Shown: positions 1 to 64,000 of the stretch, piece after piece
How positions within the stretch are numbered: position 1 is the stretch's first letter
Layout: every line of letters starts with the position of its first letter
Assembly (NCBI GenBank): GCA_026399835.1
Contig: JAPLQE010000067.1
Span: 1-64,000, forward strand
Reading direction: 5' to 3'
From: Burkholderiales bacterium
GTDB taxonomy: Bacteria; Pseudomonadota; Gammaproteobacteria; Burkholderiales; Burkholderiaceae_E
DNA length: 64,000 nucleotides
Translations under genes and position numbers: made by a program
The notes under the pieces: generated by a model
Databases searched by the model: none
The model's input: the letters and a program-made list of their open reading frames with translations, nothing else
Told to the model about the DNA's origin: nothing

Positions 1-702
1 CGAGCGCCGGCCGGTGGCGACCGCGAGCGCGCGCAGCTTGCCGGCCTGCACGTGCGGCGCCACCGAGGCCAGCGTCGCGAACGCGGTCTGGATCTGGCCG
101 CCGAGCAGGTCGGCGATCGCCGGGCCCGTGCCCTTGTAGGGCACGTGGGTCACCTGCGTGCCGGCCAGCTTGTCGAACAGCTCGAAGGCGAGGTGCTGCG
201 GGGTGCCGCTGCCCGGCGTGCCGTAGTTCAGCTTGGCGGGCTGGGACTTGGCGAGCGCGACGAACTCGGCGGTCGTCTTCGCGGGCACGGACGGATGCAC
301 GACCAGCAGCATGGGCACCGAGGCGACCAGCGCGATCGGCGCGAAGTCGCGTTCGATGTCGAAGGGCAGCTTCTGGCCGAGGCCGGGGTTGATCGTCACC
401 TGGTTCGATGCGATGACGATCGTGTAGCCGTCGGCCGCGGCGCGCGCCGCCTGGTCGGTGCCGAGGTTGCCGCCCGCGCCGGGCCGGTTGTCGATCACTA
501 CCGGCTGGCCGATCGCCTCGGAGAGCTTCGGGCCGAGCATCCGCGCGAGGATGTCGTTGCCGCCGCCGGGCGGAAACGGCACGACGAAGCGGACCGCCCG
601 CGACGGCCAGCGCCCCTCGGGCGACTGCGCGCGGGCGGGAGTCACAGCGGCGAGGGCGAGCGCGGCAGAACCGGCTCGAAGCACGTGGCGCCTGGAGGTC
701 AT
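1..702 (-). CDS. Bug/TctC family tripartite-tricarboxylate solute receptor (3' end cut by window edge)
   Basis: Periplasmic binding protein of the Bug family. These proteins capture small carboxylates for TTT transporters or act as orphan receptors. The ATG at 702-700 has an AAGGAG box upstream. The N-terminus reads TSRRHVLRAG followed by a hydrophobic Ala-rich stretch ending in ARAQ, a twin-arginine-like signal peptide. Family landmarks are visible: VPFPPGGGNDILAR, the G-N-LGT segment and HVPYKGTGPAIADLLGGQIQ. 234 codons are present and the reading frame is open at base 1, so about 80-90 residues are probably missing. It lies 23 nt downstream of the TauD-like gene on the same strand. No TctA/TctB membrane genes are visible, so it may be an orphan receptor. 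The ligand is unknown. Confidence 0.9.
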   Translation of the reverse strand, partial: MTSRRHVLRAGSAALALAAVTPARAQSPEGRWPSRAVRFVVPFPPGGGNDILARMLGPKLSEAIGQPVVIDNRPGAGGNLGTDQAARAAADGYTIVIASNQVTINPGLGQKLPFDIERDFAPIALVASVPMLLVVHPSVPAKTTAEFVALAKSQPAKLNYGTPGSGTPQHLAFELFDKLAGTQVTHVPYKGTGPAIADLLGGQIQTAFATLASVAPHVQAGKLRALAVATGRRS

Positions 703-725
703 GCGGGGGTCTCCTTGTGAGGTGA

Positions 726-1658
726 TCAGTCGCGGAGCGGGCTGCCCCGGAGCACGGTGCTGTTGACGTTCGCGTGCGGGCGCTCGGTGCCCGGCACGTC
801 GAAGGTCACGCGCCGATTGACGCGCCGATGCGGCCAGTAGTCGGCGTTCGCGTAGTGCTGCGTCGAGCGGTTGTCCCAGACCGCGAGGCCGTGGGGCTGC
901 CACTCGTGCTGCACGGTGAACTCGGGGCGCCGGATCCAGCTCGACAGGAACGCCAGCATCGCCTGGCTCTCGCGGCGGTCGATGCCGTCGATGTGCTTGG
1001 TGAACGAGTCGTTGACGTACAGGCAGCGGCGCCCGGAGTCGGGATGCACCAGCACGACCGGATGCGAGACCGGCTTGTAGTGGCGGATCGCGTTGATCAG
1101 GGCCTCGTCGCCGCGCCGCCCGAGCGCATCGCGAAAGCCGCTGACCTCCCAGGTGTGGGTTGCGGTGAGGCCCTCGAGGTAGGCCTGCATGCCGGGCGAC
1201 AGCGCCTCGAACGCCTTGCTGGTGCTCAGCCAGCAGGTGTTGCCGCCGTGGGGCGGCGTCTCGGTGATCTGGATCACCGTGCCCATCGGCGGGCGGGCCT
1301 GCCAGGTGAGGTCGGTGTGCCACTGGTCGATCGAGGGCGGGCGCTCGCGGTCGGTGACGATCATCTCCATCTCGGGCACCGACTCGTGGCGATCGAAGAA
1401 GGAGCCGCCGGAGATCGGCCCGAAGACCTCGGCGAGCGCGACATGCTGCGCGGGGGTCAGCACCTGCGGCCGGAAGAACAGCACCTCGAAGTCGGCGAGC
1501 GCGCGGCGCAGCTCGGCGCGCACCGGATCGGGCAGCGGCCGCGTCAGGTCGACCCCGTCGACCCAGGCGGCGAAGTCGGGCAGGCGCGGCGTCGGGCGGA
1601 TGTGCTCGTAGCGCCGTGCGAGGTCGATCGGCACGGTCTCTCGGGGCATGGCGGCCAT
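726..1658 (-). CDS. TauD/TfdA family Fe(II)/2-oxoglutarate-dependent dioxygenase
   Basis: 310-residue cytoplasmic non-haem iron dioxygenase that couples 2-oxoglutarate decarboxylation to hydroxylation, often releasing sulfite or cleaving an ether. The 2-His-1-carboxylate triad is complete: WHTD (His114, Asp116) and STQHY (His268). The 2-oxoglutarate-binding arginine is at about 282-283 (NRRVTF). Length matches the family (280-310). The substrate cannot be read from sequence; taurine, 2,4-D-like and alkylsulfate enzymes share these motifs. It sits between an EamA exporter/importer upstream (70 nt) and a Bug receptor downstream (23 nt), suggesting one uptake-and-oxidation transcription unit. 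A second Met at residue 4 is an alternative start. Confidence 0.88.
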   Translation of the reverse strand: MAAMPRETVPIDLARRYEHIRPTPRLPDFAAWVDGVDLTRPLPDPVRAELRRALADFEVLFFRPQVLTPAQHVALAEVFGPISGGSFFDRHESVPEMEMIVTDRERPPSIDQWHTDLTWQARPPMGTVIQITETPPHGGNTCWLSTSKAFEALSPGMQAYLEGLTATHTWEVSGFRDALGRRGDEALINAIRHYKPVSHPVVLVHPDSGRRCLYVNDSFTKHIDGIDRRESQAMLAFLSSWIRRPEFTVQHEWQPHGLAVWDNRSTQHYANADYWPHRRVNRRVTFDVPGTERPHANVNSTVLRGSPLRD

Positions 1659-1728
1659 CGCGGTGTCTCCGGATCGTCGATGAGGGCCTCACTGTAGGCC
1701 GGCGCGGCCGTTCGTGCAGCCTCGCCGC

Positions 1729-2691
1729 TCAGCGCGGGACCGCCGGCGCCGCCACGCGCGCGGCCCGCACCCCGACCAGGATGCCCGCGGTCACCAGCGC
1801 CAGCCCGCCGATCAGGGCGAGGCCGAGCGGCTCGCCGAGCACGGCGACCGCCGTCAGTGCCGACAGCCCCGGCACGAGCGCGGTCAGCATGGTGGTGCGC
1901 ACCGGCCCGAAGCTGCGCACCATGGTCGCGAAGGTGATGCCCGAGATCACCACCGAGCCGATGCCCTGCCAGAGCGCCTGGAACAGGATCTCGCCGGCCG
2001 GCGCCGACGCGAGGCGGCTGTCGACCACGCCGGCCAGCGCCAGCCCCGCGTAGACAGGCACGTAGGCGATCAGCGCGAACACGGTGATCGCGATGGTCGC
2101 CTCGACCGGGTCGAGCCGCTCGCGGCGCATCAGCACGGTGTAGGTCGACCAGCATGCCGAGGCGGCGAGGAACATCAGGTCGCCCTTCCAGACGTCGCCG
2201 CCGTCGAACGCCCGCAGCAGCGAGGCACCGCCCACCAGCACGCCGCCGCCCAGGATCATCGCGAGCGCCAGCACGCGGCCCGGCGCCAGACGCTCGTGCA
2301 GCAGCACCACCGACAGCAGCGCGGTCCACAGCGGGAGCATGCCGGGCAGCAGCACCGAGCCGTGCGCGGCCGGCGCGTGGACGAAGCCGGCATAGGCGAA
2401 CACGCCGTAGCCGATGCCGCCGAACAGCCCGCAGACGGTGGTGACGCGGGCGCCGAGCGGCGAGACGCCGAGCCAGGAGGGGGCGGCGCCACCCGCGGCA
2501 CGCCGCCGCCGCACGATCCACCAGCCCCAGGGCACGAGCACCAGCGAGGCGCCGACGATCCGGCAGAACAGGATGTCCCAGGGGCTGAGGGACTTGAGGG
2601 CCATCGCACGGGCGACGACGATGAAGGCGGTCCAGATCGCGATCGTGGCCACCGCGGCCGCGATGCCGACCGCACGGGAATTCATGGGCAT
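1729..2691 (-). CDS. EamA/DMT family transporter
   Basis: About 320-residue inner-membrane protein with two EamA repeats and roughly ten hydrophobic segments, matching drug/metabolite exporters. Landmarks include WTAFIVVARAMALKSLSP in the first repeat and PLWTALLSVVLLHERL, a typical EamA segment. The frame stays open further upstream, but that part is Arg/Gly-rich and not membrane-like. I place the start at the ATG at 2691, because a GATAAT -10 hexamer lies exactly 6 nt upstream (leaderless-type arrangement); the ATG at 2685 is an alternative. It heads a minus-strand unit with the TauD-like enzyme and Bug receptor. Substrate unknown. Confidence 0.85.
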   Translation of the reverse strand: MPMNSRAVGIAAAVATIAIWTAFIVVARAMALKSLSPWDILFCRIVGASLVLVPWGWWIVRRRRAAGGAAPSWLGVSPLGARVTTVCGLFGGIGYGVFAYAGFVHAPAAHGSVLLPGMLPLWTALLSVVLLHERLAPGRVLALAMILGGGVLVGGASLLRAFDGGDVWKGDLMFLAASACWSTYTVLMRRERLDPVEATIAITVFALIAYVPVYAGLALAGVVDSRLASAPAGEILFQALWQGIGSVVISGITFATMVRSFGPVRTTMLTALVPGLSALTAVAVLGEPLGLALIGGLALVTAGILVGVRAARVAAPAVPR

Positions 2692-2697
2692 CGGCGG

Positions 2698-2703
2698 ATT
2701 ATC
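2698..2703 (-). promoter_or_regulatory. -10 hexamer GATAAT of the EamA gene
   Basis: Minus-strand GATAAT matches TATAAT at 5 of 6 positions and ends 6 nt before the ATG at 2691. That geometry places transcription initiation at or next to the start codon. I saw no convincing -35 box. Confidence 0.4.
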
Positions 2704-2827
2704 CTCTTCGCCCGGTCGGCCCCGGGCCGGCCCGCCGCCGCGTGTCCGGAACCGGAACGCGCGCCGGTGGCGACGGCGCCTATCATCGCCGCTGCACGAA
2801 GCCCCCCACACACGAGGAGACACCGCC

Positions 2828-3667
2828 ATGCCCCGCCTTCAGGACAAGGTCTGCATCGTCACCGGCGCCACCAGCGGCATCGGCCGGCGCACCGCCGAGG
2901 TGTTCGCCGCCGAGGGCGCGCACGTGATCGTCGCCGGACGGCGCGAGGCCGAGGGCCGTGCCGTCGAGGCCGCGATCGGCGCGCGCTGCGCGTTCGTGCG
3001 CACCGACGTCACCGAGGAAGCCCAGGTCGAGGCGCTGATCGCCTTCACGATGGCCCGCCACGGCCGCATCGACTGCCTGTTCAACAACGCGGGCGGGCCG
3101 GCGCCGGTCGGCGGCATCGAGACGATCCCGGTCGAGGGGTTCGACGCGGCGATGGCGACGCTGCTGCGCTCGGTGATGCTCGGCATGAAGCACGTCGCGC
3201 CGATCATGAGCGCGCAGGGTTCGGGCAGCATCGTCAACAACGGCTCGATCGCGGGGAGCCGCGCCGGCTACTCGACCTCGATGATCTACTCGGCGGCCAA
3301 GGCGGCGGTGATCCACCTGACCCGCTGCGCGGCGATGCAGCTCGGCGAGCGCAACGTGCGGGTCAACACCATCTCGCCCGGCGGCATCGCGACCGGCATC
3401 TTCGGCAAGGCGCTCGGACTGTCGGCGGAGAAGGCGGAGGCGAGCGCCGAAGCGGTGAAGGTCGGCCTGGCGAAGATGCAGCCGATCCCGCGTGCCGGCC
3501 TCGTCGACGACATCGCGATGGCGGCGGTATTCCTCGCCAGCGACGAGTCGGGCTTCGTCAACGGGCACGACCTCGTCGTGGACGGCGGGGTGATCGGCGG
3601 ACGCATGTGGTCGCCGCACCAGGAGGCGGTGCGCGGCATGCGCGCCGCGTTCGGCATCGGGCACTGA
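2828..3667 (+). CDS. SDR family NAD(P)-dependent oxidoreductase
   Basis: 279-residue classical short-chain dehydrogenase. The cofactor motif TGATSGIG is at about residues 12-19, NNAG at about 85-88, and the catalytic Ser plus YSAAK (Tyr-x-x-x-Lys) follows. The C-terminal VNGHDLVVDGG block is standard. Start chosen at the ATG at 2828 with GAGGAG about 9 nt upstream; the frame is open further 5' but has no SDR-like content. It is divergent from the EamA gene and convergent with the pirin gene. Substrate unknown. Confidence 0.9.
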   Translation: MPRLQDKVCIVTGATSGIGRRTAEVFAAEGAHVIVAGRREAEGRAVEAAIGARCAFVRTDVTEEAQVEALIAFTMARHGRIDCLFNNAGGPAPVGGIETIPVEGFDAAMATLLRSVMLGMKHVAPIMSAQGSGSIVNNGSIAGSRAGYSTSMIYSAAKAAVIHLTRCAAMQLGERNVRVNTISPGGIATGIFGKALGLSAEKAEASAEAVKVGLAKMQPIPRAGLVDDIAMAAVFLASDESGFVNGHDLVVDGGVIGGRMWSPHQEAVRGMRAAFGIGH

Positions 3668-3677
3668 GCCGGCGGCA

Positions 3678-3698
3678 GGCCCGCCGCGGACGCGGGCC
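3678..3698. terminator. GC-rich hairpin between convergent genes
   Basis: GGCCCGC and GCGGGCC form a perfect 7-bp stem around a 7-nt loop, between the SDR stop and the pirin stop. There is no T tract on either side, so intrinsic termination is uncertain. It could be a bidirectional structural barrier or a Rho-assisted end. Confidence 0.3.
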
Positions 3699-3715
3699 GG
3701 CCCGAAGCCACCGGC

Positions 3716-4591
3716 TCAGGCCAGGCGGCCCGCCTGGAAGTCGGCGACCGCCTGGTGCAGCTCCTCGACGGTGTTCATCACGAAGGGGCCGTACTGCGCG
3801 ATCGGCTCGCCGAGCGGGCGGCCGGCGATCAGCAGCGCGCGCGCCGGCCCCGTCGCCCGCAGCGCCACGCCGTCGCTGCCCGGCGCGTTCGAGAGCACCG
3901 CCATCCGGCCCGAGCCGACACGCGTGCCCTCGATGTCGAGCTCGCCCCGGTACACGTAGACGAAGGCATTGCGGCCGGGCGGCATCGCCTGCTCGAAGCG
4001 CGCGCCCTCCGGCAGCGCGAGGTCGAGGTACAGCGGCTCGGTGCCCTCGCGCGTGACCGCGCCCTCGATGCCGTGGCTGCGGCCGGCGATGGCGACCACG
4101 CGCACGCCGCCGGGCGCGGTGAACGAGGGCAGCTCGTCGGCCTTGAAGTCGCGGTACCAGGGCGCACGCATCTTGTCGCTCGCCGGCAGGTTCAGCCAGA
4201 GCTGGAAGCCCTCCATCAGGCCCTCGGACTGCTCGGGCAGTTCCGAGTGGATCACGCCGCGCCCGGCCGTCATCCATTGCACGCCTCCGCCCTCGAGCAG
4301 CCCCTCGTTGCCGGCGCTGTCCCGATGCCGCATGCGGCCGGCGATCATGTAGGTGACGGTCTCGAAGCCGCGATGGGGATGGTCGGGGAACCCCGCGATC
4401 CAGTCGTCGGGATCGTCGCTGCGGAAGTTGTCGAGCATCAGGAACGGGTCGAGGCGGCGCTGCAGCGGCTGCGTGAGCACGCGCAGCAGCTTCACGCCGG
4501 CACCGTCCGAGGTCGGCTGACCGAGCTCGAGGCGCTCGACGCGGCGCGGGCGCGCCACCTGCTCGGTGGCGATGCGGTCGGTGACGTCCAT
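3716..4591 (-). CDS. Pirin family protein (bicupin)
   Basis: 291-residue cytoplasmic pirin. The N-terminal cupin carries the iron-binding set HPHRGFET (His71, His73) and later IHSE (His115, Glu117), the ligands used by bacterial pirins with quercetin 2,3-dioxygenase activity. The C-terminal pirin domain follows (PLYLDLALPEGA onward). Start chosen at the ATG at 4591 with AAGGAG 8 nt upstream; the upstream open frame is compositionally unlike pirin. Function is either flavonoid dioxygenase or redox-sensing regulator; sequence alone does not decide. Confidence 0.88.
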   Translation of the reverse strand: MDVTDRIATEQVARPRRVERLELGQPTSDGAGVKLLRVLTQPLQRRLDPFLMLDNFRSDDPDDWIAGFPDHPHRGFETVTYMIAGRMRHRDSAGNEGLLEGGGVQWMTAGRGVIHSELPEQSEGLMEGFQLWLNLPASDKMRAPWYRDFKADELPSFTAPGGVRVVAIAGRSHGIEGAVTREGTEPLYLDLALPEGARFEQAMPPGRNAFVYVYRGELDIEGTRVGSGRMAVLSNAPGSDGVALRATGPARALLIAGRPLGEPIAQYGPFVMNTVEELHQAVADFQAGRLA

Positions 4592-5030
4592 GACACGGGC
4601 TCCTTGGCCGGGAACGGGAGGATCGGGCGAGGCGGACACAGGCGCCCCCGCTCGGGGTCGGATCCGGACGGCAAGCCTATCAGCGGCGCGGACCCGGACT
4701 CGCCGATGCGGGTCCGCGCGCGCCGGCGGGCGCCGCGCAGGCCCGGCGCACCCGCCCCACACATCGTGACTATTCGGACACATTCATGAGGTCGACCGCC
4801 CGGAGCGGCACCCTCCCGGTCGCGTGGCGCGGCCGCCGACACGCTGAGCGATCGGAGCCCGCCGGGAGCCCCGGCCGGGCCGCCCGTCCGCATCGCGGTG
4901 CCTCCCCCCGGGGACGGGGCTACGCTTCGCGCGAGACGGCTGCGCCAGGCGCACCGCCCTGCCTGACCCTGCTCCACCTGCCCCTGTCCACCGGCTCCGG
5001 CTCCCGGATGCCACCGAACCAGGCCTCGCC
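4592..5030. other. 439-bp divergent intergenic region, no gene seen
   Basis: Separates the pirin gene (minus) from the solute-binding-protein gene (plus). Open frames crossing it have no recognisable family content. I see no strong -35/-10 pair; weak AT-richer patches occur near 4674-4684 and 4768-4790. Confidence 0.5.
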
Positions 5031-5849
5031 ATGCGCAGACTGCTCGCCTCCGCCCTCCTCGCCGCCGCCGCCGCGGGCGGCGCCCTGCATGCGCCCGATG
5101 CCTCGGCGCAAGCCGCCCCCGCCGCCGACCGCCTCGAGCGGATCCGGGCCGCAGGCGCGGTCCGCATCTGCATCTGGCCCGACTACTACGGCATCACCTT
5201 CCGCAACCCCAAGAGCGGCGAGCTCTCCGGTGTCGACGAGACGCTGTCGCGCGAGTTCGCCAAGGACCTCGGCGTCAAGCCGGTCTACGTCGACAGCAGC
5301 TTCGCGAACTTCATTCCCGACCTGCTCGCCGACCGCTGCGACGTCGCCATGTTCGGCGTCGGCATGCTGCCCGAGCGCGCGGCGAAGGTCCGCTTCACCC
5401 AGCCCTACCTGCGCAGCGACATCTGGGCGGTGACCACCAAGACCCATCCGTCGGTGAAGTCCTGGGACGACATCGACAAGCCCGGACGCGTGGTCGCTGT
5501 GCAGGCCGGGACCTTCATGGAGCCGGTGATGAAATCGGCGCTGAAGCATGCCGAGCTGGTGTCGGTGAAGCTGCCGGCCACCCGCGAGCGCGAGCTGCAG
5601 GCCGGCCGCGTCGACGTCTTCATGACGGACTACGCCTACAGCCGCCGGGTGGTCGACAACGCCGACTGGGCCCGGGTGATGCCGCCGGAGCGTCCGGTGC
5701 ATCCGCTCGGCTACGGCTACGCGGTCGCGCCGGGCGACGACGCCTGGCTCGCCCGCCTCGACCGGTTCGTCGTCGACGTGAAGAAGGACGGTCGCCTGCT
5801 CGCGGCGGCGCGCGCCTTCAAGCTGGAACCGATCGTCGTCCTCCAGTGA
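5031..5849 (+). CDS. Periplasmic amino-acid-type (family 3) solute-binding protein
   Basis: 272-residue protein with a Sec signal peptide (MRRLL, Ala-rich core, cleavage near DASAQA at about residue 27), then a full SBP_bac_3 fold. Visible blocks are IRAAGAVRICIWPDYYGITF, GVDETLSREFAKDLGV, the aromatic/acidic FIPDLLADRCDVAMFG and RVRFTQPY-like KVRFTQPYL. No permease or ATPase gene adjoins it. The next gene, 10 nt downstream on the same strand, is a hybrid histidine kinase with a periplasmic domain. Context therefore suggests a ligand-sensing rather than a transport role, as known for binding proteins that present ligands to sensor kinases. That role is inference. Confidence 0.88.
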   Translation: MRRLLASALLAAAAAGGALHAPDASAQAAPAADRLERIRAAGAVRICIWPDYYGITFRNPKSGELSGVDETLSREFAKDLGVKPVYVDSSFANFIPDLLADRCDVAMFGVGMLPERAAKVRFTQPYLRSDIWAVTTKTHPSVKSWDDIDKPGRVVAVQAGTFMEPVMKSALKHAELVSVKLPATRERELQAGRVDVFMTDYAYSRRVVDNADWARVMPPERPVHPLGYGYAVAPGDDAWLARLDRFVVDVKKDGRLLAAARAFKLEPIVVLQ

Positions 5850-5859
5850 TCCGGCCCCG

Positions 5860-8800
5860 GTGACTCCGGTCTCGCGCTTCTGGAGCTGGCCGCTGCTGCG
5901 GCTGGAGCAGCTCATCCGGCTGGCGAGCCTGCTGTGCGCGCTGATCGTCATCGGCGCGACGCTGTCGCACACGCTGCAGCTGCGCGACGCGATCCAGACC
6001 GCCGCCGAGGGCCGCCTGCAGACGGTCGCCCGCGTCCTCGCCAAGGAGGTCAACCGCTCGCTGCTGCAGACCCGGGGCCTGTTCGACCAGGTCGACGAGA
6101 CGCTGCGCGGCGACGGCATCCAGCGCACGCCGGCCCTCGACGCCCTGCTCGAGTCGCTGCCGCGCCAGCAGACGCTGCTGCGCGAGATCGCGGTGATCGA
6201 TCGCAGGGGCATCGTGATCGCGTCGTCGGAGCGCCGCCACGTCGGTCTCGACGTCTCGGCCTACGATTTCGCCGCGGGGCCCCCCCAAGGCCGGCCGGAA
6301 CCTGAGCGCCGGCCGCAAGTCCGAGGGCGCCGAGCACGCGTACGACGGCTTCCTCACCGTGTCCCGGGCCACCTCCGAGCTGCCCGAGGCGCCGCTGGTG
6401 GTCGCGGTGATCGGCGCCGACAGCCTGATCGGCGAGATGAAGTTCCTGTCGCCCGACGAGTCAAGCCAGATCACGATCTACCGCTACGACGGCACGCTGC
6501 TGGCCACGAGCGAGCGGGACGTGCTGGGCCGCAAGACCGCGCATCCGATCTTCACCGACTTCCTGCCGAACCGCGAGAACGGCGGCTACGCCGACCGACC
6601 GGGCGACGCGCGGAACTGGCGCGGCCACTTCGATACCACCGCCGACTTCCCGGTCGTGATCGAGGTCCGCACGCCGCAGGCGGCGATCACCGAGCGCTGG
6701 GAAAGCGAGCTGCTCTCGCCGTTCGTGATCCTGCTGGTGACGCTGGTGGCGGTGACGCTCTACACGCGGATGACCGCGGGCGCGCTGCGCCAGCGCGCCC
6801 GCTCCGAGGAGCAGGCGGCCACGCAGGAGCGGCGGCTGCGCAACATCCTCGACACCGCGGCCGACGGCATCGTCACGATCGACGCCCGCGGCGTGGTGCG
6901 CGAGTACAACCGGGCGGCCGAGTCGATCTTCGGCGTATCGGCCGCCGAGGCCATCGGCCGGCCGATGGCCGGACTGCGGCCCGAGGATCGGTCCGACGCC
7001 CACCAGGACCGCGTCGAGGACTTCCTCACCGCGGGCGGCGGCACGGCCGTCGACCGGGAGCGCACGATCGTCACGCAGCGGCGGGACGGCCGGCCGATGG
7101 AGCTGCAGCTCGCGGCGAGCGAGGTGATCGACCAGGGCGAACACCTGTTCACCGGCATCGTGCGCGACGTCACCGAGTTCAAGCAGGCCGAGCAGCGCTT
7201 CCGCACGCTGTTCCAGCGCTCGGGCGAGCCGCACCTGCTGTTCGTCTCGGGCGAGCTGGTCGACTGCAACGACGCTGCCGCGATGCTGCTGCGCGCCGAG
7301 CACCGGGAGCTGCTGCTCGGGCGCCGGCTCGAGCACCTCGCGCCGGCGCTGCAGGCGGGCGGCCCGTCGCAGGAGGTGGTGGCGACGGCCTTCGCCGACG
7401 CGCGCCGAGACGGCGTCAAGCGACTCGTCTGGGCGGCCCGCGGCCTCGACGGCTCCGAGATTCCGGTCGAGATGACGCTGACGCCGATCCGCCTGGGTGC
7501 GCAGGACGCGATGCTGGTCACCTGGCACGACATCGCCGAGCGGCAGCGCTACGAGCAGCAGCTGCGCCAGGCCCGCGACGCGGCCGAATCGGCGGCCTCG
7601 GCGAAGTCGCAGTTCCTGGCGATGATGAGCCACGAGCTGCGCACGCCGATGACCGGCATCATCGGCATGGTCGACCTCCTGCACGACTCGCGCATGACCG
7701 ACGAGCAGCGTCACTTCGTCAGCGTGCTGCGCAGCTCCGCGCATTCGCTGCTGACGGTGCTCAACGACGTGCTGGACTTCTCGAAGATGGAGGCCGGACG
7801 GCTCGACATGGAGCGCATCGACTTCCGGCCGGCGGCGGTCGCGCAGGAGGTCGTCGCGCTGCTCTCGCACGCCGCATCGCTGCGCGGCGACAACCTCGTG
7901 CTGCGCTGGCGCGACGATGCGCTGCCGGCGCTGTGCGGCGACCCGACACGACTGCGCCAGCTGCTCTTCAACCTGGTCGGCAACGCGATCAAGTTCACCG
8001 AGCGCGGCACAGTCACCATCGACGGCGACGCGCACACGCTGCCCGACGGGCGCGTGGCGCTGGCCTTCATCGTGCGCGACACCGGCGTGGGCATCGCGCC
8101 GGACGTGCTGCCCACGCTGTTTCGGCCTTTCCAGCAGGCCGACAGCTCGACCACGCGGCGCTTCGGCGGCACCGGCCTGGGGCTGGCGATCTGTCGGCAC
8201 CTGGTCGAGGCGATGGACGGGGAGATCTCGGTCGACAGCCAGCCGGGCTCCGGCTCGACCTTCCGCTTCGTGGTGCGGCTCGAGCCGGCGGGCGCCATCC
8301 CGCCGCCGCTCGAGCAGGACCTGTCTCCAGCCGTGGGCATCACCGCGCTGCGGCTGCTGGTGGCCGAGGACAACCCGACCAACCGGCTGCTGGTCGGGAC
8401 ACGGCTGCGGCGCGCCGGGCACCGCGTGGACCTGGTCGAGAACGGCCTGCAGGCGGTCGAGGCGGTGCGCGGCAACGAGTACGACGTGGTCCTGATGGAC
8501 ATGCAGATGCCCGAGCTCGACGGGGTCGGCGCGACCCGCGCGATCCGGGCGCTGCCCGGGCCGGGCGCCCGGGTGCCGATCGTGGCCCTGACCGCCGACG
8601 CGCTGCCCGAGTTCCGCGCGCGATACATGTCCAGCGGACTCGACGACTACCTGACGAAACCGATCGACTGGAAGGCGCTCGACCGCGTGCTGCGCCGTTA
8701 CTCGCCCGTGCCGGCGCCGGCCACCGAACGCGCACCGGCCTCCGACGAGGGCTCGCGGACGGCGGGCATGCCGGCGACGGCCGGCGCATCGGCGCAGCCG

Positions 8801-9145
8801 CCCGCGGCGCGCCCCGACGCCGCAGCGGTCGCCGAGATGCAGGAGGACCTCGGCGAGGAGGTCTGGGAGGCGGTGCTCGAGATCTACTGGCCGAAGGCCG
8901 CGGACGACCTGCACGCCTGCCGGGCGGCCATGCGGGCCGGGGATGCGGCGGCGCTGCGCGCCTGCGCCCACAGCCTGAAGGGCGCCTCGTCGAGCCTGGG
9001 ATTCGATTCGGTGGCCGGCTGCGCCGCCTTGCTCGAGGCCCGTGGCACCGATGCCGGACCGGCAGCGGTCGATGCCCTCGAGGCGGTCCTCGATGCGGTC
9101 CGCCAGTCCTGGTCGGTGGGCCCCGTCCGCGTACCCTCGGGCTGA
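5860..9145 (+). pseudogene. Hybrid sensor histidine kinase (PAS-PAS-HisKA-HATPase-REC-HPt) with a frameshift
   Basis: About 1,094 residues if the frame is repaired. GTG start at 5860, 10 nt after the binding-protein stop. Order: membrane helix near 5905-5970, periplasmic sensor region, second helix (6715-6775), PAS (about 6835-7190), second PAS (about 7195-7560), HisKA with the phospho-His in MMSHELRTP (codon 7631-7633), HATPase (NLVGNAIKFTE, DTGVGI, GGTGLGLAI), receiver with Asp in VLMDMQMPE (codon 8498-8500) and K of TKP, and HPt with AHSLKG (His codon 8969-8971). The frame changes by one base at a GGGG-CCCCCCC run (6277-6286). Both sides are otherwise intact and join perfectly if one base is dropped. 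It is therefore either a recent frameshift, a slippage site, or a homopolymer sequencing error. The arrangement resembles BarA/ArcB-type multistep phosphorelays; no separate response regulator gene is adjacent. Confidence 0.85.
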
Positions 9146-9178
9146 ACGCGCGCGGCCGTCCGCGCCGCGGCCGGCGAC

Positions 9179-9184
9179 TAGAAT
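9179..9184 (+). promoter_or_regulatory. -10 hexamer TAGAAT of the methyltransferase-like gene
   Basis: TAGAAT (5/6 to consensus) ends 6 nt before the ATG at 9191, so transcription would begin at about the start codon. No Shine-Dalgarno fits in the remaining space, which is consistent with a leaderless message. Confidence 0.4.
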
Positions 9185-9190
9185 GACCAG

Positions 9191-9745
9191 ATGGACCGAC
9201 GCACGCTGCTCGGCGCGATGCTCGCCGCCCCCCTCGTTCCCGCCGCCCGCCCCGCCGCGGCGCAGACCGACCTGGACGTGCCCTTCGTCACCACGCCGCA
9301 GAACGTGGTCGACGCGATGCTCGAGCTCGGCGGGGTCGGGCCGGGCGACACGCTCATCGACCTCGGCTCCGGCGACGGACGCATCGTGCTGACCGCGGCG
9401 AAGCGGTGGCGCACGAAGGGCGTCGGCTACGAGATCGACCCGCGCCTGGTGTCCGACGCGCAGCGCGTCGCGCGCCGCGAGGGCCTCGACCATCTCGCCC
9501 GCTTCGTCGTCGAGGACATCTTCATCGCCGACCTGTCCGCCGCGACCGTCATCACGATGTACCTGCTGCCGGACGTGAACCTGCGCCTGCTGCCGCGCCT
9601 GCGCCTGCTTCGGCCGGGGACCCGCCTGGTCTCGCACGACTGGGACATGGGCGACTGGGCGCCGCAGCGCACCGTCGAGGTCGATGCGCCCGAGAAGCGC
9701 GTCGGCCTGAAGAAGACCAGCCGCCTGATGCTCTGGACGGTCTGA
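9191..9745 (+). CDS. Signal-peptide-bearing class I SAM methyltransferase (FAM173/ATPSCKMT-like)
   Basis: 184-residue protein. The N-terminus DRRTLLGAMLAAPLVPAA ending in AAAQ looks like a Tat- or Sec-type export signal. It is followed by the segment FVTTPQNVVDAMLELGGV and the SAM-binding motif DLGSGDGRI (about residues 57-65), then a YEIDP acidic loop and DWDMGDW near the end. The TTPQNVVDAM plus DLGSGDGR pattern is that of a bacterial family related to eukaryotic FAM173 lysine methyltransferases (family knowledge). Export of a SAM-dependent enzyme would be odd because SAM is cytoplasmic, so the hydrophobic N-terminus may instead be a membrane anchor. Substrate unknown. Confidence 0.75.
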   Translation: MDRRTLLGAMLAAPLVPAARPAAAQTDLDVPFVTTPQNVVDAMLELGGVGPGDTLIDLGSGDGRIVLTAAKRWRTKGVGYEIDPRLVSDAQRVARREGLDHLARFVVEDIFIADLSAATVITMYLLPDVNLRLLPRLRLLRPGTRLVSHDWDMGDWAPQRTVEVDAPEKRVGLKKTSRLMLWTV

Positions 9746-9847
9746 GGCGCGGCGCCAGGGACGATCCGGGCAGCGGACTCACGTCGCGACGGGCGGCGGC
9801 ACCGGCCGGGCCGCCACCACGCCGACGAGCAGCGCATCCCCCTCGTC

Positions 9848-10228
9848 CTAGGACGGCTCCATGCGACTGTCCGCCCGCACCCGCGGCAGGTACTCCGGGA
9901 ACTCGTGCTGCACGAAGGCGACCAGCGCCTCGCGCACCCTGCAGCGCAGATCCCACAGCCGGCCGGCGTCGGCGGCGCTGACCAGCGCGCGCAGCTGCAT
10001 CGCGCGCTCGCGCGCCTCGGTCACCTGCAGCGGCACCACCAGCCGGCGCTCGTCCCAGATCCGGATGACGACATAGGCGCCGGTGATCTCCTCGATCACG
10101 CCCCACTCGCCCTCGACGATGACCACGTCGTCGAGCCGGATCGGCTGCGCCAGGCCGATCTGCAGGCCTGCGATCAGGTTGCCGAGCACCGGTCGCGCGG
10201 CCCCGGGGCACGCGCCGGCACCGCGCAT
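9848..10228 (-). pseudogene. Remnant of an MscS-family mechanosensitive channel
   Basis: An open frame of 126 codons encodes two separated pieces of an MscS-like protein joined in frame. ARPVLGNLIAGLQIGLAQPI through WDERRLVVPL is the pore-lining helix plus beta domain. It is joined directly to QVTEARERAMQLRALVSAAD through YLPRVRADS, which belongs to the C-terminal alpha/beta cage. The roughly 60-70 residues normally between them are missing, and all transmembrane helices before the pore helix are absent. No plausible promoter or start precedes it. I read it as a decayed gene; a functional soluble product is unlikely. Confidence 0.75.
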
Positions 10229-10397
10229 CCGGGCATGTCGCCCTCGACCCTGGTCCGATGCTCGGCCGACACATGTCCCGCGGCGGCAGCGAGGCGGCGG
10301 ATCAGGCCGCGACGAGATGCGCTAGAGTTCGGGGCCCGCCCGGAGTCCAGCCATCATCGTCGGTTCCTTTCCCCTTCGCCCGGAGCTGCTGCGTCTG

Positions 10398-11351
10398 GTG
10401 CTGACGGCAGCCGTCGCGCTCCTCGTGCTGTGGCAGCGACTGCTCGTGCCGGTGCTGCTCGGACTCGTCGTCTATGCCTGGACCTGCCTGCTCGCCGACC
10501 GGATGTCGAACCGGTTCGGCCCGTCGCGGATGGTCGCCGGCGTCTGCGGCGCGGTGGTCGGCTCGCTGGTGTTCGCGGCCTTCGCCGGCATCGTCACCTG
10601 GACGGTCGCGCTCGCCTCGGCCGACGACCTGCGGGTCTTCCTGCTGCGCATCGAGGACTCGCTCGACGCATTCCGAGAGGCGCTGCCCGAGGCCATGGCC
10701 GCCTCGATGCCGCAGGACCTCGTCGAGCTGCGCACGCGGGTGTTCTCCTGGCTGCGAGACCATGCGGCGAGCCTCGGCGGGCTGGGAGGCAAGGTCGCCC
10801 ACGCGCTGGTGCAGGGCATCTTCGCGATCCTGGTCGCAGCGATGGCCGCCGCCGCGACCTGGCAGCCGCGCGCGCTGCAGTCCGAGGAGAAGTTCATCGG
10901 GCGGCTGCTGCTGGTGCTCGAGCGCGTCGTGCTCGCGCAGATGCGCATCGCGCTGTTCAACACCTCGGCGACTGCGCTCTACCTGTTCGTGATCCTGCCG
11001 GCCTTCGGATTCGTCCTGCCCTTCCGCGGGCTGCTGTGCCTGTTCACGCTGGTGACCGGGGTGCTGCCCGTGCTCGGCAACCTGCTGGCCAACACGCTGG
11101 TGACGCTGATCTCGCTGGCGGTGTCGCCGCTGCTGGCGATCGGCTCGCTGGTCTTCCTGGTGCTGATCCACAAGACCGAGTACTTCATCAACGCCCGCAC
11201 CGTGGGCTCGCACGTGCGCGTGGCCTCATGGGAGATCCTCGCCGCGATGCTCACCGGCGAGGCGCTGTTCGGCGTGCAGGGGCTGGTGGCCGCGCCGCTG
11301 CTCTACCCGTTCTTCAAGCGCGAGATCGCCCGCCTGCGCGGGCAGGACTGA
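10398..11351 (+). CDS. AI-2E family (TqsA/YdiK/PerM) membrane transporter
   Basis: 317-residue polytopic membrane protein, GTG start. It has an N-terminal pair of helices, a soluble segment (about 80-140), then further helices with the family pattern GVLPVLGNLLANTLVTL and FINARTVGSHVRVASWEI. The end GLVAAPLLYPFFKREI is typical of AI-2E proteins. The frame is open back to about 10326 but holds no ATG; a CGGAG patch lies 12 nt before the GTG. Members export or exchange diverse solutes, and AI-2 itself is not implied. It is convergent with the LpxR-like gene. Confidence 0.8.
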   Translation: MLTAAVALLVLWQRLLVPVLLGLVVYAWTCLLADRMSNRFGPSRMVAGVCGAVVGSLVFAAFAGIVTWTVALASADDLRVFLLRIEDSLDAFREALPEAMAASMPQDLVELRTRVFSWLRDHAASLGGLGGKVAHALVQGIFAILVAAMAAAATWQPRALQSEEKFIGRLLLVLERVVLAQMRIALFNTSATALYLFVILPAFGFVLPFRGLLCLFTLVTGVLPVLGNLLANTLVTLISLAVSPLLAIGSLVFLVLIHKTEYFINARTVGSHVRVASWEILAAMLTGEALFGVQGLVAAPLLYPFFKREIARLRGQD

Positions 11352-11425
11352 AACCCCCCGCCCCGGGGCGCCGACCGGCGGCCCGGTGCAGCGCGCGCCT
11401 GGATCCGATCCGCGCGCCCTCGACC

Positions 11426-12423
11426 TCAGCGTGCCGGCTGCCAGCGCAGGCCGATGGTCCCGATGCGCTGCGGCTTCATGGTCGCCGGTTCGATGGGCGA
11501 GGAGAACGGGATCGAGTGCAGCGCGAACGTCAGGTCGATCCGCCAGTCGGAGACCGCGCCGAACGAGGCGCCGACGAAGGCCGAGCCGGCGAACGGCTCG
11601 CGCTCGATGCGCGACGCGTACCCGTAGGGCCGGCCGTCGATGAGCGCGTCCCGCGCGATCGCGCGCCCCTCGACGCCGGCGAACGCATGCCAGCCATCGG
11701 GCTCGCGCGCCCCGAGCGTCTCGCCGGGCCAGGTCGGACCGGCCGGCCGCCGGCCGACGCGCACCATCGCGCCGAGCGCCGCCTCGGTGAGCGGATTGCC
11801 TGCGAGCACCGCGGTGCGCAGCACCAGGTCCGCCCCGCTGCCGGATGTGCCGAACGCCGACAGGCGGGACCAGCCGAGCTGCACCACCGGCTGCGCCCGG
11901 ACCTGCCAGCCCCAGCCGAGCGTGGGCGACTGGCCGAGCACGCGGTGGATGCCGTTCTGCACCGGCTCGCCGAGCGCGGCCGGGCCGATGGCACCGAGCC
12001 GCAGCGACAGCGTCTGGCGCGTGCTCGCGCCGACCACCACCGAGTCCGCGCCGAGCGACAGCGCGGCCGCGTACGGCCGGTCGTAGGGCTGCGGGGCGGC
12101 GGTGCTGGCCGGCAGGCTCGGCGTGTAGATCGCATGGTTCAGCGACAGCACGCGGTAGATCCGCGCGTCCCGGTCGCAGCCGAAGACCACCCGGCACCAG
12201 GCGGCGGCGAGCCGCGCGTCGGCCGAGCCGGCGGGCGCATCGAACGCGGCACGGATGAACCCGCCGCTGGTGTACCAGCGTTCCTCGGCGGGCGGGGCGA
12301 AGGCGAACTGGTCGTTGTCGAGGGCGAACTCGAAGGCCCGCAGCTGCGCGGCCACCGGCAGCCCGGCGGCGGCGAGCCCGAGGCCCGCCAGCAGGGCGGC
12401 CGCCCGCCTGCGCACCCGCCCGC

Positions 12424-12427
<4 letters not shown>
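11426..12427 (-). CDS. LpxR-type lipid A 3'-O-deacylase (outer-membrane beta barrel)
   Basis: 333-residue protein starting at GTG 12427, overlapping the ABC-F stop by GTGA. A Sec signal (core ALLAGLGLAAAGLPVAAQ, about residues 11-28) precedes a barrel. LpxR landmarks are present: FALDNDQFAF with the Asn/Asp pair at 38-39, RWYTSG near 50-55, YDRPYAAAL near 115-123, and VQNGIHRVLG with the catalytic-type His161, then alternating amphipathic strands to the C-terminus. Family members remove the 3'-acyloxyacyl chain of lipid A in the outer membrane, altering immune recognition and permeability. The translational overlap with a cytoplasmic ABC-F ATPase is unusual. Confidence 0.85.
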
Positions 12428-14268
<1,841 letters not shown>

Positions 14269-14315
14269 TGCCCCCGCACGATACCGGAACTTCGGGGCGC
14301 CGATCGGGGCATCGC

Positions 14316-14321
14316 TATACT
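14316..14321 (+). promoter_or_regulatory. -10 hexamer TATACT upstream of the CaCA-Mrp unit
   Basis: TATACT (5/6) lies in the 116-bp divergent gap, 63 nt before the CaCA ATG. No clear -35 box is visible. It is the best candidate for the start of the long plus-strand unit 14385-21425. Confidence 0.35.
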
Positions 14322-14384
14322 GCGCCGTCCCGCCCGCCGGCACCCCGTACGGGCTGCTGCCCACCATTACCCGACCGATCGACG

Positions 14385-15464
14385 ATGACCACGCTGCTGC
14401 TGTTCGTCGCAGGCCTGGCCGCCCTGGTGGTCGGCTCGGAGCTGCTCGTGCGCGGGGCGTCCAAGCTCGCGCTGTCCCTGGGCATCTCGCCGCTGGTGGT
14501 CGGGCTCACCATGGTCGCCTTCGGCACCAGCTCGCCCGAGATGGCGGTCTCGGTGCAGGGCGCGCTCGCCGGCGCCACCGACATCGCGATCGGCAACGTC
14601 GTCGGCTCGAACATCTTCAACGTGCTCTTCATCCTCGGGCTGTGCGCGGTCATCGTGCCGCTCGCCGTCGCCGACCAGATCATCCGGCAGGAGGTCTCGA
14701 TCATGATCGGCGCCTCGCTGCTGCTCGTGGCGATGACGCTCGACGGCGGGATCGGGCGCGGCGAGGCCGCCGTGCTGTGCGGGCTGCTGGTCGCGTACAC
14801 GGTGTTCCTCGTCGTGCAGAGCCGCCGCGCCTCGGCGGGCGCCGCGCAGCCGGCCGCGCCGGCGGTGCCCGCGGCCCGGTCGTGGGACGACCCGAAGTGG
14901 GTGCAGTTCGGGCTGGTGGCGGCGGGCCTCGTGCTGCTGGTGCTCGGCTCGGAGTGGCTGGTCTCGGCCGCGGTGCAGTTCGCGCGCGTCCTCGGCCTGT
15001 CGGAGATCGTGATCGGGCTGAGCATCGTGGCCGCCGGCACCTCGACGCCCGAGGTCGCCGCCTCGCTGATGGCGCTGCGCCGCGGCGAGCGCGACATCGC
15101 CGTGGGCAACGTGGTGGGCAGCAACATCTTCAACATCCTCGGCGTGCTGGGCGCGGCGGGGCTGGTCGCGCCCGAGGCGCTCGGCGTGCCGGCCTCGGTG
15201 CTGCGCTTCGACCTGCCGGCGATGGTCATGGTCGCGATCGCCTGCCTGCCGGTGTTCGTGTCGAACTGCCGGATCGGCCGGTGGGAGGGGCTGATGTTCC
15301 TCGCCTACTACGCGGCCTACGTGGCCTGGCTGGTGCTCGACGCCTCCGGCCACGACGCGCTCGGCGACTACCGGACCGTCATGCTGTACGTGGTGCTGCC
15401 GCTGACCGCCGTCACGATCGGCGTGCTCACCTGGCGCGGCGGACGCGCCACGCCGCGCGCCTGA
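14385..15464 (+). CDS. Calcium/sodium antiporter of the CaCA family (YrbG-like)
   Basis: 359-residue inner-membrane exchanger with two inverted homologous halves. The alpha repeats are clear: GLTMVAFGTSSPEMAVS with GNVVGSNIFN in the first half, and GLSIVAAGTSTPEVAAS with GNVVGSNIFN in the second. These carry the conserved acidic and polar residues that bind cations. A hydrophilic loop separates the halves (about 145-165). Only 5 nt separate its stop from the mrpA start, so it appears to be the first gene of the Mrp operon. It probably exchanges Ca2+ or another divalent ion with Na+/H+; ion specificity cannot be read here. Confidence 0.88.
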   Translation: MTTLLLFVAGLAALVVGSELLVRGASKLALSLGISPLVVGLTMVAFGTSSPEMAVSVQGALAGATDIAIGNVVGSNIFNVLFILGLCAVIVPLAVADQIIRQEVSIMIGASLLLVAMTLDGGIGRGEAAVLCGLLVAYTVFLVVQSRRASAGAAQPAAPAVPAARSWDDPKWVQFGLVAAGLVLLVLGSEWLVSAAVQFARVLGLSEIVIGLSIVAAGTSTPEVAASLMALRRGERDIAVGNVVGSNIFNILGVLGAAGLVAPEALGVPASVLRFDLPAMVMVAIACLPVFVSNCRIGRWEGLMFLAYYAAYVAWLVLDASGHDALGDYRTVMLYVVLPLTAVTIGVLTWRGGRATPRA

Positions 15465-15469
15465 CTCCG

Positions 15470-18319
15470 ATGACGGGCGCGCTGCTCGTCCTGGTGCTCG
15501 CGCCCTTCGCCGGCGCGCTGGTGCTTGGGTGCCTGTCGCAGGTGATGGCCACCTCGACGCCACAGGGCCGGCTGCAGCACTCGGCCTGGATCGCCGGCAC
15601 CGCCGCACTGATCGCGGCCTTCGCCTTCGCGCTGCTCGCGCCCTCGGTGTTCGACGGCGAGGTGCAGCGGATGCGATGGGAGTGGCTGCCCGCGCTCGGC
15701 GTCGGATTCGGGCTGCGGATGGACGGGCTGGCGCTGATGTTCGCCGGCCTCATCGTCGGCATCGGCCTGCTGGTGGTGCTGTACGCGCGCTGGTACCTGT
15801 CGCCCGAGGAGCGCACGCCGCGCTTCTTCGCGCTGCTGCTGGCCTTCATGGGCGCGATGCTCGGCATCGCGTTGTCCGACAACCTGATCCTGCTGGCGAT
15901 CTTCTGGGAGCTCACCAGCCTCACCTCGTTCCTGCTGATCGGCTTCTGGCAGCACCGGGCCGATGCGCGCGAGGGCGCGCGGATGGCGCTCACCGTCACC
16001 GGAACCGGCGGCCTGGCACTGCTCGCCGGCGTGCTGCTGCTCGGCTGGATCGCCGGCGGCTGGGACCTCGACACGGTGCTGGCGGCGGGTGACAGGGTGC
16101 GGGCGCACGCGCTCTACCCGGTCTGCCTGCTGCTGATCCTCGCCGGCGCGTTCACCAAGTCCGCGCAGTTCCCGGTGCACTTCTGGCTGCCGCACGCGAT
16201 GGCCGCGCCCACGCCGGTGTCGGCCTACCTGCACTCGGCCACGATGGTGAAGGCGGGGCTCTTCCTGATGGCGCGGCTCTACCCGACGCTCTCGGGCACC
16301 GACCTGTGGTTCTACACCGTGACCGGCGTCGGCGCGGCGACGCTCCTCACCGGCGCCTGGCACGCGATCTTCCAGCACGACCTCAAGGGCCTGCTGGCGT
16401 ACTCGACGATCAGCCACCTCGGCCTGATCACCATGCTGTTCGGCCTGGACTCGCCGATGGCGGCGGTCGCCGCCGTCTTCCACCTGCTGAACCACGCGAC
16501 CTTCAAGGCCTCGCTGTTCATGGCGGCGGGGATCATCGACCACGAGACCGGGACGCGCGACATGCGGCGCATCAACGGCCTGCGCACATGGATGCCGGTG
16601 ACGGCGACGCTCGCGATCGTCGCCTCCGCCGCGATGGCCGGCGTGCCGCTGCTCAACGGCTTCCTGTCGAAGGAGATGTTCCTCGCCGAGACGCTCGCCG
16701 TCGAGGGCCACCGCGCGGTGCGCTTCCTCGTGCCGGCGGCGGCCGCGCTCGCCACCGCGCTGTCGGTGGCCTACTCGGTACGCTTCATCCACGACGTGTT
16801 CTTCAACGGCGAGCCGGTGAACCTGCCGCGCACGCCGCACGAGCCGCCGCACTGGATGCGGGTGCCGGTGGAGCTGCTGGTGGTGCTCTGCCTGCTGGTC
16901 GGGCTGCTGCCCTCGCTCACCGTCGGGCCGCTGCTGGCGCTGGCCTCGCGCGACGTGCTCGGCGGCACGCTGCCCGAGTACTCGCTGGCGATCTGGCACG
17001 GCTTCAACGCGCCGCTGGCGTTCAGCCTCTTCGCGCTGGCAGGCGGCACGGCCCTGTACTTCTGGCTCGCGCGACACCGCAACCTGCACGAGGTCGCGGA
17101 CGATGTGGGCGCGGGCAAGCGCGGTTTCGAGCGTGCGATCGCCGCGCTGCTGGCGGCGGCGCGCGCGCTCACCGCCGCCCTCGAGGGCGGCGGCGCGCGG
17201 CGCACGCTGCTGCTGGCGGTGGGCGTCGCGGTCGCGGCCGGCGCGCTGCCCTGGATGCTGGGCGTCTCGCCCTTCGCGGGCGTGCAGTACGACGCGCTCG
17301 GCGAGGTCTCGCCGGGCCTGACGGCGGTGTGGGCGGTCGGTGCGGCGGCGACGCTCGGGACCGTCGCGTTCGCGCGCCAGCGGCTGGTCGCGCTGGTGGC
17401 GGTGGGCGCGGTCGGGCTGGTGGTGAGCCTGGCGTTCGTGTGGTTCGGTGCCCCCGACCTGGCGCTCACGCAGCTGCTGGTGGAGGTGGCGACCACGCTG
17501 CTGATGATGCTGTCGCTGCGCTACCTGCCGCCGGAGTCGCCGCGCGAGCCCGACGACCGGCGCAAGCTGCGCGACGCGGGACTGGCCGCGGTGGCCGGCA
17601 TCGGACTGGGCGCGATCGCCTGGGCGGTGATGGTGCGACCGTTCGATGCGTCGATCGCACCGTGGTTCATCGAGCGGACCCTGCCGGAAGGCGGCGGCAC
17701 GAACGCCGTCAACGTGATCATCGTCGACTTCCGCGGGCTGGACACCTTCGGCGAGATGACGGTGATGCTGGTGGCGGGTCTCGTGATCCACGCGCTGATC
17801 GCGCGGATCACGCTGCCCGCGATCTCCGGTCCGGCACGGGCCACCGGCGCCCCCGGCGAACGCCGCCATCCGCTGATGTTCGCGACGCTCGCCCGCGCGC
17901 TGCTGCCGTTCGCGATGCTGGTGTCGGCGTATTTCTTCCTGCGCGGGCACAACCTGCCGGGCGGGGGCTTCATCGCCGGCCTGATCGCCGCGATCGCGCT
18001 GCTGATGCAGTCGGTTGCCGCCGGCCCCGGGGCAGGACGGACCGGGGCCGACCCGGCAGCCATCGTCGCGCGCCGGCTCGACCGCCTGCACCTGACGCTG
18101 GGCGCGGGCCTGCTGATCGCCTGCCTGACCGGTCTGGGCGCCTGGCTGTTCGGCTACCCGTTCCTCACCAGCACCTTCGCGCATCCGGTGCTGCCATGGG
18201 TGGGGGAGCTGCCGCTCGCGAGCGCGGCCGCCTTCGACTTCGGTGTCTTCCTCGCGGTGGTCGGCGCGACCGTGCTCGCGCTCACCGGCATCGGGCGCCT
18301 CGCGCGCCGGGAGCGCTGA
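15470..18319 (+). CDS. mrpA: Na+/H+ antiporter Mrp subunit A fused to subunit B
   Basis: 949-residue polytopic protein. The first 500 or so residues are a NuoL-like proton-pumping module (LTSLTSFLLIGFWQHR, LLAGAFTKSAQFPVHFWLPHAM with the conserved Lys, ATMVKAGLFLMARL). Then come the MrpA-specific C-terminal helices including FVWFGAPDLALTQLLVEV, and finally an MnhB-type domain (RALLPFAMLVSAYFFLRGHN, GGGFIAGLIAA). The A-B fusion is the arrangement of group 2 Mrp systems. ATG at 15470, 5 nt after the CaCA stop. It works with subunits C-G as one Na+/H+ exchanging complex. Confidence 0.92.
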   Translation: MTGALLVLVLAPFAGALVLGCLSQVMATSTPQGRLQHSAWIAGTAALIAAFAFALLAPSVFDGEVQRMRWEWLPALGVGFGLRMDGLALMFAGLIVGIGLLVVLYARWYLSPEERTPRFFALLLAFMGAMLGIALSDNLILLAIFWELTSLTSFLLIGFWQHRADAREGARMALTVTGTGGLALLAGVLLLGWIAGGWDLDTVLAAGDRVRAHALYPVCLLLILAGAFTKSAQFPVHFWLPHAMAAPTPVSAYLHSATMVKAGLFLMARLYPTLSGTDLWFYTVTGVGAATLLTGAWHAIFQHDLKGLLAYSTISHLGLITMLFGLDSPMAAVAAVFHLLNHATFKASLFMAAGIIDHETGTRDMRRINGLRTWMPVTATLAIVASAAMAGVPLLNGFLSKEMFLAETLAVEGHRAVRFLVPAAAALATALSVAYSVRFIHDVFFNGEPVNLPRTPHEPPHWMRVPVELLVVLCLLVGLLPSLTVGPLLALASRDVLGGTLPEYSLAIWHGFNAPLAFSLFALAGGTALYFWLARHRNLHEVADDVGAGKRGFERAIAALLAAARALTAALEGGGARRTLLLAVGVAVAAGALPWMLGVSPFAGVQYDALGEVSPGLTAVWAVGAAATLGTVAFARQRLVALVAVGAVGLVVSLAFVWFGAPDLALTQLLVEVATTLLMMLSLRYLPPESPREPDDRRKLRDAGLAAVAGIGLGAIAWAVMVRPFDASIAPWFIERTLPEGGGTNAVNVIIVDFRGLDTFGEMTVMLVAGLVIHALIARITLPAISGPARATGAPGERRHPLMFATLARALLPFAMLVSAYFFLRGHNLPGGGFIAGLIAAIALLMQSVAAGPGAGRTGADPAAIVARRLDRLHLTLGAGLLIACLTGLGAWLFGYPFLTSTFAHPVLPWVGELPLASAAAFDFGVFLAVVGATVLALTGIGRLARRER

Positions 18320-18320
18320 G

Positions 18321-18668
18321 ATGGAGCTCCTCATGGCGAGCGGCATCGCGGTCCTGAGCGGCTCGGGGATCTACCTGCTGCTGCGGCCGCGCACCTTCGA
18401 CACCATCCTGGGGCTGACGCTGCTCTCCTACGCGGTCAACCTGTTCATCTTCTCGATGGGCCGGCTCACCGTCGGACGCGCGCCGATCGTCGAGGCCGGC
18501 GGCTCGGGCTACGCCGATCCGCTGCCGCAGGCGCTGGTCCTGACCGCGATCGTGATCAGCTTCGCGATGACCGCACTGCTGCTCGTGCTGGCGGTGCGAT
18601 CGAAGGCCGCGAGCGGCAGCGACGACGTGGACGGCGGCGAGCCGCCCGCAGGCGGCAGGCCGCGATGA
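18321..18668 (+). CDS. mrpC: Mrp antiporter subunit C (NuoK-like)
   Basis: 115 residues with three hydrophobic helices: the first around SGIAVLSGSGIYLLLR, the second TILGLTLLSYAVNLFIF, the third ALVLTAIVISFAMTALLLVL. DPLPQALVLTAIVI is the hallmark MrpC/NuoK signature. ATG at 18321, 1 nt after the mrpA stop; overlaps mrpD by ATGA. The tail after residue 95 is polar and Gly/Asp-rich. Confidence 0.92.
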   Translation: MELLMASGIAVLSGSGIYLLLRPRTFDTILGLTLLSYAVNLFIFSMGRLTVGRAPIVEAGGSGYADPLPQALVLTAIVISFAMTALLLVLAVRSKAASGSDDVDGGEPPAGGRPR

Positions 18669-20218
18669 ACCACGCGCCGATCGTGCCGATCGTGCTGCCG
18701 GCGCTGGCCGCCGCGCTGATGCTGATCGACCGGCGCATCGCCTCGCAGCGCCTGCTCGCCTGGGTGTCGACGCTGCTGCTGGCGGCCAGCGGCGCCTGGC
18801 TGGTGGCGCTCGCCGCCGACGGCTGGCGCGGCATCTACCTGGCGGGCAACTGGGCCGCGCCCTACGGCATCGTGCTGGTGGCCGACCGGCTCTCGGCGCT
18901 GATGGTCGGACTGACCGCGCTGCTCGCCGTGGTCGCGCTCGGCGCAGCGCACGGACGCTGGGACACCCGCGGCGAGCACTTCCATCCGCTGCTGCAGGTG
19001 CAGCTGATGGGCCTGAACGGCGCCTTCCTCACCGGCGACCTGTTCAACCTGTTCGTCTTCTTCGAGGTGCTGCTGATCGCCTCGTACGGCCTGCTGGTGC
19101 ATGGCGACGGCCGCCCGCGGATCGCGGCGGGGCTGCGCTTCGTGACGCTGAACCTGTTCGGCTCGGCACTCTTCCTTGTCGCGGCGAGCCTGCTGTACGG
19201 CGTGACCGGCACGCTGAACTTCGCCGACCTGGCGGCCCGCATGCCCGCGCTCTCGGGCGGCGACGCGACACTGGCGCGGGCGGGCGCCTGGATGCTGCTC
19301 ACGGTGTTCTGCCTGAAGGCCGCGATCCTGCCGCTCTACCTGTGGCTGCCCGGCACCTATTCCGCCGCGAGCCCGCCGGTGGCGGCGCTGTTCGCGGTGA
19401 TGACCAAGGTCGGGCTCTACGCGGTGCTCAGGGTGTTCACGATGGTGTTCGGCGCGGGCGCCGGCGCGCTCGCGAACGCCGCCTTTCCGTGGATCGCGGG
19501 CCTGGCTGCCGCGGGCTACCTGCTCGCGATGCTCGGCGCGCTCGCGGGCGCCGACCTGCGCCGGCTCGCGTCGATGCTGCTGATCGGCTCGGCGGGCTTC
19601 CTGCTGATCGGCATCGGCCTGGGCACCGAGCGCTCGATCGCGGCGGCGGTCTTCTACCTGCCGCACACCACGCTGTCGGCGGCGGCGCTGTACCTGGTGG
19701 CCGACCTGGTGGCGCGCGGGCGCGGCGAGGCCGCCGACCGGCTGCGGCCGGGTCCCGCGCCGCTGCGTCCGGCCGCCGTCGGGCTGCTGTTCTTCGCCAC
19801 CGCGGTCGCGGTGGCCGGGCTGCCGCCGCTGGGTGGCTTCATCGGCAAGGCGATGCTGCTGGCGGCGATGCTGCCCGACACCGGCTCGCCCGCCGCCTCG
19901 GTCGGCGTGATGTGGACGGTGGTGCTCGGCGGCAGCCTGTTCGCGCTGATCGCGCTCGCGCGGGCCGGCAGCATGCTGTTCTGGAAGTCCGAGGCCGCGC
20001 CCGTCCCCGGCGCGCCGGCACCGTCCACGCGCGAGCTGCTGCCCTGCCTGCTCGCGCTGGCCGCGGTCGTCGCGATCACGGTGTTCGCCGCGCCGATGCA
20101 GCGCTACGCGCAGGCGACCGCGGCCGAGCTGCTCGCACCCGAGACGCTCGTCGACCAGGTGCTGCGCACGGTGCCGCGCGCCGGCCCCCACCAGCCGCGC
20201 CCGGAGTCGTTCCGATGA
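18665..20218 (+). CDS. mrpD: Mrp antiporter subunit D (NuoN/NuoL-like)
   Basis: 517-residue proton-pumping-type subunit with about 14 hydrophobic segments. Key blocks are LTGDLFNLFVFFEVLLIASYGLL (acidic Glu in helix 5), CLKAAILPLYLWLPGTY with the conserved Lys, and AVMTKVGLYAVLR with a second conserved Lys. Start overlaps the mrpC stop (ATGA) and its stop overlaps mrpE by ATGA, indicating translational coupling. Part of the Mrp complex, not of complex I. Confidence 0.92.
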   Translation: MNHAPIVPIVLPALAAALMLIDRRIASQRLLAWVSTLLLAASGAWLVALAADGWRGIYLAGNWAAPYGIVLVADRLSALMVGLTALLAVVALGAAHGRWDTRGEHFHPLLQVQLMGLNGAFLTGDLFNLFVFFEVLLIASYGLLVHGDGRPRIAAGLRFVTLNLFGSALFLVAASLLYGVTGTLNFADLAARMPALSGGDATLARAGAWMLLTVFCLKAAILPLYLWLPGTYSAASPPVAALFAVMTKVGLYAVLRVFTMVFGAGAGALANAAFPWIAGLAAAGYLLAMLGALAGADLRRLASMLLIGSAGFLLIGIGLGTERSIAAAVFYLPHTTLSAAALYLVADLVARGRGEAADRLRPGPAPLRPAAVGLLFFATAVAVAGLPPLGGFIGKAMLLAAMLPDTGSPAASVGVMWTVVLGGSLFALIALARAGSMLFWKSEAAPVPGAPAPSTRELLPCLLALAAVVAITVFAAPMQRYAQATAAELLAPETLVDQVLRTVPRAGPHQPRPESFR

Positions 20219-20754
20219 ACCCCGCACCCGCACCGTCGCCCGGTCTGCTGCGCCGCCTGCTGCCCCGTCCGTGGACGGCGCTGGGGCTGTGGCTCGCCTG
20301 GCTGCTGCTGAACCAGACACTCGAGCCCGGACACCTGCTGCTCGGGCTCGCGCTCGCGCTGGTGTTCGCCCGGCTGGGCGGCCCTGCCCCGAGCGCACTG
20401 CCGGACTCGGCCCGCGGCGGCGCGGGCTGGCGCCGTCCCGGCATCGCGCTGCGGCTCGCCTGGACGGTGCTGCACGACATCGTGGTCGCGAACCTGCAGG
20501 TCGCGCGGCGCATCCTGGGTCGCCAGGACGCGCTCGATCCGAAGTTCGTCTGGGTGCCGCTCGACGTGCGGCGGCCCCGCTCGATCTCGCTGCTCGCGGG
20601 CATCGTCACGATGACGCCGGGCACGCTGTCGGCCGAACTGTCGGACGACCATGGCCACCTGCTGGTCCATGGCCTGGACGTCGACGACCCGCAGGCCCTG
20701 GTCGCGGAGATCAAGACCCGCTACGAAGCACCGATCCGGGAGCTGTTCGAATGA
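20215..20754 (+). CDS. mrpE: Mrp antiporter subunit E
   Basis: 179-residue protein. Two N-terminal hydrophobic segments (WTALGLWLAWLLLNQ, LLGLALALVFARL), then a soluble region ending in the conserved SLLAGIVTMTPGTLSAEL and LLVHGLDVDDP segments typical of MrpE/MnhE. Overlaps mrpD and mrpF by ATGA on each side. Needed for assembly and function of the antiporter complex in characterised systems. Confidence 0.9.
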   Translation: MNPAPAPSPGLLRRLLPRPWTALGLWLAWLLLNQTLEPGHLLLGLALALVFARLGGPAPSALPDSARGGAGWRRPGIALRLAWTVLHDIVVANLQVARRILGRQDALDPKFVWVPLDVRRPRSISLLAGIVTMTPGTLSAELSDDHGHLLVHGLDVDDPQALVAEIKTRYEAPIRELFE

Positions 20755-21026
20755 TCGACCATGCGCTGACCCTGTCGCTCGGGATGTTCTGCGTCGCCCT
20801 GCTGCTGACCTGCTGGCGGCTGCTCGCCGGGCCCGATGTGCTCGACCGCGTGCTCGCGCTCGACACGCTCTACGTGAACGCACTGGCGATCGTCATCCTG
20901 CTCGGGATCCGGTTCCGCACGCAGGTCTACTTCGAGGCCGCGCTGGTGATCGCGATGCTCGGCTTCGTCGGCACCGTGGTCACCGCGCGCTTCGTGGCGC
21001 GCGGCGACGTGATCGACCACGACTGA
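20751..21026 (+). CDS. mrpF: Mrp antiporter subunit F
   Basis: 91-residue protein with three helices. The family block RLLAGPDVLDRVLALDTL is at about 25-42, followed by NALAIVILLGI and YFEAALVIAMLGFVGTV. Length matches MrpF/MnhF (85-95). Overlaps mrpE by ATGA; mrpG begins 15 nt after its stop. Confidence 0.92.
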   Translation: MIDHALTLSLGMFCVALLLTCWRLLAGPDVLDRVLALDTLYVNALAIVILLGIRFRTQVYFEAALVIAMLGFVGTVVTARFVARGDVIDHD

Positions 21027-21041
21027 CCGGCGGGACGCCCG

Positions 21042-21425
21042 ATGACCCACGACGACCTGCCCTTCGCGATCGACCTGGTGGCCAGCCTGCTGCTGGTGGC
21101 CGGCGGCGGCTTCGCGCTGGTCGGTGCCATCGGACTGGCGCGGCTGCGCGACTTCTACCTGCGCGTGCACGCGCCCACCAAGGCGAGCACGCTCGGCGTC
21201 GGCGGGGCGCTGCTCGCCTCGATGCTCGTCTTTGGCTGGACCGGGCAGCGGCTGGTGATCCACGAGCTGCTGATCACCGTGTTCGTGTTCGTCACCGCGC
21301 CGATCGCGGCCCACCTGCTGGTGAAGTCCGCGCTCGAGCGCGAGCCGGCGCAGCGCCCGCCGGCACCCGGCAGCGTCGCGGATCCCGCGGCGGACATCGG
21401 CGAGCGGCCGGCCGACCCGCGCTGA
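21042..21425 (+). CDS. mrpG: Mrp antiporter subunit G
   Basis: 127 residues with three helices; LVGAIGLARLRDFYLRVHAPTKASTLGV is the MrpG/MnhG signature region (about 26-53). The C-terminal 27 residues are a polar, Pro/Ala/Asp-rich extension beyond the usual family end. Last gene of the Mrp operon; it faces the convergent unknown gene 22 nt away. Confidence 0.9.
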   Translation: MTHDDLPFAIDLVASLLLVAGGGFALVGAIGLARLRDFYLRVHAPTKASTLGVGGALLASMLVFGWTGQRLVIHELLITVFVFVTAPIAAHLLVKSALEREPAQRPPAPGSVADPAADIGERPADPR

Positions 21426-21447
21426 GCGGGCGGGCACGGCCGCACGC

Positions 21448-22038
<591 letters not shown>

Positions 22039-22231
22039 CGCGTCGCCCTCGATTCCGGCCGCCGCATCGCACGCGTGGCCCGCTCCGAGTGTAGGGGCGT
22101 GCCGCCCGGTACCCGGCGCACGACCGTCCGTCGGCCTGGGGCATCGGCGGCCGCGGGGGCGCGGCACTTGGTCACACTGCCCGCGCCGACCGTTCGTCAG
22201 ACTCGCCTGCCATGAGCGCGCGCCGACCATC

Positions 22232-24199
22232 GTGACCCACGTCCCGTACCCGCTGCTGACCCGGCTGCTGGCGCCGCACGCGCTCGCCCCGGACGAGTCG
22301 CCGCCCGATGCCGTGCGCTGGCAGTCGCTGCTGGCCACGCTCGAGCGCGACCTCGGCCGGCTGCAGCTCGAGCTCGAGGACTCCCGCCGGGCCTACCGCT
22401 ACGCGGCCGACGCGCTGACCCGCGCGACGCTGCGGCTGCGCGACCAGCGCGACGACCTGGAGATGCGCGTCGACGAACGCACCTCGCAGCTCGAGCAGAG
22501 CCGGACCGACCTGATGCAGGCCCAGCGGCTGGCTGGCCTGGGCAGCTGGTCGCTGCGCGTCGGCGACGACCGCATCGACGTCTCCGAGCCGTTCGCGCGG
22601 CGGCTCGGCATGGATCCGGACGCACCGCCCGCGGGCATCGAGGCGCTGCTCGACTACGTGCTGGAGGACGACCGCGAGACGGCGAACCGCGCGGTGCAGG
22701 CCGCGCTGCGGGCACCCGGGCGCTACAGCGGCGAGCTGCGTGTGCGCGACGCCCGCGGCGAGGTCCGCTGGTTCTCGGCCACGATCGCCTCGCAGGCCGA
22801 TGCCGAGGGGGGCGTCTCGCAGCTGCACGGCGCGATGCTCGACGTGACCGCACGCCGCCTCGCCGAGCTGCGCGTGCAGCGCCAGGCCCTGCTGGACGAG
22901 CTCACCGGGCTGCCCAACCGCACCGCGTTCAAGCAGGACCTCGCGCAGGCCGTCGAGGGCGCGCACGTGCGCCGCTCGCGCTTCGCGCTGCTGTTCCTCG
23001 ACCTCGACGGCTTCAAGGAGATCAACGACTCGCTCGGGCACGATGCCGGCGACGAGCTGCTGCAGCAGGTCGGGACGCGGATCCGCAAGTGCCTGCGCAA
23101 GGGCGATCGCCTCGCGCGCTTCGGCGGCGACGAGTTCCTGGTGCTGATCGATCCGGTGCGCCGCCGCCGTGACGTCGAGACCGTGACCCGCAAGATCCTC
23201 GAGGCAGTGGCCACGCCGCTGCCGCTCGACGGCATGATGGCCACCGTCAGCGCGAGCATCGGCATCGCGATGTTCCCGGAGGACGGCGACGACCCACGTC
23301 GGCTGCTGAAGAACGCCGACGCCGCGATGTACCAGGCCAAGCAGGACGGCCGCAATGCGCTGCGCTTCTATGCGCCGCGGATCAACGCGTCGCTGCGCGA
23401 GAAGGTCGCGATGGTCAACGACCTGCGCGCCGCGGTCGCACGCGGCGGGCTCGGCGTCGCCTACCAGCCGATCGTCGACGGCCGCGACGGCCGGGTGCTC
23501 GGCGTCGAGGCGCTCGCACGCTGGGACGACCCCAAGCGCGGCGCGGTCGGCCCCGGGGTCTTCGTGCCGCTGGCCGAGGAGACCGGACTGATCGGCGCAG
23601 TCGGCGCGCAGGTGCTCGCCCGCTCGTGCGCACAGCAGGTCGACTGGGACCGACGGCGCGACGACGCCAGCACCGAGGCCTACCTGTCGGTGAACGTCTC
23701 CCCGGTGCAGCTGCGCGACGGCGACTTCGTGCGCGAGCTGCGCGTGCTGCTCGCGGACACCGGCCTGCCGGCCTCGCGGCTGCAGCTCGAGCTCACCGAG
23801 GGGACGGTGATGGCCGACCCCGCGGGGGCCGCGCGCGTGCTCGGCGAGCTTGCGGCGATGGGGGTGCGGATCGCGCTCGACGACTTCGGCACCGGGCATT
23901 CGTCGCTCGCCTACCTGCGCACCTTCCCGATCCACTGCATCAAGATCGACCGGGCCTTCGTCGGCGACCTCGGGCGTTCAGGCAGCGGCAACCAGGCGGC
24001 CATCGTGCCGGCGATCGTCGCGATCGCGCGCAGCCTCGGGGCCGAAGTGGTCGCCGAAGGCGTCGAGACCGATGCGCAGCGCGAGGCGCTGCTCGCGCTC
24101 GGTTGCCGCGCGATGCAGGGCTACCTGTTCTCGCGGCCCTTGCCGGCGGACGAGTGCGGCGCGCGTTTCCTGGTGCCGAGCTCCGAAACCGCCGGCTGA
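22232..24199 (+). CDS. PAS-GGDEF-EAL cyclic-di-GMP signalling protein
   Basis: 655 residues from GTG 22232. An N-terminal coiled coil (about 30-100) leads into a PAS domain (about 105-215), GGDEF (about 215-385) and EAL (about 395-650). The cyclase site is intact (RFGGDEF) with an inhibitory-site RKGD five residues before GGDEF. The phosphodiesterase site is also intact: GVEALARW, ELTEG, LDDFGTGHSSL, VVAEGVET and MQGYLFSRPL. Both activities are therefore possible; which dominates cannot be told. No transmembrane segment, so probably cytoplasmic. A 7-codon frame (ATG 22212) ends in TGA overlapping the GTG. Its 3' end overlaps the convergent HNH gene by 79 bp. Confidence 0.9.
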   Translation: MTHVPYPLLTRLLAPHALAPDESPPDAVRWQSLLATLERDLGRLQLELEDSRRAYRYAADALTRATLRLRDQRDDLEMRVDERTSQLEQSRTDLMQAQRLAGLGSWSLRVGDDRIDVSEPFARRLGMDPDAPPAGIEALLDYVLEDDRETANRAVQAALRAPGRYSGELRVRDARGEVRWFSATIASQADAEGGVSQLHGAMLDVTARRLAELRVQRQALLDELTGLPNRTAFKQDLAQAVEGAHVRRSRFALLFLDLDGFKEINDSLGHDAGDELLQQVGTRIRKCLRKGDRLARFGGDEFLVLIDPVRRRRDVETVTRKILEAVATPLPLDGMMATVSASIGIAMFPEDGDDPRRLLKNADAAMYQAKQDGRNALRFYAPRINASLREKVAMVNDLRAAVARGGLGVAYQPIVDGRDGRVLGVEALARWDDPKRGAVGPGVFVPLAEETGLIGAVGAQVLARSCAQQVDWDRRRDDASTEAYLSVNVSPVQLRDGDFVRELRVLLADTGLPASRLQLELTEGTVMADPAGAARVLGELAAMGVRIALDDFGTGHSSLAYLRTFPIHCIKIDRAFVGDLGRSGSGNQAAIVPAIVAIARSLGAEVVAEGVETDAQREALLALGCRAMQGYLFSRPLPADECGARFLVPSSETAG

Positions 24200-24786
24200 T
24201 CGGGGACCTCGTCGGACACCCACAGCCGCGAGTGACGGGGCACGCCGGCGAGCAGGAAGTGCATCTGGTCGGCGAGGATCCGGCGGTTCGCGAGGATGAA
24301 CGCCTCGTGCCGGTTCGGGACATAGGGCACGTAGAGCAGCGGCATGGACGCCGACTCGGGCGTGCGGTTGCCCTTGCGCTGGTTGCAGGCGCGGCAGGCC
24401 GACACCACGTTCTGCCAGACGGTGAGCCCGCCGCGCGAGCTCGGCGTGACATGCTCCATCTCCAGGGCGACCTGCGTGAAGCGCCCGCCGCAGTACGCGC
24501 ACACATGGCGGTCTCGGGCGAAGACCATCGAGCGCGACAGCGGGGCGCGGTCCTCGGTGCCGCGCACCTTCCAGCGCGGGCCGTCGATCGCGATGATCGC
24601 CGCGATCTCGAGCGTGGAGCGCTGCCCGTGCAGGCGGCTGATGCCGCCATGCAGCACGAGGCGGTCGGCGCCGAGTTCCCAGCGCACCTTTCCGCTGGCG
24701 TAGTACGCCGCGGCGGACTCGTGGTCGACCCACCTCACCGGCGTACCGGCGACGTCGAGAACGAGGATGTCGTGCATCGGGCGCAT
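24121..24786 (-). CDS. HNH endonuclease
   Basis: 221-residue protein, ATG at 24786 (an ATG three codons later is equally possible). The HNH/zinc module is intact: CAYCG (first CxxC), EMEHVTPSSRGG with the catalytic His, WQNVV with the Asn, and CRACN (second CxxC) followed by QRKGNR. The N-terminal 90 residues are a conserved preceding domain found in HNH proteins of this type; the 21-residue C-terminal tail overlaps the 3' end of the GGDEF-EAL gene in antisense. No partner methylase or mobile element lies nearby, so it is not an obvious restriction or homing system. Confidence 0.82.
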   Translation of the reverse strand: MRPMHDILVLDVAGTPVRWVDHESAAAYYASGKVRWELGADRLVLHGGISRLHGQRSTLEIAAIIAIDGPRWKVRGTEDRAPLSRSMVFARDRHVCAYCGGRFTQVALEMEHVTPSSRGGLTVWQNVVSACRACNQRKGNRTPESASMPLLYVPYVPNRHEAFILANRRILADQMHFLLAGVPRHSRLWVSDEVPDQPAVSELGTRKRAPHSSAGKGRENR

Positions 24787-24866
24787 GCGTTCCGTGAAAG
24801 TACCGGAGCACCGATCATACCGGCGCCGTGCGTCGCACGCGTGACGAAACCATGGCGGCGCGGCGG

Positions 24867-24872
24867 TAGCAT
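24867..24872 (+). promoter_or_regulatory. -10 hexamer TAGCAT of the asparaginase gene
   Basis: TAGCAT (4/6) ends 6 nt before the ATG at 24879, the same geometry as at 2698 and 9179. No Shine-Dalgarno sequence fits between them. Confidence 0.3.
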
Positions 24873-24878
24873 CGCGGG

Positions 24879-25883
24879 ATGGATCTCCCCCGCCTGCTGC
24901 TGATCGCCACCGGCGGCACCATCGCCGGTGCCGCGCCCTCCGCCGACCGCACCCAGGGCTACCGGCCCGGCGCGGTGCCCGTGTCCGCCCTGGTCGATGC
25001 CGTGCCGGCGCTGCGCGGGCTCGCCCGCATCGAGGCCGAGCAGCCGTTCGCGATCGGCAGCCAGCACATGACCGGCGCCCACCATCTCGCGCTCGTCGCC
25101 CGGATCCGCGCGGCACAGGCCGATCCCGGCCTGGCCGGCATCGTCGTGACCCACGGCACCGACACCCTGGAGGAGAGTGCGCTGCTGCTCGACCTCGCCT
25201 GCCCGCGCGGCGTGCCGGTGGTGCTGACCGGCGCGATGCGGCCGGCGACCGCGATCGGCGCGGACGGCCCGATGAACCTGTACGCGGCGGCCGCGGTCGC
25301 GGTCGACCCCGCCGCCCGCGGGGCCGGCGCGCTGGTGCTGATGAACGACCAGGTCTTCGGGCCGGACCGCGCGGCCAAGGTCCACACCTCGCGCACCGAC
25401 GCCTTCGTCGCGCGCGACGGCGCGGCGCTGGCCTCGATCCTCGACGGGCGCCCGCACTGGCACCTGCCCGCGGCCGAGGCGGCCGCCCGCCGCCCGTCGC
25501 TGCTCGATCGGCTGACGACGCTGCCGGCCGCGCTGCCGCGCGTCGACATCGTCGCCCAGCACGTCGATGCGGATCCGGCGATCGTCCCCTTCCTGCTGTC
25601 GCGCGGCGCGCGCGGGCTGGTGCTGGCCGGCACCGGCCACGGCACCGTGTCCGACCCGATGCGCGACGCGCTGTCCGCGGCCGCGGCCACCGGCTGCCTG
25701 GTGATCCGAGCGAGCCGCGTGGCGAACGGACCGGTGACCCGCAACGCGGGCGTCGACGACGACGCCGGCGGCTTCGTCGCGGCGGGCTGGCTGTCGCCGC
25801 ACAAGGCGCGGCAGGTGGCCGCGCTGGCCTTGGCCGCGGGGCTGGACCGCGACGCGGTGCAGGCGCTGGTCGACGGGTTCTAG
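24879..25883 (+). CDS. L-asparaginase (bacterial type I/II fold)
   Basis: 334-residue enzyme hydrolysing L-asparagine to aspartate and ammonia. The first catalytic motif ATGGTIAG (nucleophile Thr14) and the second VVTHGTDTLEES (about residues 86-97) are intact, as is the Lys in RAAKVHTSRTD. GPMNL and the C-terminal GTGHGT / RNAGVDDD region follow the family. There is no signal peptide, so a cytoplasmic enzyme is likely. Divergent from the HNH gene with a likely leaderless start; convergent with ubiJ. Confidence 0.88.
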   Translation: MDLPRLLLIATGGTIAGAAPSADRTQGYRPGAVPVSALVDAVPALRGLARIEAEQPFAIGSQHMTGAHHLALVARIRAAQADPGLAGIVVTHGTDTLEESALLLDLACPRGVPVVLTGAMRPATAIGADGPMNLYAAAAVAVDPAARGAGALVLMNDQVFGPDRAAKVHTSRTDAFVARDGAALASILDGRPHWHLPAAEAAARRPSLLDRLTTLPAALPRVDIVAQHVDADPAIVPFLLSRGARGLVLAGTGHGTVSDPMRDALSAAAATGCLVIRASRVANGPVTRNAGVDDDAGGFVAAGWLSPHKARQVAALALAAGLDRDAVQALVDGF

Positions 25884-25941
25884 GCGGGGCTCGGCCGTCC
25901 GGGGGTCTCGGCGGCAGGGCGGGACTCGGCGGCGACGGGAC

Positions 25942-26553
25942 TCAGGCGCGGGCGGGGCTCGCCGGAATGGCGGCCTCGGCACGCCGGATCACCGCCTCGA
26001 GGCCATCGATCGCCTCCGACAGCGTGCGCAGGTCCTCGCGACCGACGAGTTGCGGATCCTCCTGCACCAGGAACTGGCGCAGTCCGGTCTCGACGCGGCC
26101 GCGCAGGTCATCGGCCTGGCGCACGCCTTCGCGGGCGGTCTCGCCCATCCGGTGGGCGACGCGGTCGCCGAAGACCTTGCTCAGGTCCTCCTCGACGTCC
26201 CAGCGCAGGTGCTGGGCGATCTCGCCGACGGCGGCGGCGACCATCACGTCACCGTCGACCTTCAGGTGACCGGTCAGGCCGCGTGGGCCGTCCCGCAGCA
26301 TCCCGAACAACGCGTCGATCGACGGCGTCAGCGACAGGGTCACTGTCGGCGACGCCACCTCGGCGACTTCGAGCATGCCCTGGTCCGCGATCCGCGCGTC
26401 CGCACTGACCGGACCGAGCGGCGTGGCGACGACGATCCGGACGGTGCGTCCCGCATGGGCGCGCAGGCGGTCGCGCGCCCAGGCCTGCTGCCGCAACACG
26501 TGATTCAGCGCGGACAGCGCTGTCTGTGCGAGCGGCAGCGGGACCCCGGCCAT
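25942..26553 (-). CDS. ubiJ: Ubiquinone biosynthesis accessory factor UbiJ (SCP2-like)
   Basis: 203-residue protein with a sterol-carrier-2-type domain in the first 120 residues (LSALNHVLRQQ, TVTLSLTPSIDALFGML, VDGDVMVAAAVGEIAQHLRWDVEEDLSKVFGD), then a helical C-terminal half. The block ending in RWDVEEDLSKV.GD is characteristic of UbiJ. It organises the soluble Ubi complex and binds the lipid intermediates. It lies 5 nt after the Tim44-like gene, in the same unit as ubiE. The usual third partner ubiB is not next to it in this window. Confidence 0.85.
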   Translation of the reverse strand: MAGVPLPLAQTALSALNHVLRQQAWARDRLRAHAGRTVRIVVATPLGPVSADARIADQGMLEVAEVASPTVTLSLTPSIDALFGMLRDGPRGLTGHLKVDGDVMVAAAVGEIAQHLRWDVEEDLSKVFGDRVAHRMGETAREGVRQADDLRGRVETGLRQFLVQEDPQLVGREDLRTLSEAIDGLEAVIRRAEAAIPASPARA

Positions 26554-26558
26554 CGGGC

Positions 26559-27542
26559 TCAGGCGCGGGTGAGCTGCTGGATGCCAGCGAGGACCCAGCC
26601 GCCGGTGCCGGCCGCGGGACGCTCGAAGTTCCAGACCTCGTCGAAGGCCTCGGGCGCGGCGTTCGGCTGCTCGCGCAGCGTGCCCGAGAAGCGCACGCTC
26701 GCCAGGTGCTCGCTCGCGCCGCTCTCCACGCCGAGCAGGCGCGCATCGAGGGTGATCACGTCGGTCTGGTTGGGCGCGCCGTTGCGCTCGTCGATCTCGA
26801 GCTTGAGCTCGGCGAACATCTCGGGGCTGGTGAACTCGCGCAGGTCGGCGGTGTCGCCGGCGTCGAAGGCGGCCTGCAGGCGCACGAAGTAGACCTTCGC
26901 GTTGCGCACGAAGCCTTCGGCATCGAAGCCCTCGGGGATCGCCCCGGACACCACCGGCTGCGCGGCCGCGCGGACAGTGTCCATCGGCTGCTCGCGGCTG
27001 GCCGCCGACGCGGGCGCCGGCTGGTAGTTGGGCACCGAGGCTTCCTGGCCGAGGCCGGTGTACGCGTACGGCGTGGCGCCGGCGAAGGCCGGGCGCTGCT
27101 GCGACGCGGCGCGGCGGGACATGATCAGGCGCACGACCACGAGCGCGGCCACGGCGAGCAGCGCGATCATCATGAACGAGGCCAGCTCGTCGCCGAAGCC
27201 GAGGTGGCTGGCGAGCGCGGCCAGGCCCAGGCCCGCGGCGAGACCCGCGAGCGGAGCGAGCCAGCGCTTGCCGCCGGTCGCGGCGGCAGCGGCGGCAGGG
27301 GCTGCCGGACGGGCCGCGGCGGCCGCCGACGGCGCCGCGGGCGCGGGCGCGGATGGGGTCGCGGTCGGGCCGGCAGGCGAGGCCCCGGCCGGCGAGGACG
27401 GTGTGGCGTCGCGCTGCATCACCCCGCTGGGGGCCTGCTTGCCGACGCTCTTGCCGCTGGCCATGCGCTTGGCCTCGGCGTCGGCGAGGCCGATCGTCGT
27501 GGCGGCGAAGATGGCAATCAGCGCGATCCAGAGAGTCTTCAT
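26559..27542 (-). CDS. Tim44-like (TIM44/MBA1 domain) membrane protein
   Basis: 327 residues. Signal/anchor at the N-terminus (MKTLWIALIAIFAATTIGLADA), then an Ala/Pro-rich linker (about 40-90), two further hydrophobic segments (WLAPLAGLAAGLGLAALASHL, FMMIALLAVAALVVVRLIM), then the Tim44-like domain (about 200-327) with FDAEGFVRNAKVYFVRLQAAFDAGD and EVWNFERP. GAGGAG lies 7 nt before the ATG at 27542. In betaproteobacteria this gene sits regularly between ubiE and ubiJ. Its exact role is unclear; the domain resembles lipid/peptide-binding Tim44. Confidence 0.85.
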   Translation of the reverse strand: MKTLWIALIAIFAATTIGLADAEAKRMASGKSVGKQAPSGVMQRDATPSSPAGASPAGPTATPSAPAPAAPSAAAAARPAAPAAAAAATGGKRWLAPLAGLAAGLGLAALASHLGFGDELASFMMIALLAVAALVVVRLIMSRRAASQQRPAFAGATPYAYTGLGQEASVPNYQPAPASAASREQPMDTVRAAAQPVVSGAIPEGFDAEGFVRNAKVYFVRLQAAFDAGDTADLREFTSPEMFAELKLEIDERNGAPNQTDVITLDARLLGVESGASEHLASVRFSGTLREQPNAAPEAFDEVWNFERPAAGTGGWVLAGIQQLTRA

Positions 27543-27637
27543 CAATCTGCTCCTCGAAGCGGTGTTCGTGCTCGGCAAGGCCCATGCCTTGCCGGTTGAA
27601 TGCGTGTCCGTCGCAGCGTAGCGCCGGACCTTGCCGA

Positions 27638-28461
<824 letters not shown>

Positions 28462-28465
<4 letters not shown>

Positions 28466-28914
28466 GAACGGGGCCGCGACATCGAGACCGCGGCGATCGG
28501 GGTGTCCGGGAGCGCGGCAGGCGCGGCGGGTGCCGACCCGCCGGCGTCGCGGCTCGCGCCGGCTGCCTGCAGGCGCTCGAGGTACTCCTCCCAGAGCCGG
28601 TCGTGGTTCGTGCCGAGCCAGTGGAGGTAGTCCCAGGAGAAGATCCCGGTGGCATGGCCGTCCGAGAAGTGCGGCTGGATCGCGTAGTGGCCGACCGGCT
28701 CGACGGCGGCGATGCCGACCTCGCGCTTGCCGACCTGCAGCACCTCCTGCCCGGGCCCGTGGCCACGCACCTCGGCCGACGGCGAATGCACCCGCAGCAG
28801 CTCGAACGGGAGCCGGAACGCGGCGCCGTCGGAGAAGGCGATCTCCAGGACGCGGGACTGGGTGTGGACGACGATCCGGGTCGGCGTCGGGGTGCTCTTG
28901 TCGAGGCCGGCCAT
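28462..28914 (-). CDS. DUF971 family protein (gamma-butyrobetaine-hydroxylase-like N domain)
   Basis: 150-residue cytoplasmic protein. The DUF971 core (about 12-105) has [31 protein letters not shown] and [26 protein letters not shown], the usual conserved blocks. The C-terminal 30 residues are an Ala/Pro-rich extension. It is the first gene of the ubiE-Tim44-ubiJ unit and overlaps ubiE by GTGA. Family members are linked by context to ubiquinone and Fe-S biology; molecular function is not settled. Confidence 0.85.
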
Positions 28915-28982
28915 CGTGAGGGGGTACAGGGGGGGTCTGACGAGCCGCGATGGTATCGCGAATCTGACGCGCTCCCGCCGCG

Positions 28983-30719
28983 TCAGCCGAGCCGCCCGAC
29001 CTCGACGCGATCGTGGTCGATGCCGCGCTCGATCAGCTTGACCAGGCGCAGCATGCGCTCGCCCGAGACGTCTCGCACCGTCACCTCGGTCGCGCCCTCG
29101 AAGCGGTCGCGGCGCAGCACCAGCGAGGCGGGCGCCGACCCGGTGGCCGCCGGGAACCACCAGGCGTCCTCGCTGCCGCTGGTCGCTGCGAAACTCACGC
29201 GGACCAGCACCGGCGCGCCCGGCCAGAACTCGACGCCGACGTCGTGGCCGAACGGCTCGCGGCTGTCGGCCGAGCCGGTCTGCGTGAGCGTCACCACCGT
29301 GCCGACGAGCAGACGCGACGGGCCCGAGCCGGGACGGCGGCGACCGGCGAGCGTGCCGCGCGGCGCGACGCGCACCGGCATCACCGCGACCAGCTGGCCG
29401 AGGCGCAGCCGCGGCCCCTCGGAGGCGCGTGCGAACACCGCCCGGCGGGCGTCCTGCCCGCGCCAGCCCACCGGCTCGCCGATGCGCTCCATCAGCGCGA
29501 GGATCTCCGTGTCGCGCAGCGCGGCGGCAGCGGCGGCGTCGGCCGTCCGCGCGGCCTCGTCCGCCGACCCGTGCGAGCGATCCGCCTCGGTCCCGAACTC
29601 GAACGCCCCGGCGCCGCCGGAGCGGCCGTAGACATAGGGCGAGCGGCCGTCCGCGGTCGCGGCCATCGTCTCGACCGGCACGGTGTCGTCAGCCAGCATC
29701 GGGGCGTCGTCGGGCTTCATCGCGCGCGGCAGGCCGACCGCGAGCAGCGCCCGCGAGAGCGGCGGGCGCACCAGCGGCGTGGGTACGTGATGCGGACCCC
29801 AGACCGCGGCGAGCTGCGCGAGCAGCGCGTCGACGGCCGCGGGCGCGAGCCGCGTGCGCAGTCCGATCGACGCCGGCGAGGCGCCCTGCGCGAGGTGTTC
29901 GCGGCAAGTCAGGATCAGCGCATGCGCCTCGCGCGTGTCGAGGCGAACCGTGTGGTGGACCGACAGCATGAGCGCGGGGCCGTCGGCGCTCGCATGCGGC
30001 AGGCCGTCGACGTCGATCCAGGCGCCGGTTCGCGCCGCCGAGTGGCGAGCGACCCGGAACGCATGCTCGAGCGCGGCGCCCGACAGGCCGAGCGGCTCGA
30101 GCAGGCGCATCAGCAGCGGGGTGACGAAGGCGGTCCGCGGCGGGCCGCAACGCCCGCCCACCGGGATGGAGGGCTCCGGGAAGGACGCATCGAGCACGCC
30201 GGCCGACCACAGCGGGAAGGCCAGTCGGCACAGATCGTCCCAGTCGTCGCGGTGCAGCGCGATCCGCAGCCGCCCTGCGCCCACCAGCAGCCGCGACTGG
30301 GCGTCGAGCGCACGTGCGAGTGCGAGGAGCGCCCGGGTCGACGCGGGCGCCACCGGGCCGCCGGCGCCCGCGGCGCGCAGGTCGGCGTACGTGCGCTTGT
30401 AGGCGTCGCGCACTGCGCGCAGCGCCAGGCCCATGCGATGGAAGGTGGCGCTCTCGTCGGCCGCCAACGGGATCGGGCGGTTGCGCAGCGCCTCGACCAT
30501 CGGCTCGACGACCGCGATCCAGTCGGCGCGCAGCGTCTCGAGCACGGCCAGCCGGATGTCCGGCGACTCGGCAAGGCGCTCCAGGGTGTCGGCGAATCGG
30601 GCGAGGCGCACCAGCCCGGTCGCGGCGTCCTCGCGCAAGGCCGCCGCGAGCCGCGGAACCTCGGCGGATCGCGGTGTGCGAACCCTGCGCAGTGCGTCGA
30701 CGACTCCCATGGACCGCAT
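28983..30719 (-). CDS. Unknown 578-residue protein, possibly with a PilZ-like C-terminal domain
   Basis: Soluble protein with no signal peptide. Residues 1-230 are helical and Leu/Ala/Arg-rich ([39 protein letters not shown]). Residues about 240-340 contain [16 protein letters not shown]. The last 130 residues look beta-rich ([37 protein letters not shown]) and end [19 protein letters not shown], reminiscent of C-terminal PilZ-type domains in Burkholderiales proteins. I cannot see the canonical RxxxR and D/NxSxxG c-di-GMP motifs clearly. ATG codons at 30719, 30710 and 30752 are all possible starts. Confidence 0.6.
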
Positions 30720-30796
30720 CGTGAGGCGCGCGGGGGCCCTGCGCGCGGGCATTGGCACGCATGCGACGGCCGACGATCGGCCGACGGACGGACTTG

Positions 30797-31594
30797 TCAG
30801 ACGCGCAGCATGCGCATCGGATCGAAGCGGGGGTTCTCGAAGCCGCCGGAGCGCATCGGATAGCCGCGCGGATTGCAGACCACGCGGCAGCCGCCGGCCA
30901 GGTAGTCGTGCGAGCTGTGCGTGTGGCCGTGCACCCAGAGATCGGCCGCGGGCAGCAGCCCGTCGAGATCGCTGGCGAAGGCCGGGTTCGACGGCGCCGC
31001 GACGAACTCCGGCGAGACCGAATGCCAGCTCGGCAGGTGGTGGGTCACGACCACCCGCCGCCCGGCGGGGGGGCGGGCGAGCGTGTCGCGCAGCCAGTCG
31101 CGCGAGCGCTCGTGCAGCGCCACCGAATCCTCGGGCGTGAAGCGCCGGGTGCCGGTCGCAGACGACGGGTCGCCGACGTCGATCTTGTGATAGTCGAGCA
31201 TGACGCGGCGCGCGCCGGCCATCGCGTCGGCCGCGGACATCCTCACCGGGCGCCCCGGGCGGTCGTGCAGGCGGTAGTCGGTCCAGGCCGTGCAGCCGAC
31301 GAACTCGACGCCGCCGATCCAAACGACATCCTCCTCGAGCAGGTGGATGTCGAGTCGGCGCGCGGTCTCGCGCATCGCGTCCATCGCGGCCTCGCGCACC
31401 GTGTCGAAGAACTCGTGGTTGCCGGCGACCTGCACGATCGGGTGGTGGGGGAAGCTGCGGCGCGCCCAGCGCAGGGCGAGCGTGGCCTGGCCGATGTCGC
31501 CGGCGAGCACCACCAGGTCGTACGCGTCGGGCGGCGCGGGCGGCACGCAGGCCGCCCACTCGACGTGCAGGTCCGAGAGCACCAGCAGCCGCAT
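30797..31594 (-). CDS. Calcineurin-like metallophosphoesterase
   Basis: 265 residues with the complete dimetal motif set: SDLHVEW (Asp/His, residues 7-10), GDIG, GNHEFFD, VTHH and HGHTH. No signal peptide, hence cytoplasmic. Substrate unknown; members include cyclic nucleotide, nucleotide and protein phosphatases. It lies 17 nt after the stop of the upstream SDR gene, so the two are probably co-transcribed. Confidence 0.88.
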   Translation of the reverse strand: MRLLVLSDLHVEWAACVPPAPPDAYDLVVLAGDIGQATLALRWARRSFPHHPIVQVAGNHEFFDTVREAAMDAMRETARRLDIHLLEEDVVWIGGVEFVGCTAWTDYRLHDRPGRPVRMSAADAMAGARRVMLDYHKIDVGDPSSATGTRRFTPEDSVALHERSRDWLRDTLARPPAGRRVVVTHHLPSWHSVSPEFVAAPSNPAFASDLDGLLPAADLWVHGHTHSSHDYLAGGCRVVCNPRGYPMRSGGFENPRFDPMRMLRV

Positions 31595-31611
31595 CGCCGC
31601 GCCCTCGCCGC

Positions 31612-32388
31612 TCAGAACTTGGTGTAGCCGCCGTCGATCACGAACTGCTCGCCCGTGTGGTACGCCGACGCGTCGCTCGCGAGGTAGACGGCGATGCCGC
31701 CGAAGTCGTCGATCTCGCCCCAGCGGCGGGCGGGGATGCGCGGCATCACCGCGTCGGCGAACTTCGGATTGTTGACCGAGCGCTCGGTCATGTCGGTGAC
31801 GATCCAGCCGGGCAGGATCGAGTTGACACGGACCCGGTGCCGGGCGAGCTCGACCGACAGCGCGCGAACGAAGGACGTGACCGCGCCCTTGGAGGCGCCG
31901 TAGTGGCTGTTGCGGGCCGCGCCCTCGATGGCCGCGGTGCTGGCGGTGGCCACCAGCGAGCCGCCCTGCCCGCGCTCGGCCATGTGGCGCGCCGCCGCAC
32001 GGAAGGTCAGGAACACGCCCTCGACGTTGACGCGCTGCACGCGGCGGAACTCCTCGAGGCTCATGTCGGTCATCAGCGTGCCCTTGGAGGAGACGCCCGC
32101 GTTGGCGAAGCAGGCATCGACATGGCCGAGGGCGGCGACGGTCGCGGCGAAGGCCGACTCGACCTGGGCCTCGTCGCCGACGTCGCACACGAAGGCGTGC
32201 ACCCGCGAGCCGTCAGGCGCCTCGGCGGCCAGCGAAGCCTTGGCCTTGGCGGTCTTCTCGGGGTTGGAGCCCCAGATGGCGACCGAGGCGCCCGAGGCGA
32301 GCAGCGCGCGCGCCATGCCGAGGCCGATGCCGCCGTTGCCACCGGTGACGAGTGCGGTGCGGCCGGTGAGGTCGAAGGGGGTGTACAT
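31612..32388 (-). CDS. SDR family oxidoreductase
   Basis: 258-residue classical SDR: TGGNGGIG at about 16-23, NAG near 93-95, YGASKGA (Tyr-x-x-x-Lys) near 160-165, and C-terminal YHTGEQFVIDGGYTKF. GAGGAG about 9 nt before the ATG at 32388. Divergent from the TetR gene across a 353-bp gap containing a palindromic site, so it may share that regulator. Substrate unknown. Confidence 0.88.
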   Translation of the reverse strand: MYTPFDLTGRTALVTGGNGGIGLGMARALLASGASVAIWGSNPEKTAKAKASLAAEAPDGSRVHAFVCDVGDEAQVESAFAATVAALGHVDACFANAGVSSKGTLMTDMSLEEFRRVQRVNVEGVFLTFRAAARHMAERGQGGSLVATASTAAIEGAARNSHYGASKGAVTSFVRALSVELARHRVRVNSILPGWIVTDMTERSVNNPKFADAVMPRIPARRWGEIDDFGGIAVYLASDASAYHTGEQFVIDGGYTKF

Positions 32389-32741
32389 GGGTGGGGTCTC
32401 CTCGGGGCGCCGGGCCGGGCCGGTCGTGGCATGGCATGAGGTCGGATGCTGCCGATGATACCGGCCCGCGGCGCGGCGCCCGCGACCTGCCCGCGCCCGC
32501 CATTCCGCCTTCGGACGGCACGGCCGCGCCACCCCGGACGGGCTGCTAGGATCGATCGGCCACCGCCCGTTGCAGAACCGCTCCGGCATCGGCCCCCGGC
32601 TTGCGCCCTTCCCACCGAGCGCATCGAGCCCGGCATCCGCGAGCTCGCCCGGGCCTTCGCCGAGGCCGACGACCTGCGTGATATCGTCGATCGACGACAT
32701 CGGAACGGTCCCGCGTCCCGCACCGAGGAGATCCCCGACGC
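32389..32741. other. 353-bp divergent regulatory region between the SDR and TetR genes
   Basis: No credible gene. A minus-strand TATCAT hexamer (32455-32460, 5/6 to consensus) lies 66 nt before the SDR start, a plus-strand TAGGAT is near 32547, and the palindrome at 32681-32700 is described separately. Confidence 0.5.
32681..32700. promoter_or_regulatory. Palindromic operator 1 (upstream of the TetR gene)
   Basis: ATATCGTCGATCGACGACAT is a dyad with 9 of 10 base pairs matching, ending 41 nt before the TetR start. It shares 15 of 20 positions with the perfect palindrome at 33474-33493, including the outer TATCGTC / GACGA arms. The pairing of one site ahead of the regulator and one ahead of the next operon is typical of autoregulated local repressors. 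Confidence 0.65.
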
Positions 32742-33443
32742 ATGAAAGCGAAGACCGACGCGCCGGCCAAGCGCGCGCCCGCCACGGCCCCGGCGCCCCG
32801 AGCCCGCACGCGAGCCGCGCCCATGCAGCGCCTCCCACGCCACGAGCGCCGCGAGCAGATCCTCGCCAAGGCCTACCAGCACTTCTCCGAGCACGGCCTG
32901 AACGCGCAGACCCGCGCACTCGCCGAGTCCTGCGGCGTCTCGCAGCGCCTGCTCTACAGCTTCTTCCCGAGCAAGGCGGCGCTGATCGACGAGGTGTACC
33001 GCAGCGAGATCGCCGGCTCCTTCAAGGCGATCTGGTTCGTCGAGTTGCAGGACCGGTCGATCCCGGTCGAGGCGCGGCTGGTGCGCTTCTACACCGACTA
33101 TTTCCAGACCGTCACGACCCGCCGCTGGCTGCGCCTGTTCCTTCACGCATCGCTCGACGACGTCGCGATGGCGCCGGCCTACATCGCGACGATCGTCACC
33201 CACATGCTGGCCATCGTCGTCGCCGAGGCGGCGCAGGAGCGGGGGCTGCGCGCGCCCGCCGACGCCGCCCGCGTGCAGGAGATCGGCTGGGTGCTGCACG
33301 GCGCGATCTCGCACCTGGCGATCCGTCGCCACGTCTATGGCAACGCCAATCCGATGCCCGCCGAAGAGGTGATCGCGCTGCAGGTCCGCGTCTTCCTCGC
33401 CGGGCTCGACGTGGTCCTGCCCGCCGCACCACGACGGCGCTGA
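32742..33443 (+). CDS. TetR/AcrR family transcriptional regulator
   Basis: 233 residues. A basic, Ala/Pro-rich extension of about 30 residues precedes the HTH domain (RREQILAKAYQHFSEHGLNAQTRALAESCGVSQRLLYSFFPSKAALIDEVY, about 36-86). The helical ligand-binding part follows (about 95-220). GAGGAG lies upstream of the ATG at 32742. It directly precedes the importer/Mo-hydroxylase operon, and both promoters carry the same palindrome, so it probably represses that operon and itself, released by a substrate or metabolite (inference). Confidence 0.88.
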   Translation: MKAKTDAPAKRAPATAPAPRARTRAAPMQRLPRHERREQILAKAYQHFSEHGLNAQTRALAESCGVSQRLLYSFFPSKAALIDEVYRSEIAGSFKAIWFVELQDRSIPVEARLVRFYTDYFQTVTTRRWLRLFLHASLDDVAMAPAYIATIVTHMLAIVVAEAAQERGLRAPADAARVQEIGWVLHGAISHLAIRRHVYGNANPMPAEEVIALQVRVFLAGLDVVLPAAPRRR

Positions 33444-33473
33444 GCGCTCGCCGGCGCATCTCGGCGGAGCGCT

Positions 33474-33493
33474 TTATCGTCAATTGACGATAA
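33474..33493. promoter_or_regulatory. Palindromic operator 2 (overlaps -35 of the ABC/Mo-hydroxylase operon)
   Basis: TTATCGTCAATTGACGATAA is a perfect 20-bp palindrome. Its right half contains the TTGACG taken as the -35 box, so a bound dimer would block RNA polymerase. It is markedly AT-richer than its surroundings and matches operator 1 at 15 of 20 positions. Confidence 0.75.
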
Positions 33494-33513
33494 GCAGGAA
33501 ACGGGCGGATACT
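33484..33513 (+). promoter_or_regulatory. Sigma-70-type promoter of the ABC/Mo-hydroxylase operon
   Basis: TTGACG (33484-33489, 5/6 to consensus), an 18-nt spacer and GATACT (33508-33513, 4/6). A transcript would start near 33520, leaving about 70 nt of leader before the ATG at 33593. The -35 box lies inside the palindrome. Confidence 0.5.
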
Positions 33514-33592
33514 GCTTCGGCTCGGCCGCCTCGGTGTCGAGCGCACGCGGCGCCCGTGACTGCGGTAGCGCGCCACTCCCTGGAGGCGTTCG

Positions 33593-34912
33593 ATGAGCGA
33601 CATGAAGGCACCTTTCGCGGGCCGCCGCGAGTTCCTGGCCGCGGCCGGCGCTGCCGGCGCCGGACTGATGCTGCCGCCGGGCACCGCCTCGGCATCCGAC
33701 ACCATCAACTTCTTCACCTGGTCGGCGGGCGTCGACCAGGTCAAGAGCCACCTTTCGGCGTTCGAGAAGAAGACCGGCCTGAAGGTCGTCTACAACAACG
33801 CCCCCTGGGCCCAGTACCGCGACACGATGGTCACCAAGTTCGTCGGCAGCGCGCCGATCGACATGCTGTGGGTGTCCGACAGCTGGCTGCCCGAGTGGGC
33901 CGAGGCGGGCTGGATCGCCCCGATCGACGGCTACGCCGACCTGATGCGCTACAACTCGGACGTCGACGACTTCTGCACGCAGTCGGTCCGGTACAAGGGC
34001 AAGCAGTACGGCATGACGTACTACAGCGACTACATGGCCTTCTTCAACGACGAGGCCAAGCTGAAGAAGGCGGGCATCTCAGCCGCGCCGCGCACCTGGG
34101 ACGAAGTGGTCCAGCAGTCGCTCGCGATCAAGAAGGCCGGCATCGCCGAGTACCCGCTGATGCTGTCGATGGCCCGCGAGAGCTGGCTGATCGAGTTCAT
34201 GTCGGCGCTGGTGTTCTCGAACGGCGGACGGTTCGTCGACGACGCCGGCAACGCGGTGATGGCCGACCCGGACAAGGGCGCGGTCAAGGCGCTGCAGTGG
34301 GTGGTGGACGCAGTCAACAAGCACAAGATCGTGTCGCCCGCGACGGTCGAGGTCGGCGAGCTGAACGGCCTGAAGGCCTTCACCTCGGGCAACCATGCGT
34401 TCGCGCTGCTCGCGCGCTACCGCGTGCGCACGCTCAACGACCCCAAGCAGTCGCAGATCGCCGGCAACGCCAGGCAGTCGCTGATGCCCGCCGGCCCCGG
34501 CGGCAGCAACGCGACGGTCGGCTGGATGCGCTTCTACGGGATGACCGCCCAGGCCGCGGCCGACAAGGCCCGCGCCGCCAACGCAGCCAAGCTGATGGAG
34601 TGGTTCGGCGGCAAGGCCGACGGCCAGTACACGTTCCAGAAGATGATCTTCACCGACATCGGCACCGGCTTCGGCGTGAAGTCGCTGTTCAAGGACCCGG
34701 ACGTGCGCGCGTCGTACGCCCAGTACTCGGACATCACGATGTTCGAGCGCCAGCAGCAGTTCGCCCGCAAGAAGGACGTCGTCTCGCGTTGGTTCGGCGA
34801 GTGGGACGAGATCAACGGCACGGCCTGGCAGGCGGCGATCCTCGGCAAGTCGTCGGTGGCCGACGCGCTGAAGAAGTCGTCGCAGGCCTGGATGGACCTG
34901 AAGAAGTCCTGA
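33593..34912 (+). CDS. ABC transporter solute-binding protein (family 1, CUT1-type)
   Basis: 439-residue periplasmic receptor. The N-terminus has a twin-arginine signal (GRREFLAAAGAAGAGLML, about 10-27). The mature part begins DTINFFTWSAGVDQVKSH and shows family 1 sugar-binding-protein features (WAQYRDTMVTKFVGSAPIDMLWVSDSWLPEWAEAGWIAPID; TWDEVVQQSLAIKKAG). Lys-rich C-terminus. It has the two MalF/MalG-type permeases and the MsmX-type ATPase just downstream. Many such receptors bind sugars, polyols or glycerophosphodiesters. The ligand here is unknown, but the co-transcribed Mo-hydroxylase hints at a non-sugar or aldehyde-yielding compound. Confidence 0.9.
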   Translation: MSDMKAPFAGRREFLAAAGAAGAGLMLPPGTASASDTINFFTWSAGVDQVKSHLSAFEKKTGLKVVYNNAPWAQYRDTMVTKFVGSAPIDMLWVSDSWLPEWAEAGWIAPIDGYADLMRYNSDVDDFCTQSVRYKGKQYGMTYYSDYMAFFNDEAKLKKAGISAAPRTWDEVVQQSLAIKKAGIAEYPLMLSMARESWLIEFMSALVFSNGGRFVDDAGNAVMADPDKGAVKALQWVVDAVNKHKIVSPATVEVGELNGLKAFTSGNHAFALLARYRVRTLNDPKQSQIAGNARQSLMPAGPGGSNATVGWMRFYGMTAQAAADKARAANAAKLMEWFGGKADGQYTFQKMIFTDIGTGFGVKSLFKDPDVRASYAQYSDITMFERQQQFARKKDVVSRWFGEWDEINGTAWQAAILGKSSVADALKKSSQAWMDLKKS

Positions 34913-34984
34913 GCCCGGCCAGGGGTCGGGCACGGCGCCGCGAAGCGTCCTGCCCGGCCTCGCCGCCGCGCCCGTCCCCACACC

Positions 34985-35896
34985 GTGATCCGACTCCGCC
35001 CGAGCGCTGCGCTGCGCTTCCCCGTCAGCGCCTACGACCAGCGCAGCGCGATGCTGTTCCTGCTGCCGATGATGGTCGTGCTCGCGGTCGTCGCGGTGTT
35101 CCCGGTCGTCTATTCGTTCTGGACGAGCCTGTTCGACCTGAAGCTCACGCGGCCCAACCGCGTGCCCTTCGTCGGGTTCGGCAACTACTCGAAGATCTTC
35201 CAGGACGTGCAGTTCTGGGAGTCCGCCGCGCGCACGGCCTGGTTCACCGTGATGTCGGTATCGGCGATCATGGTGATCGCCACGCTGATGGCGCTGCTGC
35301 TCAACGAGGAGTTCCCTGGCCGGCGCGTCCTGTCGGCGATGCTGCTGGTGCCCTGGGCGATCCCGTACGTGGCCAACGGCCTGATGTGGAAGTGGATCTA
35401 CGACTCGGGCTACGGCGCGCTGAACGGCCTGCTCTACCAGCTCGACTTCATCGACCGCTACATGGTGTGGCTGGGCGATGCCGACAAGACCCTCGCGCTG
35501 ATCGCCAACGCCTTCGTGTGGAAGGAGGCGCCGCTGGCCACCATCCTGCTGCTGGTCACGATGAAGTCGATCCCGTCGGACCTGTACTCGGCGGCCAAGG
35601 TCGACGGCGCGAACGTGTGGCGCCGCTTCCTGCATGTGACGCTGCCCTCGCTGCGCCCCGGCTTCATGCTGGTCATCGTCTACGAGACGATGATGGCGGT
35701 CCGGCACTTCGACCTGTTCTTCATCCTCACCGAGGGCGGCCCGGCCGAGGCCTCGCACGTGCTGGCCTGGCAGGTCTACGTCGAGACCTTCCGCAAGCTC
35801 TCCTTCGGCACGGGCTCGGCGCTCGCGTACGTGATGGCGCTGGTGACCTTCGTGCTCGCCTGGTCGGTCATCCGGACTGTCGGGCGCAAGCTGTGA
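34985..35896 (+). CDS. ABC permease, MalF type
   Basis: 303 residues, GTG start, six hydrophobic segments. The EAA loop that docks the ATPase is visible as SAAKVDGANVWRRFLHVTLPSLRP. The N-terminal helix LFLLPMMVVLAVVAVFPVVYSFWTSLFDL is typical of CUT1 MalF-like subunits. Second gene of the importer, 72 nt after the receptor gene. Confidence 0.9.
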   Translation: MIRLRPSAALRFPVSAYDQRSAMLFLLPMMVVLAVVAVFPVVYSFWTSLFDLKLTRPNRVPFVGFGNYSKIFQDVQFWESAARTAWFTVMSVSAIMVIATLMALLLNEEFPGRRVLSAMLLVPWAIPYVANGLMWKWIYDSGYGALNGLLYQLDFIDRYMVWLGDADKTLALIANAFVWKEAPLATILLLVTMKSIPSDLYSAAKVDGANVWRRFLHVTLPSLRPGFMLVIVYETMMAVRHFDLFFILTEGGPAEASHVLAWQVYVETFRKLSFGTGSALAYVMALVTFVLAWSVIRTVGRKL

Positions 35897-35929
35897 TCGA
35901 CCCGCGCACCCCGGCCGGGAGCCGCTGAC

Positions 35930-36835
35930 GTGACCGCGCGACGCCTCGTCCGCCCGCTGTTCCTCGCCGTCGCGTCGGTGGTGTTCCTCGCCTACGTGCT
36001 GTCGCCCATCTTCTGGCTGGTGTCCTCGTCGTTCCAGTCCGAGGCCGAGATCACCTCCAAGCCGCCGCACTGGCTGCCGCACGAGCCCACCACCGAGAAC
36101 TTCCGCGCGATCTTCCAGGCCGACCGCGAGGTCACCTACGAGACGCGCCGTCAGGGCGACACCGCCACCGGCGGCTACATCCCGTCGACCGCGAAGAACC
36201 TGCTGCCCTCGATGTGGAACAGCCTGCTGGTCGCGGTCGCGGTGGTGGTGCTGAACCTGCTGGTCGCCGTGCCCGCGGCCTATGCGATGGCCAAGATCCG
36301 CTACGTCGGCCGCTCGGCGTCGATCTACCTGATGCTCACCACGCGGGTGATCCCGGACATCGCGCTGGTGGTGCCGTTCTTCCTGTTCATCCGCAAGCTG
36401 GGGCTGCTCGACAGCCTGTCGTCGCTGGTGATCACGTACCTCGCGATCACCGTGCCGTTCAGCATCTTCATCCTGGTCGGCTACTTCGAGTCGCTGCCCG
36501 ACGAGCTCGACAAGGCGGCGCGCGTCGACGGCTGCTCGCGGCTGCAGACACTGCTGCGCGTCTACCTGCCGCTGTCGCTGCCCTCGCTGGTGGCGGTGGT
36601 GCTGTTCTCCTTCCTCACCAGCTGGAACGAGTTCCTGCTGGCACTGATGTTCACGCAGACCGCGGCGTCCCAGACCATGCCGATCGTCGTCGCCTCGTTC
36701 ACCTCCGACTTCACGATCAGCTTCTCGTTCATCAACGCGGCCGGGGTGCTCGCGATCGTCCCGCCGGTGATCCTCGCCATCCTGTTCGAGCGCTACATCG
36801 TCTCCGGCCTGACCGCCGGCGCGGTGAAGGGCTGA
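35930..36835 (+). CDS. ABC permease, MalG type
   Basis: 301 residues, GTG start. Six hydrophobic segments with EAA loop DKAARVDGCSRLQTLLRVYLPLSLP. Typical MalG pattern FWLVSSSFQSEAEI near the N-terminus and SWNEFLLALMFT. A polar insertion (about 60-85, GDTATGGYIP) precedes the second helix. Pairs with the MalF-type subunit. Confidence 0.9.
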   Translation: MTARRLVRPLFLAVASVVFLAYVLSPIFWLVSSSFQSEAEITSKPPHWLPHEPTTENFRAIFQADREVTYETRRQGDTATGGYIPSTAKNLLPSMWNSLLVAVAVVVLNLLVAVPAAYAMAKIRYVGRSASIYLMLTTRVIPDIALVVPFFLFIRKLGLLDSLSSLVITYLAITVPFSIFILVGYFESLPDELDKAARVDGCSRLQTLLRVYLPLSLPSLVAVVLFSFLTSWNEFLLALMFTQTAASQTMPIVVASFTSDFTISFSFINAAGVLAIVPPVILAILFERYIVSGLTAGAVKG

Positions 36836-36846
36836 AGGAACCCCTC

Positions 36847-37959
36847 GTGGCACGCATCCGGTTCGAGCGCGTCAGCAAGCGCTATCCCAACGGCTTCGTC
36901 GCCCTCGCCGACCTCGACCTCGACATCGCCGACCGCGAGTTCCTGGTGCTGCTCGGCCCCTCGGGCTGCGGCAAGTCGACGACGCTGAACATGATCGCGG
37001 GCCTGGAGGAGATCTCCTCGGGCGAGCTGCGCTTCGACGACACGGTGGTCAACGACGTGCCGCCGCACCGGCGCGACGTGGCGATGGTCTTCCAGAGCTA
37101 CGCGCTGTATCCGCACAAGTCGGTCTACGAGAACATCGCCTTCGGGCTGCGCATGCGCCGCCACGACGCCGCCGAGATCGACCGCCGCGTGCGCGACGCC
37201 GCCCGCAAGCTCGAGATCGAGCCGCTGCTCGAGCGCCGTCCGAACCAGCTGTCGGGCGGGCAGCGCCAGCGCGTGGCGCTCGGGCGCGCGATGGTCCGCC
37301 AGCCGCAGGCCTTCCTGATGGACGAGCCGCTGTCGAACCTCGACGCGGCGCTGCGCATCTCCACGCGCGCCGAGATCAAGCAGCTGCACCAGGCGATGCA
37401 GACCACCTTCGTCTACGTGACCCACGACCAGGCCGAGGCACTGACGCTGGCCGACCGCATCGTCGTGATGCGCGAGGGCGTGGTGCAGCAGATCGGATCG
37501 CCCGACGAGATCTACGAGGCGCCGCGCAACACCTTCGTCGCGTCCTTCCTCGGCAACCCGCCGATCAACTTCCTCGAGGGCACGGTCGCGGTGGTCGACG
37601 GGCGTGCGGTGTTCACGCGCGGCGACATCGTCCTCGCGCTGCCCGACCGGTTCCTGCCCGCCGTGCGCGCGCAGGCGTCGCGGGAGGTGGTGCTAGGCCT
37701 GCGGGCCGAGGACGTGCTCGAGGAGGCCGGCGCCGACACGCGGCTGCTGCACGGGCGCGTGTCCTCGGTGCTGCCGGTGGGCTCCGACCAGTTCCTCGGC
37801 ATCCAGACCTCCGGCGGCCTGGTGTTCCTGCGGGTCGGCAAGGACCGCCGCCACCGCGAGGGCGATGCCGTCGCCGTGCCGGTGAACACCGGGCGCCTGC
37901 ACCTCTTCGACAAGGCCGGCGGCGCGTCGCTGCGCGACGGGCCGGTCGCGGCCGCATGA
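36847..37959 (+). CDS. ABC transporter ATP-binding protein (UgpC/MalK/MsmX type)
   Basis: 370 residues, GTG start 11 nt after the permease stop. Walker A GPSGCGKST (about 38-46), Q-loop FQSY, signature LSGGQRQR, Walker B FLMDEPLSNLD, switch His in VTHDQ. The C-terminal third is the TOBE/OB-fold regulatory domain (FLEGTVAVVDGRAVF to VNTGRLHLFD) of CUT1 ATPases. Stop overlaps the next gene by ATGA, tying transport to the hydroxylase genes. Confidence 0.92.
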   Translation: MARIRFERVSKRYPNGFVALADLDLDIADREFLVLLGPSGCGKSTTLNMIAGLEEISSGELRFDDTVVNDVPPHRRDVAMVFQSYALYPHKSVYENIAFGLRMRRHDAAEIDRRVRDAARKLEIEPLLERRPNQLSGGQRQRVALGRAMVRQPQAFLMDEPLSNLDAALRISTRAEIKQLHQAMQTTFVYVTHDQAEALTLADRIVVMREGVVQQIGSPDEIYEAPRNTFVASFLGNPPINFLEGTVAVVDGRAVFTRGDIVLALPDRFLPAVRAQASREVVLGLRAEDVLEEAGADTRLLHGRVSSVLPVGSDQFLGIQTSGGLVFLRVGKDRRHREGDAVAVPVNTGRLHLFDKAGGASLRDGPVAAA

Positions 37960-38836
37960 AGCCGGGCGCCTTCGCCTACCGCCGTCCGGCCTCGCTCGAC
38001 GAGGCGCTCGCGCTGCTCGCGGCGCACGGCGATGCGGCGAAGCCGATCGCCGGCGGCCAGAGCCTCGTGCCGATGATGAACCTGCGCGTGGCGCAGCCCG
38101 AGCTGCTGGTCGACGTGGCCGGGCTGCCCGGGCTCGACGGCATCCTGGACCTGGGCGATGCGGTCGAGGTCGGCGCGCTCGCGCGCCACCAGTCGATCGC
38201 CGACGCGCCGCTGGTGCGCGCGCGCTGCCCGCTGCTGGCCGAGGCCGCGGCCTGCATCGGCCACTACGCGATCCGCCAGCGCGGCACGCTGGGCGGCAGC
38301 CTGGCGCACGCCGACCCGGCGGCGCAGCTGCCGCTGGTGGCGGTGACGCTCGACGCGACCATCGTCGTCCAGGGACCGGGCGGGCGGCGCGAAGTGCCGG
38401 CGGGCGAGTTCTTCGTGTCGATCATGACCACCACGCTCGCTGCCGACGAGCTGATCGTCGCGGCGCGTTTCCCGGCCTCGGGGCCGGGCTCGGGCGCGGC
38501 GTTCCGGCTGTTCAACCGGCGCCACGGCGACTACGCGATCGTGTCGGCGGCGACCCGCGTCGTGCTGGATGCGGCGGGCGCCGTTGCGCGGCTCGACCTC
38601 GGCGTGGGCGCGGTCGAGGCGGTGCCGGTGGCATTCGCCGCGCTGGCCGCGACCCAGCACGGCCGGATGCCCGACGCGGCCTGGATCGACGAGGTGGCCG
38701 CGGCCGCACGCGATGCGGTCGATGCGCAGGACGACAGCCGCGCCACCGCGCTCTACCGCCGCGAGCTGACCGGCACGCTGGTGGCGCGCGCGCTCGCCGC
38801 GTCGCTCGAGCACGCCCGCACCGGGGCCGCTCGGCG

Positions 38837-38840
<4 letters not shown>
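37956..38840 (+). CDS. Molybdenum hydroxylase FAD subunit (CoxM/CutM-like)
   Basis: 294-residue medium subunit of a xanthine-oxidase-family enzyme. FAD-binding blocks PIAGGQSLVPMMNLR (about 30-44) and TLGGSLAHADPAAQLP (about 108-123) are intact, followed by the CO_deh_flav C-terminal domain. Overlaps the ABC ATPase and the Fe-S subunit gene by ATGA on each side. Transfers electrons from the Fe-S clusters to FAD and on to an acceptor. Confidence 0.92.
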
Positions 38841-39335
<495 letters not shown>

Positions 39336-39349
<14 letters not shown>

Positions 39350-41750
39350 GGACCGCTGGATCGGCCGCGCCGTGCCCCGCAAGGAGGACCGGCGCTTCCT
39401 GATCGGCGCCGGCCGCTACCTCGACGACATCGAGGTGCCGGGCGCGCTGCATGCGCATTTCGTGCGCTCGCCGCACGCCCATGCGCGCATCCTGTCGATC
39501 GATGCCGACGCGGCCCGCGCGATGGCCGGCGTGGTCGCGATCGTCACCGGCCGCGAGCTCGCCGAGTGGACGACGCGCCACCGGATGGCACCCGCGATCG
39601 ACGGCCTGCACCCGGTCGAGATGGACACGCTGCCGATCGCGCGGGTGCGCTTCCACGGCGACCCGGTGGCCTGCGTGATCGCCTCGGACCGGTATCTCGC
39701 CGAGGACGCGGCCGAGCGGGTGGAGATCGACTGGGAGGTGCTCGAGGCGGTGACCGACATGCACCGCGCGCTCGAGCCGGATGCGCCCCTCGTCGACGAG
39801 ACGCTCGCCTCGAACCTGGTGTCGCATCAGCACGACGCCTTCGGCGACGTCGACGCGCGGATGCGCGGCGCGCACCGGATCGTCGAGGCCCGCTTCTCGC
39901 AGCACCGCCAGACCCACCTGCCGATCGAGACGCGCGGCTGCATCGCGGTCTGGGACGAGGGGCGCGAGCACCTGACGTTCCACGTCGGCAACCAGGTGCC
40001 GCACCCGTACCGCACGCAGCTCGCCGCGCGGCTGCGGCTGGGCGAGTCGCAGGTGACCGTGATCTCGCCCGACGTCGGCGGCGGCTTCGGCCAGAAGATC
40101 ACGCTGTACCGCGAGGAGCTCGCGGTCGCGGCGATCGCGCGCGCGCTGCGCCGGCCGGTGCGCTGGCGCGAGGACCGCGTGGAGAACCTGTCGGCCTCCA
40201 CGCAGTCGCGCGAGGACACCTGCCGCACCCGTGCCGCGGTCGACGCCGAGGGCCGCGTGCTGGCGCTCGAGCTCGAGATCCTCGAGGACTTCGGCGCGTA
40301 CTGCTTCTATCCGGGCAACTACCTCGCCCGCGTGGTCGCGATGATCGTGACCGGCCCGTACCGCGTGCAGGACTACCGCTACGACGTGCGCGTCGTGCTG
40401 ACGAACAAGGTCGGCAACGCGCCGATGCGCGCGCCGATGGCCATCACCAGCTGGGTGATGGACGGCACGCTCGACGCGGTCGCGCGCGCGCTCGCGCTCG
40501 ATCCGATGCAGGTGCGGCGCGTGAACATGATCGAGGCCTCGGAGCTGCCCTACCGGATGCCGACCGGCGAGGTGCTGCGCGACGTGACGCCGCGCCGCAC
40601 CTTCGAAGCCGCGCTCGACGGCATCGGCCACGACGCGTTCCGCCGCCGGCAGCACGAGGCGCGCGCGCAGGGCCGCCTGCTCGGGCTCGGCGTGTGCAAC
40701 GTCGTCGAGTCCACCACCTACGGCTCGGCCTTCTACAAGTCGGCCGGCATCCCCGGCTCGGGGCACGAGGCCGGCTGGCTGCGGATCGAACCGAGCGGCG
40801 CGATCAACGTGTCGGTCGGGCTGGGCGCGACCGGCCAGGGCTACGAGACCGCGTTCGCGCAGGTCGTCGCCGACGGGCTGGGCGTCGTGCCCTCGGCGGT
40901 CCACCTGCACCTCGGGCACACCGACGTCGCGCCCTACGGCATGGGCAGCCGCGGGGCACGCGGCGGCACCGCCGGCGGCAGCGTGCTGTGGCTGTGCGCG
41001 CGCGACGCTCGGGCCCGCGTGCTGGCGATCGCGGCACACCGTCTGGGGCTCGCCGATGCCGCGTCGCTGCGGCTGCTCGGCGGGCGCATCGAGCGCCAGG
41101 AGGCCGGCAGCGAGACGGATCGGCGCACCGACGCGAGCGATGCTGCCTGGACCGACACCGGCCTGGGGCTGGCCGACGTCGCGCGCATCGCCTACCTCGA
41201 TCCGACCGCGCTGCCCCCGGGCGTGCCGCCGGGGCTCGACTTCAGCCGGACCTACGATCCGCCGCCGATGACCTACTCGAACGCGACGCACGCCTGCGAG
41301 GTGGAGATCGACCCGGCCACCGGCGGGCTGCGGATCCTGCGCTACCTGGTCGCCGAGGACTGCGGCACCGTGATGAGCCCGGTGGTGGTCGAGGGCCAGC
41401 AGCACGGCGCGATCGCGATGGGCCTGTCGGGCGCGCTGTTCGAGGAGGTGGTCTACGACGACAGCGGACAGAACCTTACCGGTCTGCTCTCCGACTATCT
41501 GGTCGCGACCGCGGCCGAGCTGCCCGAGTTCGAGCTGCTGCCGATGCACACGCCGAGCCTCGGCACGCCGGTCGGCATCAAGGGCATGGCCGAGGGCGGC
41601 GTGATGGGTGCGATCGGCGCGCTCGCCGGCGCGATCAACGACGCGCTGGCGCCGCTCGGCGTGGTGGCCGAGCGCCAGCCGTTCACCCCGATGGCGCTGC
41701 GCGACCTGATCCGCGCGGGGCAGCACACGACGAAGGACGCCGAAGGATGA
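39336..41750 (+). CDS. Molybdenum hydroxylase large subunit (Mo-pterin binding)
   Basis: 804-residue catalytic subunit of the xanthine oxidase family. Begins [26 protein letters not shown], has the Mo-pterin motif GGGFGQK, a second glutamine-type loop GATGQGYET, and the catalytic Glu in [14 protein letters not shown] near the C-terminus. The CO-dehydrogenase loop AYRCSFR is replaced by [10 protein letters not shown], so this is not a form I CO dehydrogenase. It probably hydroxylates an aldehyde or N-heterocycle. Substrate must be related to what the adjoining importer takes up. Overlaps the next gene by ATGA. Confidence 0.92.
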
Positions 41751-42667
41751 GCGGCAGCACGAACGACACCACCCGCGACACCCCCCTGGCCGCCGAGGGC
41801 GTCCTCGACGTGGGCTTCATCGGCCTGGGCATCATGGGCCGCCACATGGCCGGCCACCTGCAGCGCGCCGGACACCGGCTGCACGTCTACAACCGCTCGC
41901 GCGGCAGCGCCGACGCGCTGGTGGCCGCCGGCGCCACCTGGCACGACACGCCGGCCTCGCTGGCCGCGGCCTGCGCCGTCGTGATCACCATCGTCGGCTA
42001 CCCGGCCGACGTCGAGGCGCTGTACCTCGGCGAGGGCGCGATCGTCGCGAGCGCCGCGCCCGGTTCGGTGCTGATCGACATGACCACCTCGAGCCCGGCG
42101 CTCGCGCTGCGGATCGCAGAGGCCGCCGCCGCGCGCGGTGTGCACGCGCTCGACGCCCCGGTCTCCGGCGGCGACGTCGGCGCACGCGACGCGGCGCTGT
42201 CGATCATGGTCGGCGGCACCGAGGTCGCCTTCGAGCGGGCCGCGCCGCTGCTCGCCCTCATGGGGCGCAGCGTGCTGCGCCAGGGCGGCCCGGGCAGCGG
42301 CCAGCACACCAAGCTCGCCAACCAGATCGTCATCGCGTCGACGATGGTCGGCGTCTGCGAGGGCCTGGCCTACGCGCGCCGCGCGGGCCTCGATCCGCAG
42401 GCGGTGCTCGGCTCGATCTCGGGCGGTGCGGCGGGCGGCTTCCTGCTGTCGAACATGGGGCCGCGGATGCTGCGCGGCGACTTCGCCGCGGGCTTCTTCA
42501 CGGAGCATTTCGTGAAGGACCTGGGCATCGCGGTGGCCGAGGCGACGCGCATGGCGCTGGACCTGCCGGGGCTCGGGCTTGCCAAGCGGCTCTACGACGA
42601 GCTGGCGGCGGCGGGGTTTGCGCGCGAGGGCACGCAGGCGCTGTTCAGGCTGTACGCGGACCGCTGA
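41747..42667 (+). CDS. NAD(P)-dependent beta-hydroxyacid dehydrogenase (3-hydroxyisobutyrate dehydrogenase-like)
   Basis: 306 residues. Rossmann motif GFIGLGIMGRHMAGHL (about 22-37), substrate loop DAPVSGGDVGAR, catalytic Lys in GSGQHTKLANQ, and the C-terminal helical domain with FVKDLGIA. Family includes 3-hydroxyisobutyrate, tartronate-semialdehyde and succinic-semialdehyde reductases. Last gene of the operon, coupled by ATGA to the Mo-hydroxylase. It may process the hydroxyacid or semialdehyde produced from the imported compound. Convergent with the Bug gene 18 nt away. Confidence 0.9.
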   Translation: MSGSTNDTTRDTPLAAEGVLDVGFIGLGIMGRHMAGHLQRAGHRLHVYNRSRGSADALVAAGATWHDTPASLAAACAVVITIVGYPADVEALYLGEGAIVASAAPGSVLIDMTTSSPALALRIAEAAAARGVHALDAPVSGGDVGARDAALSIMVGGTEVAFERAAPLLALMGRSVLRQGGPGSGQHTKLANQIVIASTMVGVCEGLAYARRAGLDPQAVLGSISGGAAGGFLLSNMGPRMLRGDFAAGFFTEHFVKDLGIAVAEATRMALDLPGLGLAKRLYDELAAAGFAREGTQALFRLYADR

Positions 42668-42685
42668 AGGCCGGCGGCCGCGGCC

Positions 42686-43744
42686 TCAACCGTCCAGCCT
42701 GATCCCCGCCGCCTTCACCACCCTCGCGTTGCGCTCCACCTCGGACGCGAGGAACGCCGTCGCCTCTTCCGCATTGCCCGAGCCCGGCACGATGCCGGTG
42801 CTCTCCAGCCGCGCACGCACCTCCGGCGACTCCAGGATCTTGCGGATCTCCGCGTTCAGCCGCTGCACCAGTTCGCGCGGCATCTTCGCGGGCGCCAGCA
42901 CCATCGACCAGGTGTTCGCCGAGAAGGGCACGCCGCCCTCGGCCATGGTCGCCATGTCCGGGTAGCCCGCGAGCCGCCTGTCGTTCGCGATGCCGAGCGA
43001 GCGGATGCGCCCCGCACGCGCCTGCGGCACCAGCGACAGCGGCGTGTCGAACATCAGCTGGATCTGGCCGCCGCCCAGGTCCGTCAGCGCCGGCTGCGTG
43101 CCCTTGTACGGGACGTGCTGCATCTTCAGCCCGTGCTGCGCCATGAACTGCTCCATCGCGAGGTGGGCCGCCGCACCCTGCCCGCTCGAGCCGAAGTTGA
43201 ACTGGCCGGGACGCGCGCGCACGTACTCGACGAGCTCCGCCGCGGTCGTCGGCGGGAAGCCCGGGTGCGCGCACAGGATGAGCGGCGCGATGCCGGTCAG
43301 CGCGATCGGCACCACGTCGGCCTGCGCATCGAAGGCCATCTTCGGATAGAGCGAGGGATTCGCCGAGTGCGCGGCGATGACGGTCGTGAGCGTGTAGCCG
43401 TCGGGCGCCGACTTCACCAGCATCTCGGTGCCGATCATGCTGTTGGCGCCGGGCTTGTAGTCGAACACCACCGGCTGGCCGAGCGCCCGGCCCAGCGGCT
43501 CGCCGACGGTGCGCGCCATGTTGTCGGTGAAGCCGCCGGGCGTGTAGCCGACGATCATGCGGATGGGCTTGTTCGGCCAGCCCGCGGGCTGGGCGCGCAC
43601 GCGCGGCGAGGCCGCGAGCAGCGCGGCGGCCGGCAGCGCGACAGCGAGCGCGCGCCGGGTGCTCGAGGCCGGCCGCGCGGCGGACGGCGAAGTGGCGGAT
43701 GCAGTGGCGGACGCGGCGGCGTCCTGCGGACGGAATCGGGCCAT
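42686..43744 (-). CDS. Bug/TctC family tripartite-tricarboxylate solute receptor
   Basis: 352 residues. GAGGAG 8 nt before the ATG at 43744. A 30-residue polar Ala/Ser-rich n-region precedes STRRALAVALPAAALLAASP ending VRAQ, a long twin-arginine-like signal. Mature part has the Bug landmarks IRMIVGYTPGGFTDNMAR, GANSMIGTEMLVKS, HVPYKGTQPALTDLGGGQIQLMFD. No membrane TctAB genes nearby; probably an orphan receptor or one using a distant TTT transporter. It sits tail-to-tail with the importer/Mo-hydroxylase operon. Confidence 0.9.
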   Translation of the reverse strand: MARFRPQDAAASATASATSPSAARPASSTRRALAVALPAAALLAASPRVRAQPAGWPNKPIRMIVGYTPGGFTDNMARTVGEPLGRALGQPVVFDYKPGANSMIGTEMLVKSAPDGYTLTTVIAAHSANPSLYPKMAFDAQADVVPIALTGIAPLILCAHPGFPPTTAAELVEYVRARPGQFNFGSSGQGAAAHLAMEQFMAQHGLKMQHVPYKGTQPALTDLGGGQIQLMFDTPLSLVPQARAGRIRSLGIANDRRLAGYPDMATMAEGGVPFSANTWSMVLAPAKMPRELVQRLNAEIRKILESPEVRARLESTGIVPGSGNAEEATAFLASEVERNARVVKAAGIRLDG

Positions 43745-43870
43745 CGGGTGTCTCCTCTCGTGTCGTTCGTCCCCGCCGCCGGTGCGGACCGGCTGCGGGG
43801 CGGGCGCGGCGGACTCGTGCCGCCGTCATCCCATGCTACCGCCCCCCCGCCCCTGCGGGGCGCGTCGCAC

Positions 43871-44689
43871 TCAGCGCCTGTAGGCCTGGACCGTCTCCCA
43901 CGCCGTCTCCTGCAGGTGGCGCGCGACGGCCGGATCGAGGCCGGCGGTGTAGGGGTTGCCGACCGGATTCACGCCCAAGACGGAGGCGAGCACCGTGCAC
44001 GCGGTCAGGTAGGTGCCGGCGACGCTCGGATGGCGCTTGTCCGGCACATAGAGGTCCAGCTCGGGCCGCTTCGCGATCGAGCGCGCGAACGCGAGGCCCG
44101 CGGGGATCACGTGCGCCCGGTTCAGCCGGCCGGCCTCGGTGTAGGCGTCGGCCAGGCCCTGGGTCATCTCGGGCTTGTCCTTGTACGCCCAGGTCATCAG
44201 GAACATCGGTTCGACGCCGTTGCGGCGCAGCGTGTCCGAATGCTTCTTCGCGTACTCGAAGAAGACCGGCCGCAGCTGCGGATGCACCGGGCACTGGCTG
44301 CAGTCCATCAGCATCGCCGCATCGAACTGCCGGCCGGGCGGATTGAAGCGGATCTCGTTGTCGCCGACGAACGAGTAGCGACCGATCTGGTCGGGCTTCA
44401 TGTAGGCGGCCACGTCGTGCCAGTCGATCCCCGAGCCGCTGATGGTCAGCGAGGTCGATCGGTGGGCGGCGCGCTCCTTGTCGGCCGAGGCGCGAGCCAG
44501 CAGCCCGACATGACCGTGCAGGCTGTTGTTGTAGTACATGAAGCTGTTGCCGACGTAGAGGATCGAGCGCGGCGGGTTCGCGGTGCCGGCGCGCTGCGGC
44601 ACGTCGGGCACAGGCATCACCGAGGCACAGGCGGACAGCAGCAGGACCGCCGCGGCAGCGGCGAGGCGGGACGTCAGGGTCGGGCTCAA
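43871..44689 (-). CDS. SGNH/GDSL-type hydrolase-like lipoprotein
   Basis: 272 residues from a TTG at 44689 that has a perfect GAGGAG 6 nt upstream. From this start a classic lipoprotein signal follows (LTSRLAAAAAVLLLSAC, lipid on Cys19). The ATG 14 codons upstream would bury the signal and lacks a good ribosome site. The SGNH block is ILYVGNSFMYYNNSL, with later SGIDWHDV and a C-terminal DKRHPSVAGTYL providing the Asp-x-x-His pair. Probably an esterase or acyl/carbohydrate hydrolase on the periplasmic face of a membrane. Substrate unknown. Confidence 0.75.
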   Translation of the reverse strand: MSPTLTSRLAAAAAVLLLSACASVMPVPDVPQRAGTANPPRSILYVGNSFMYYNNSLHGHVGLLARASADKERAAHRSTSLTISGSGIDWHDVAAYMKPDQIGRYSFVGDNEIRFNPPGRQFDAAMLMDCSQCPVHPQLRPVFFEYAKKHSDTLRRNGVEPMFLMTWAYKDKPEMTQGLADAYTEAGRLNRAHVIPAGLAFARSIAKRPELDLYVPDKRHPSVAGTYLTACTVLASVLGVNPVGNPYTAGLDPAVARHLQETAWETVQAYRR

Positions 44690-44845
44690 GGGATGCTCCT
44701 CACAGTCCGGCTCGGTCGGCCGGTGGGGCATGCTAGCCCGACGGCGGATCGGGCGCGCGGCGACGTTCCGAGACCGGACTCGCAAGGGCTCGCGGGCCCG
44801 GCGGCCTCGGCCACCCGGCCGATTGCCGGTATCCGGGCGGGTGAC

Positions 44846-44851
44846 TATGCT
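44846..44851 (+). promoter_or_regulatory. -10 hexamer TATGCT of the coiled-coil gene
   Basis: TATGCT (4/6) ends 7 nt before the ATG at 44859. It overlaps the alternative ATG at 44847, which argues for 44859 as the real start. Confidence 0.3.
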
Positions 44852-44858
44852 CTCGCCC

Positions 44859-45272
44859 ATGGGAACCTTCGATACCGCCCTGATGGAGGCGCTGCTCTCG
44901 GTCGGCATCTCGCCGGAGCGGGCCCGCGCGGTCGTCGAGTCGTTCGACCGGTCGATCGACGAGCGCTACTCACTGCACGCGCAGGTGCTCGCCACCAAGC
45001 GCGACCTGGTGGAGCTGGAGACCCGACTGAGCCGGGAGATCGGCGCATGCCGCGAACGGATCGCCGCCGGCGATGCACGCGTCAATGAGGTCAACGCAGG
45101 CCTCGTCGGGCGGATCAACGAGGTCAATGCCACCCTGTCCGGCCGGATCAGCGAGGTGAACGCGAACCTCTCGGCCCGCATCGCCGAATCGAAGACCGAG
45201 CTGCTCAAGTGGATGCTGGCCGCGCTCACCGCCCAGACCGCGCTGCTGGCCGGCATCGTCAAGCTGCTCTGA
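44859..45272 (+). CDS. DUF1640-like coiled-coil protein with C-terminal membrane helix
   Basis: 137 residues. Residues 1-45 are helical (LMEALLSVGISPERARAVVESFD). Residues about 62-105 contain four tandem 11-residue units of the form R-[IV]-x-E-V-N-A-x-L-x-x, a stutter-type coiled coil. The end KWMLAALTAQTALLAGIVKLL is a membrane helix. The layout is that of small DUF1640/CCDC90-like proteins, likely trimeric or tetrameric stalks anchored in the membrane. Function unknown. Convergent with the CoA-ligase gene. Confidence 0.75.
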   Translation: MGTFDTALMEALLSVGISPERARAVVESFDRSIDERYSLHAQVLATKRDLVELETRLSREIGACRERIAAGDARVNEVNAGLVGRINEVNATLSGRISEVNANLSARIAESKTELLKWMLAALTAQTALLAGIVKLL

Positions 45273-45273
45273 G

Positions 45274-45294
45274 GTCGGCCCGTCGCCGGCCGAC
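45274..45294. terminator. Hairpin between convergent genes
   Basis: GTCGGCC and GGCCGAC form a perfect 7-bp stem around a 7-nt loop, lying exactly between the coiled-coil gene stop and the CoA-ligase stop. No T tract, so efficiency is uncertain; its position suggests a shared two-way terminator. Confidence 0.4.
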
Positions 45295-47148
45295 TCAGTC
45301 GATCACGATCACGTCCGCTCCAGGCGGCTCCGCATACAGCCGCGCCACCCACGCCGCCCGCCGCTCGAGCCCCGCGCGCTGGTTCACGTAGCCCTTGTCG
45401 GTCATCTCGTTGCCGTCGACCGAGGGCGGCTCGGTGAGCAGCATCACGCGGCCCACCCGGCCGCTCGAGCCGCCGGCCGCGGCGTTCATCGCGCCCAGCC
45501 CGTCGCGGATGCACGCGATGACCGCCGGGTGGCGCGTCAGGACCTCGACCTCGGCCTCGGGCAGACCCGCGACGACGCGGCATGCAGCGACGTTCAGCCA
45601 GGCGAGCAGGGCCACGCAGGGCCGGTCCTGGCCGGCGACCAGCGCGTCCTGCACGACCGGCGAGGCCGCTGCGATCGAGGCCACGCGCAGCGTGCCGACA
45701 TGCACGAAGGTGCCCGAGCCGAGCTTGAAGTCCTCGACCACGCGGCCCGCGAACACCAGGCCCTCGGACGGATCGGCCGGATCGACGAAGGTCGCGGCGT
45801 CGCCGATCATGTAGAAGCCTTCGTCGTCGAATGCCTTGGCGGTCAGCTCGGGCTGGCGATGATAGCCCTTCATCACGATCGGGCCGCGGATGCGCAGCTC
45901 GAACTTGCCGCCGACGGGCACGAGCTTGAGCTCGATGCCGGGGTACGGCAGCCCGATCAGGCCGACGCGCTCGGTGTTCCAGTAGGTCGAGGTCGCGGTC
46001 GGCGCGGTCTCGGTGCAGCCCCAGCCGGTGACCATCACGATGCGTCGGCCGGTGTGACGGATCGCCAGCGCCTGCAGCCGGCGGTACAGGTCGTCGGGCA
46101 GCGTCGCGCCGCCGTAGCCCATCAGGCGCAGTCGCGAGAAGAAGTGCTCGGCGAGCGCCTCGTCGGCCTCGAGCGCGGTGGCGAGCATCGCCCACGCCGC
46201 CGGCACGTTGCTCATGTAGGTCGGCGCGACCTCGCGCAGGTTGCGCACCGTCTCGTCGAACTGTCCGGGCACCGGGCGGCCGTCGTCGATGTGCAGCGTG
46301 CCGCCGTCGGCCAGCACCGGATTGAAGAGCGCGTTGCCGCCCATGGTGTGGTTCCACGGCAGCCAGTCGAGGAGCTGCGGCGGCGGATCGGAGGGATCGC
46401 GCGGCCGGCACTGCAGGTACATCACCAGGTTCGCGCACATCATCCGCTGCGTGTTCGGCACGGCCTTCGGCATGCCGGTGGAGCCGGAGGTGAACAGCAG
46501 CTTGCCGACGGTCTCGGGGCCGATGGTGGCCAGGCGCGCGGCGACCGCCTCGGTGGCGCGGGTGCCTGCGAGCGTGTCCCACGCCAGGCTCGGCACGCCA
46601 GTGGGCGCGCGCTCGACGTGCACGACGGTCACGCCCGACAGGTCGAGCGCGGCGAGCGCGCGGTCGAAGGGCGGGCCGTCCTGCACGAACACCAGGCCGG
46701 GCCGGACCAGCTCGAACACATGGCGCAGCTTCGCGTGGTCGCGGCTCACCAGCGAATAGGCGGGCGAGACCGGCGCGGCCGGCGCGCCGACCTGCATCGC
46801 GGCCATTGTCAGCAGCGCATGCTCGAGCGAGTTGGCCGACAGGATCATCACCGGCCGATCCGGCCCGATGCCCAGGTCGATCAGCGCCTGCGAGACCGCA
46901 TCCACGGTCGCGAGCGCCTCGCCGTACGACACCCGCCGCCAGGCACGTTCCGGGCCGCGCCGCTGTGCGAGCCAGGTACGCTCGGGCGCCTCGATGCCCC
47001 AGCGGCGCAGCAGGCTCGGCACGTGGTCCGGATACCGTTTCAGCGGCACCCGCGAGCGCATGACGATGGTGTCGTCGTCACGCCGCTCGACCTCGATGTC
47101 GCGCTCGGGCCAGGGGATGTGGCGGAACGGCGGCAGCGGCGCATTCAT
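45295..47148 (-). CDS. Feruloyl-CoA-synthase-type acyl-CoA synthetase
   Basis: 617-residue AMP-forming ligase. Motifs: LLFTSGSTGMPKAVPNTQRMM (P-loop), WNHTMGG, GWGCTETAPTAT (A5 region), and the terminal catalytic Lys context MTDKGYVNQRA. N-terminus PPFRHIPWPERDIEVERRDDDTIVMRSR and the overall pattern match feruloyl-CoA synthases, which activate hydroxycinnamates. The usual partners (enoyl-CoA hydratase/aldolase, vanillin dehydrogenase) are absent; instead an acyl-CoA dehydrogenase is coupled by ATGA. The real substrate may therefore be another aryl or branched acid. Confidence 0.85.
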   Translation of the reverse strand: MNAPLPPFRHIPWPERDIEVERRDDDTIVMRSRVPLKRYPDHVPSLLRRWGIEAPERTWLAQRRGPERAWRRVSYGEALATVDAVSQALIDLGIGPDRPVMILSANSLEHALLTMAAMQVGAPAAPVSPAYSLVSRDHAKLRHVFELVRPGLVFVQDGPPFDRALAALDLSGVTVVHVERAPTGVPSLAWDTLAGTRATEAVAARLATIGPETVGKLLFTSGSTGMPKAVPNTQRMMCANLVMYLQCRPRDPSDPPPQLLDWLPWNHTMGGNALFNPVLADGGTLHIDDGRPVPGQFDETVRNLREVAPTYMSNVPAAWAMLATALEADEALAEHFFSRLRLMGYGGATLPDDLYRRLQALAIRHTGRRIVMVTGWGCTETAPTATSTYWNTERVGLIGLPYPGIELKLVPVGGKFELRIRGPIVMKGYHRQPELTAKAFDDEGFYMIGDAATFVDPADPSEGLVFAGRVVEDFKLGSGTFVHVGTLRVASIAAASPVVQDALVAGQDRPCVALLAWLNVAACRVVAGLPEAEVEVLTRHPAVIACIRDGLGAMNAAAGGSSGRVGRVMLLTEPPSVDGNEMTDKGYVNQRAGLERRAAWVARLYAEPPGADVIVID

Positions 47149-48425
47149 CGCGCGGCTCCCGGGCCCATGAAGCCGAACAGGTGGCCGGCGACCTTGCGCA
47201 TCTGGATCTCCTCGGAGCCCTCGGTGATCCGGTAGCGGCGGTGATGGCGGTAGATGTGCTCGAAGGGCTTGTGGCGCGAGTAGCCGAGGCCGCCGTGCAC
47301 CTGCATCGCCCGGTCGGCGGCCTCGCAGCACAGCCGGTTCGCCCAGTAGTTGCACATCGACACGCGGTCCGACAGCTTCTTCTCGACCTCGGGCTTGGGC
47401 ATGCGGTCCATCTCCCACGCGGTCTTGCGGATCAGCAGCCGGAGCATCTCGATCTGCGTGGCGAGCTCGACCAGCGGGAACTGGATGCCCTGGTTCGTCG
47501 AGAGCGGCTTGCCGAAGGGCTTGCGCGCGTTCGCGTAGGCGACCGACTCGCGCACGCAGAAGTCCGCGGCACCCAGGCTCGAGGCGGCCTGACGGATGCG
47601 GTTCTCGTGGACGAAGTGCTGCGCCACGCGCAGGCCGGTGTCGAGACCGGCGACGATCGCATCGGCAGGCACCCACACGTCGGTGAAGCTGACGCGCGGA
47701 TGGTCGGTCGGCATGTTGAAGGTCCAGAGGTACTCCTCGACCTTCAGCCCCGGCGTGCCGGTGGGCACGGCGAAGGCGGTGATGCCTCGCGCCTGGCCGG
47801 CCTCGCCGCTGGTGCGCGCGAAGGTCAGGCAGTGCGAGGCGGTGTGCATGCCGGTGGTCCACATCTTCTCGCCGTCGATGCGCCAGCCGGCGACGCCGCC
47901 GCGCACCTCGGGCACCGCGACCGTCTCCATGTGGGTCGCATCCGAGCCGTGCTCGGGTTCGGTCAGGCCGAAGCTCATCCGGAGCTTGCCGGCGAGCAGG
48001 CCGGGGATGAACGCCTCGCGCTGCTCGGGCGTGCCGAAGTCGCGCAGCGCGAGCGCCAGCGGCTGGTTGCCGACGATCGAGTGCTCGGTCTGCAGGTCGT
48101 TGTGCAGGCCCAGGCCGCGGGCCGCGAGGTGCTCGCGGATCACGGTCATCGCCAGGTGCGAGCCGTCCTGGCCGCCCCACTCGCGCGGCAGCGCGAAGCG
48201 GTAGTGGCCGGCGGCGTCCGCCCGGCGGCGCGCCTCGGCGAGCAGCGCTTCCCAGTCGGCGCGCGGCAGGCCGCCGGCCTCGAAGTCGGTGCGCGCCCAT
48301 TCGCGGCGGTGGTCGAAGAAGCGGATGTTGTCGTCGGCAGCCTCGAGCGGCGCGATCTCGGCGGCGATGAACGCGTCGAGCTCGGCGAGGTAGGCGACGA
48401 GGTCGGCGGGCAGGTCGAAGTCCAT
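47145..48425 (-). CDS. Acyl-CoA dehydrogenase
   Basis: 426-residue FAD flavoprotein. Blocks: LPREWGGQDGSHLA, FGLTEPEHGSDATHMET (FAD/substrate), WRIDGEKMWTTGMHTASH, RKPFGKPLSTNQGIQFPL, and C-terminal QVHGGLGYSRHKPFEHIYRHHRRYRITEGSEEIQ with the usual catalytic-region layout. It introduces the 2,3 double bond into the CoA ester made by the adjoining ligase. Start ATG at 48425 shares one base with the DUF6285 stop (TGATG). Confidence 0.9.
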   Translation of the reverse strand: MDFDLPADLVAYLAELDAFIAAEIAPLEAADDNIRFFDHRREWARTDFEAGGLPRADWEALLAEARRRADAAGHYRFALPREWGGQDGSHLAMTVIREHLAARGLGLHNDLQTEHSIVGNQPLALALRDFGTPEQREAFIPGLLAGKLRMSFGLTEPEHGSDATHMETVAVPEVRGGVAGWRIDGEKMWTTGMHTASHCLTFARTSGEAGQARGITAFAVPTGTPGLKVEEYLWTFNMPTDHPRVSFTDVWVPADAIVAGLDTGLRVAQHFVHENRIRQAASSLGAADFCVRESVAYANARKPFGKPLSTNQGIQFPLVELATQIEMLRLLIRKTAWEMDRMPKPEVEKKLSDRVSMCNYWANRLCCEAADRAMQVHGGLGYSRHKPFEHIYRHHRRYRITEGSEEIQMRKVAGHLFGFMGPGAAR

Positions 48426-48892
48426 CAGTCTCGGGTCCGGTCGTTGGCGGGAGCGGCTTCGCGCACGAAGCTCGGGTAGCTCGGCTGGTCGATCGCGACG
48501 CGGGCGAGCACGTCGGCCCACAGGTGCGCGGCGAGGCCGGGGGTGTCGAGGTCGACGCGGCCCTCGCGGATCGCCTCGCACAGGGTGCGGCGCAGCGTGG
48601 GCAGATCGGGGAGGCGGGGGGCGGCGTCGGTGCCGGCAGCCGGGGCGGCAGCCGCGGTGCCGGCGCCGATGGCGCCGCGGCCGGTGTCGGCACCCAGCAG
48701 CCCGCGCAGCCGCGCGAGCTCGGCTGCATCGGCCGCCGGCGCGTCGAGCACCTCGCGGCGCGCGGTGTCGAGCACGGTCAGGACCACGCGCGCCTGGAAC
48801 GCGGCACGGCCGGTCAGCGCCGGCAGCAGCTCGGTGCGGATCGACTCGATCGCTGCCTCGATCAGCTCGGCCGCACCGGGCGTGGTCTCCAT
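48425..48892 (-). CDS. DUF6285 family protein
   Basis: 155-residue small protein. N-terminal helix block ELIEAAIESIRTELLPALTGRAAFQARVVLTVLDTARREV, then an Ala-rich linker (about 75-95), then LPTLRRTLCEAIREGRVDL. Genes with this pattern recur between an acyl-CoA dehydrogenase and a phosphotransferase in proteobacteria and actinobacteria. No known activity. It lies 23 nt after the phosphotransferase gene. Confidence 0.8.
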   Translation of the reverse strand: METTPGAAELIEAAIESIRTELLPALTGRAAFQARVVLTVLDTARREVLDAPAADAAELARLRGLLGADTGRGAIGAGTAAAAPAAGTDAAPRLPDLPTLRRTLCEAIREGRVDLDTPGLAAHLWADVLARVAIDQPSYPSFVREAAPANDRTRD

Positions 48893-48915
48893 CGTCTCTC
48901 TCCCGTGCGTGCCGC

Positions 48916-49917
48916 TCAGCGCACCGGCGCGAGCAGCCGCAGCAGATCCAGCTCGGTCTCGGAGGCGCGCCGTCCGACGGCGGTCCGCTCGACCGATCGG
49001 TCGCGGCCGGCCCGCCAGGCCTCGGCCATGTCGAGGCACATCACGCCCCAGCGGAAGGTGCCGAGCACCTCCCAGTATCGCACCCGCTCCGCGTCGGCCT
49101 GCCCGCCAGCGGCCCGGTACGCGTCGAGCAGCGCGTCGAGCGGACCGAAGCCGCCGGCCACCGCATCGAGCGCGCCGAAGCGCCAGCTCGCGACGCAGAA
49201 CCAGCCGAGGTCGGCCATCGGATCGCCGACGCAGGCGAGCTCCCAGTCGAGCACCGCGGCGAGCCCCCGCGCGTCGAACAGCAGGTTGCCGGTGCGGAAG
49301 TCGCCGTGCAGCGGCACCGGATGCGGGACCGGATCGGGCAGGTGTGCGTGCAGCCAGCGCAGCGCCAGCTCGAACACCGGCCGCGCGCCACCGTGCCGGC
49401 GCCAGCGACGCTCCCAGAGCGCCAGCTCGGCCGCGGCCGACGACACGCGCAGCGCCGGCAGTGCGGCCACCGGCGCGGCGTGCAGCGCGGCCAGCGCGCG
49501 GCCGCAGTCGTCGAGCGCCCTGCGCCGCGCTTCGGCGAAGGCCGCATCGTGCAGCAGGCGTTTCGGGCGCGTCTCGCCGGCCACCCGCGCCATCAGGAAG
49601 CCGCGGCCCAGCCCGTCGGCGGGCTCGAGCACGGCACGCACCTGCGGCACCAGGACGCCCGCCGCACGGACCGCGCCGAGCACCGCGGCCTCCTGCTCGG
49701 GGCCGATCGACGCATCGTCGGGATCGCCGGGCGCGCGGATGCCGCCGCCGTCGCCGGCCTTGCGGCGCAGGATCAGCGGCACGGTGCCGGACGGCGTGCA
49801 CGCGTCGAGGGACCAGGTCTCGTTGTTGGCGCCGCCCGACAGGCGCTCGACGCCCGCGAGCGCGGCCGCATCGTGCACCGCGCGGCGCACGAGCGCGAGC
49901 AGTCGAGTCTCGTCCAT
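48916..49917 (-). CDS. Phosphotransferase family (APH/choline-kinase fold) protein
   Basis: 333 residues. Kinase-like motifs are intact: LSGGANNETWSL (nucleotide loop), HGDFRTGNLLFD (catalytic Asp-x-x-x-x-Asn) and AVLDWELACVGDPMADLGW (metal-binding Asp). The family resembles the kinase part of ACAD10 and partner kinases of acyl-CoA dehydrogenases. Those are thought to phosphorylate hydroxyacyl-CoA, allowing elimination to the enoyl form. In that light the operon could degrade hydroxylated acids (inference). First gene of the unit. Confidence 0.85.
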   Translation of the reverse strand: MDETRLLALVRRAVHDAAALAGVERLSGGANNETWSLDACTPSGTVPLILRRKAGDGGGIRAPGDPDDASIGPEQEAAVLGAVRAAGVLVPQVRAVLEPADGLGRGFLMARVAGETRPKRLLHDAAFAEARRRALDDCGRALAALHAAPVAALPALRVSSAAAELALWERRWRRHGGARPVFELALRWLHAHLPDPVPHPVPLHGDFRTGNLLFDARGLAAVLDWELACVGDPMADLGWFCVASWRFGALDAVAGGFGPLDALLDAYRAAGGQADAERVRYWEVLGTFRWGVMCLDMAEAWRAGRDRSVERTAVGRRASETELDLLRLLAPVR

Positions 49918-49990
49918 CGCTTCACTGTAGCGGGAGCGGCGCGGGTCGCGTGCGGCGGGACGCGTTGCTCGAAACGCGGCCGGTGCCTGA

Positions 49991-50077
49991 TCCGGGCGGG
50001 TCCGGGCGGGTCCGGGTCGGTCCGAGGAGATCCGGGCGGGGGGCCCGGACGCCGGGCGGTCGCGGACCGCCCGGATC
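49991..50077. repeat. Decanucleotide direct repeats with an inverted copy (intergenic)
   Basis: Five tandem 10-bp units: TCCGGGCGGG at 49991, 50001 and 50031, with degenerate copies at 50011 and 50021. GATCCGGGCGG at 50029-50039 pairs perfectly over 11 bp with CCGCCCGGATC at 50067-50077, and a smaller GCCCGG/CCGGGC hairpin sits in the loop. It lies in the 213-bp gap downstream of the lipase-like gene and upstream of the phosphotransferase gene (both minus strand), so it may be a terminator, an operator array, or both. Confidence 0.8.
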
Positions 50078-50130
50078 GTCGCGCCGTCGGCCGGGCCCTC
50101 GACGGAGGTCCGGCAGTCCGGCGCCGCGCG

Positions 50131-51369
50131 TCAGCGACGCGCGTCGAAGTACGCGCGCATGTCGAGCAGGCACACCGGCGGCGCGAGGCCGCCATGGTAG
50201 GCGCCCAGCACCTGCAGCGGCGTCAGCCCCTGCGCCGCGGCGCTCGCCTGCACTTCGGGATCGACGTCGCGCGACGTGACGTTGGGCAGCGTGCCCCACT
50301 TGTCGATCGCGAGCTTCTGCGCCGTCGCGTAGAGCACGGTCGGGTCACCGCTGCCGGCGCAGAATCGCGTCTGCGACGACGGGTTCCAGCCCGAGTTGAC
50401 CAGGTCGTTGCGCTGCGCGGCACGGATGACGGCGCTCGTGCCGTTCTGCAGCGACGGCACGAAGGTCGGCTGGAACATCAGGTCGTTGTAGGTGGTCGCC
50501 GGCAGCTTGCCGCTGGTCACCAGCGTCGTGTAGGTCTCCGTCGCCGAGGGCAGCAGGTCCTGGATGTAGCTCGCGTACGGCGCCTTGAAGATGTCGGCCG
50601 TCGTCGTGTAGACGTCGCCGTAGACCTTCTGCCAGGCGGTGATCAGGAACGGGACGAAGAACTGCCCGCCCGCGATCTCGGCCCCGCTGCGCAGCGCGAT
50701 GCCCAGCGCGCCGGGTGCAGCGCCGTGACCGGCCGCGGCGATGGAGATCTCGGCCTTGATCGCCGCCGAGCTCTCGATGGCCCTCTGCGTCGCCAGCGAC
50801 GAGTGGCCGCCCTGCGAGTAGCCGTAGAGCATCACCTTGCCCGACAGCGGGATCGAGCCCAGCGCCGCATAGGCGCGCGCCGCGCGGATCGAGTCGATGA
50901 CCGCGGTGGCCTCGGAGTCGGCGTGCAGGTACGGGTGGAACGGGTAGCTCGACTTGGCGAAGCCGAGGTAGTCGGTGGCGACGACGATGTAGCCGGCGGT
51001 CGCGAAGGCCTTGGCCATGCCCCCCATCTCGGGATCGGTCAGGCTGGCCATGGTCCGGGGCTTGGAGACCTCGGTGCCGCGCGAGTACGCGATGATCGGG
51101 AACGGGCCCTTGCAGGCTGCATCCGTGCCGGACGGCACGAGCATGCCGCCCGAGGCGTTCGAGAACTCGCCGGCCTTGGCGCCCGACGTCGAGTAGTTGA
51201 GCGCGACGACCGTCACGTCGCAGGCGCCGCCCAGGGCGGCCTTGGGGAGCGTGCCGACGGTGCTCGCGGGCTCGATCAGCGCGCCGGTGGTCGGGTTGGG
51301 GCTGTCGCTGCCGCAGGCTGCGAGCAGGGCGACGACGAGCGCGGTGAGCGCCGGGCGTACGAGTCTCAT
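50131..51369 (-). CDS. Alpha/beta-hydrolase lipoprotein (secretory-lipase type)
   Basis: 412 residues, GAGGAG 9 nt before the ATG at 51369. Lipoprotein signal with lipobox LLAAC (lipid on Cys19). Nucleophile elbow GYSQGGHSS (about residues 178-186), preceded by IIAYSRGTE and IVVATDYLGF, the pattern of LIP-type secreted lipases and related esterases. Compared with neighbours it is richer in Thr, Ser and Tyr, as common for surface proteins. Probably an outer-membrane or periplasmic ester hydrolase; substrate not evident. Confidence 0.82.
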   Translation of the reverse strand: MRLVRPALTALVVALLAACGSDSPNPTTGALIEPASTVGTLPKAALGGACDVTVVALNYSTSGAKAGEFSNASGGMLVPSGTDAACKGPFPIIAYSRGTEVSKPRTMASLTDPEMGGMAKAFATAGYIVVATDYLGFAKSSYPFHPYLHADSEATAVIDSIRAARAYAALGSIPLSGKVMLYGYSQGGHSSLATQRAIESSAAIKAEISIAAAGHGAAPGALGIALRSGAEIAGGQFFVPFLITAWQKVYGDVYTTTADIFKAPYASYIQDLLPSATETYTTLVTSGKLPATTYNDLMFQPTFVPSLQNGTSAVIRAAQRNDLVNSGWNPSSQTRFCAGSGDPTVLYATAQKLAIDKWGTLPNVTSRDVDPEVQASAAAQGLTPLQVLGAYHGGLAPPVCLLDMRAYFDARR

Positions 51370-51554
51370 GGGAAATGTCTCCTCGGGTCGTTGGATCCGG
51401 TGGACGTCCGCGGCCCGCGCGCCCGCTGCCTGAGCACGGGGCACGGATCGCACACTGGCCCGACCGGTGAGGCAGTATGCCCGAGCGCGGGGCTGCGGAA
51501 AACCGGCCCGGGTAGAAGCCCGTGGCCTGCTGCGCCCAGGCCCGTGCCGCAGGC

Positions 51555-52137
51555 TCAGCCCGCCGGCCCGAGATCGCGCCGCAGCGTCGGCAGCCCGACA
51601 CCGGCCGCATCGAAGCCGCCGTCGAGCGCGATCACCTGCCCGTTCACGTAGCTCGCCGCATCGCTGCACAGGAAGCCGACGACCTCGGCCATCTCGTGCA
51701 TGCCGCCGTAGCGGGCCAGCGGGATCGCGTCGTGGTAGTCGGCGCGGATCGCCGCCGTGTGCACGAGCCTCGCCATCTCGGTGTCGACCGGACCGGGCGC
51801 GATCGCGTTCATGCGCACGCCGAAATGCGAGAGCTCGACCGCCTGCTGTCTGGTGAGGTGGATCACCGCCGCCTTGCTGGTGCCGTAGGCCACGCGCATC
51901 GTGCTCGCGCGAAGACCCGAGATCGACGCGACATTGACGATCGCACCGCGCCCCCGTGCCTGCATCCGGGCACCGAAGACCTGGGAGCACAGGAAGACGC
52001 CGTCCAGGTTGGTCGCCATCACCTCGCGCCACTGCGCGAAGCTCGTCTTCTGGATGTGCTCGAACACCGCGACGCCGGCGTTGTTGACGAGGGCATCGAC
52101 GCGGCCGAAGCGCGCATCGACCTCGCGGTCGGACCGC
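51555..52137 (-). pseudogene. 5'-truncated SDR oxidoreductase remnant
   Basis: The open frame encodes the last two thirds of an SDR: VDARFGRVDALVNNAGVAV, VNVASISGLRA, YGTSKAAVIHLTRQQAVEL, APGPVDTEMAR and YVNGQVIALDGGFD. The N-terminal cofactor half (TGxxxGxG and beta strands 1-3, about 70-75 residues) is missing. Upstream, SDR-like sequence stops within a few bases of the stop codon of the large oxidoreductase gene (52141-52143). The next in-frame starts are internal (GTG near 52067). Without the Rossmann N-terminus it cannot bind NAD(P). Confidence 0.75.
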
Positions 52138-52140
52138 TGC

Positions 52141-55100
52141 TCACACCAGGACCCGCTCGATGCCGCCGTCGTTGGCGCGCTTCACGTAGTCGGGCATCCA
52201 TTCCTGGCCGAGCACGTGCTTGGCGATCTCGACCACGATGTAGTCGGCCTCGACGGCCGCATCGCCCTCGAAGCGCGACAGACCCTGCAGGCACGACGGG
52301 CAGGAGGTCAGCACCTTCACCGGACCGTCGAAGGCCTCGCCCTTCGCCGCGGCCGGCGCGGCCTGCGCGCCGGCCCGGATCGCCTCGGAGGCGCGGACCA
52401 TCTCCTCCTCCTTGCGGAAGCGGATCTGCGTGGAGATGTCCGGACGCGAGACCGCCAGCGTGCCCGACTCGCCGCAGCAGCGGTCGTTCTTCTCGATGCG
52501 CCCGTTCACCTCGGCGTTCATCAGCGTGTTCACCACCTTCAGCGGCGCATGCTGCTTCATCGGGCTGTGGCAGGGGTCGTGGTACATGTACCGCGTCCCG
52601 GTCACGCCCTCGAGGCGCACGCCCTTCTCCATCAGGAACTCGTGGATGTCGAGGATCCTGCAGCCGGGGAAGATCTTCTCGAACTCGTACTTCTGAAGCT
52701 GGTCGTGGCAGGTGCCGCAGGACACCACGACCGTCTTGATGTCGAGGTAGTTGAGCGTGTTGGCGACGCGGTGGAACAGCACGCGGTTGTCGGTGATGAT
52801 CTTCTCGGCCTTGTCGAACTGGGCCGAGCCACGCTGCGGATAGCCGCAGCAGAGGTACCCGGGCGGCAGCACCGTCTGCACGCCGACGTGCCAGAGCATC
52901 GCCTGCGTGGCCAGGCCGACCTGCGAGAACAGCCGCTCCGAGCCGCAGCCCGGGAAGTAGAAGACCGCCTCGGCGTCGACGCTCGCCTTCGGGTCGCGGA
53001 TGACCGGCACGTAGCGCGCGTCCTCGATGTCGAGCAGCGCGCGCGCGGCCTTCTTGGGCAGGTTGCCCGGCATCTTCTTGTTGACGAAGTGCACCACCTG
53101 CTCGGCGAGCTTCGGGCGCCCGACGGTCGCCGGGGGCGCCGCGGTCTGCGCCTTCGCCGGCGCCTTGAGCACGTCGTGCGCGACGCGCTGCGCCTTGTAG
53201 CCCCAGTCGATCATCGCCTTGCGCGCGAGATTGATCGTGCTCGGGTTGGTCGCGTTCAGGAAGAACATCGACGCGGCGGTGCCGGGGTTGAAGCGCTTCT
53301 GCCCCATCTTGCGCAGCAGGTTGCGCATCGCCATCGACACGTCGCCGAAATCGATGTCGACCGGGCACGGCGTCTCGCACTTGTGGCAGACGGTGCAGTG
53401 GTCGGCGACGTCGCCGAACTCGTCCCAGTGGCGGATCGACACGCCGCGGCGCGTCTGCTCCTCGTACAGGAAGGCCTCGATCAGCAGCGAGGTGGCGAGG
53501 ATCTTGTTGCGCGGGCTGTAGAGCAGGTTGGCGCGCGGCACGTGGGTGGCGCACACCGGCTTGCACTTGCCGCAGCGCAGGCAGTCCTTGATCGAGTCGG
53601 CGATCGAGCCGATGTCGGACTGCTGCAGGATCAGCGACTCGGCGCCCATCAGGCCGAAGCTCGGCGTGTAGGCGTCGCGCAGGTCGCCGCCCTGCATCAG
53701 CTTGCCCTTGTTGAAGCGGCCCTCGGGGTCGATGCGCTGCTTGTAGTCTCGGAACTCGCGGATCTCGGCGTCGGTCAGGTACTCGAGCTTGGTGATGCCG
53801 ATGCCGTGCTCGCCGGAGATCACGCCATCGAGGCTGCGCGCGAGCGCCATGATGCGGTCGACCGCGCGATTGGCCTCCTGCAGCATCCCGTAATCGTCGG
53901 AATTGACAGGCAGGTTGGTGTGGACGTTGCCGTCGCCGGCGTGCATGTGCAGCGCCACGAACACGCGGCTGCGCAGCGTGGTCTTGTGCGCCGCCACCGC
54001 CCGATCGAGGATCGGCCGGAACGCCTGGCCGGAGAAGATCTCCGACAGCGGACCGAGCAGCTCGCGCTTCCAGGACACGCGGATGGTGCGGTCCTGCAGC
54101 AGGTCGAAGAGCCGCGCCTGCGGGTCGCGCGCGGCGCGCCGGCGCGCCTCGGCGGCGGCCTCGGGCAGCCCGATCGACTCGAGCGCCGAGGTCGCCTGCA
54201 TCAGCGGCGCGTCGATCGCCTCGAGCAGGAACTCCCAGCGCGTGCGCACCGTGCCCGCGAGCTCGCGGGCCTGCGCGAGCCGCTCGGCGAGCATCTCGAC
54301 CGGCAGGCGCGCGTCGGGGCCGGTGGCATCGTCGGCCTTGCCCAGCGGCAGCGTCGCCGGGTCGGCGGCGAACAGCGCGTCGAGCGCATCGACCACGCGC
54401 AGCTTGTTGCGGGTCGACAGCTCGATGTTGATGCGCTCGATGCCGTCGGTGTACTCGGCCATCCGCGGCAGCGGGATGACGACGTCCTCGTTGATCTTGA
54501 ACGCGTTGGTGTGGCGCGCGATCGCGGCGGTGCGCGCGCGGTCGGCCCAGAAGGTCTTGCGCGACTCGGGCGAGACCGCGATGAAGCCCTCGCCCGAGCG
54601 GCCGTTGGCCAGGCGCACGACCTCGGAGGTGGCCTTCGCCACCGACTCCTCGTCGTCGCCGACGATGTCGCCGATCAGCACCATCTTCGGCAGCCCGCCG
54701 CGGCGCGACTTGGTCGCGTAGCCGACCGCGCGCAGGTAGCGCTCGTCGAGGTGCTCGAGGCCGGCGAGGATCGCACCGAAGGGCTGGCGATCGAGGTAGG
54801 CCTTGATCTCGACGATGGAGGGCACCGCGTCCTTGGCCTGGCCGAAGAACTCCAGGCAGACGGTGCGGATCTGCTTCGGCATCCGGTGCAGCACCCAGCG
54901 CGCCGAGGTGATCAGGCCGTCGCAACCCTCCTTCTGCACGCCGGGCAGACCGGCGAGGAACTTGTCGGTGACGTCCTTGCCCAGGCCCTGCTTGCGAAAG
55001 CGCGCGCCCTCGATCTCCAGGGTCTCGCGGCGCGTCGGCTCGCCGCGCATCATGCCGTCGGCGCCGAGCTGGGCGGGCGCGTACCAGGCGAGCGCGAAGC

Positions 55101-56178
55101 GCGCGAGCGGCACGTCGTGGATCTTGCCGCGGTTGTGCTCGAGGCGCGTGATCTCGAGCCAGTCGCCCTGCGGATCGACCATCCGCCACCAGGCGAGGTT
55201 GTCGAGCGCGGTGCCCCAGAGCACGGCCTTCTTCCCGCCGGCGTTCATCGCGATGTTGCCGCCGATGCACGAGGCTTCGAGCGAGGTCGGGTCGACCGCG
55301 AAGACCAGGCCCGCGGCGTCGGCCGCGTCGGTCACGCGCTTGGTGACGACGCCGGCCTCGGAGAAGATCGTCGCGACCTCGGCATCGACGCCGGGCAGAC
55401 GCAGCGTCTCGACCGGGCCCAGGCCGATCAGCTTCTCGGTGTTGATGACCGCGGACATCGGCGTGAGCGGGATCGCACCGCCCGTGTAGCCGGTGCCGCC
55501 GCCGCGCGGGATGATGGTCAGGCCGAGCTCGATGCAGCCGGCCACCAGTGCGGCCACCTCGGCCTCGGTGTCGGGCGCGAGCACGAGGAAGGGGTACTCG
55601 ACGCGCCAGTCGGTGGCGTCGGTGACATGCGAGACGCGCGACATGCCGTCGAAGCGGATGTTGTCGCGGCGGGTGACCCGCGACAGCCGCTTGAGCGCGC
55701 GGGCGCGCAGCTCGGCGGTGCGGGTGAAGTCGGCCTCGAAGCGAGCCACCGCATCGCGGGCGAGCGCGAGCAGGCGGGCGACGCGGTCGGCGCGCAGCGC
55801 GGCCGGCCTCGGGTCGTCGGCGGCGGGCTGGGCGGAGCCGCCGTCGGCATCGCGCCGGCGCTCGATCTCGCGCAGCCGGTGCTGCAGCGCCTCGATCAGC
55901 GCCGCGCGGCGCTTCGGGTTGTCGAGCAGGTCGTCCTGCAGGAACGGGTTGCGCTGCACGACCCAGATGTCGCCGAGCACCTCGTACAGCATCCGCGCCG
56001 AGCGGCCGGTGCGCCGCTCGGCGCGCAGCTCCTCGACGATGTCCCAGGCCTCCGCGCCGAGCACGCGCATCACGATCTCGCGATCGGAGAACGAGGTGTA
56101 GTTGTACGGGATCTCGCGCAGGCGGGCGGGAGCGTCGGCGGTTCGCGTGGCGAGGGCCGGGAGGAGCGGGGCGTTCAT
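52141..56178 (-). CDS. Giant FAD/Fe-S oxidoreductase (DUF3683, FAD_binding_4, two 4Fe-4S, two CCG domains)
   Basis: 1,345 residues. N-terminal DUF3683 ([21 protein letters not shown]), then a D-lactate-dehydrogenase-type FAD domain ([33 protein letters not shown]) and FAD-oxidase C domain with [14 protein letters not shown]. Then two 4Fe-4S motifs ([28 protein letters not shown]) and two cysteine-rich CCG domains ([11 protein letters not shown] with [35 protein letters not shown]). The composition is that of GlcDEF/LldEFG-like 2-hydroxyacid dehydrogenases fused into one chain, feeding quinone or another carrier. Common in Burkholderiales; substrate not established here. ATG at 56178. Confidence 0.9.
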
Positions 56179-56253
56179 CGGGGGGACATCCGTCCGGGGA
56201 CGGCGGCGGGAACGGCGGGCTGGCCGCGGCCCGGCAACCGGTCCAAAAGGGGG

Positions 56254-56259
56254 ATTGTA
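56254..56259 (-). promoter_or_regulatory. -10 hexamer TACAAT upstream of the DUF3683 oxidoreductase
   Basis: Minus-strand TACAAT (5/6) lies 75 nt before the ATG at 56178. No clear -35 box. Confidence 0.35.
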
Positions 56260-56302
56260 GCTGCGCAGGGGGTTCCCCGCCGCGCCGTGGGGGATCGCGG
56301 CC

Positions 56303-56818
56303 TCAGCCCATGAAGGGCGACGCGAGCTTCATCCACCAGTCGTCAGGCACCCAGAGCAGCGCCGCGGTCATCGTCGTGTAGCGCAGGAACTTGCCGATCG
56401 CCATGTACAGCACGCAGGGCCAGAACGGCTGCTTGAGCCAGCCGGCGAGCGCGCACAGCGGGTCGCCGACCGCCGGCAGCCAGGACAGCAGCAGGAACTT
56501 CGGGCCGAACCGGGCGAGCCAGCCGAACCAGCGGGTGCCCTCGCGATGGCCGACCGCCACCTTCGCGCCATAGCCCATCCAGTAGTCGACGATGCCGCCG
56601 AGCGTGTTGCCTGCGGTCGCGACCGCGACCGTGAGCCAGAACGCATCCGGATTGAGCTTGACGAAGCCGAACACCGCGGGTTCCGAGCCGAGCGGCAGCA
56701 GCGTCGCCGACACGAACGCGACCACGAACACGCTCGACAGCCCGTTCCTGGGCAGTGCGAACCAGTCGATCAGGCGTTCGATCAGGAGTTCCATGAGCGT
56801 CGCGACGGGCCGGTCCAT
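56303..56818 (-). CDS. VTT/DedA-superfamily membrane protein (YqaA-like)
   Basis: 171-residue polytopic protein. Hydrophobic helices with the YqaA pattern [69 protein letters not shown] and [20 protein letters not shown]. The re-entrant Gly/Pro-rich loops are those of SNARE-associated/VTT proteins, some of which move lipids across membranes. ATG 56818 is supported by a TAGAAT hexamer 11 nt upstream; the ATG at 56794 is an alternative. Confidence 0.85.
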
Positions 56819-56829
56819 GCCGGCGGCCC

Positions 56830-56835
56830 ATTCTA
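56830..56835 (-). promoter_or_regulatory. -10 hexamer TAGAAT of the VTT protein gene
   Basis: Minus-strand TAGAAT (5/6) ends 11 nt before the ATG at 56818, giving a predicted leader of only a few bases. Confidence 0.4.
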
Positions 56836-56893
56836 GTCGCGACGCCCGACCGGTCCTGTCGACGCCCGGCGGCCCCGGAGGACCGCCGGGGGC

Positions 56894-59557
56894 TCAGCAG
56901 GTCGTGGTCGGTGTCGGTGTCGGTGTCGGTGTCGGTACCGGAACCGGTACGGGTACCGGCGTCGGCGCCGGCGGCGGAGTCGCCGGCTTCTCGTTCGTGG
57001 TCGTCGTCGGCGGCGGGGCCGGCGGCGGCGGCGTGGTCGGCGGCGGGGCCGGCGGTGGCGGCTCGACCGGCGGCGGCGGGGGCGGGGGCGGAGGCGGAGG
57101 CGGAGGCGGAGGCGGCGGGGGCGGGGGCGGCGGGGCCGGCGACGGATCGGCGATCTTGATCGACACCGCGGCCGGAACCGGCGGCGGGGCCGGCTGCTGG
57201 CTGGCGTCGCACCACAGGCCGAGGCCGTCGACCATGGCATCCGCCTGGTTCCGGGCCCGTCCGTACAGGCCGTTGGCGGGCACGTCCTGGCCGCAGGTCA
57301 TCCGCGGCTGGGCCGGTCCGGCGGCGGCGGCGGCCGGGGTGGTGGTGGTGTTGCCCAGGACATCGAGCGCCGTCGTGGTGCCGACCGTTCGGCCGTTTGC
57401 GCTCAACGGACGGCAGCGCGGCGTGATCGACGACACGTAGACGGACAGCGTGCTGTCGAAGCCGACGACGGCGGAATTCGCCGGGCACATCGACTGCGTC
57501 AGCGGCAGCTCCGTCGCAGTGGGAGGCCCGCCGGCGCGGACTGTGACGGTCCCGACGCCCTTGCCCAGCGCCGCGGGCGTGCCCGACCAGCGACCGTCGC
57601 CGGTAACCGCGACGCACATCGGCTCGACACGCCCGATGACCCGCCTGGACGGCGCGTCGATCACGGTCGTGGCCTTCACGCCCGCCACCACCTGCTCGGC
57701 CGGGCACTTCGCGTCGAGCACGTTCTCGCCGTTGATCGAGGTCTGCGCGAGGCCGCCCGACATCGGCGTCCAGCCGGCCAGCAGCACGGGCGCCGCGTCG
57801 GGCTCGATGCGCACGGTCGTCGCGAGCGACGGCGTGCCGCGATCGTCGAGCGCGAAGAGCATGTAGTAGCCGGGCGTCATCTCGGTGGAGGCGCGCGGCA
57901 GGGTGGCGTTCAGGCGGATCCGGTCGGCCAGCGTGGCGGTGGTGAACGGCACGTCGAAGAAGCGGCCCTCGAAGTTGGTCGTGTGCGTGACCGAGCCGTG
58001 CTTGATCAACGTCAGCTTGGAGACCGTGCGCTTGGACTCGACGTCGACCGTCATCGCCGCACCGACCGAGGCGACCTGCGGGGCGGCGAGCAGCCGCGGG
58101 CGCTCGGCCCAGCCGCCGGCTGGATCGAACAGGTACGGCGGATAGAAGATCTCGGCGTTGGTGTTGGTCAGCGGACCGGGCGCGCCACCACCGCCGACCA
58201 GCACCGTGCCGTCGGGCAGCAGCATGGCGATCGAGTGGTACAGGCGGGGCACGGCGCCGGCCGACAGCCGCGTGAACGCGCCGGTGGCTGGATCCCACAG
58301 GTCGGGCTCGAAGACGACGTCGACGAGTGCGTTTTCCTCGCCGCTGCCACCGGTCATCAACACCTTCCCGTTCGGCAGCACCGTCAGGAACGCATGCTGG
58401 CGGTACTGCGTCAGCGTGCCCGTCTGCGTGACCGTGGGCAGCGGCCCGTTGAAGTCCACGACCGCGGCGTACAGGCTGTCGCCGCCCGCCACCAAGACGC
58501 GACCGGGCCGATAGAGCGCGGACGCCGCGGTGTAGTTGCCAGCCAGCGCGACGTCGCCGAGCACGCCGTTCTGGTCGCGCACCTTGCCGACCGGCAGCAG
58601 GCCGGCCGGGGACAGGCGCCCGGCGCCGGCGGGATCGACGAAGAACATCCGCCGCTCCGCGTCCAGCCCGAAGATTCGGCCGTCACGTGCGAAGAAGTTG
58701 CGCGGGTACCAGTAGTTCAGCTGCTCGGGCGGGTAGACCGCGCCCGACAGCTGACGGATCGAACCGTCCACCGCGCGGACCTCGGGAAACGCATCGTACG
58801 CGTTGAAGCCGTCGCCGCCCGCACGTCCGCCGAGAATCATGATCTCGCCCGAGGGCATCATCGTCGGCGAGCCGTACCAGCGCGGCTGCGACATCTCCGG
58901 ACCGCGCACGAGGGTGTTGCCCTTCGGATCGAAGATGTTCGTGTTCGTCGAGCCGGTGTTGACCGTGGCACCCTGGACGTAGTTGTCGCCACCGGACAGG
59001 AACATCCGGCCGTCGTCCTCGGCGCGCGGCAGCACCATCTGCGCGCTGCAGAAGAGGTCCGTGCCGGTCTGGTTCGGCAGCAGCAGGTGGGCGCGATCGA
59101 GGTCGAGGCCGGCCTTGGGGTCCCAGACGTCGTACCAGAACATGCCGGTCTGGATGCCTTCCTTGCCCTTCGCGTTGCCCCGGTTGTCGTTCGTGCCGTA
59201 GGACATCACGCGGCCGTCGGCGAGCAGCGCCGCATGCAGCGGGATCAGGTTCCACGGGGCCACCGGCGACCAGGCGCCGTACAGATGCGCGTCGGCCGGC
59301 GGCGTACCCTCGCCGAGGCCCGGCACGGTGGCGCGCGGCTGCGCGCCCACCGCCTTCGAGCAGGTGCCCGGCGTCGTCGAGGGCGCGGGGGCCGACTGGG
59401 TGACCCCGGCGAGCGCGGTCGGCGCCGGCTCCGTCGCCCCGCCGCCGCCGCCGCAGGCCTGCAGCGCGATCGCCAGCACACCGGCGACCGATGCGACGCG
59501 CAGCACGCGGATGCCGGCATCTGACGACCTGGCGGAAGGCGACTCTGTGCTGCGCAT
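56894..59557 (-). CDS. Glyoxal/galactose-oxidase-like copper radical oxidase lipoprotein with polyproline tail
   Basis: 887 residues from the ATG at 59557. Lipoprotein signal with lipobox LQAC (Cys35) and poly-Gly after it. Kelch repeats (DGRVMSYG, SGEIMILGG, PGRVLVAGG, NGKVLMTGG, DGTVLVGGG) form a seven-blade propeller, followed by a DUF1929 domain (about 490-600). Radical copper site residues seem complete: Cys170 (LFCSAQ) and Tyr228 (RWYGS) for the thioether cofactor, Tyr440-His441 (RLYHS), His525 (VTHTT). An extra Cys-containing region (about 600-780) precedes a tail of about 22 consecutive prolines, Pro/Thr/Val repeats and a terminal Cys. Probably oxidises aldehydes or alcohols outside the cytoplasm, producing H2O2. 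A start at 59620 is possible. Confidence 0.82.
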   Translation of the reverse strand: MRSTESPSARSSDAGIRVLRVASVAGVLAIALQACGGGGGATEPAPTALAGVTQSAPAPSTTPGTCSKAVGAQPRATVPGLGEGTPPADAHLYGAWSPVAPWNLIPLHAALLADGRVMSYGTNDNRGNAKGKEGIQTGMFWYDVWDPKAGLDLDRAHLLLPNQTGTDLFCSAQMVLPRAEDDGRMFLSGGDNYVQGATVNTGSTNTNIFDPKGNTLVRGPEMSQPRWYGSPTMMPSGEIMILGGRAGGDGFNAYDAFPEVRAVDGSIRQLSGAVYPPEQLNYWYPRNFFARDGRIFGLDAERRMFFVDPAGAGRLSPAGLLPVGKVRDQNGVLGDVALAGNYTAASALYRPGRVLVAGGDSLYAAVVDFNGPLPTVTQTGTLTQYRQHAFLTVLPNGKVLMTGGSGEENALVDVVFEPDLWDPATGAFTRLSAGAVPRLYHSIAMLLPDGTVLVGGGGAPGPLTNTNAEIFYPPYLFDPAGGWAERPRLLAAPQVASVGAAMTVDVESKRTVSKLTLIKHGSVTHTTNFEGRFFDVPFTTATLADRIRLNATLPRASTEMTPGYYMLFALDDRGTPSLATTVRIEPDAAPVLLAGWTPMSGGLAQTSINGENVLDAKCPAEQVVAGVKATTVIDAPSRRVIGRVEPMCVAVTGDGRWSGTPAALGKGVGTVTVRAGGPPTATELPLTQSMCPANSAVVGFDSTLSVYVSSITPRCRPLSANGRTVGTTTALDVLGNTTTTPAAAAAGPAQPRMTCGQDVPANGLYGRARNQADAMVDGLGLWCDASQQPAPPPVPAAVSIKIADPSPAPPPPPPPPPPPPPPPPPPPPPPVEPPPPAPPPTTPPPPAPPPTTTTNEKPATPPPAPTPVPVPVPVPTPTPTPTPTTTC
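56908..57127. repeat. Low-complexity repeats encoding the Pro/Thr/Val tail of the copper oxidase
   Basis: GGTGTC-type hexamers (about 56908-56937) encode Thr-Pro pairs, and GGTACC/GGGTAC variants encode Val-Pro pairs. A nearly pure GGC/GGG/GGA block (about 57060-57127) encodes the polyproline run. The block is strongly G-rich on the plus strand and could form quadruplex structure. Confidence 0.85.
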
Positions 59558-59870
59558 GGCGTGTTGCGACCCGGATTGCTGATGGAGAGGTGAGCAAGGA
59601 GCTTGCAATGTCCGTGCCATCGCGGCGAGGACATCGTTCACGCAGGATATTCCGGACGTCTCGCCGGCATCCGCGTCGAAGGGCGCCGCCGAGTGTAAAG
59701 AAAAACCATCCAATCCTCGCACGCGCGGGATGATCTGGATCATGGGCCGGCCGGGGATCGGCCGTGCACGCGGGGGGCTCGGACACGGACCTCCCAAGGA
59801 TCCTGTAAGGCGCTTCGACACGCCCTTGCGGGCGACCCTCCTCCGGGCTGGTCGGTAGAATCCCGCCACC
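59558..59870. other. 313-bp divergent region between the copper oxidase and ilvA
   Basis: No gene seen. An A-rich patch (about 59695-59712) stands out in this GC-rich window and may hold the promoter of one of the two genes. The frame of the copper oxidase stays open through it but has no signal-peptide or family content. Confidence 0.5.
59856..59861 (+). promoter_or_regulatory. -10 hexamer TAGAAT of ilvA
   Basis: TAGAAT (5/6) ends 9 nt before the ATG at 59871, implying a leader of about zero to three bases. There is no Shine-Dalgarno between them. Confidence 0.4.
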
Positions 59871-61418
59871 ATGCCCACCGAATACCTGAAGCGGATCCTG
59901 ACCGCCCGCGTCTACGACGTCGCGCAGGAGACGCCGCTCGAGCCCGCACCGTGCCTGTCGCGCCGAGTCGGCAACATCGTGCTGCTCAAGCGGGAGGACC
60001 TGCAGCCGGTCTTCTCGTTCAAGCTGCGTGGCGCATACAACAAGATGGTCCGGCTGACTGCCGAGCAGCTCGCGCGCGGCGTGATCGCGGCCTCCGCGGG
60101 CAATCACGCGCAAGGTGTCGCGCTGTCCGCGCAGCGTCTCGGATGCCGCGCGGTGATCGTCATGCCGGTGACCACGCCGCAGGTCAAGATCGACGCCGTG
60201 CGCTCGCGCGGGGCCGAAGTGGTGCTGCACGGCGACTCGTACAGCGACGCGTTCCAGCACGCGACCGGGCTGCAGGCCCGCGACGGCCTGACCTTCGTGC
60301 ATCCGTTCGACGACCCCGACGTGATCGCCGGCCAGGGCACGGTGGCGATGGAGATCCTGCGCCAGCACCAGGGCCCGATCGACGCGATCTTCGTGGCGAT
60401 CGGCGGCGGCGGGCTGGCTGCGGGCATCGCCACCTACGTGAAGCAGCTGCGCCCCGAGGTCAAGGTGATCGGCGTGCAGACGACCGACTCGGATGCGATG
60501 GCGCGCTCGCTGGCCGCGGGGCATCGCATCGTGCTGCAGGACGTCGGCCTGTTCTCCGACGGCACCGCCGTCAAGCAGGTCGGCGAGGAGACCTTCCGGC
60601 TGTGCCGCGAGTTCCTCGACGAGGTGATCCTCGTCGACACCGATGCGGCCTGCGCGGCGATCAAGGACGTGTTCCAGGACACCCGCTCGATCCTGGAGCC
60701 GGCCGGCGCGCTCGCGATCGCCGGCGCCAAGGCCTGGATCGAGCGCGAATCGGCCGCGCAGGGCGCGCCGGTAACGGGGCGCACGCTCGTGGCGGTCGCC
60801 TGCGGCGCCAACATGAACTTCGACCGGCTGCGCTTCGTCTCCGAGCGGGCCGAGGTCGGCGAGCAGCGCGAGGCGGTCTTCGCGGTCACCATCCCCGAGG
60901 AGCGCGGCAGCTTCCGGCGCTTCTGCGAGCTGGTCGGGCCGCGCAACGTCACCGAGTTCAACTACCGGATCGCCGACGCGCGCGTTGCCCACGTGTTCGT
61001 CGGCGTGCAGGTGGCCGACCGCGGCGAGGCACGGGCGATCGCGGCGACCTTCGCCGAACACGGATTCGCGGCGCTGGACCTCACCGACGACGAGCTGGCC
61101 AAGCTCCACATCCGCCACCTGGTGGGCGGGCATTCGGCGCTGGCGCGCGACGAGCGCCTGTATCGCTTCGAGTTCCCCGAGCGCCCCGGGGCGCTGATGC
61201 GCTTCCTGACGAGCATGAGCCCGAACTGGAACATCTCGCTGTTCCACTACCGCAACCACGGCGCCGACTACGCCCGCATCCTGGTCGGCCTGCAGGTGCC
61301 GGCGGCCGACGGCGCGGTGCTGGACGCGTTCCTGCAGACCCTCGGATATCCCCACTGGGACGAGTCGCAGCACCCGGCGTATCGCCTGTTCCTTGCCGCG
61401 GGCGGCGAGTCGGACTGA
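59871..61418 (+). CDS. ilvA: Threonine ammonia-lyase (biosynthetic threonine dehydratase)
   Basis: 515-residue PLP enzyme converting threonine to 2-oxobutanoate, first step of isoleucine synthesis. PLP Lys in FSFKLRGAYNKM (about residue 51), SAGNHAQGVAL, and the Gly-rich phosphate loop GGGGLAAG. The C-terminal third holds two ACT-like regulatory modules (FAVTIPEERGSFRRFCELVG; RLYRFEFPERPGALMRFLTSM), as in the isoleucine-inhibited long form. Length matches (500-515). Confidence 0.93.
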   Translation: MPTEYLKRILTARVYDVAQETPLEPAPCLSRRVGNIVLLKREDLQPVFSFKLRGAYNKMVRLTAEQLARGVIAASAGNHAQGVALSAQRLGCRAVIVMPVTTPQVKIDAVRSRGAEVVLHGDSYSDAFQHATGLQARDGLTFVHPFDDPDVIAGQGTVAMEILRQHQGPIDAIFVAIGGGGLAAGIATYVKQLRPEVKVIGVQTTDSDAMARSLAAGHRIVLQDVGLFSDGTAVKQVGEETFRLCREFLDEVILVDTDAACAAIKDVFQDTRSILEPAGALAIAGAKAWIERESAAQGAPVTGRTLVAVACGANMNFDRLRFVSERAEVGEQREAVFAVTIPEERGSFRRFCELVGPRNVTEFNYRIADARVAHVFVGVQVADRGEARAIAATFAEHGFAALDLTDDELAKLHIRHLVGGHSALARDERLYRFEFPERPGALMRFLTSMSPNWNISLFHYRNHGADYARILVGLQVPAADGAVLDAFLQTLGYPHWDESQHPAYRLFLAAGGESD

Positions 61419-61551
61419 CCGCGGCACGGGCGATTCACGAGTTTTCACATACGACACGCCAGAATTCCACAGCGCGGGCGGCCTGCAACCGTTTCGGGAA
61501 GGTAAACCGAGCGGTTGCCCATCTCGGGCCCAATGGCTTTCGCTTCGCACC

Positions 61552-61640
61552 ATGCGGATCGCGATCATCGACGACGACACGGTGCTCTCCTCGAGCATCA
61601 CCTCCGCACTGGCACGAAACGGATGGGCGTGCCGGGCGGG
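61552..61640 (+). pseudogene. Response-regulator N-terminal fragment
   Basis: About 28 codons with a textbook receiver start (MRIAIIDDDTVLSSSITSALARNGW). Sequence then leaves this family within a few codons. No phospho-acceptor Asp, no output domain. First of four fragments in a row. Confidence 0.65.
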
Positions 61641-61642
61641 TC

Positions 61643-62076
61643 GGTGCCGACGGGCCGGGCGGCCTGCCCGCGCGCATCGAGACGCTGGCGGCGACGCTGC
61701 GCTTCGCACCGGTCGAGGGCGCTTCCGGCTATCGCGTCCAGCTCGCCCTGGACGAGGGCTTCACCCGGCTGCTCGCCGACACGCGCGGCCCGGCCCCCGA
61801 GGTGGCGGTGGTCACCCGGGAAGACGGCCCGCTCCACCTGAAGGTGCGCGCGGACTCGGCGATCGGCCTCGAAGGGCAGGCGTCGCTCGCCCGCCTCGAG
61901 GTCGCGGCCCGTCCCGAGCCGCCGCTGCCGATCCCCCCGGGCGAGCGCGCCGTGGTCTTCGAGCGCACGGTGGCGCTGTCCTGGGCCGATCCCGCCGGCA
62001 TCGCATCGTTCCGCGTCCAGGTCGCCGCCGACCCGGGTTTCGCGGCGCCCCCGTCGAGCTGCAGGACAGGCGCTGA
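61643..62076 (+). pseudogene. FecR/LysM-type protein C-terminal fragment
   Basis: From about 61643 one frame encodes IETLAATLRFAPVEGASGYRVQLALDEGF and, later, VALSWADPAGIASFRVQVAADPGF. These are the two fibronectin-like repeats at the end of FecR-domain proteins found beside CHASE2 sensor genes. After about 62045 the matching C-terminus (VELQDRR, stop at 62074-62076) is in another frame. The FecR and LysM parts are absent. A short deletion or frameshift lies near 62045. Confidence 0.65.
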
Positions 62077-62079
62077 CCG

Positions 62080-62490
62080 GTGGCGACCCCGGTCGCCCCG
62101 CCCCGCGCGGCCGCCCGCCGCGGTCCCTCCCGCGCGACGGTCGAATGGTGGGTGCTCGCCATGGTGCTGGTCGCGCTGGTGCTCGCCGTCGCCCACGCCA
62201 GCCGGCAACCCTCGCGCCAGCTGGTATCGCGGGTGGACGCGGCGCTCTCTCTACGACCTCGGCCTGTCGCCGTGAGCGAAGCCACCGCGCGACGAGGTGC
62301 TGATCGTCGCGATCGACGACGACAGCCTCGCGCAGGTCTGGCGCTGGCCGTGGCGGCGCGTGGTCACTGCGCAGCTGCTCGAGCCGCTGCAGGCCGGGGC
62401 GCCGCGGGCGATCGGCGTCGACCTGCTGCTGACCGAGCCCGCGGTCGGCGACGAACGGCTCGGCGCGGCCGTGGCCGGACCGGCACCGGG
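62080..62490 (+). pseudogene. CHASE2-domain protein N-terminal fragment
   Basis: GTG at 62080 begins a fragment with a membrane helix (VEWWVLAMVLVALVLAVAHA) and SRQLVSRVDAAL. A CT-repeat at about 62246-62255 shifts the frame into LYDLGLSP, an in-frame TGA follows (62273-62275), and the frame then continues as DEVLIVAIDDDSLAQVWRWPWRR and AIGVDLLLTEPAVGDERL, unmistakable CHASE2 sequence. It breaks off near 62490. Frameshift, nonsense codon and truncation make it non-functional. Confidence 0.7.
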
Positions 62491-62499
62491 CTGCAGCCG

Positions 62500-62923
62500 A
62501 GGCGCCCGCTCGAGCCGATCGCCCATCGGCTGCAGCGCCTGGAGAACGCCGCCGAGCGCGCCCTGCCGCTGCGACGCGAGCCTGGTGCGGCGGGCGCTGG
62601 TCAACCTCCTCGACAACGCGATGCGGGTGGCGCCCCCCGGCTCCGCGATCACGCTCGGCCTCGCGCGGCACGGTGACGGCTGGACCCTTTCGGTCACCGA
62701 CGGGGGCCCGGGCATCGACCCGGCCGACCGCGAGCGGATCTTCGAGCCCTGGTGGCGCGGCGCGACGGCCGACCCCTCTTCCGGCGCCGGGCTGGGCCTG
62801 GCGTTCGTGGCGACGGTCGCCGAGCGCCACGGCGGCCGGGCGCGGGCCCTCGCCGGCCCCGACGGTGGCGCCCGGATCGAACTTTGGCTTCCGGATGAAC
62901 CCGAGTTGCCCGAGCCGGGGTAG
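62500..62923 (+). pseudogene. Histidine kinase C-terminal (HATPase) fragment
   Basis: One frame gives RLENAAERALPLRR (about 62530-62580). After a frame change the next gives LVRRALVNLLDNAMRV (N box), VTDGGPGIDPADRERIFEPWW (G1) and GAGLGLAFVATVAERHGG (G2), ending at 62923. Only the ATP-binding half remains; sensor, HAMP and HisKA regions are gone. Fourth fragment of the collapsed locus. Confidence 0.7.
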
Positions 62924-62926
62924 ACT
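62921..62926 (+). promoter_or_regulatory. Possible -10 hexamer TAGACT of hemA
   Basis: TAGACT (4/6) overlaps the stop codon of the kinase fragment and lies 24 nt before the hemA ATG. Weak on its own. Confidence 0.25.
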
Positions 62927-62950
62927 TCGGGTGTCAACCCAGCCTGTCAC

Positions 62951-64000
62951 ATGCACCTGCTCACGCTCGGCCTGAACCACACCACCGCACCGCTGTCCCT
63001 GCGGGAGAAGGTGGCGTTTCCGGGCGACGCGCTGCGCGACGCCGTCGCCGACCTGCGCTCGCAGCTGCGCACGCTCGTGCCGGAAACCGCGATCCTGTCC
63101 ACCTGCAACCGGACCGAGATCTACTGCGCCACCCCCGACCCGCGCGACGCGCAGGCCGCGATCGCCGGCTGGATGGCCCACCGCAACCAGATCGGCGCGA
63201 GCGCGCAGCTCACCGAGCACCTCTACGCCCGGCCCGACGACCAGGCCGTGCGGCACGCCTTCCGCGTCGCCTCCGGGCTCGACTCGATGGTGCTCGGCGA
63301 GCCGCAGATCCTCGGCCAGATGAAGGATGCCGCGCGCGTCGCGCAGGAGGCCGATGCGCTCGGCACCCACCTGCACCAGCTCTTCCAGCGCACCTTCGCG
63401 GTCGCCAAGGACGTGCGCAGCCAGACCGAGATCGGTGCGCATTCGGTGTCGATGGCCGCCGCCGCCGTGCGGCTCGCGCAGCGCCTGTTCGAGGACCTGC
63501 GCGAGACCTCGGTGCTGTTCGTCGGCGCCGGCGAGATGATCGAGCTGGCGGCGGCGCACTTCGTTGCCCAGCACCCGAAGCGCATCACCGTCGCCAACCG
63601 GACCGCCGAACGCGCCGAGAAGGTCGCCCAGCGCTTCGGCGGACGCTCGCTTCGGCTGGCCGACCTGCCCGAGACCCTCGCCGAGCACGACATCGTCGTC
63701 TCGTGCACCGCCAGTTCGCTGCCGATCATCGGCCTCGGCATGGTCGAGCGCGCGCTGAAGGCGCGCCGCCGCAAGCCGATCTTCATGATCGACCTCGCCG
63801 TGCCCCGCGACATCGAGCCCGAGGTCGCGCGGCTCGACGACGTCTTCCTCTACACGGTCGACGACCTCGGCAAGCTGGTGCAGACCGGGCTCGAGAACCG
63901 CCAGGCCGCGGTCGCGCAGGCCGAGGTGATCATCGAGAACCGGGTCGGCGCGTTCATGAACTGGCTGGGCTCGCGCCAGGCCGTGCCGTCGATCCGTACG
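62951..64000 (+). CDS. hemA: Glutamyl-tRNA reductase (3' end cut by window edge)
   Basis: First 350 codons of an enzyme normally 415-435 residues long. It reduces glutamyl-tRNA to glutamate-1-semialdehyde, the first step of tetrapyrrole synthesis. Starts [23 protein letters not shown]. The catalytic Cys is in STCNRTEIY, and the substrate motif is [15 protein letters not shown]. The NADPH-domain glycine motif reads FVGAGEM and [14 protein letters not shown] follows. The dimerisation helix begins near the end ([13 protein letters not shown]). Frame open at base 64000. Confidence 0.95.

Follow-up and report, generated by a model that had tools for sequence, protein, structure and literature searches.

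The window, the 64-kb stretch of DNA analysed here, carries at 32742–33443 (plus strand) the gene for a 233-aa TetR-family regulator with an N-terminal TetR_N helix-turn-helix domain (PF00440, 44.5 bits; cut-off 24) and the recognition-helix segment SQRLLY. None of 11 NCBIfam models for named TetR equivalogs, including FasR, SlmA, MftR, RutR, BetI and KstR, reached its cut-off with this protein, the best score being that for FasR (35.9 bits; cut-off 330). The AlphaFold model of the regulator is helical and poor, with a mean pLDDT of 61.6 and values below 50 in the helix-turn-helix region.

A run of genes, all on the plus strand, extends from 33593 to 42667, and we infer that it is transcribed as a single unit. 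The first gene (33593–34912) encodes an extracellular solute-binding protein (SBP_bac_1; PF01547, 102 bits), the nearest solved chains of which are maltose-type binding proteins. It is followed by genes for two importer permeases (BPD_transp_1; 34985–35896 and 35930–36835) and an importer ATPase of the UgpC subfamily (36847–37959; NF008653, 436.6 bits, above the cut-off of 432). The next three genes encode the FAD subunit (CoxM-like; PF00941 and PF03450; 37956–38840), the [2Fe-2S] subunit (CoxS-like; PF01799 and PF00111; 38837–39349) and the molybdopterin subunit (39336–41750) of a Mo-hydroxylase. The last gene (41747–42667) is for a 3-hydroxyacid dehydrogenase that resembles 2-hydroxy-3-oxopropionate reductase and scores below the cut-off of that model. 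The operon end abuts a convergent gene (42686–43744, minus strand) for a TctC-type periplasmic binding protein (PF03401).

The Mo-hydroxylase shares its three-subunit organisation and family with aerobic CO dehydrogenase (coxMSL, coxG), and a COXG-domain gene is present in several of the related loci. However, the Cys of the CO dehydrogenase large-subunit loop, which we take to be an active-site residue, is replaced by Ala (...yRCSFr... of 1n5w aligns with ...mRAPMa...), and the large subunit falls far below the NCBIfam cut-offs (538.8 versus 950, and 480 versus 991.15). Its nearest solved relative is quinoline 2-oxidoreductase (1t3q; E 1e-137); in contrast to that system, the importer here is of the sugar type (SBP_bac_1/UgpC kind).

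The palindrome pair and the divergent neighbour

The sequence-only reading had proposed that two matching palindromes mark a local TetR regulon. Both are present: palindrome 1, ATATCGTCGATCGACGACAT, at 32681–32700 has nine of ten pairs intact and one broken, and palindrome 2, TTATCGTCAATTGACGATAA, at 33474–33493 is perfect (10/10 paired). Recounting gave the same agreement between them as first reported, identical letters at 15 of 20 positions, and the same gap of 41 nt between the end of palindrome 1 (32700) and the TetR ATG (32742). They are also AT-richer than their surroundings: their G+C contents are 0.45 and 0.30, and those of the 200-bp flanks 0.76 and 0.728. Palindromy by itself is not special, as the window contains two further perfect palindromes with arms that are longer and GC-rich. 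The consensus first put forward gave, with up to two mismatches, four strand-hits in the window, all of them at palindromes 1 and 2; 0.27 were expected, and four were reached in none of 100 shuffles. An exact TCGTCNATNGACGA occurs at three places in the assembly (4,954,742 bases, 93 contigs), two of which are the window pair, 800 bp apart. The third (on C61) lies inside the 3'-end overlap of two convergent open frames and is probably a chance match.

The palindromes are described below as predicted operators, neither being assigned to a strand: operator 1 (32681–32700; core TCGTCGATCGACGA, 32684–32697) upstream of the TetR gene, and operator 2 (33474–33493; core TCGTCAATTGACGA, 33477–33490) upstream of the importer operon.

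The gene divergent from TetR encodes an SDR-family oxidoreductase (31612–32388, minus strand), and its control by operator 1, which had also been suggested, is unsupported. About 290 nt separate operator 1 from the start codon of the SDR gene, the SDR strand gave no sigma70-like match between 32380 and 33640, and of the loci compared none but the window and the sister species G050 has the SDR gene at this position. A NIPSNAP gene, so named from PF07978 in G064 and from similarity elsewhere, is the divergent neighbour in five of the 12 other loci (G064, Rubrivivax, REEB372, Ciceribacter and G1404); hence, the counterpart of operator 1 may serve the divergent gene there. In several relatives the module comes with a NIPSNAP-domain gene, placed divergently from TetR or at the distal end of the operon (2207–2515 in L025, 25913–26230 in L073 and 5759–6061 in L084). 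Close relatives of the NIPSNAP and CoxG proteins of the G064 operon were not found in the window genome, where the best matches are 37% and 31% identical, respectively.

Conservation of the site with the TetR clade

Orthologues of the regulator are rare yet spread over Beta- and Alphaproteobacteria, and 12 were found besides that of the window, at 50–90% identity: the sister species G050 (90%), Rubrivivax MAG52 (69%), Burkholderia cenocepacia CMCC(B)23006 (60%), Burkholderiales REEB372 (59%), G064 (57%), Paraburkholderia FT54 (56%), Ciceribacter thiooxidans (52%), and G904, G854, G1008, G871 and G1404 (50–63%). The searches covered genome sets of 74, 399, 369, 299 and 349, together with genome contigs and plasmids; within each genome only a small number of preliminary candidates were scored, and some rare orthologues may thus have been missed. 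The plasmid search gave TetR matches in 59 records, from which the three with more than 50% identity were taken, the others among the matches listed being at most 38% identical. Importer operons were found in two plasmid records, both with the TetR gene.

In all 12 further orthologues the core TCGTC-N4-GACGA lies in the 250 bp that precede the TetR gene, with ten exact sites and two with one mismatch (FT54, L072; G904, L083). With the window included, the palindromic site at the regulator's own gene is thus present in 13 of 13 cases, 11 of them exact, a count that comes from sequence evidence only. Dinucleotide-shuffled upstream regions reached the observed score in 0–1 of 1000 trials for the exact sites and in 11 of 1000 for L072 and L083. 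The G050 site was located by scanning, since a MAFFT alignment of the window with G050 misplaced operator 1. Outside the clade, 18 related TetR genes (32–38% identity) could be scanned, and none of their upstream regions has a core that is exact or has a single mismatch; that of L088 has a site with two mismatches. This outgroup comprised 19 genes, L091 being dropped from the upstream scan with only 47 bp available; several are near-copies (L027, L028 and L031; also L015 and L017), so the 18 regions count as fewer independent cases. Two loci with 46-residue matches, L041 and L042, likewise gave no core with one mismatch or fewer and were left out of both the orthologue and the outgroup counts.

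An origin of the pair by chance or as an interspersed repeat would be conceivable from the core alone: an exact TCGTCNATNGACGA is present in 60 of 398 genomes of the order, about one in seven, so that a bare 14-mer is no proof in itself, and no TetR gene was seen beside it in the three such genomes examined (L044, L052 and L066). Against this stand the 800-bp spacing of two of only three matches in the window genome and the recurrence of the core at the same place in 12 of 12 other orthologues. The latter refutes the chance or repeat reading for the orthologue clade and leaves it a probability close to nil overall.

The site also goes with a change in the regulator itself. SQRLLY occupies the recognition-helix region in all 13 site-bearing regulators and in none of the 19 others, which lack the Arg, residue 69 of the regulator, and have TQPLLY, SQPLLY, THTLVY and similar segments. 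The 13 group together on one side of a branch with full support (100/100), in a tree that warns that long branches meet there. The SQRLLY change may be regarded as a lead on operator specificity, short of a test.

Since distant relatives have these sites in matching positions, the sites are predicted to be TetR operators. A different regulator could own them and co-regulate the TetR gene and the operon while TetR acts elsewhere: the assignment to TetR is made from DNA and protein sequence, and one of the 20 exact cores in the related loci lies upstream of a TonB-receptor gene about 9 kb from TetR (L072). This is improbable, since the core stays with the TetR clade in 12 further genomes, is not found beside related TetR genes, persists where the stretch examined has no importer (L083, L040) or a rearranged gene order (L025, L084), and is accompanied by the recognition-helix change. 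In G904 (L083), the TetR gene with its own site (9206–9219) has no importer or Mo-hydroxylase gene in the 20 kb examined and appears as an orphan regulator.

Operator position and the proposed switch

A single sigma70-like match, TTGACG-18-GATACT (33484–33513, plus strand), was found between 32380 and 33640 (mean of 0.1 in 50 shuffles). Its -35 box, TTGACG starting at 33484, lies inside palindrome 2, in agreement with the sequence-only reading. The same hexamers with the same spacing are present in G050, where the second site adds little because G050 is a close relative.

In all seven loci with a binding-protein gene, the window included, the core lies upstream of that gene, six cores being exact and that of G064 (L025) having one mismatch. 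The distances from the core end to the gene start are 102, 102, 102, 116, 96, 103 and 102 nt, that is, 102–103 nt in five of the seven and 102 nt in the window, and a beta- and an alphaproteobacterium share this spacing. The alphaproteobacterium, Ciceribacter, has both the operon and the site, and both of its cores are exactly TCGTCAATTGACGA. The gene-proximal half of the site is TTGACGA in seven of seven loci, which provides a possible -35 box TTGACG, and it belongs to the best-scoring promoter in six of them, as judged by a simple score with no shuffle control. G064 is the exception: there the operator sits between the two hexamers of a different best-scoring promoter. In G854 (L084), which has no importer gene in the stretch examined, the second site precedes the Mo-hydroxylase genes (CoxM).

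Thus, conservation at orthologues, on which the first interpretation had made its operator prediction depend, was found at 12 of 12 further TetR genes and at six of six further binding-protein genes. The palindromes are most probably (at roughly 85%, on sequence comparison) operators of the TetR protein encoded between them, which would repress its own gene and the importer/Mo-hydroxylase operon and be released by a ligand. A TetR dimer would bind TCGTCA-nn-TGACGA at both sites. At operator 2 it would cover the -35 box of the importer/Mo-hydroxylase promoter and block RNA polymerase, and at operator 1 it would lower the expression of TetR itself. A small molecule, probably the imported substrate or the hydroxylase product, would then release TetR, so that uptake and first oxidation would be switched on together.

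As to the autorepression and operon repression proposed from the sequence, the predicted operator pair stands, given the counts at TetR genes (12/12), binding-protein genes (6/6) and outgroup genes (0/18). We infer repression, rather than activation or mere binding, because of the position of the sites and the habits of the TetR family. TetR could instead bind the sites and activate, or only autoregulate, since TetR-family proteins that also activate exist (LuxR-type, in parts of PMC9736018) and the operator of L025 lies between the hexamers of the best-scoring promoter. This is unlikely, as in six of seven loci the operator covers the -35 box of that promoter, the usual place of a repressor.

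Palindrome 2 could also be read as an RNA hairpin, a terminator or attenuator of TetR, with palindrome 1 as a chance match, and both can indeed fold (-12 and -11.4 kcal/mol). However, the z-scores are only -1.55 and -0.14, no T run follows palindrome 2 and no terminator was called there. Furthermore, the operon site of L025 is not downstream of TetR, and letters are kept beyond mere pairing. Such a hairpin has very little probability.

Family motif, related systems and further sites

The symmetrised consensus of 28 sites is TCGTCA-nn-TGACGA with AT-rich flanks. The T, C, T and C of each arm do not vary, nor do the positions paired with them; 48 of 56 half-sites retain the inner A/T pair, and the two central columns carry 0.18 bit each. 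Of the consensus first proposed, the core arms therefore hold for the family, whereas the central AT, with near-zero information, and the outer TA, only partly kept over the 28 sites, are not part of it. Operator 2 matches the refined consensus exactly. In operator 1 the inner pair is G and C, which makes two mismatches to TCGTCANNTGACGA; about 60 places in the window genome belong to this class (up to two mismatches, 65 per strand versus 44 for a control pattern). Operator 1 would thus not stand out by the refined motif alone, and is retained because of its position and the exact core in relatives; it is probably the weaker site of the two. Besides the exact place at operator 2, the refined motif has four one-mismatch places in this genome (C61, C6, C42 and C21). 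That on C6 is near the beginning of an hslU-like frame and that on C42 is behind an hsp20-like frame, both named by eye, and none of the places on C61, C6 and C42 is convincing as a member of a wider regulon.

As a rule, regulators of the TetR family have palindromic operators both at their own gene and at the adjacent one, as far as parts of PMC4482099 and PMC9736018 describe it. The window system resembles TetR/tetO, MexZ, BkaR and PA3973 in its PF00440 helix-turn-helix and in a palindrome of about 14–20 bp upstream of the regulator and the neighbouring target, and as with TetR/tetO and other local repressors autoregulation is expected here too (same two sources, in part). It differs from TetR/tetO, MexZ, BkaR and PA3973 in operator sequence, target genes and C-terminal domain; the tetO and PA3973 operators, as given in parts of PMC9736018, are unlike TCGTCAnnTGACGA. 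The proteobacterial regulons of FabR, FadP, LiuQ, PsrA and RutR were reconstructed by comparative genomics, likewise from sites conserved beside orthologous genes. These regulators control fatty-acid, branched-chain amino-acid or pyrimidine metabolism, and none is described in the portions of PMC5343134 concerned as controlling an importer and Mo-hydroxylase operon. In the non-subscription papers searched, the exact string TCGTCAATTGACGA was not found, and none of those listed was recognisable from its title or the start of its abstract as treating this regulator.

The kind of system and its regulatory principle are ordinary. On balance, we lean towards an undescribed subfamily of TetR proteins in control of a catabolic module that is likewise undescribed. 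This module would consist of a sugar-type ABC importer, a CoxMSL-like Mo-hydroxylase and a hydroxyacid dehydrogenase, joined in relatives by CoxG-like and NIPSNAP genes. It would be sparse in Beta- and Alphaproteobacteria, with targets gained or lost (in L084 only CoxM, in L072 a TonB receptor) and the operator fixed. An orphan operon thereby becomes a testable regulon with an exact predicted operator. The compound that would release TetR from TCGTCAnnTGACGA is likely to be the importer substrate or the Mo-hydroxylase product, and so offers a handle on the substrate. The change in the recognition helix, which accompanies the site, provides a small case for how TetR proteins read DNA.

The 12 other loci (223,337 bases) contain 20 exact and 11 one-mismatch cores. 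Ten exact cores precede TetR, five the binding-protein gene and one the CoxM gene; the remainder lie between TetR and the next genes (two, L086), upstream of the TonB receptor (one, L072) and behind TetR (one, L087). Of the one-mismatch cores, seven lie close to those same promoters, and the other four (L073, 4737; L074, 17499; L083, 6389 and 9665) lie within the operon or at a distance from it.

In G871 (L086), two exact cores (10610–11075) stand before a mere CoxM fragment followed by other dehydrogenase-like genes, and the operon seems to have decayed or been replaced while the operators stay. The second exact core of G1404 (L087; 11300–11313) is directly behind TetR and faces a convergent gene, a position for which promoter control is no explanation. 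On the Paraburkholderia FT54 plasmid (L072), an exact and a one-mismatch core, at 23208–23221 and 23336–23349, lie upstream of the TonB-dependent receptor gene (PF00593; 23639), which is separated from TetR by about 9 kb with IS elements in between and is a possible further target.
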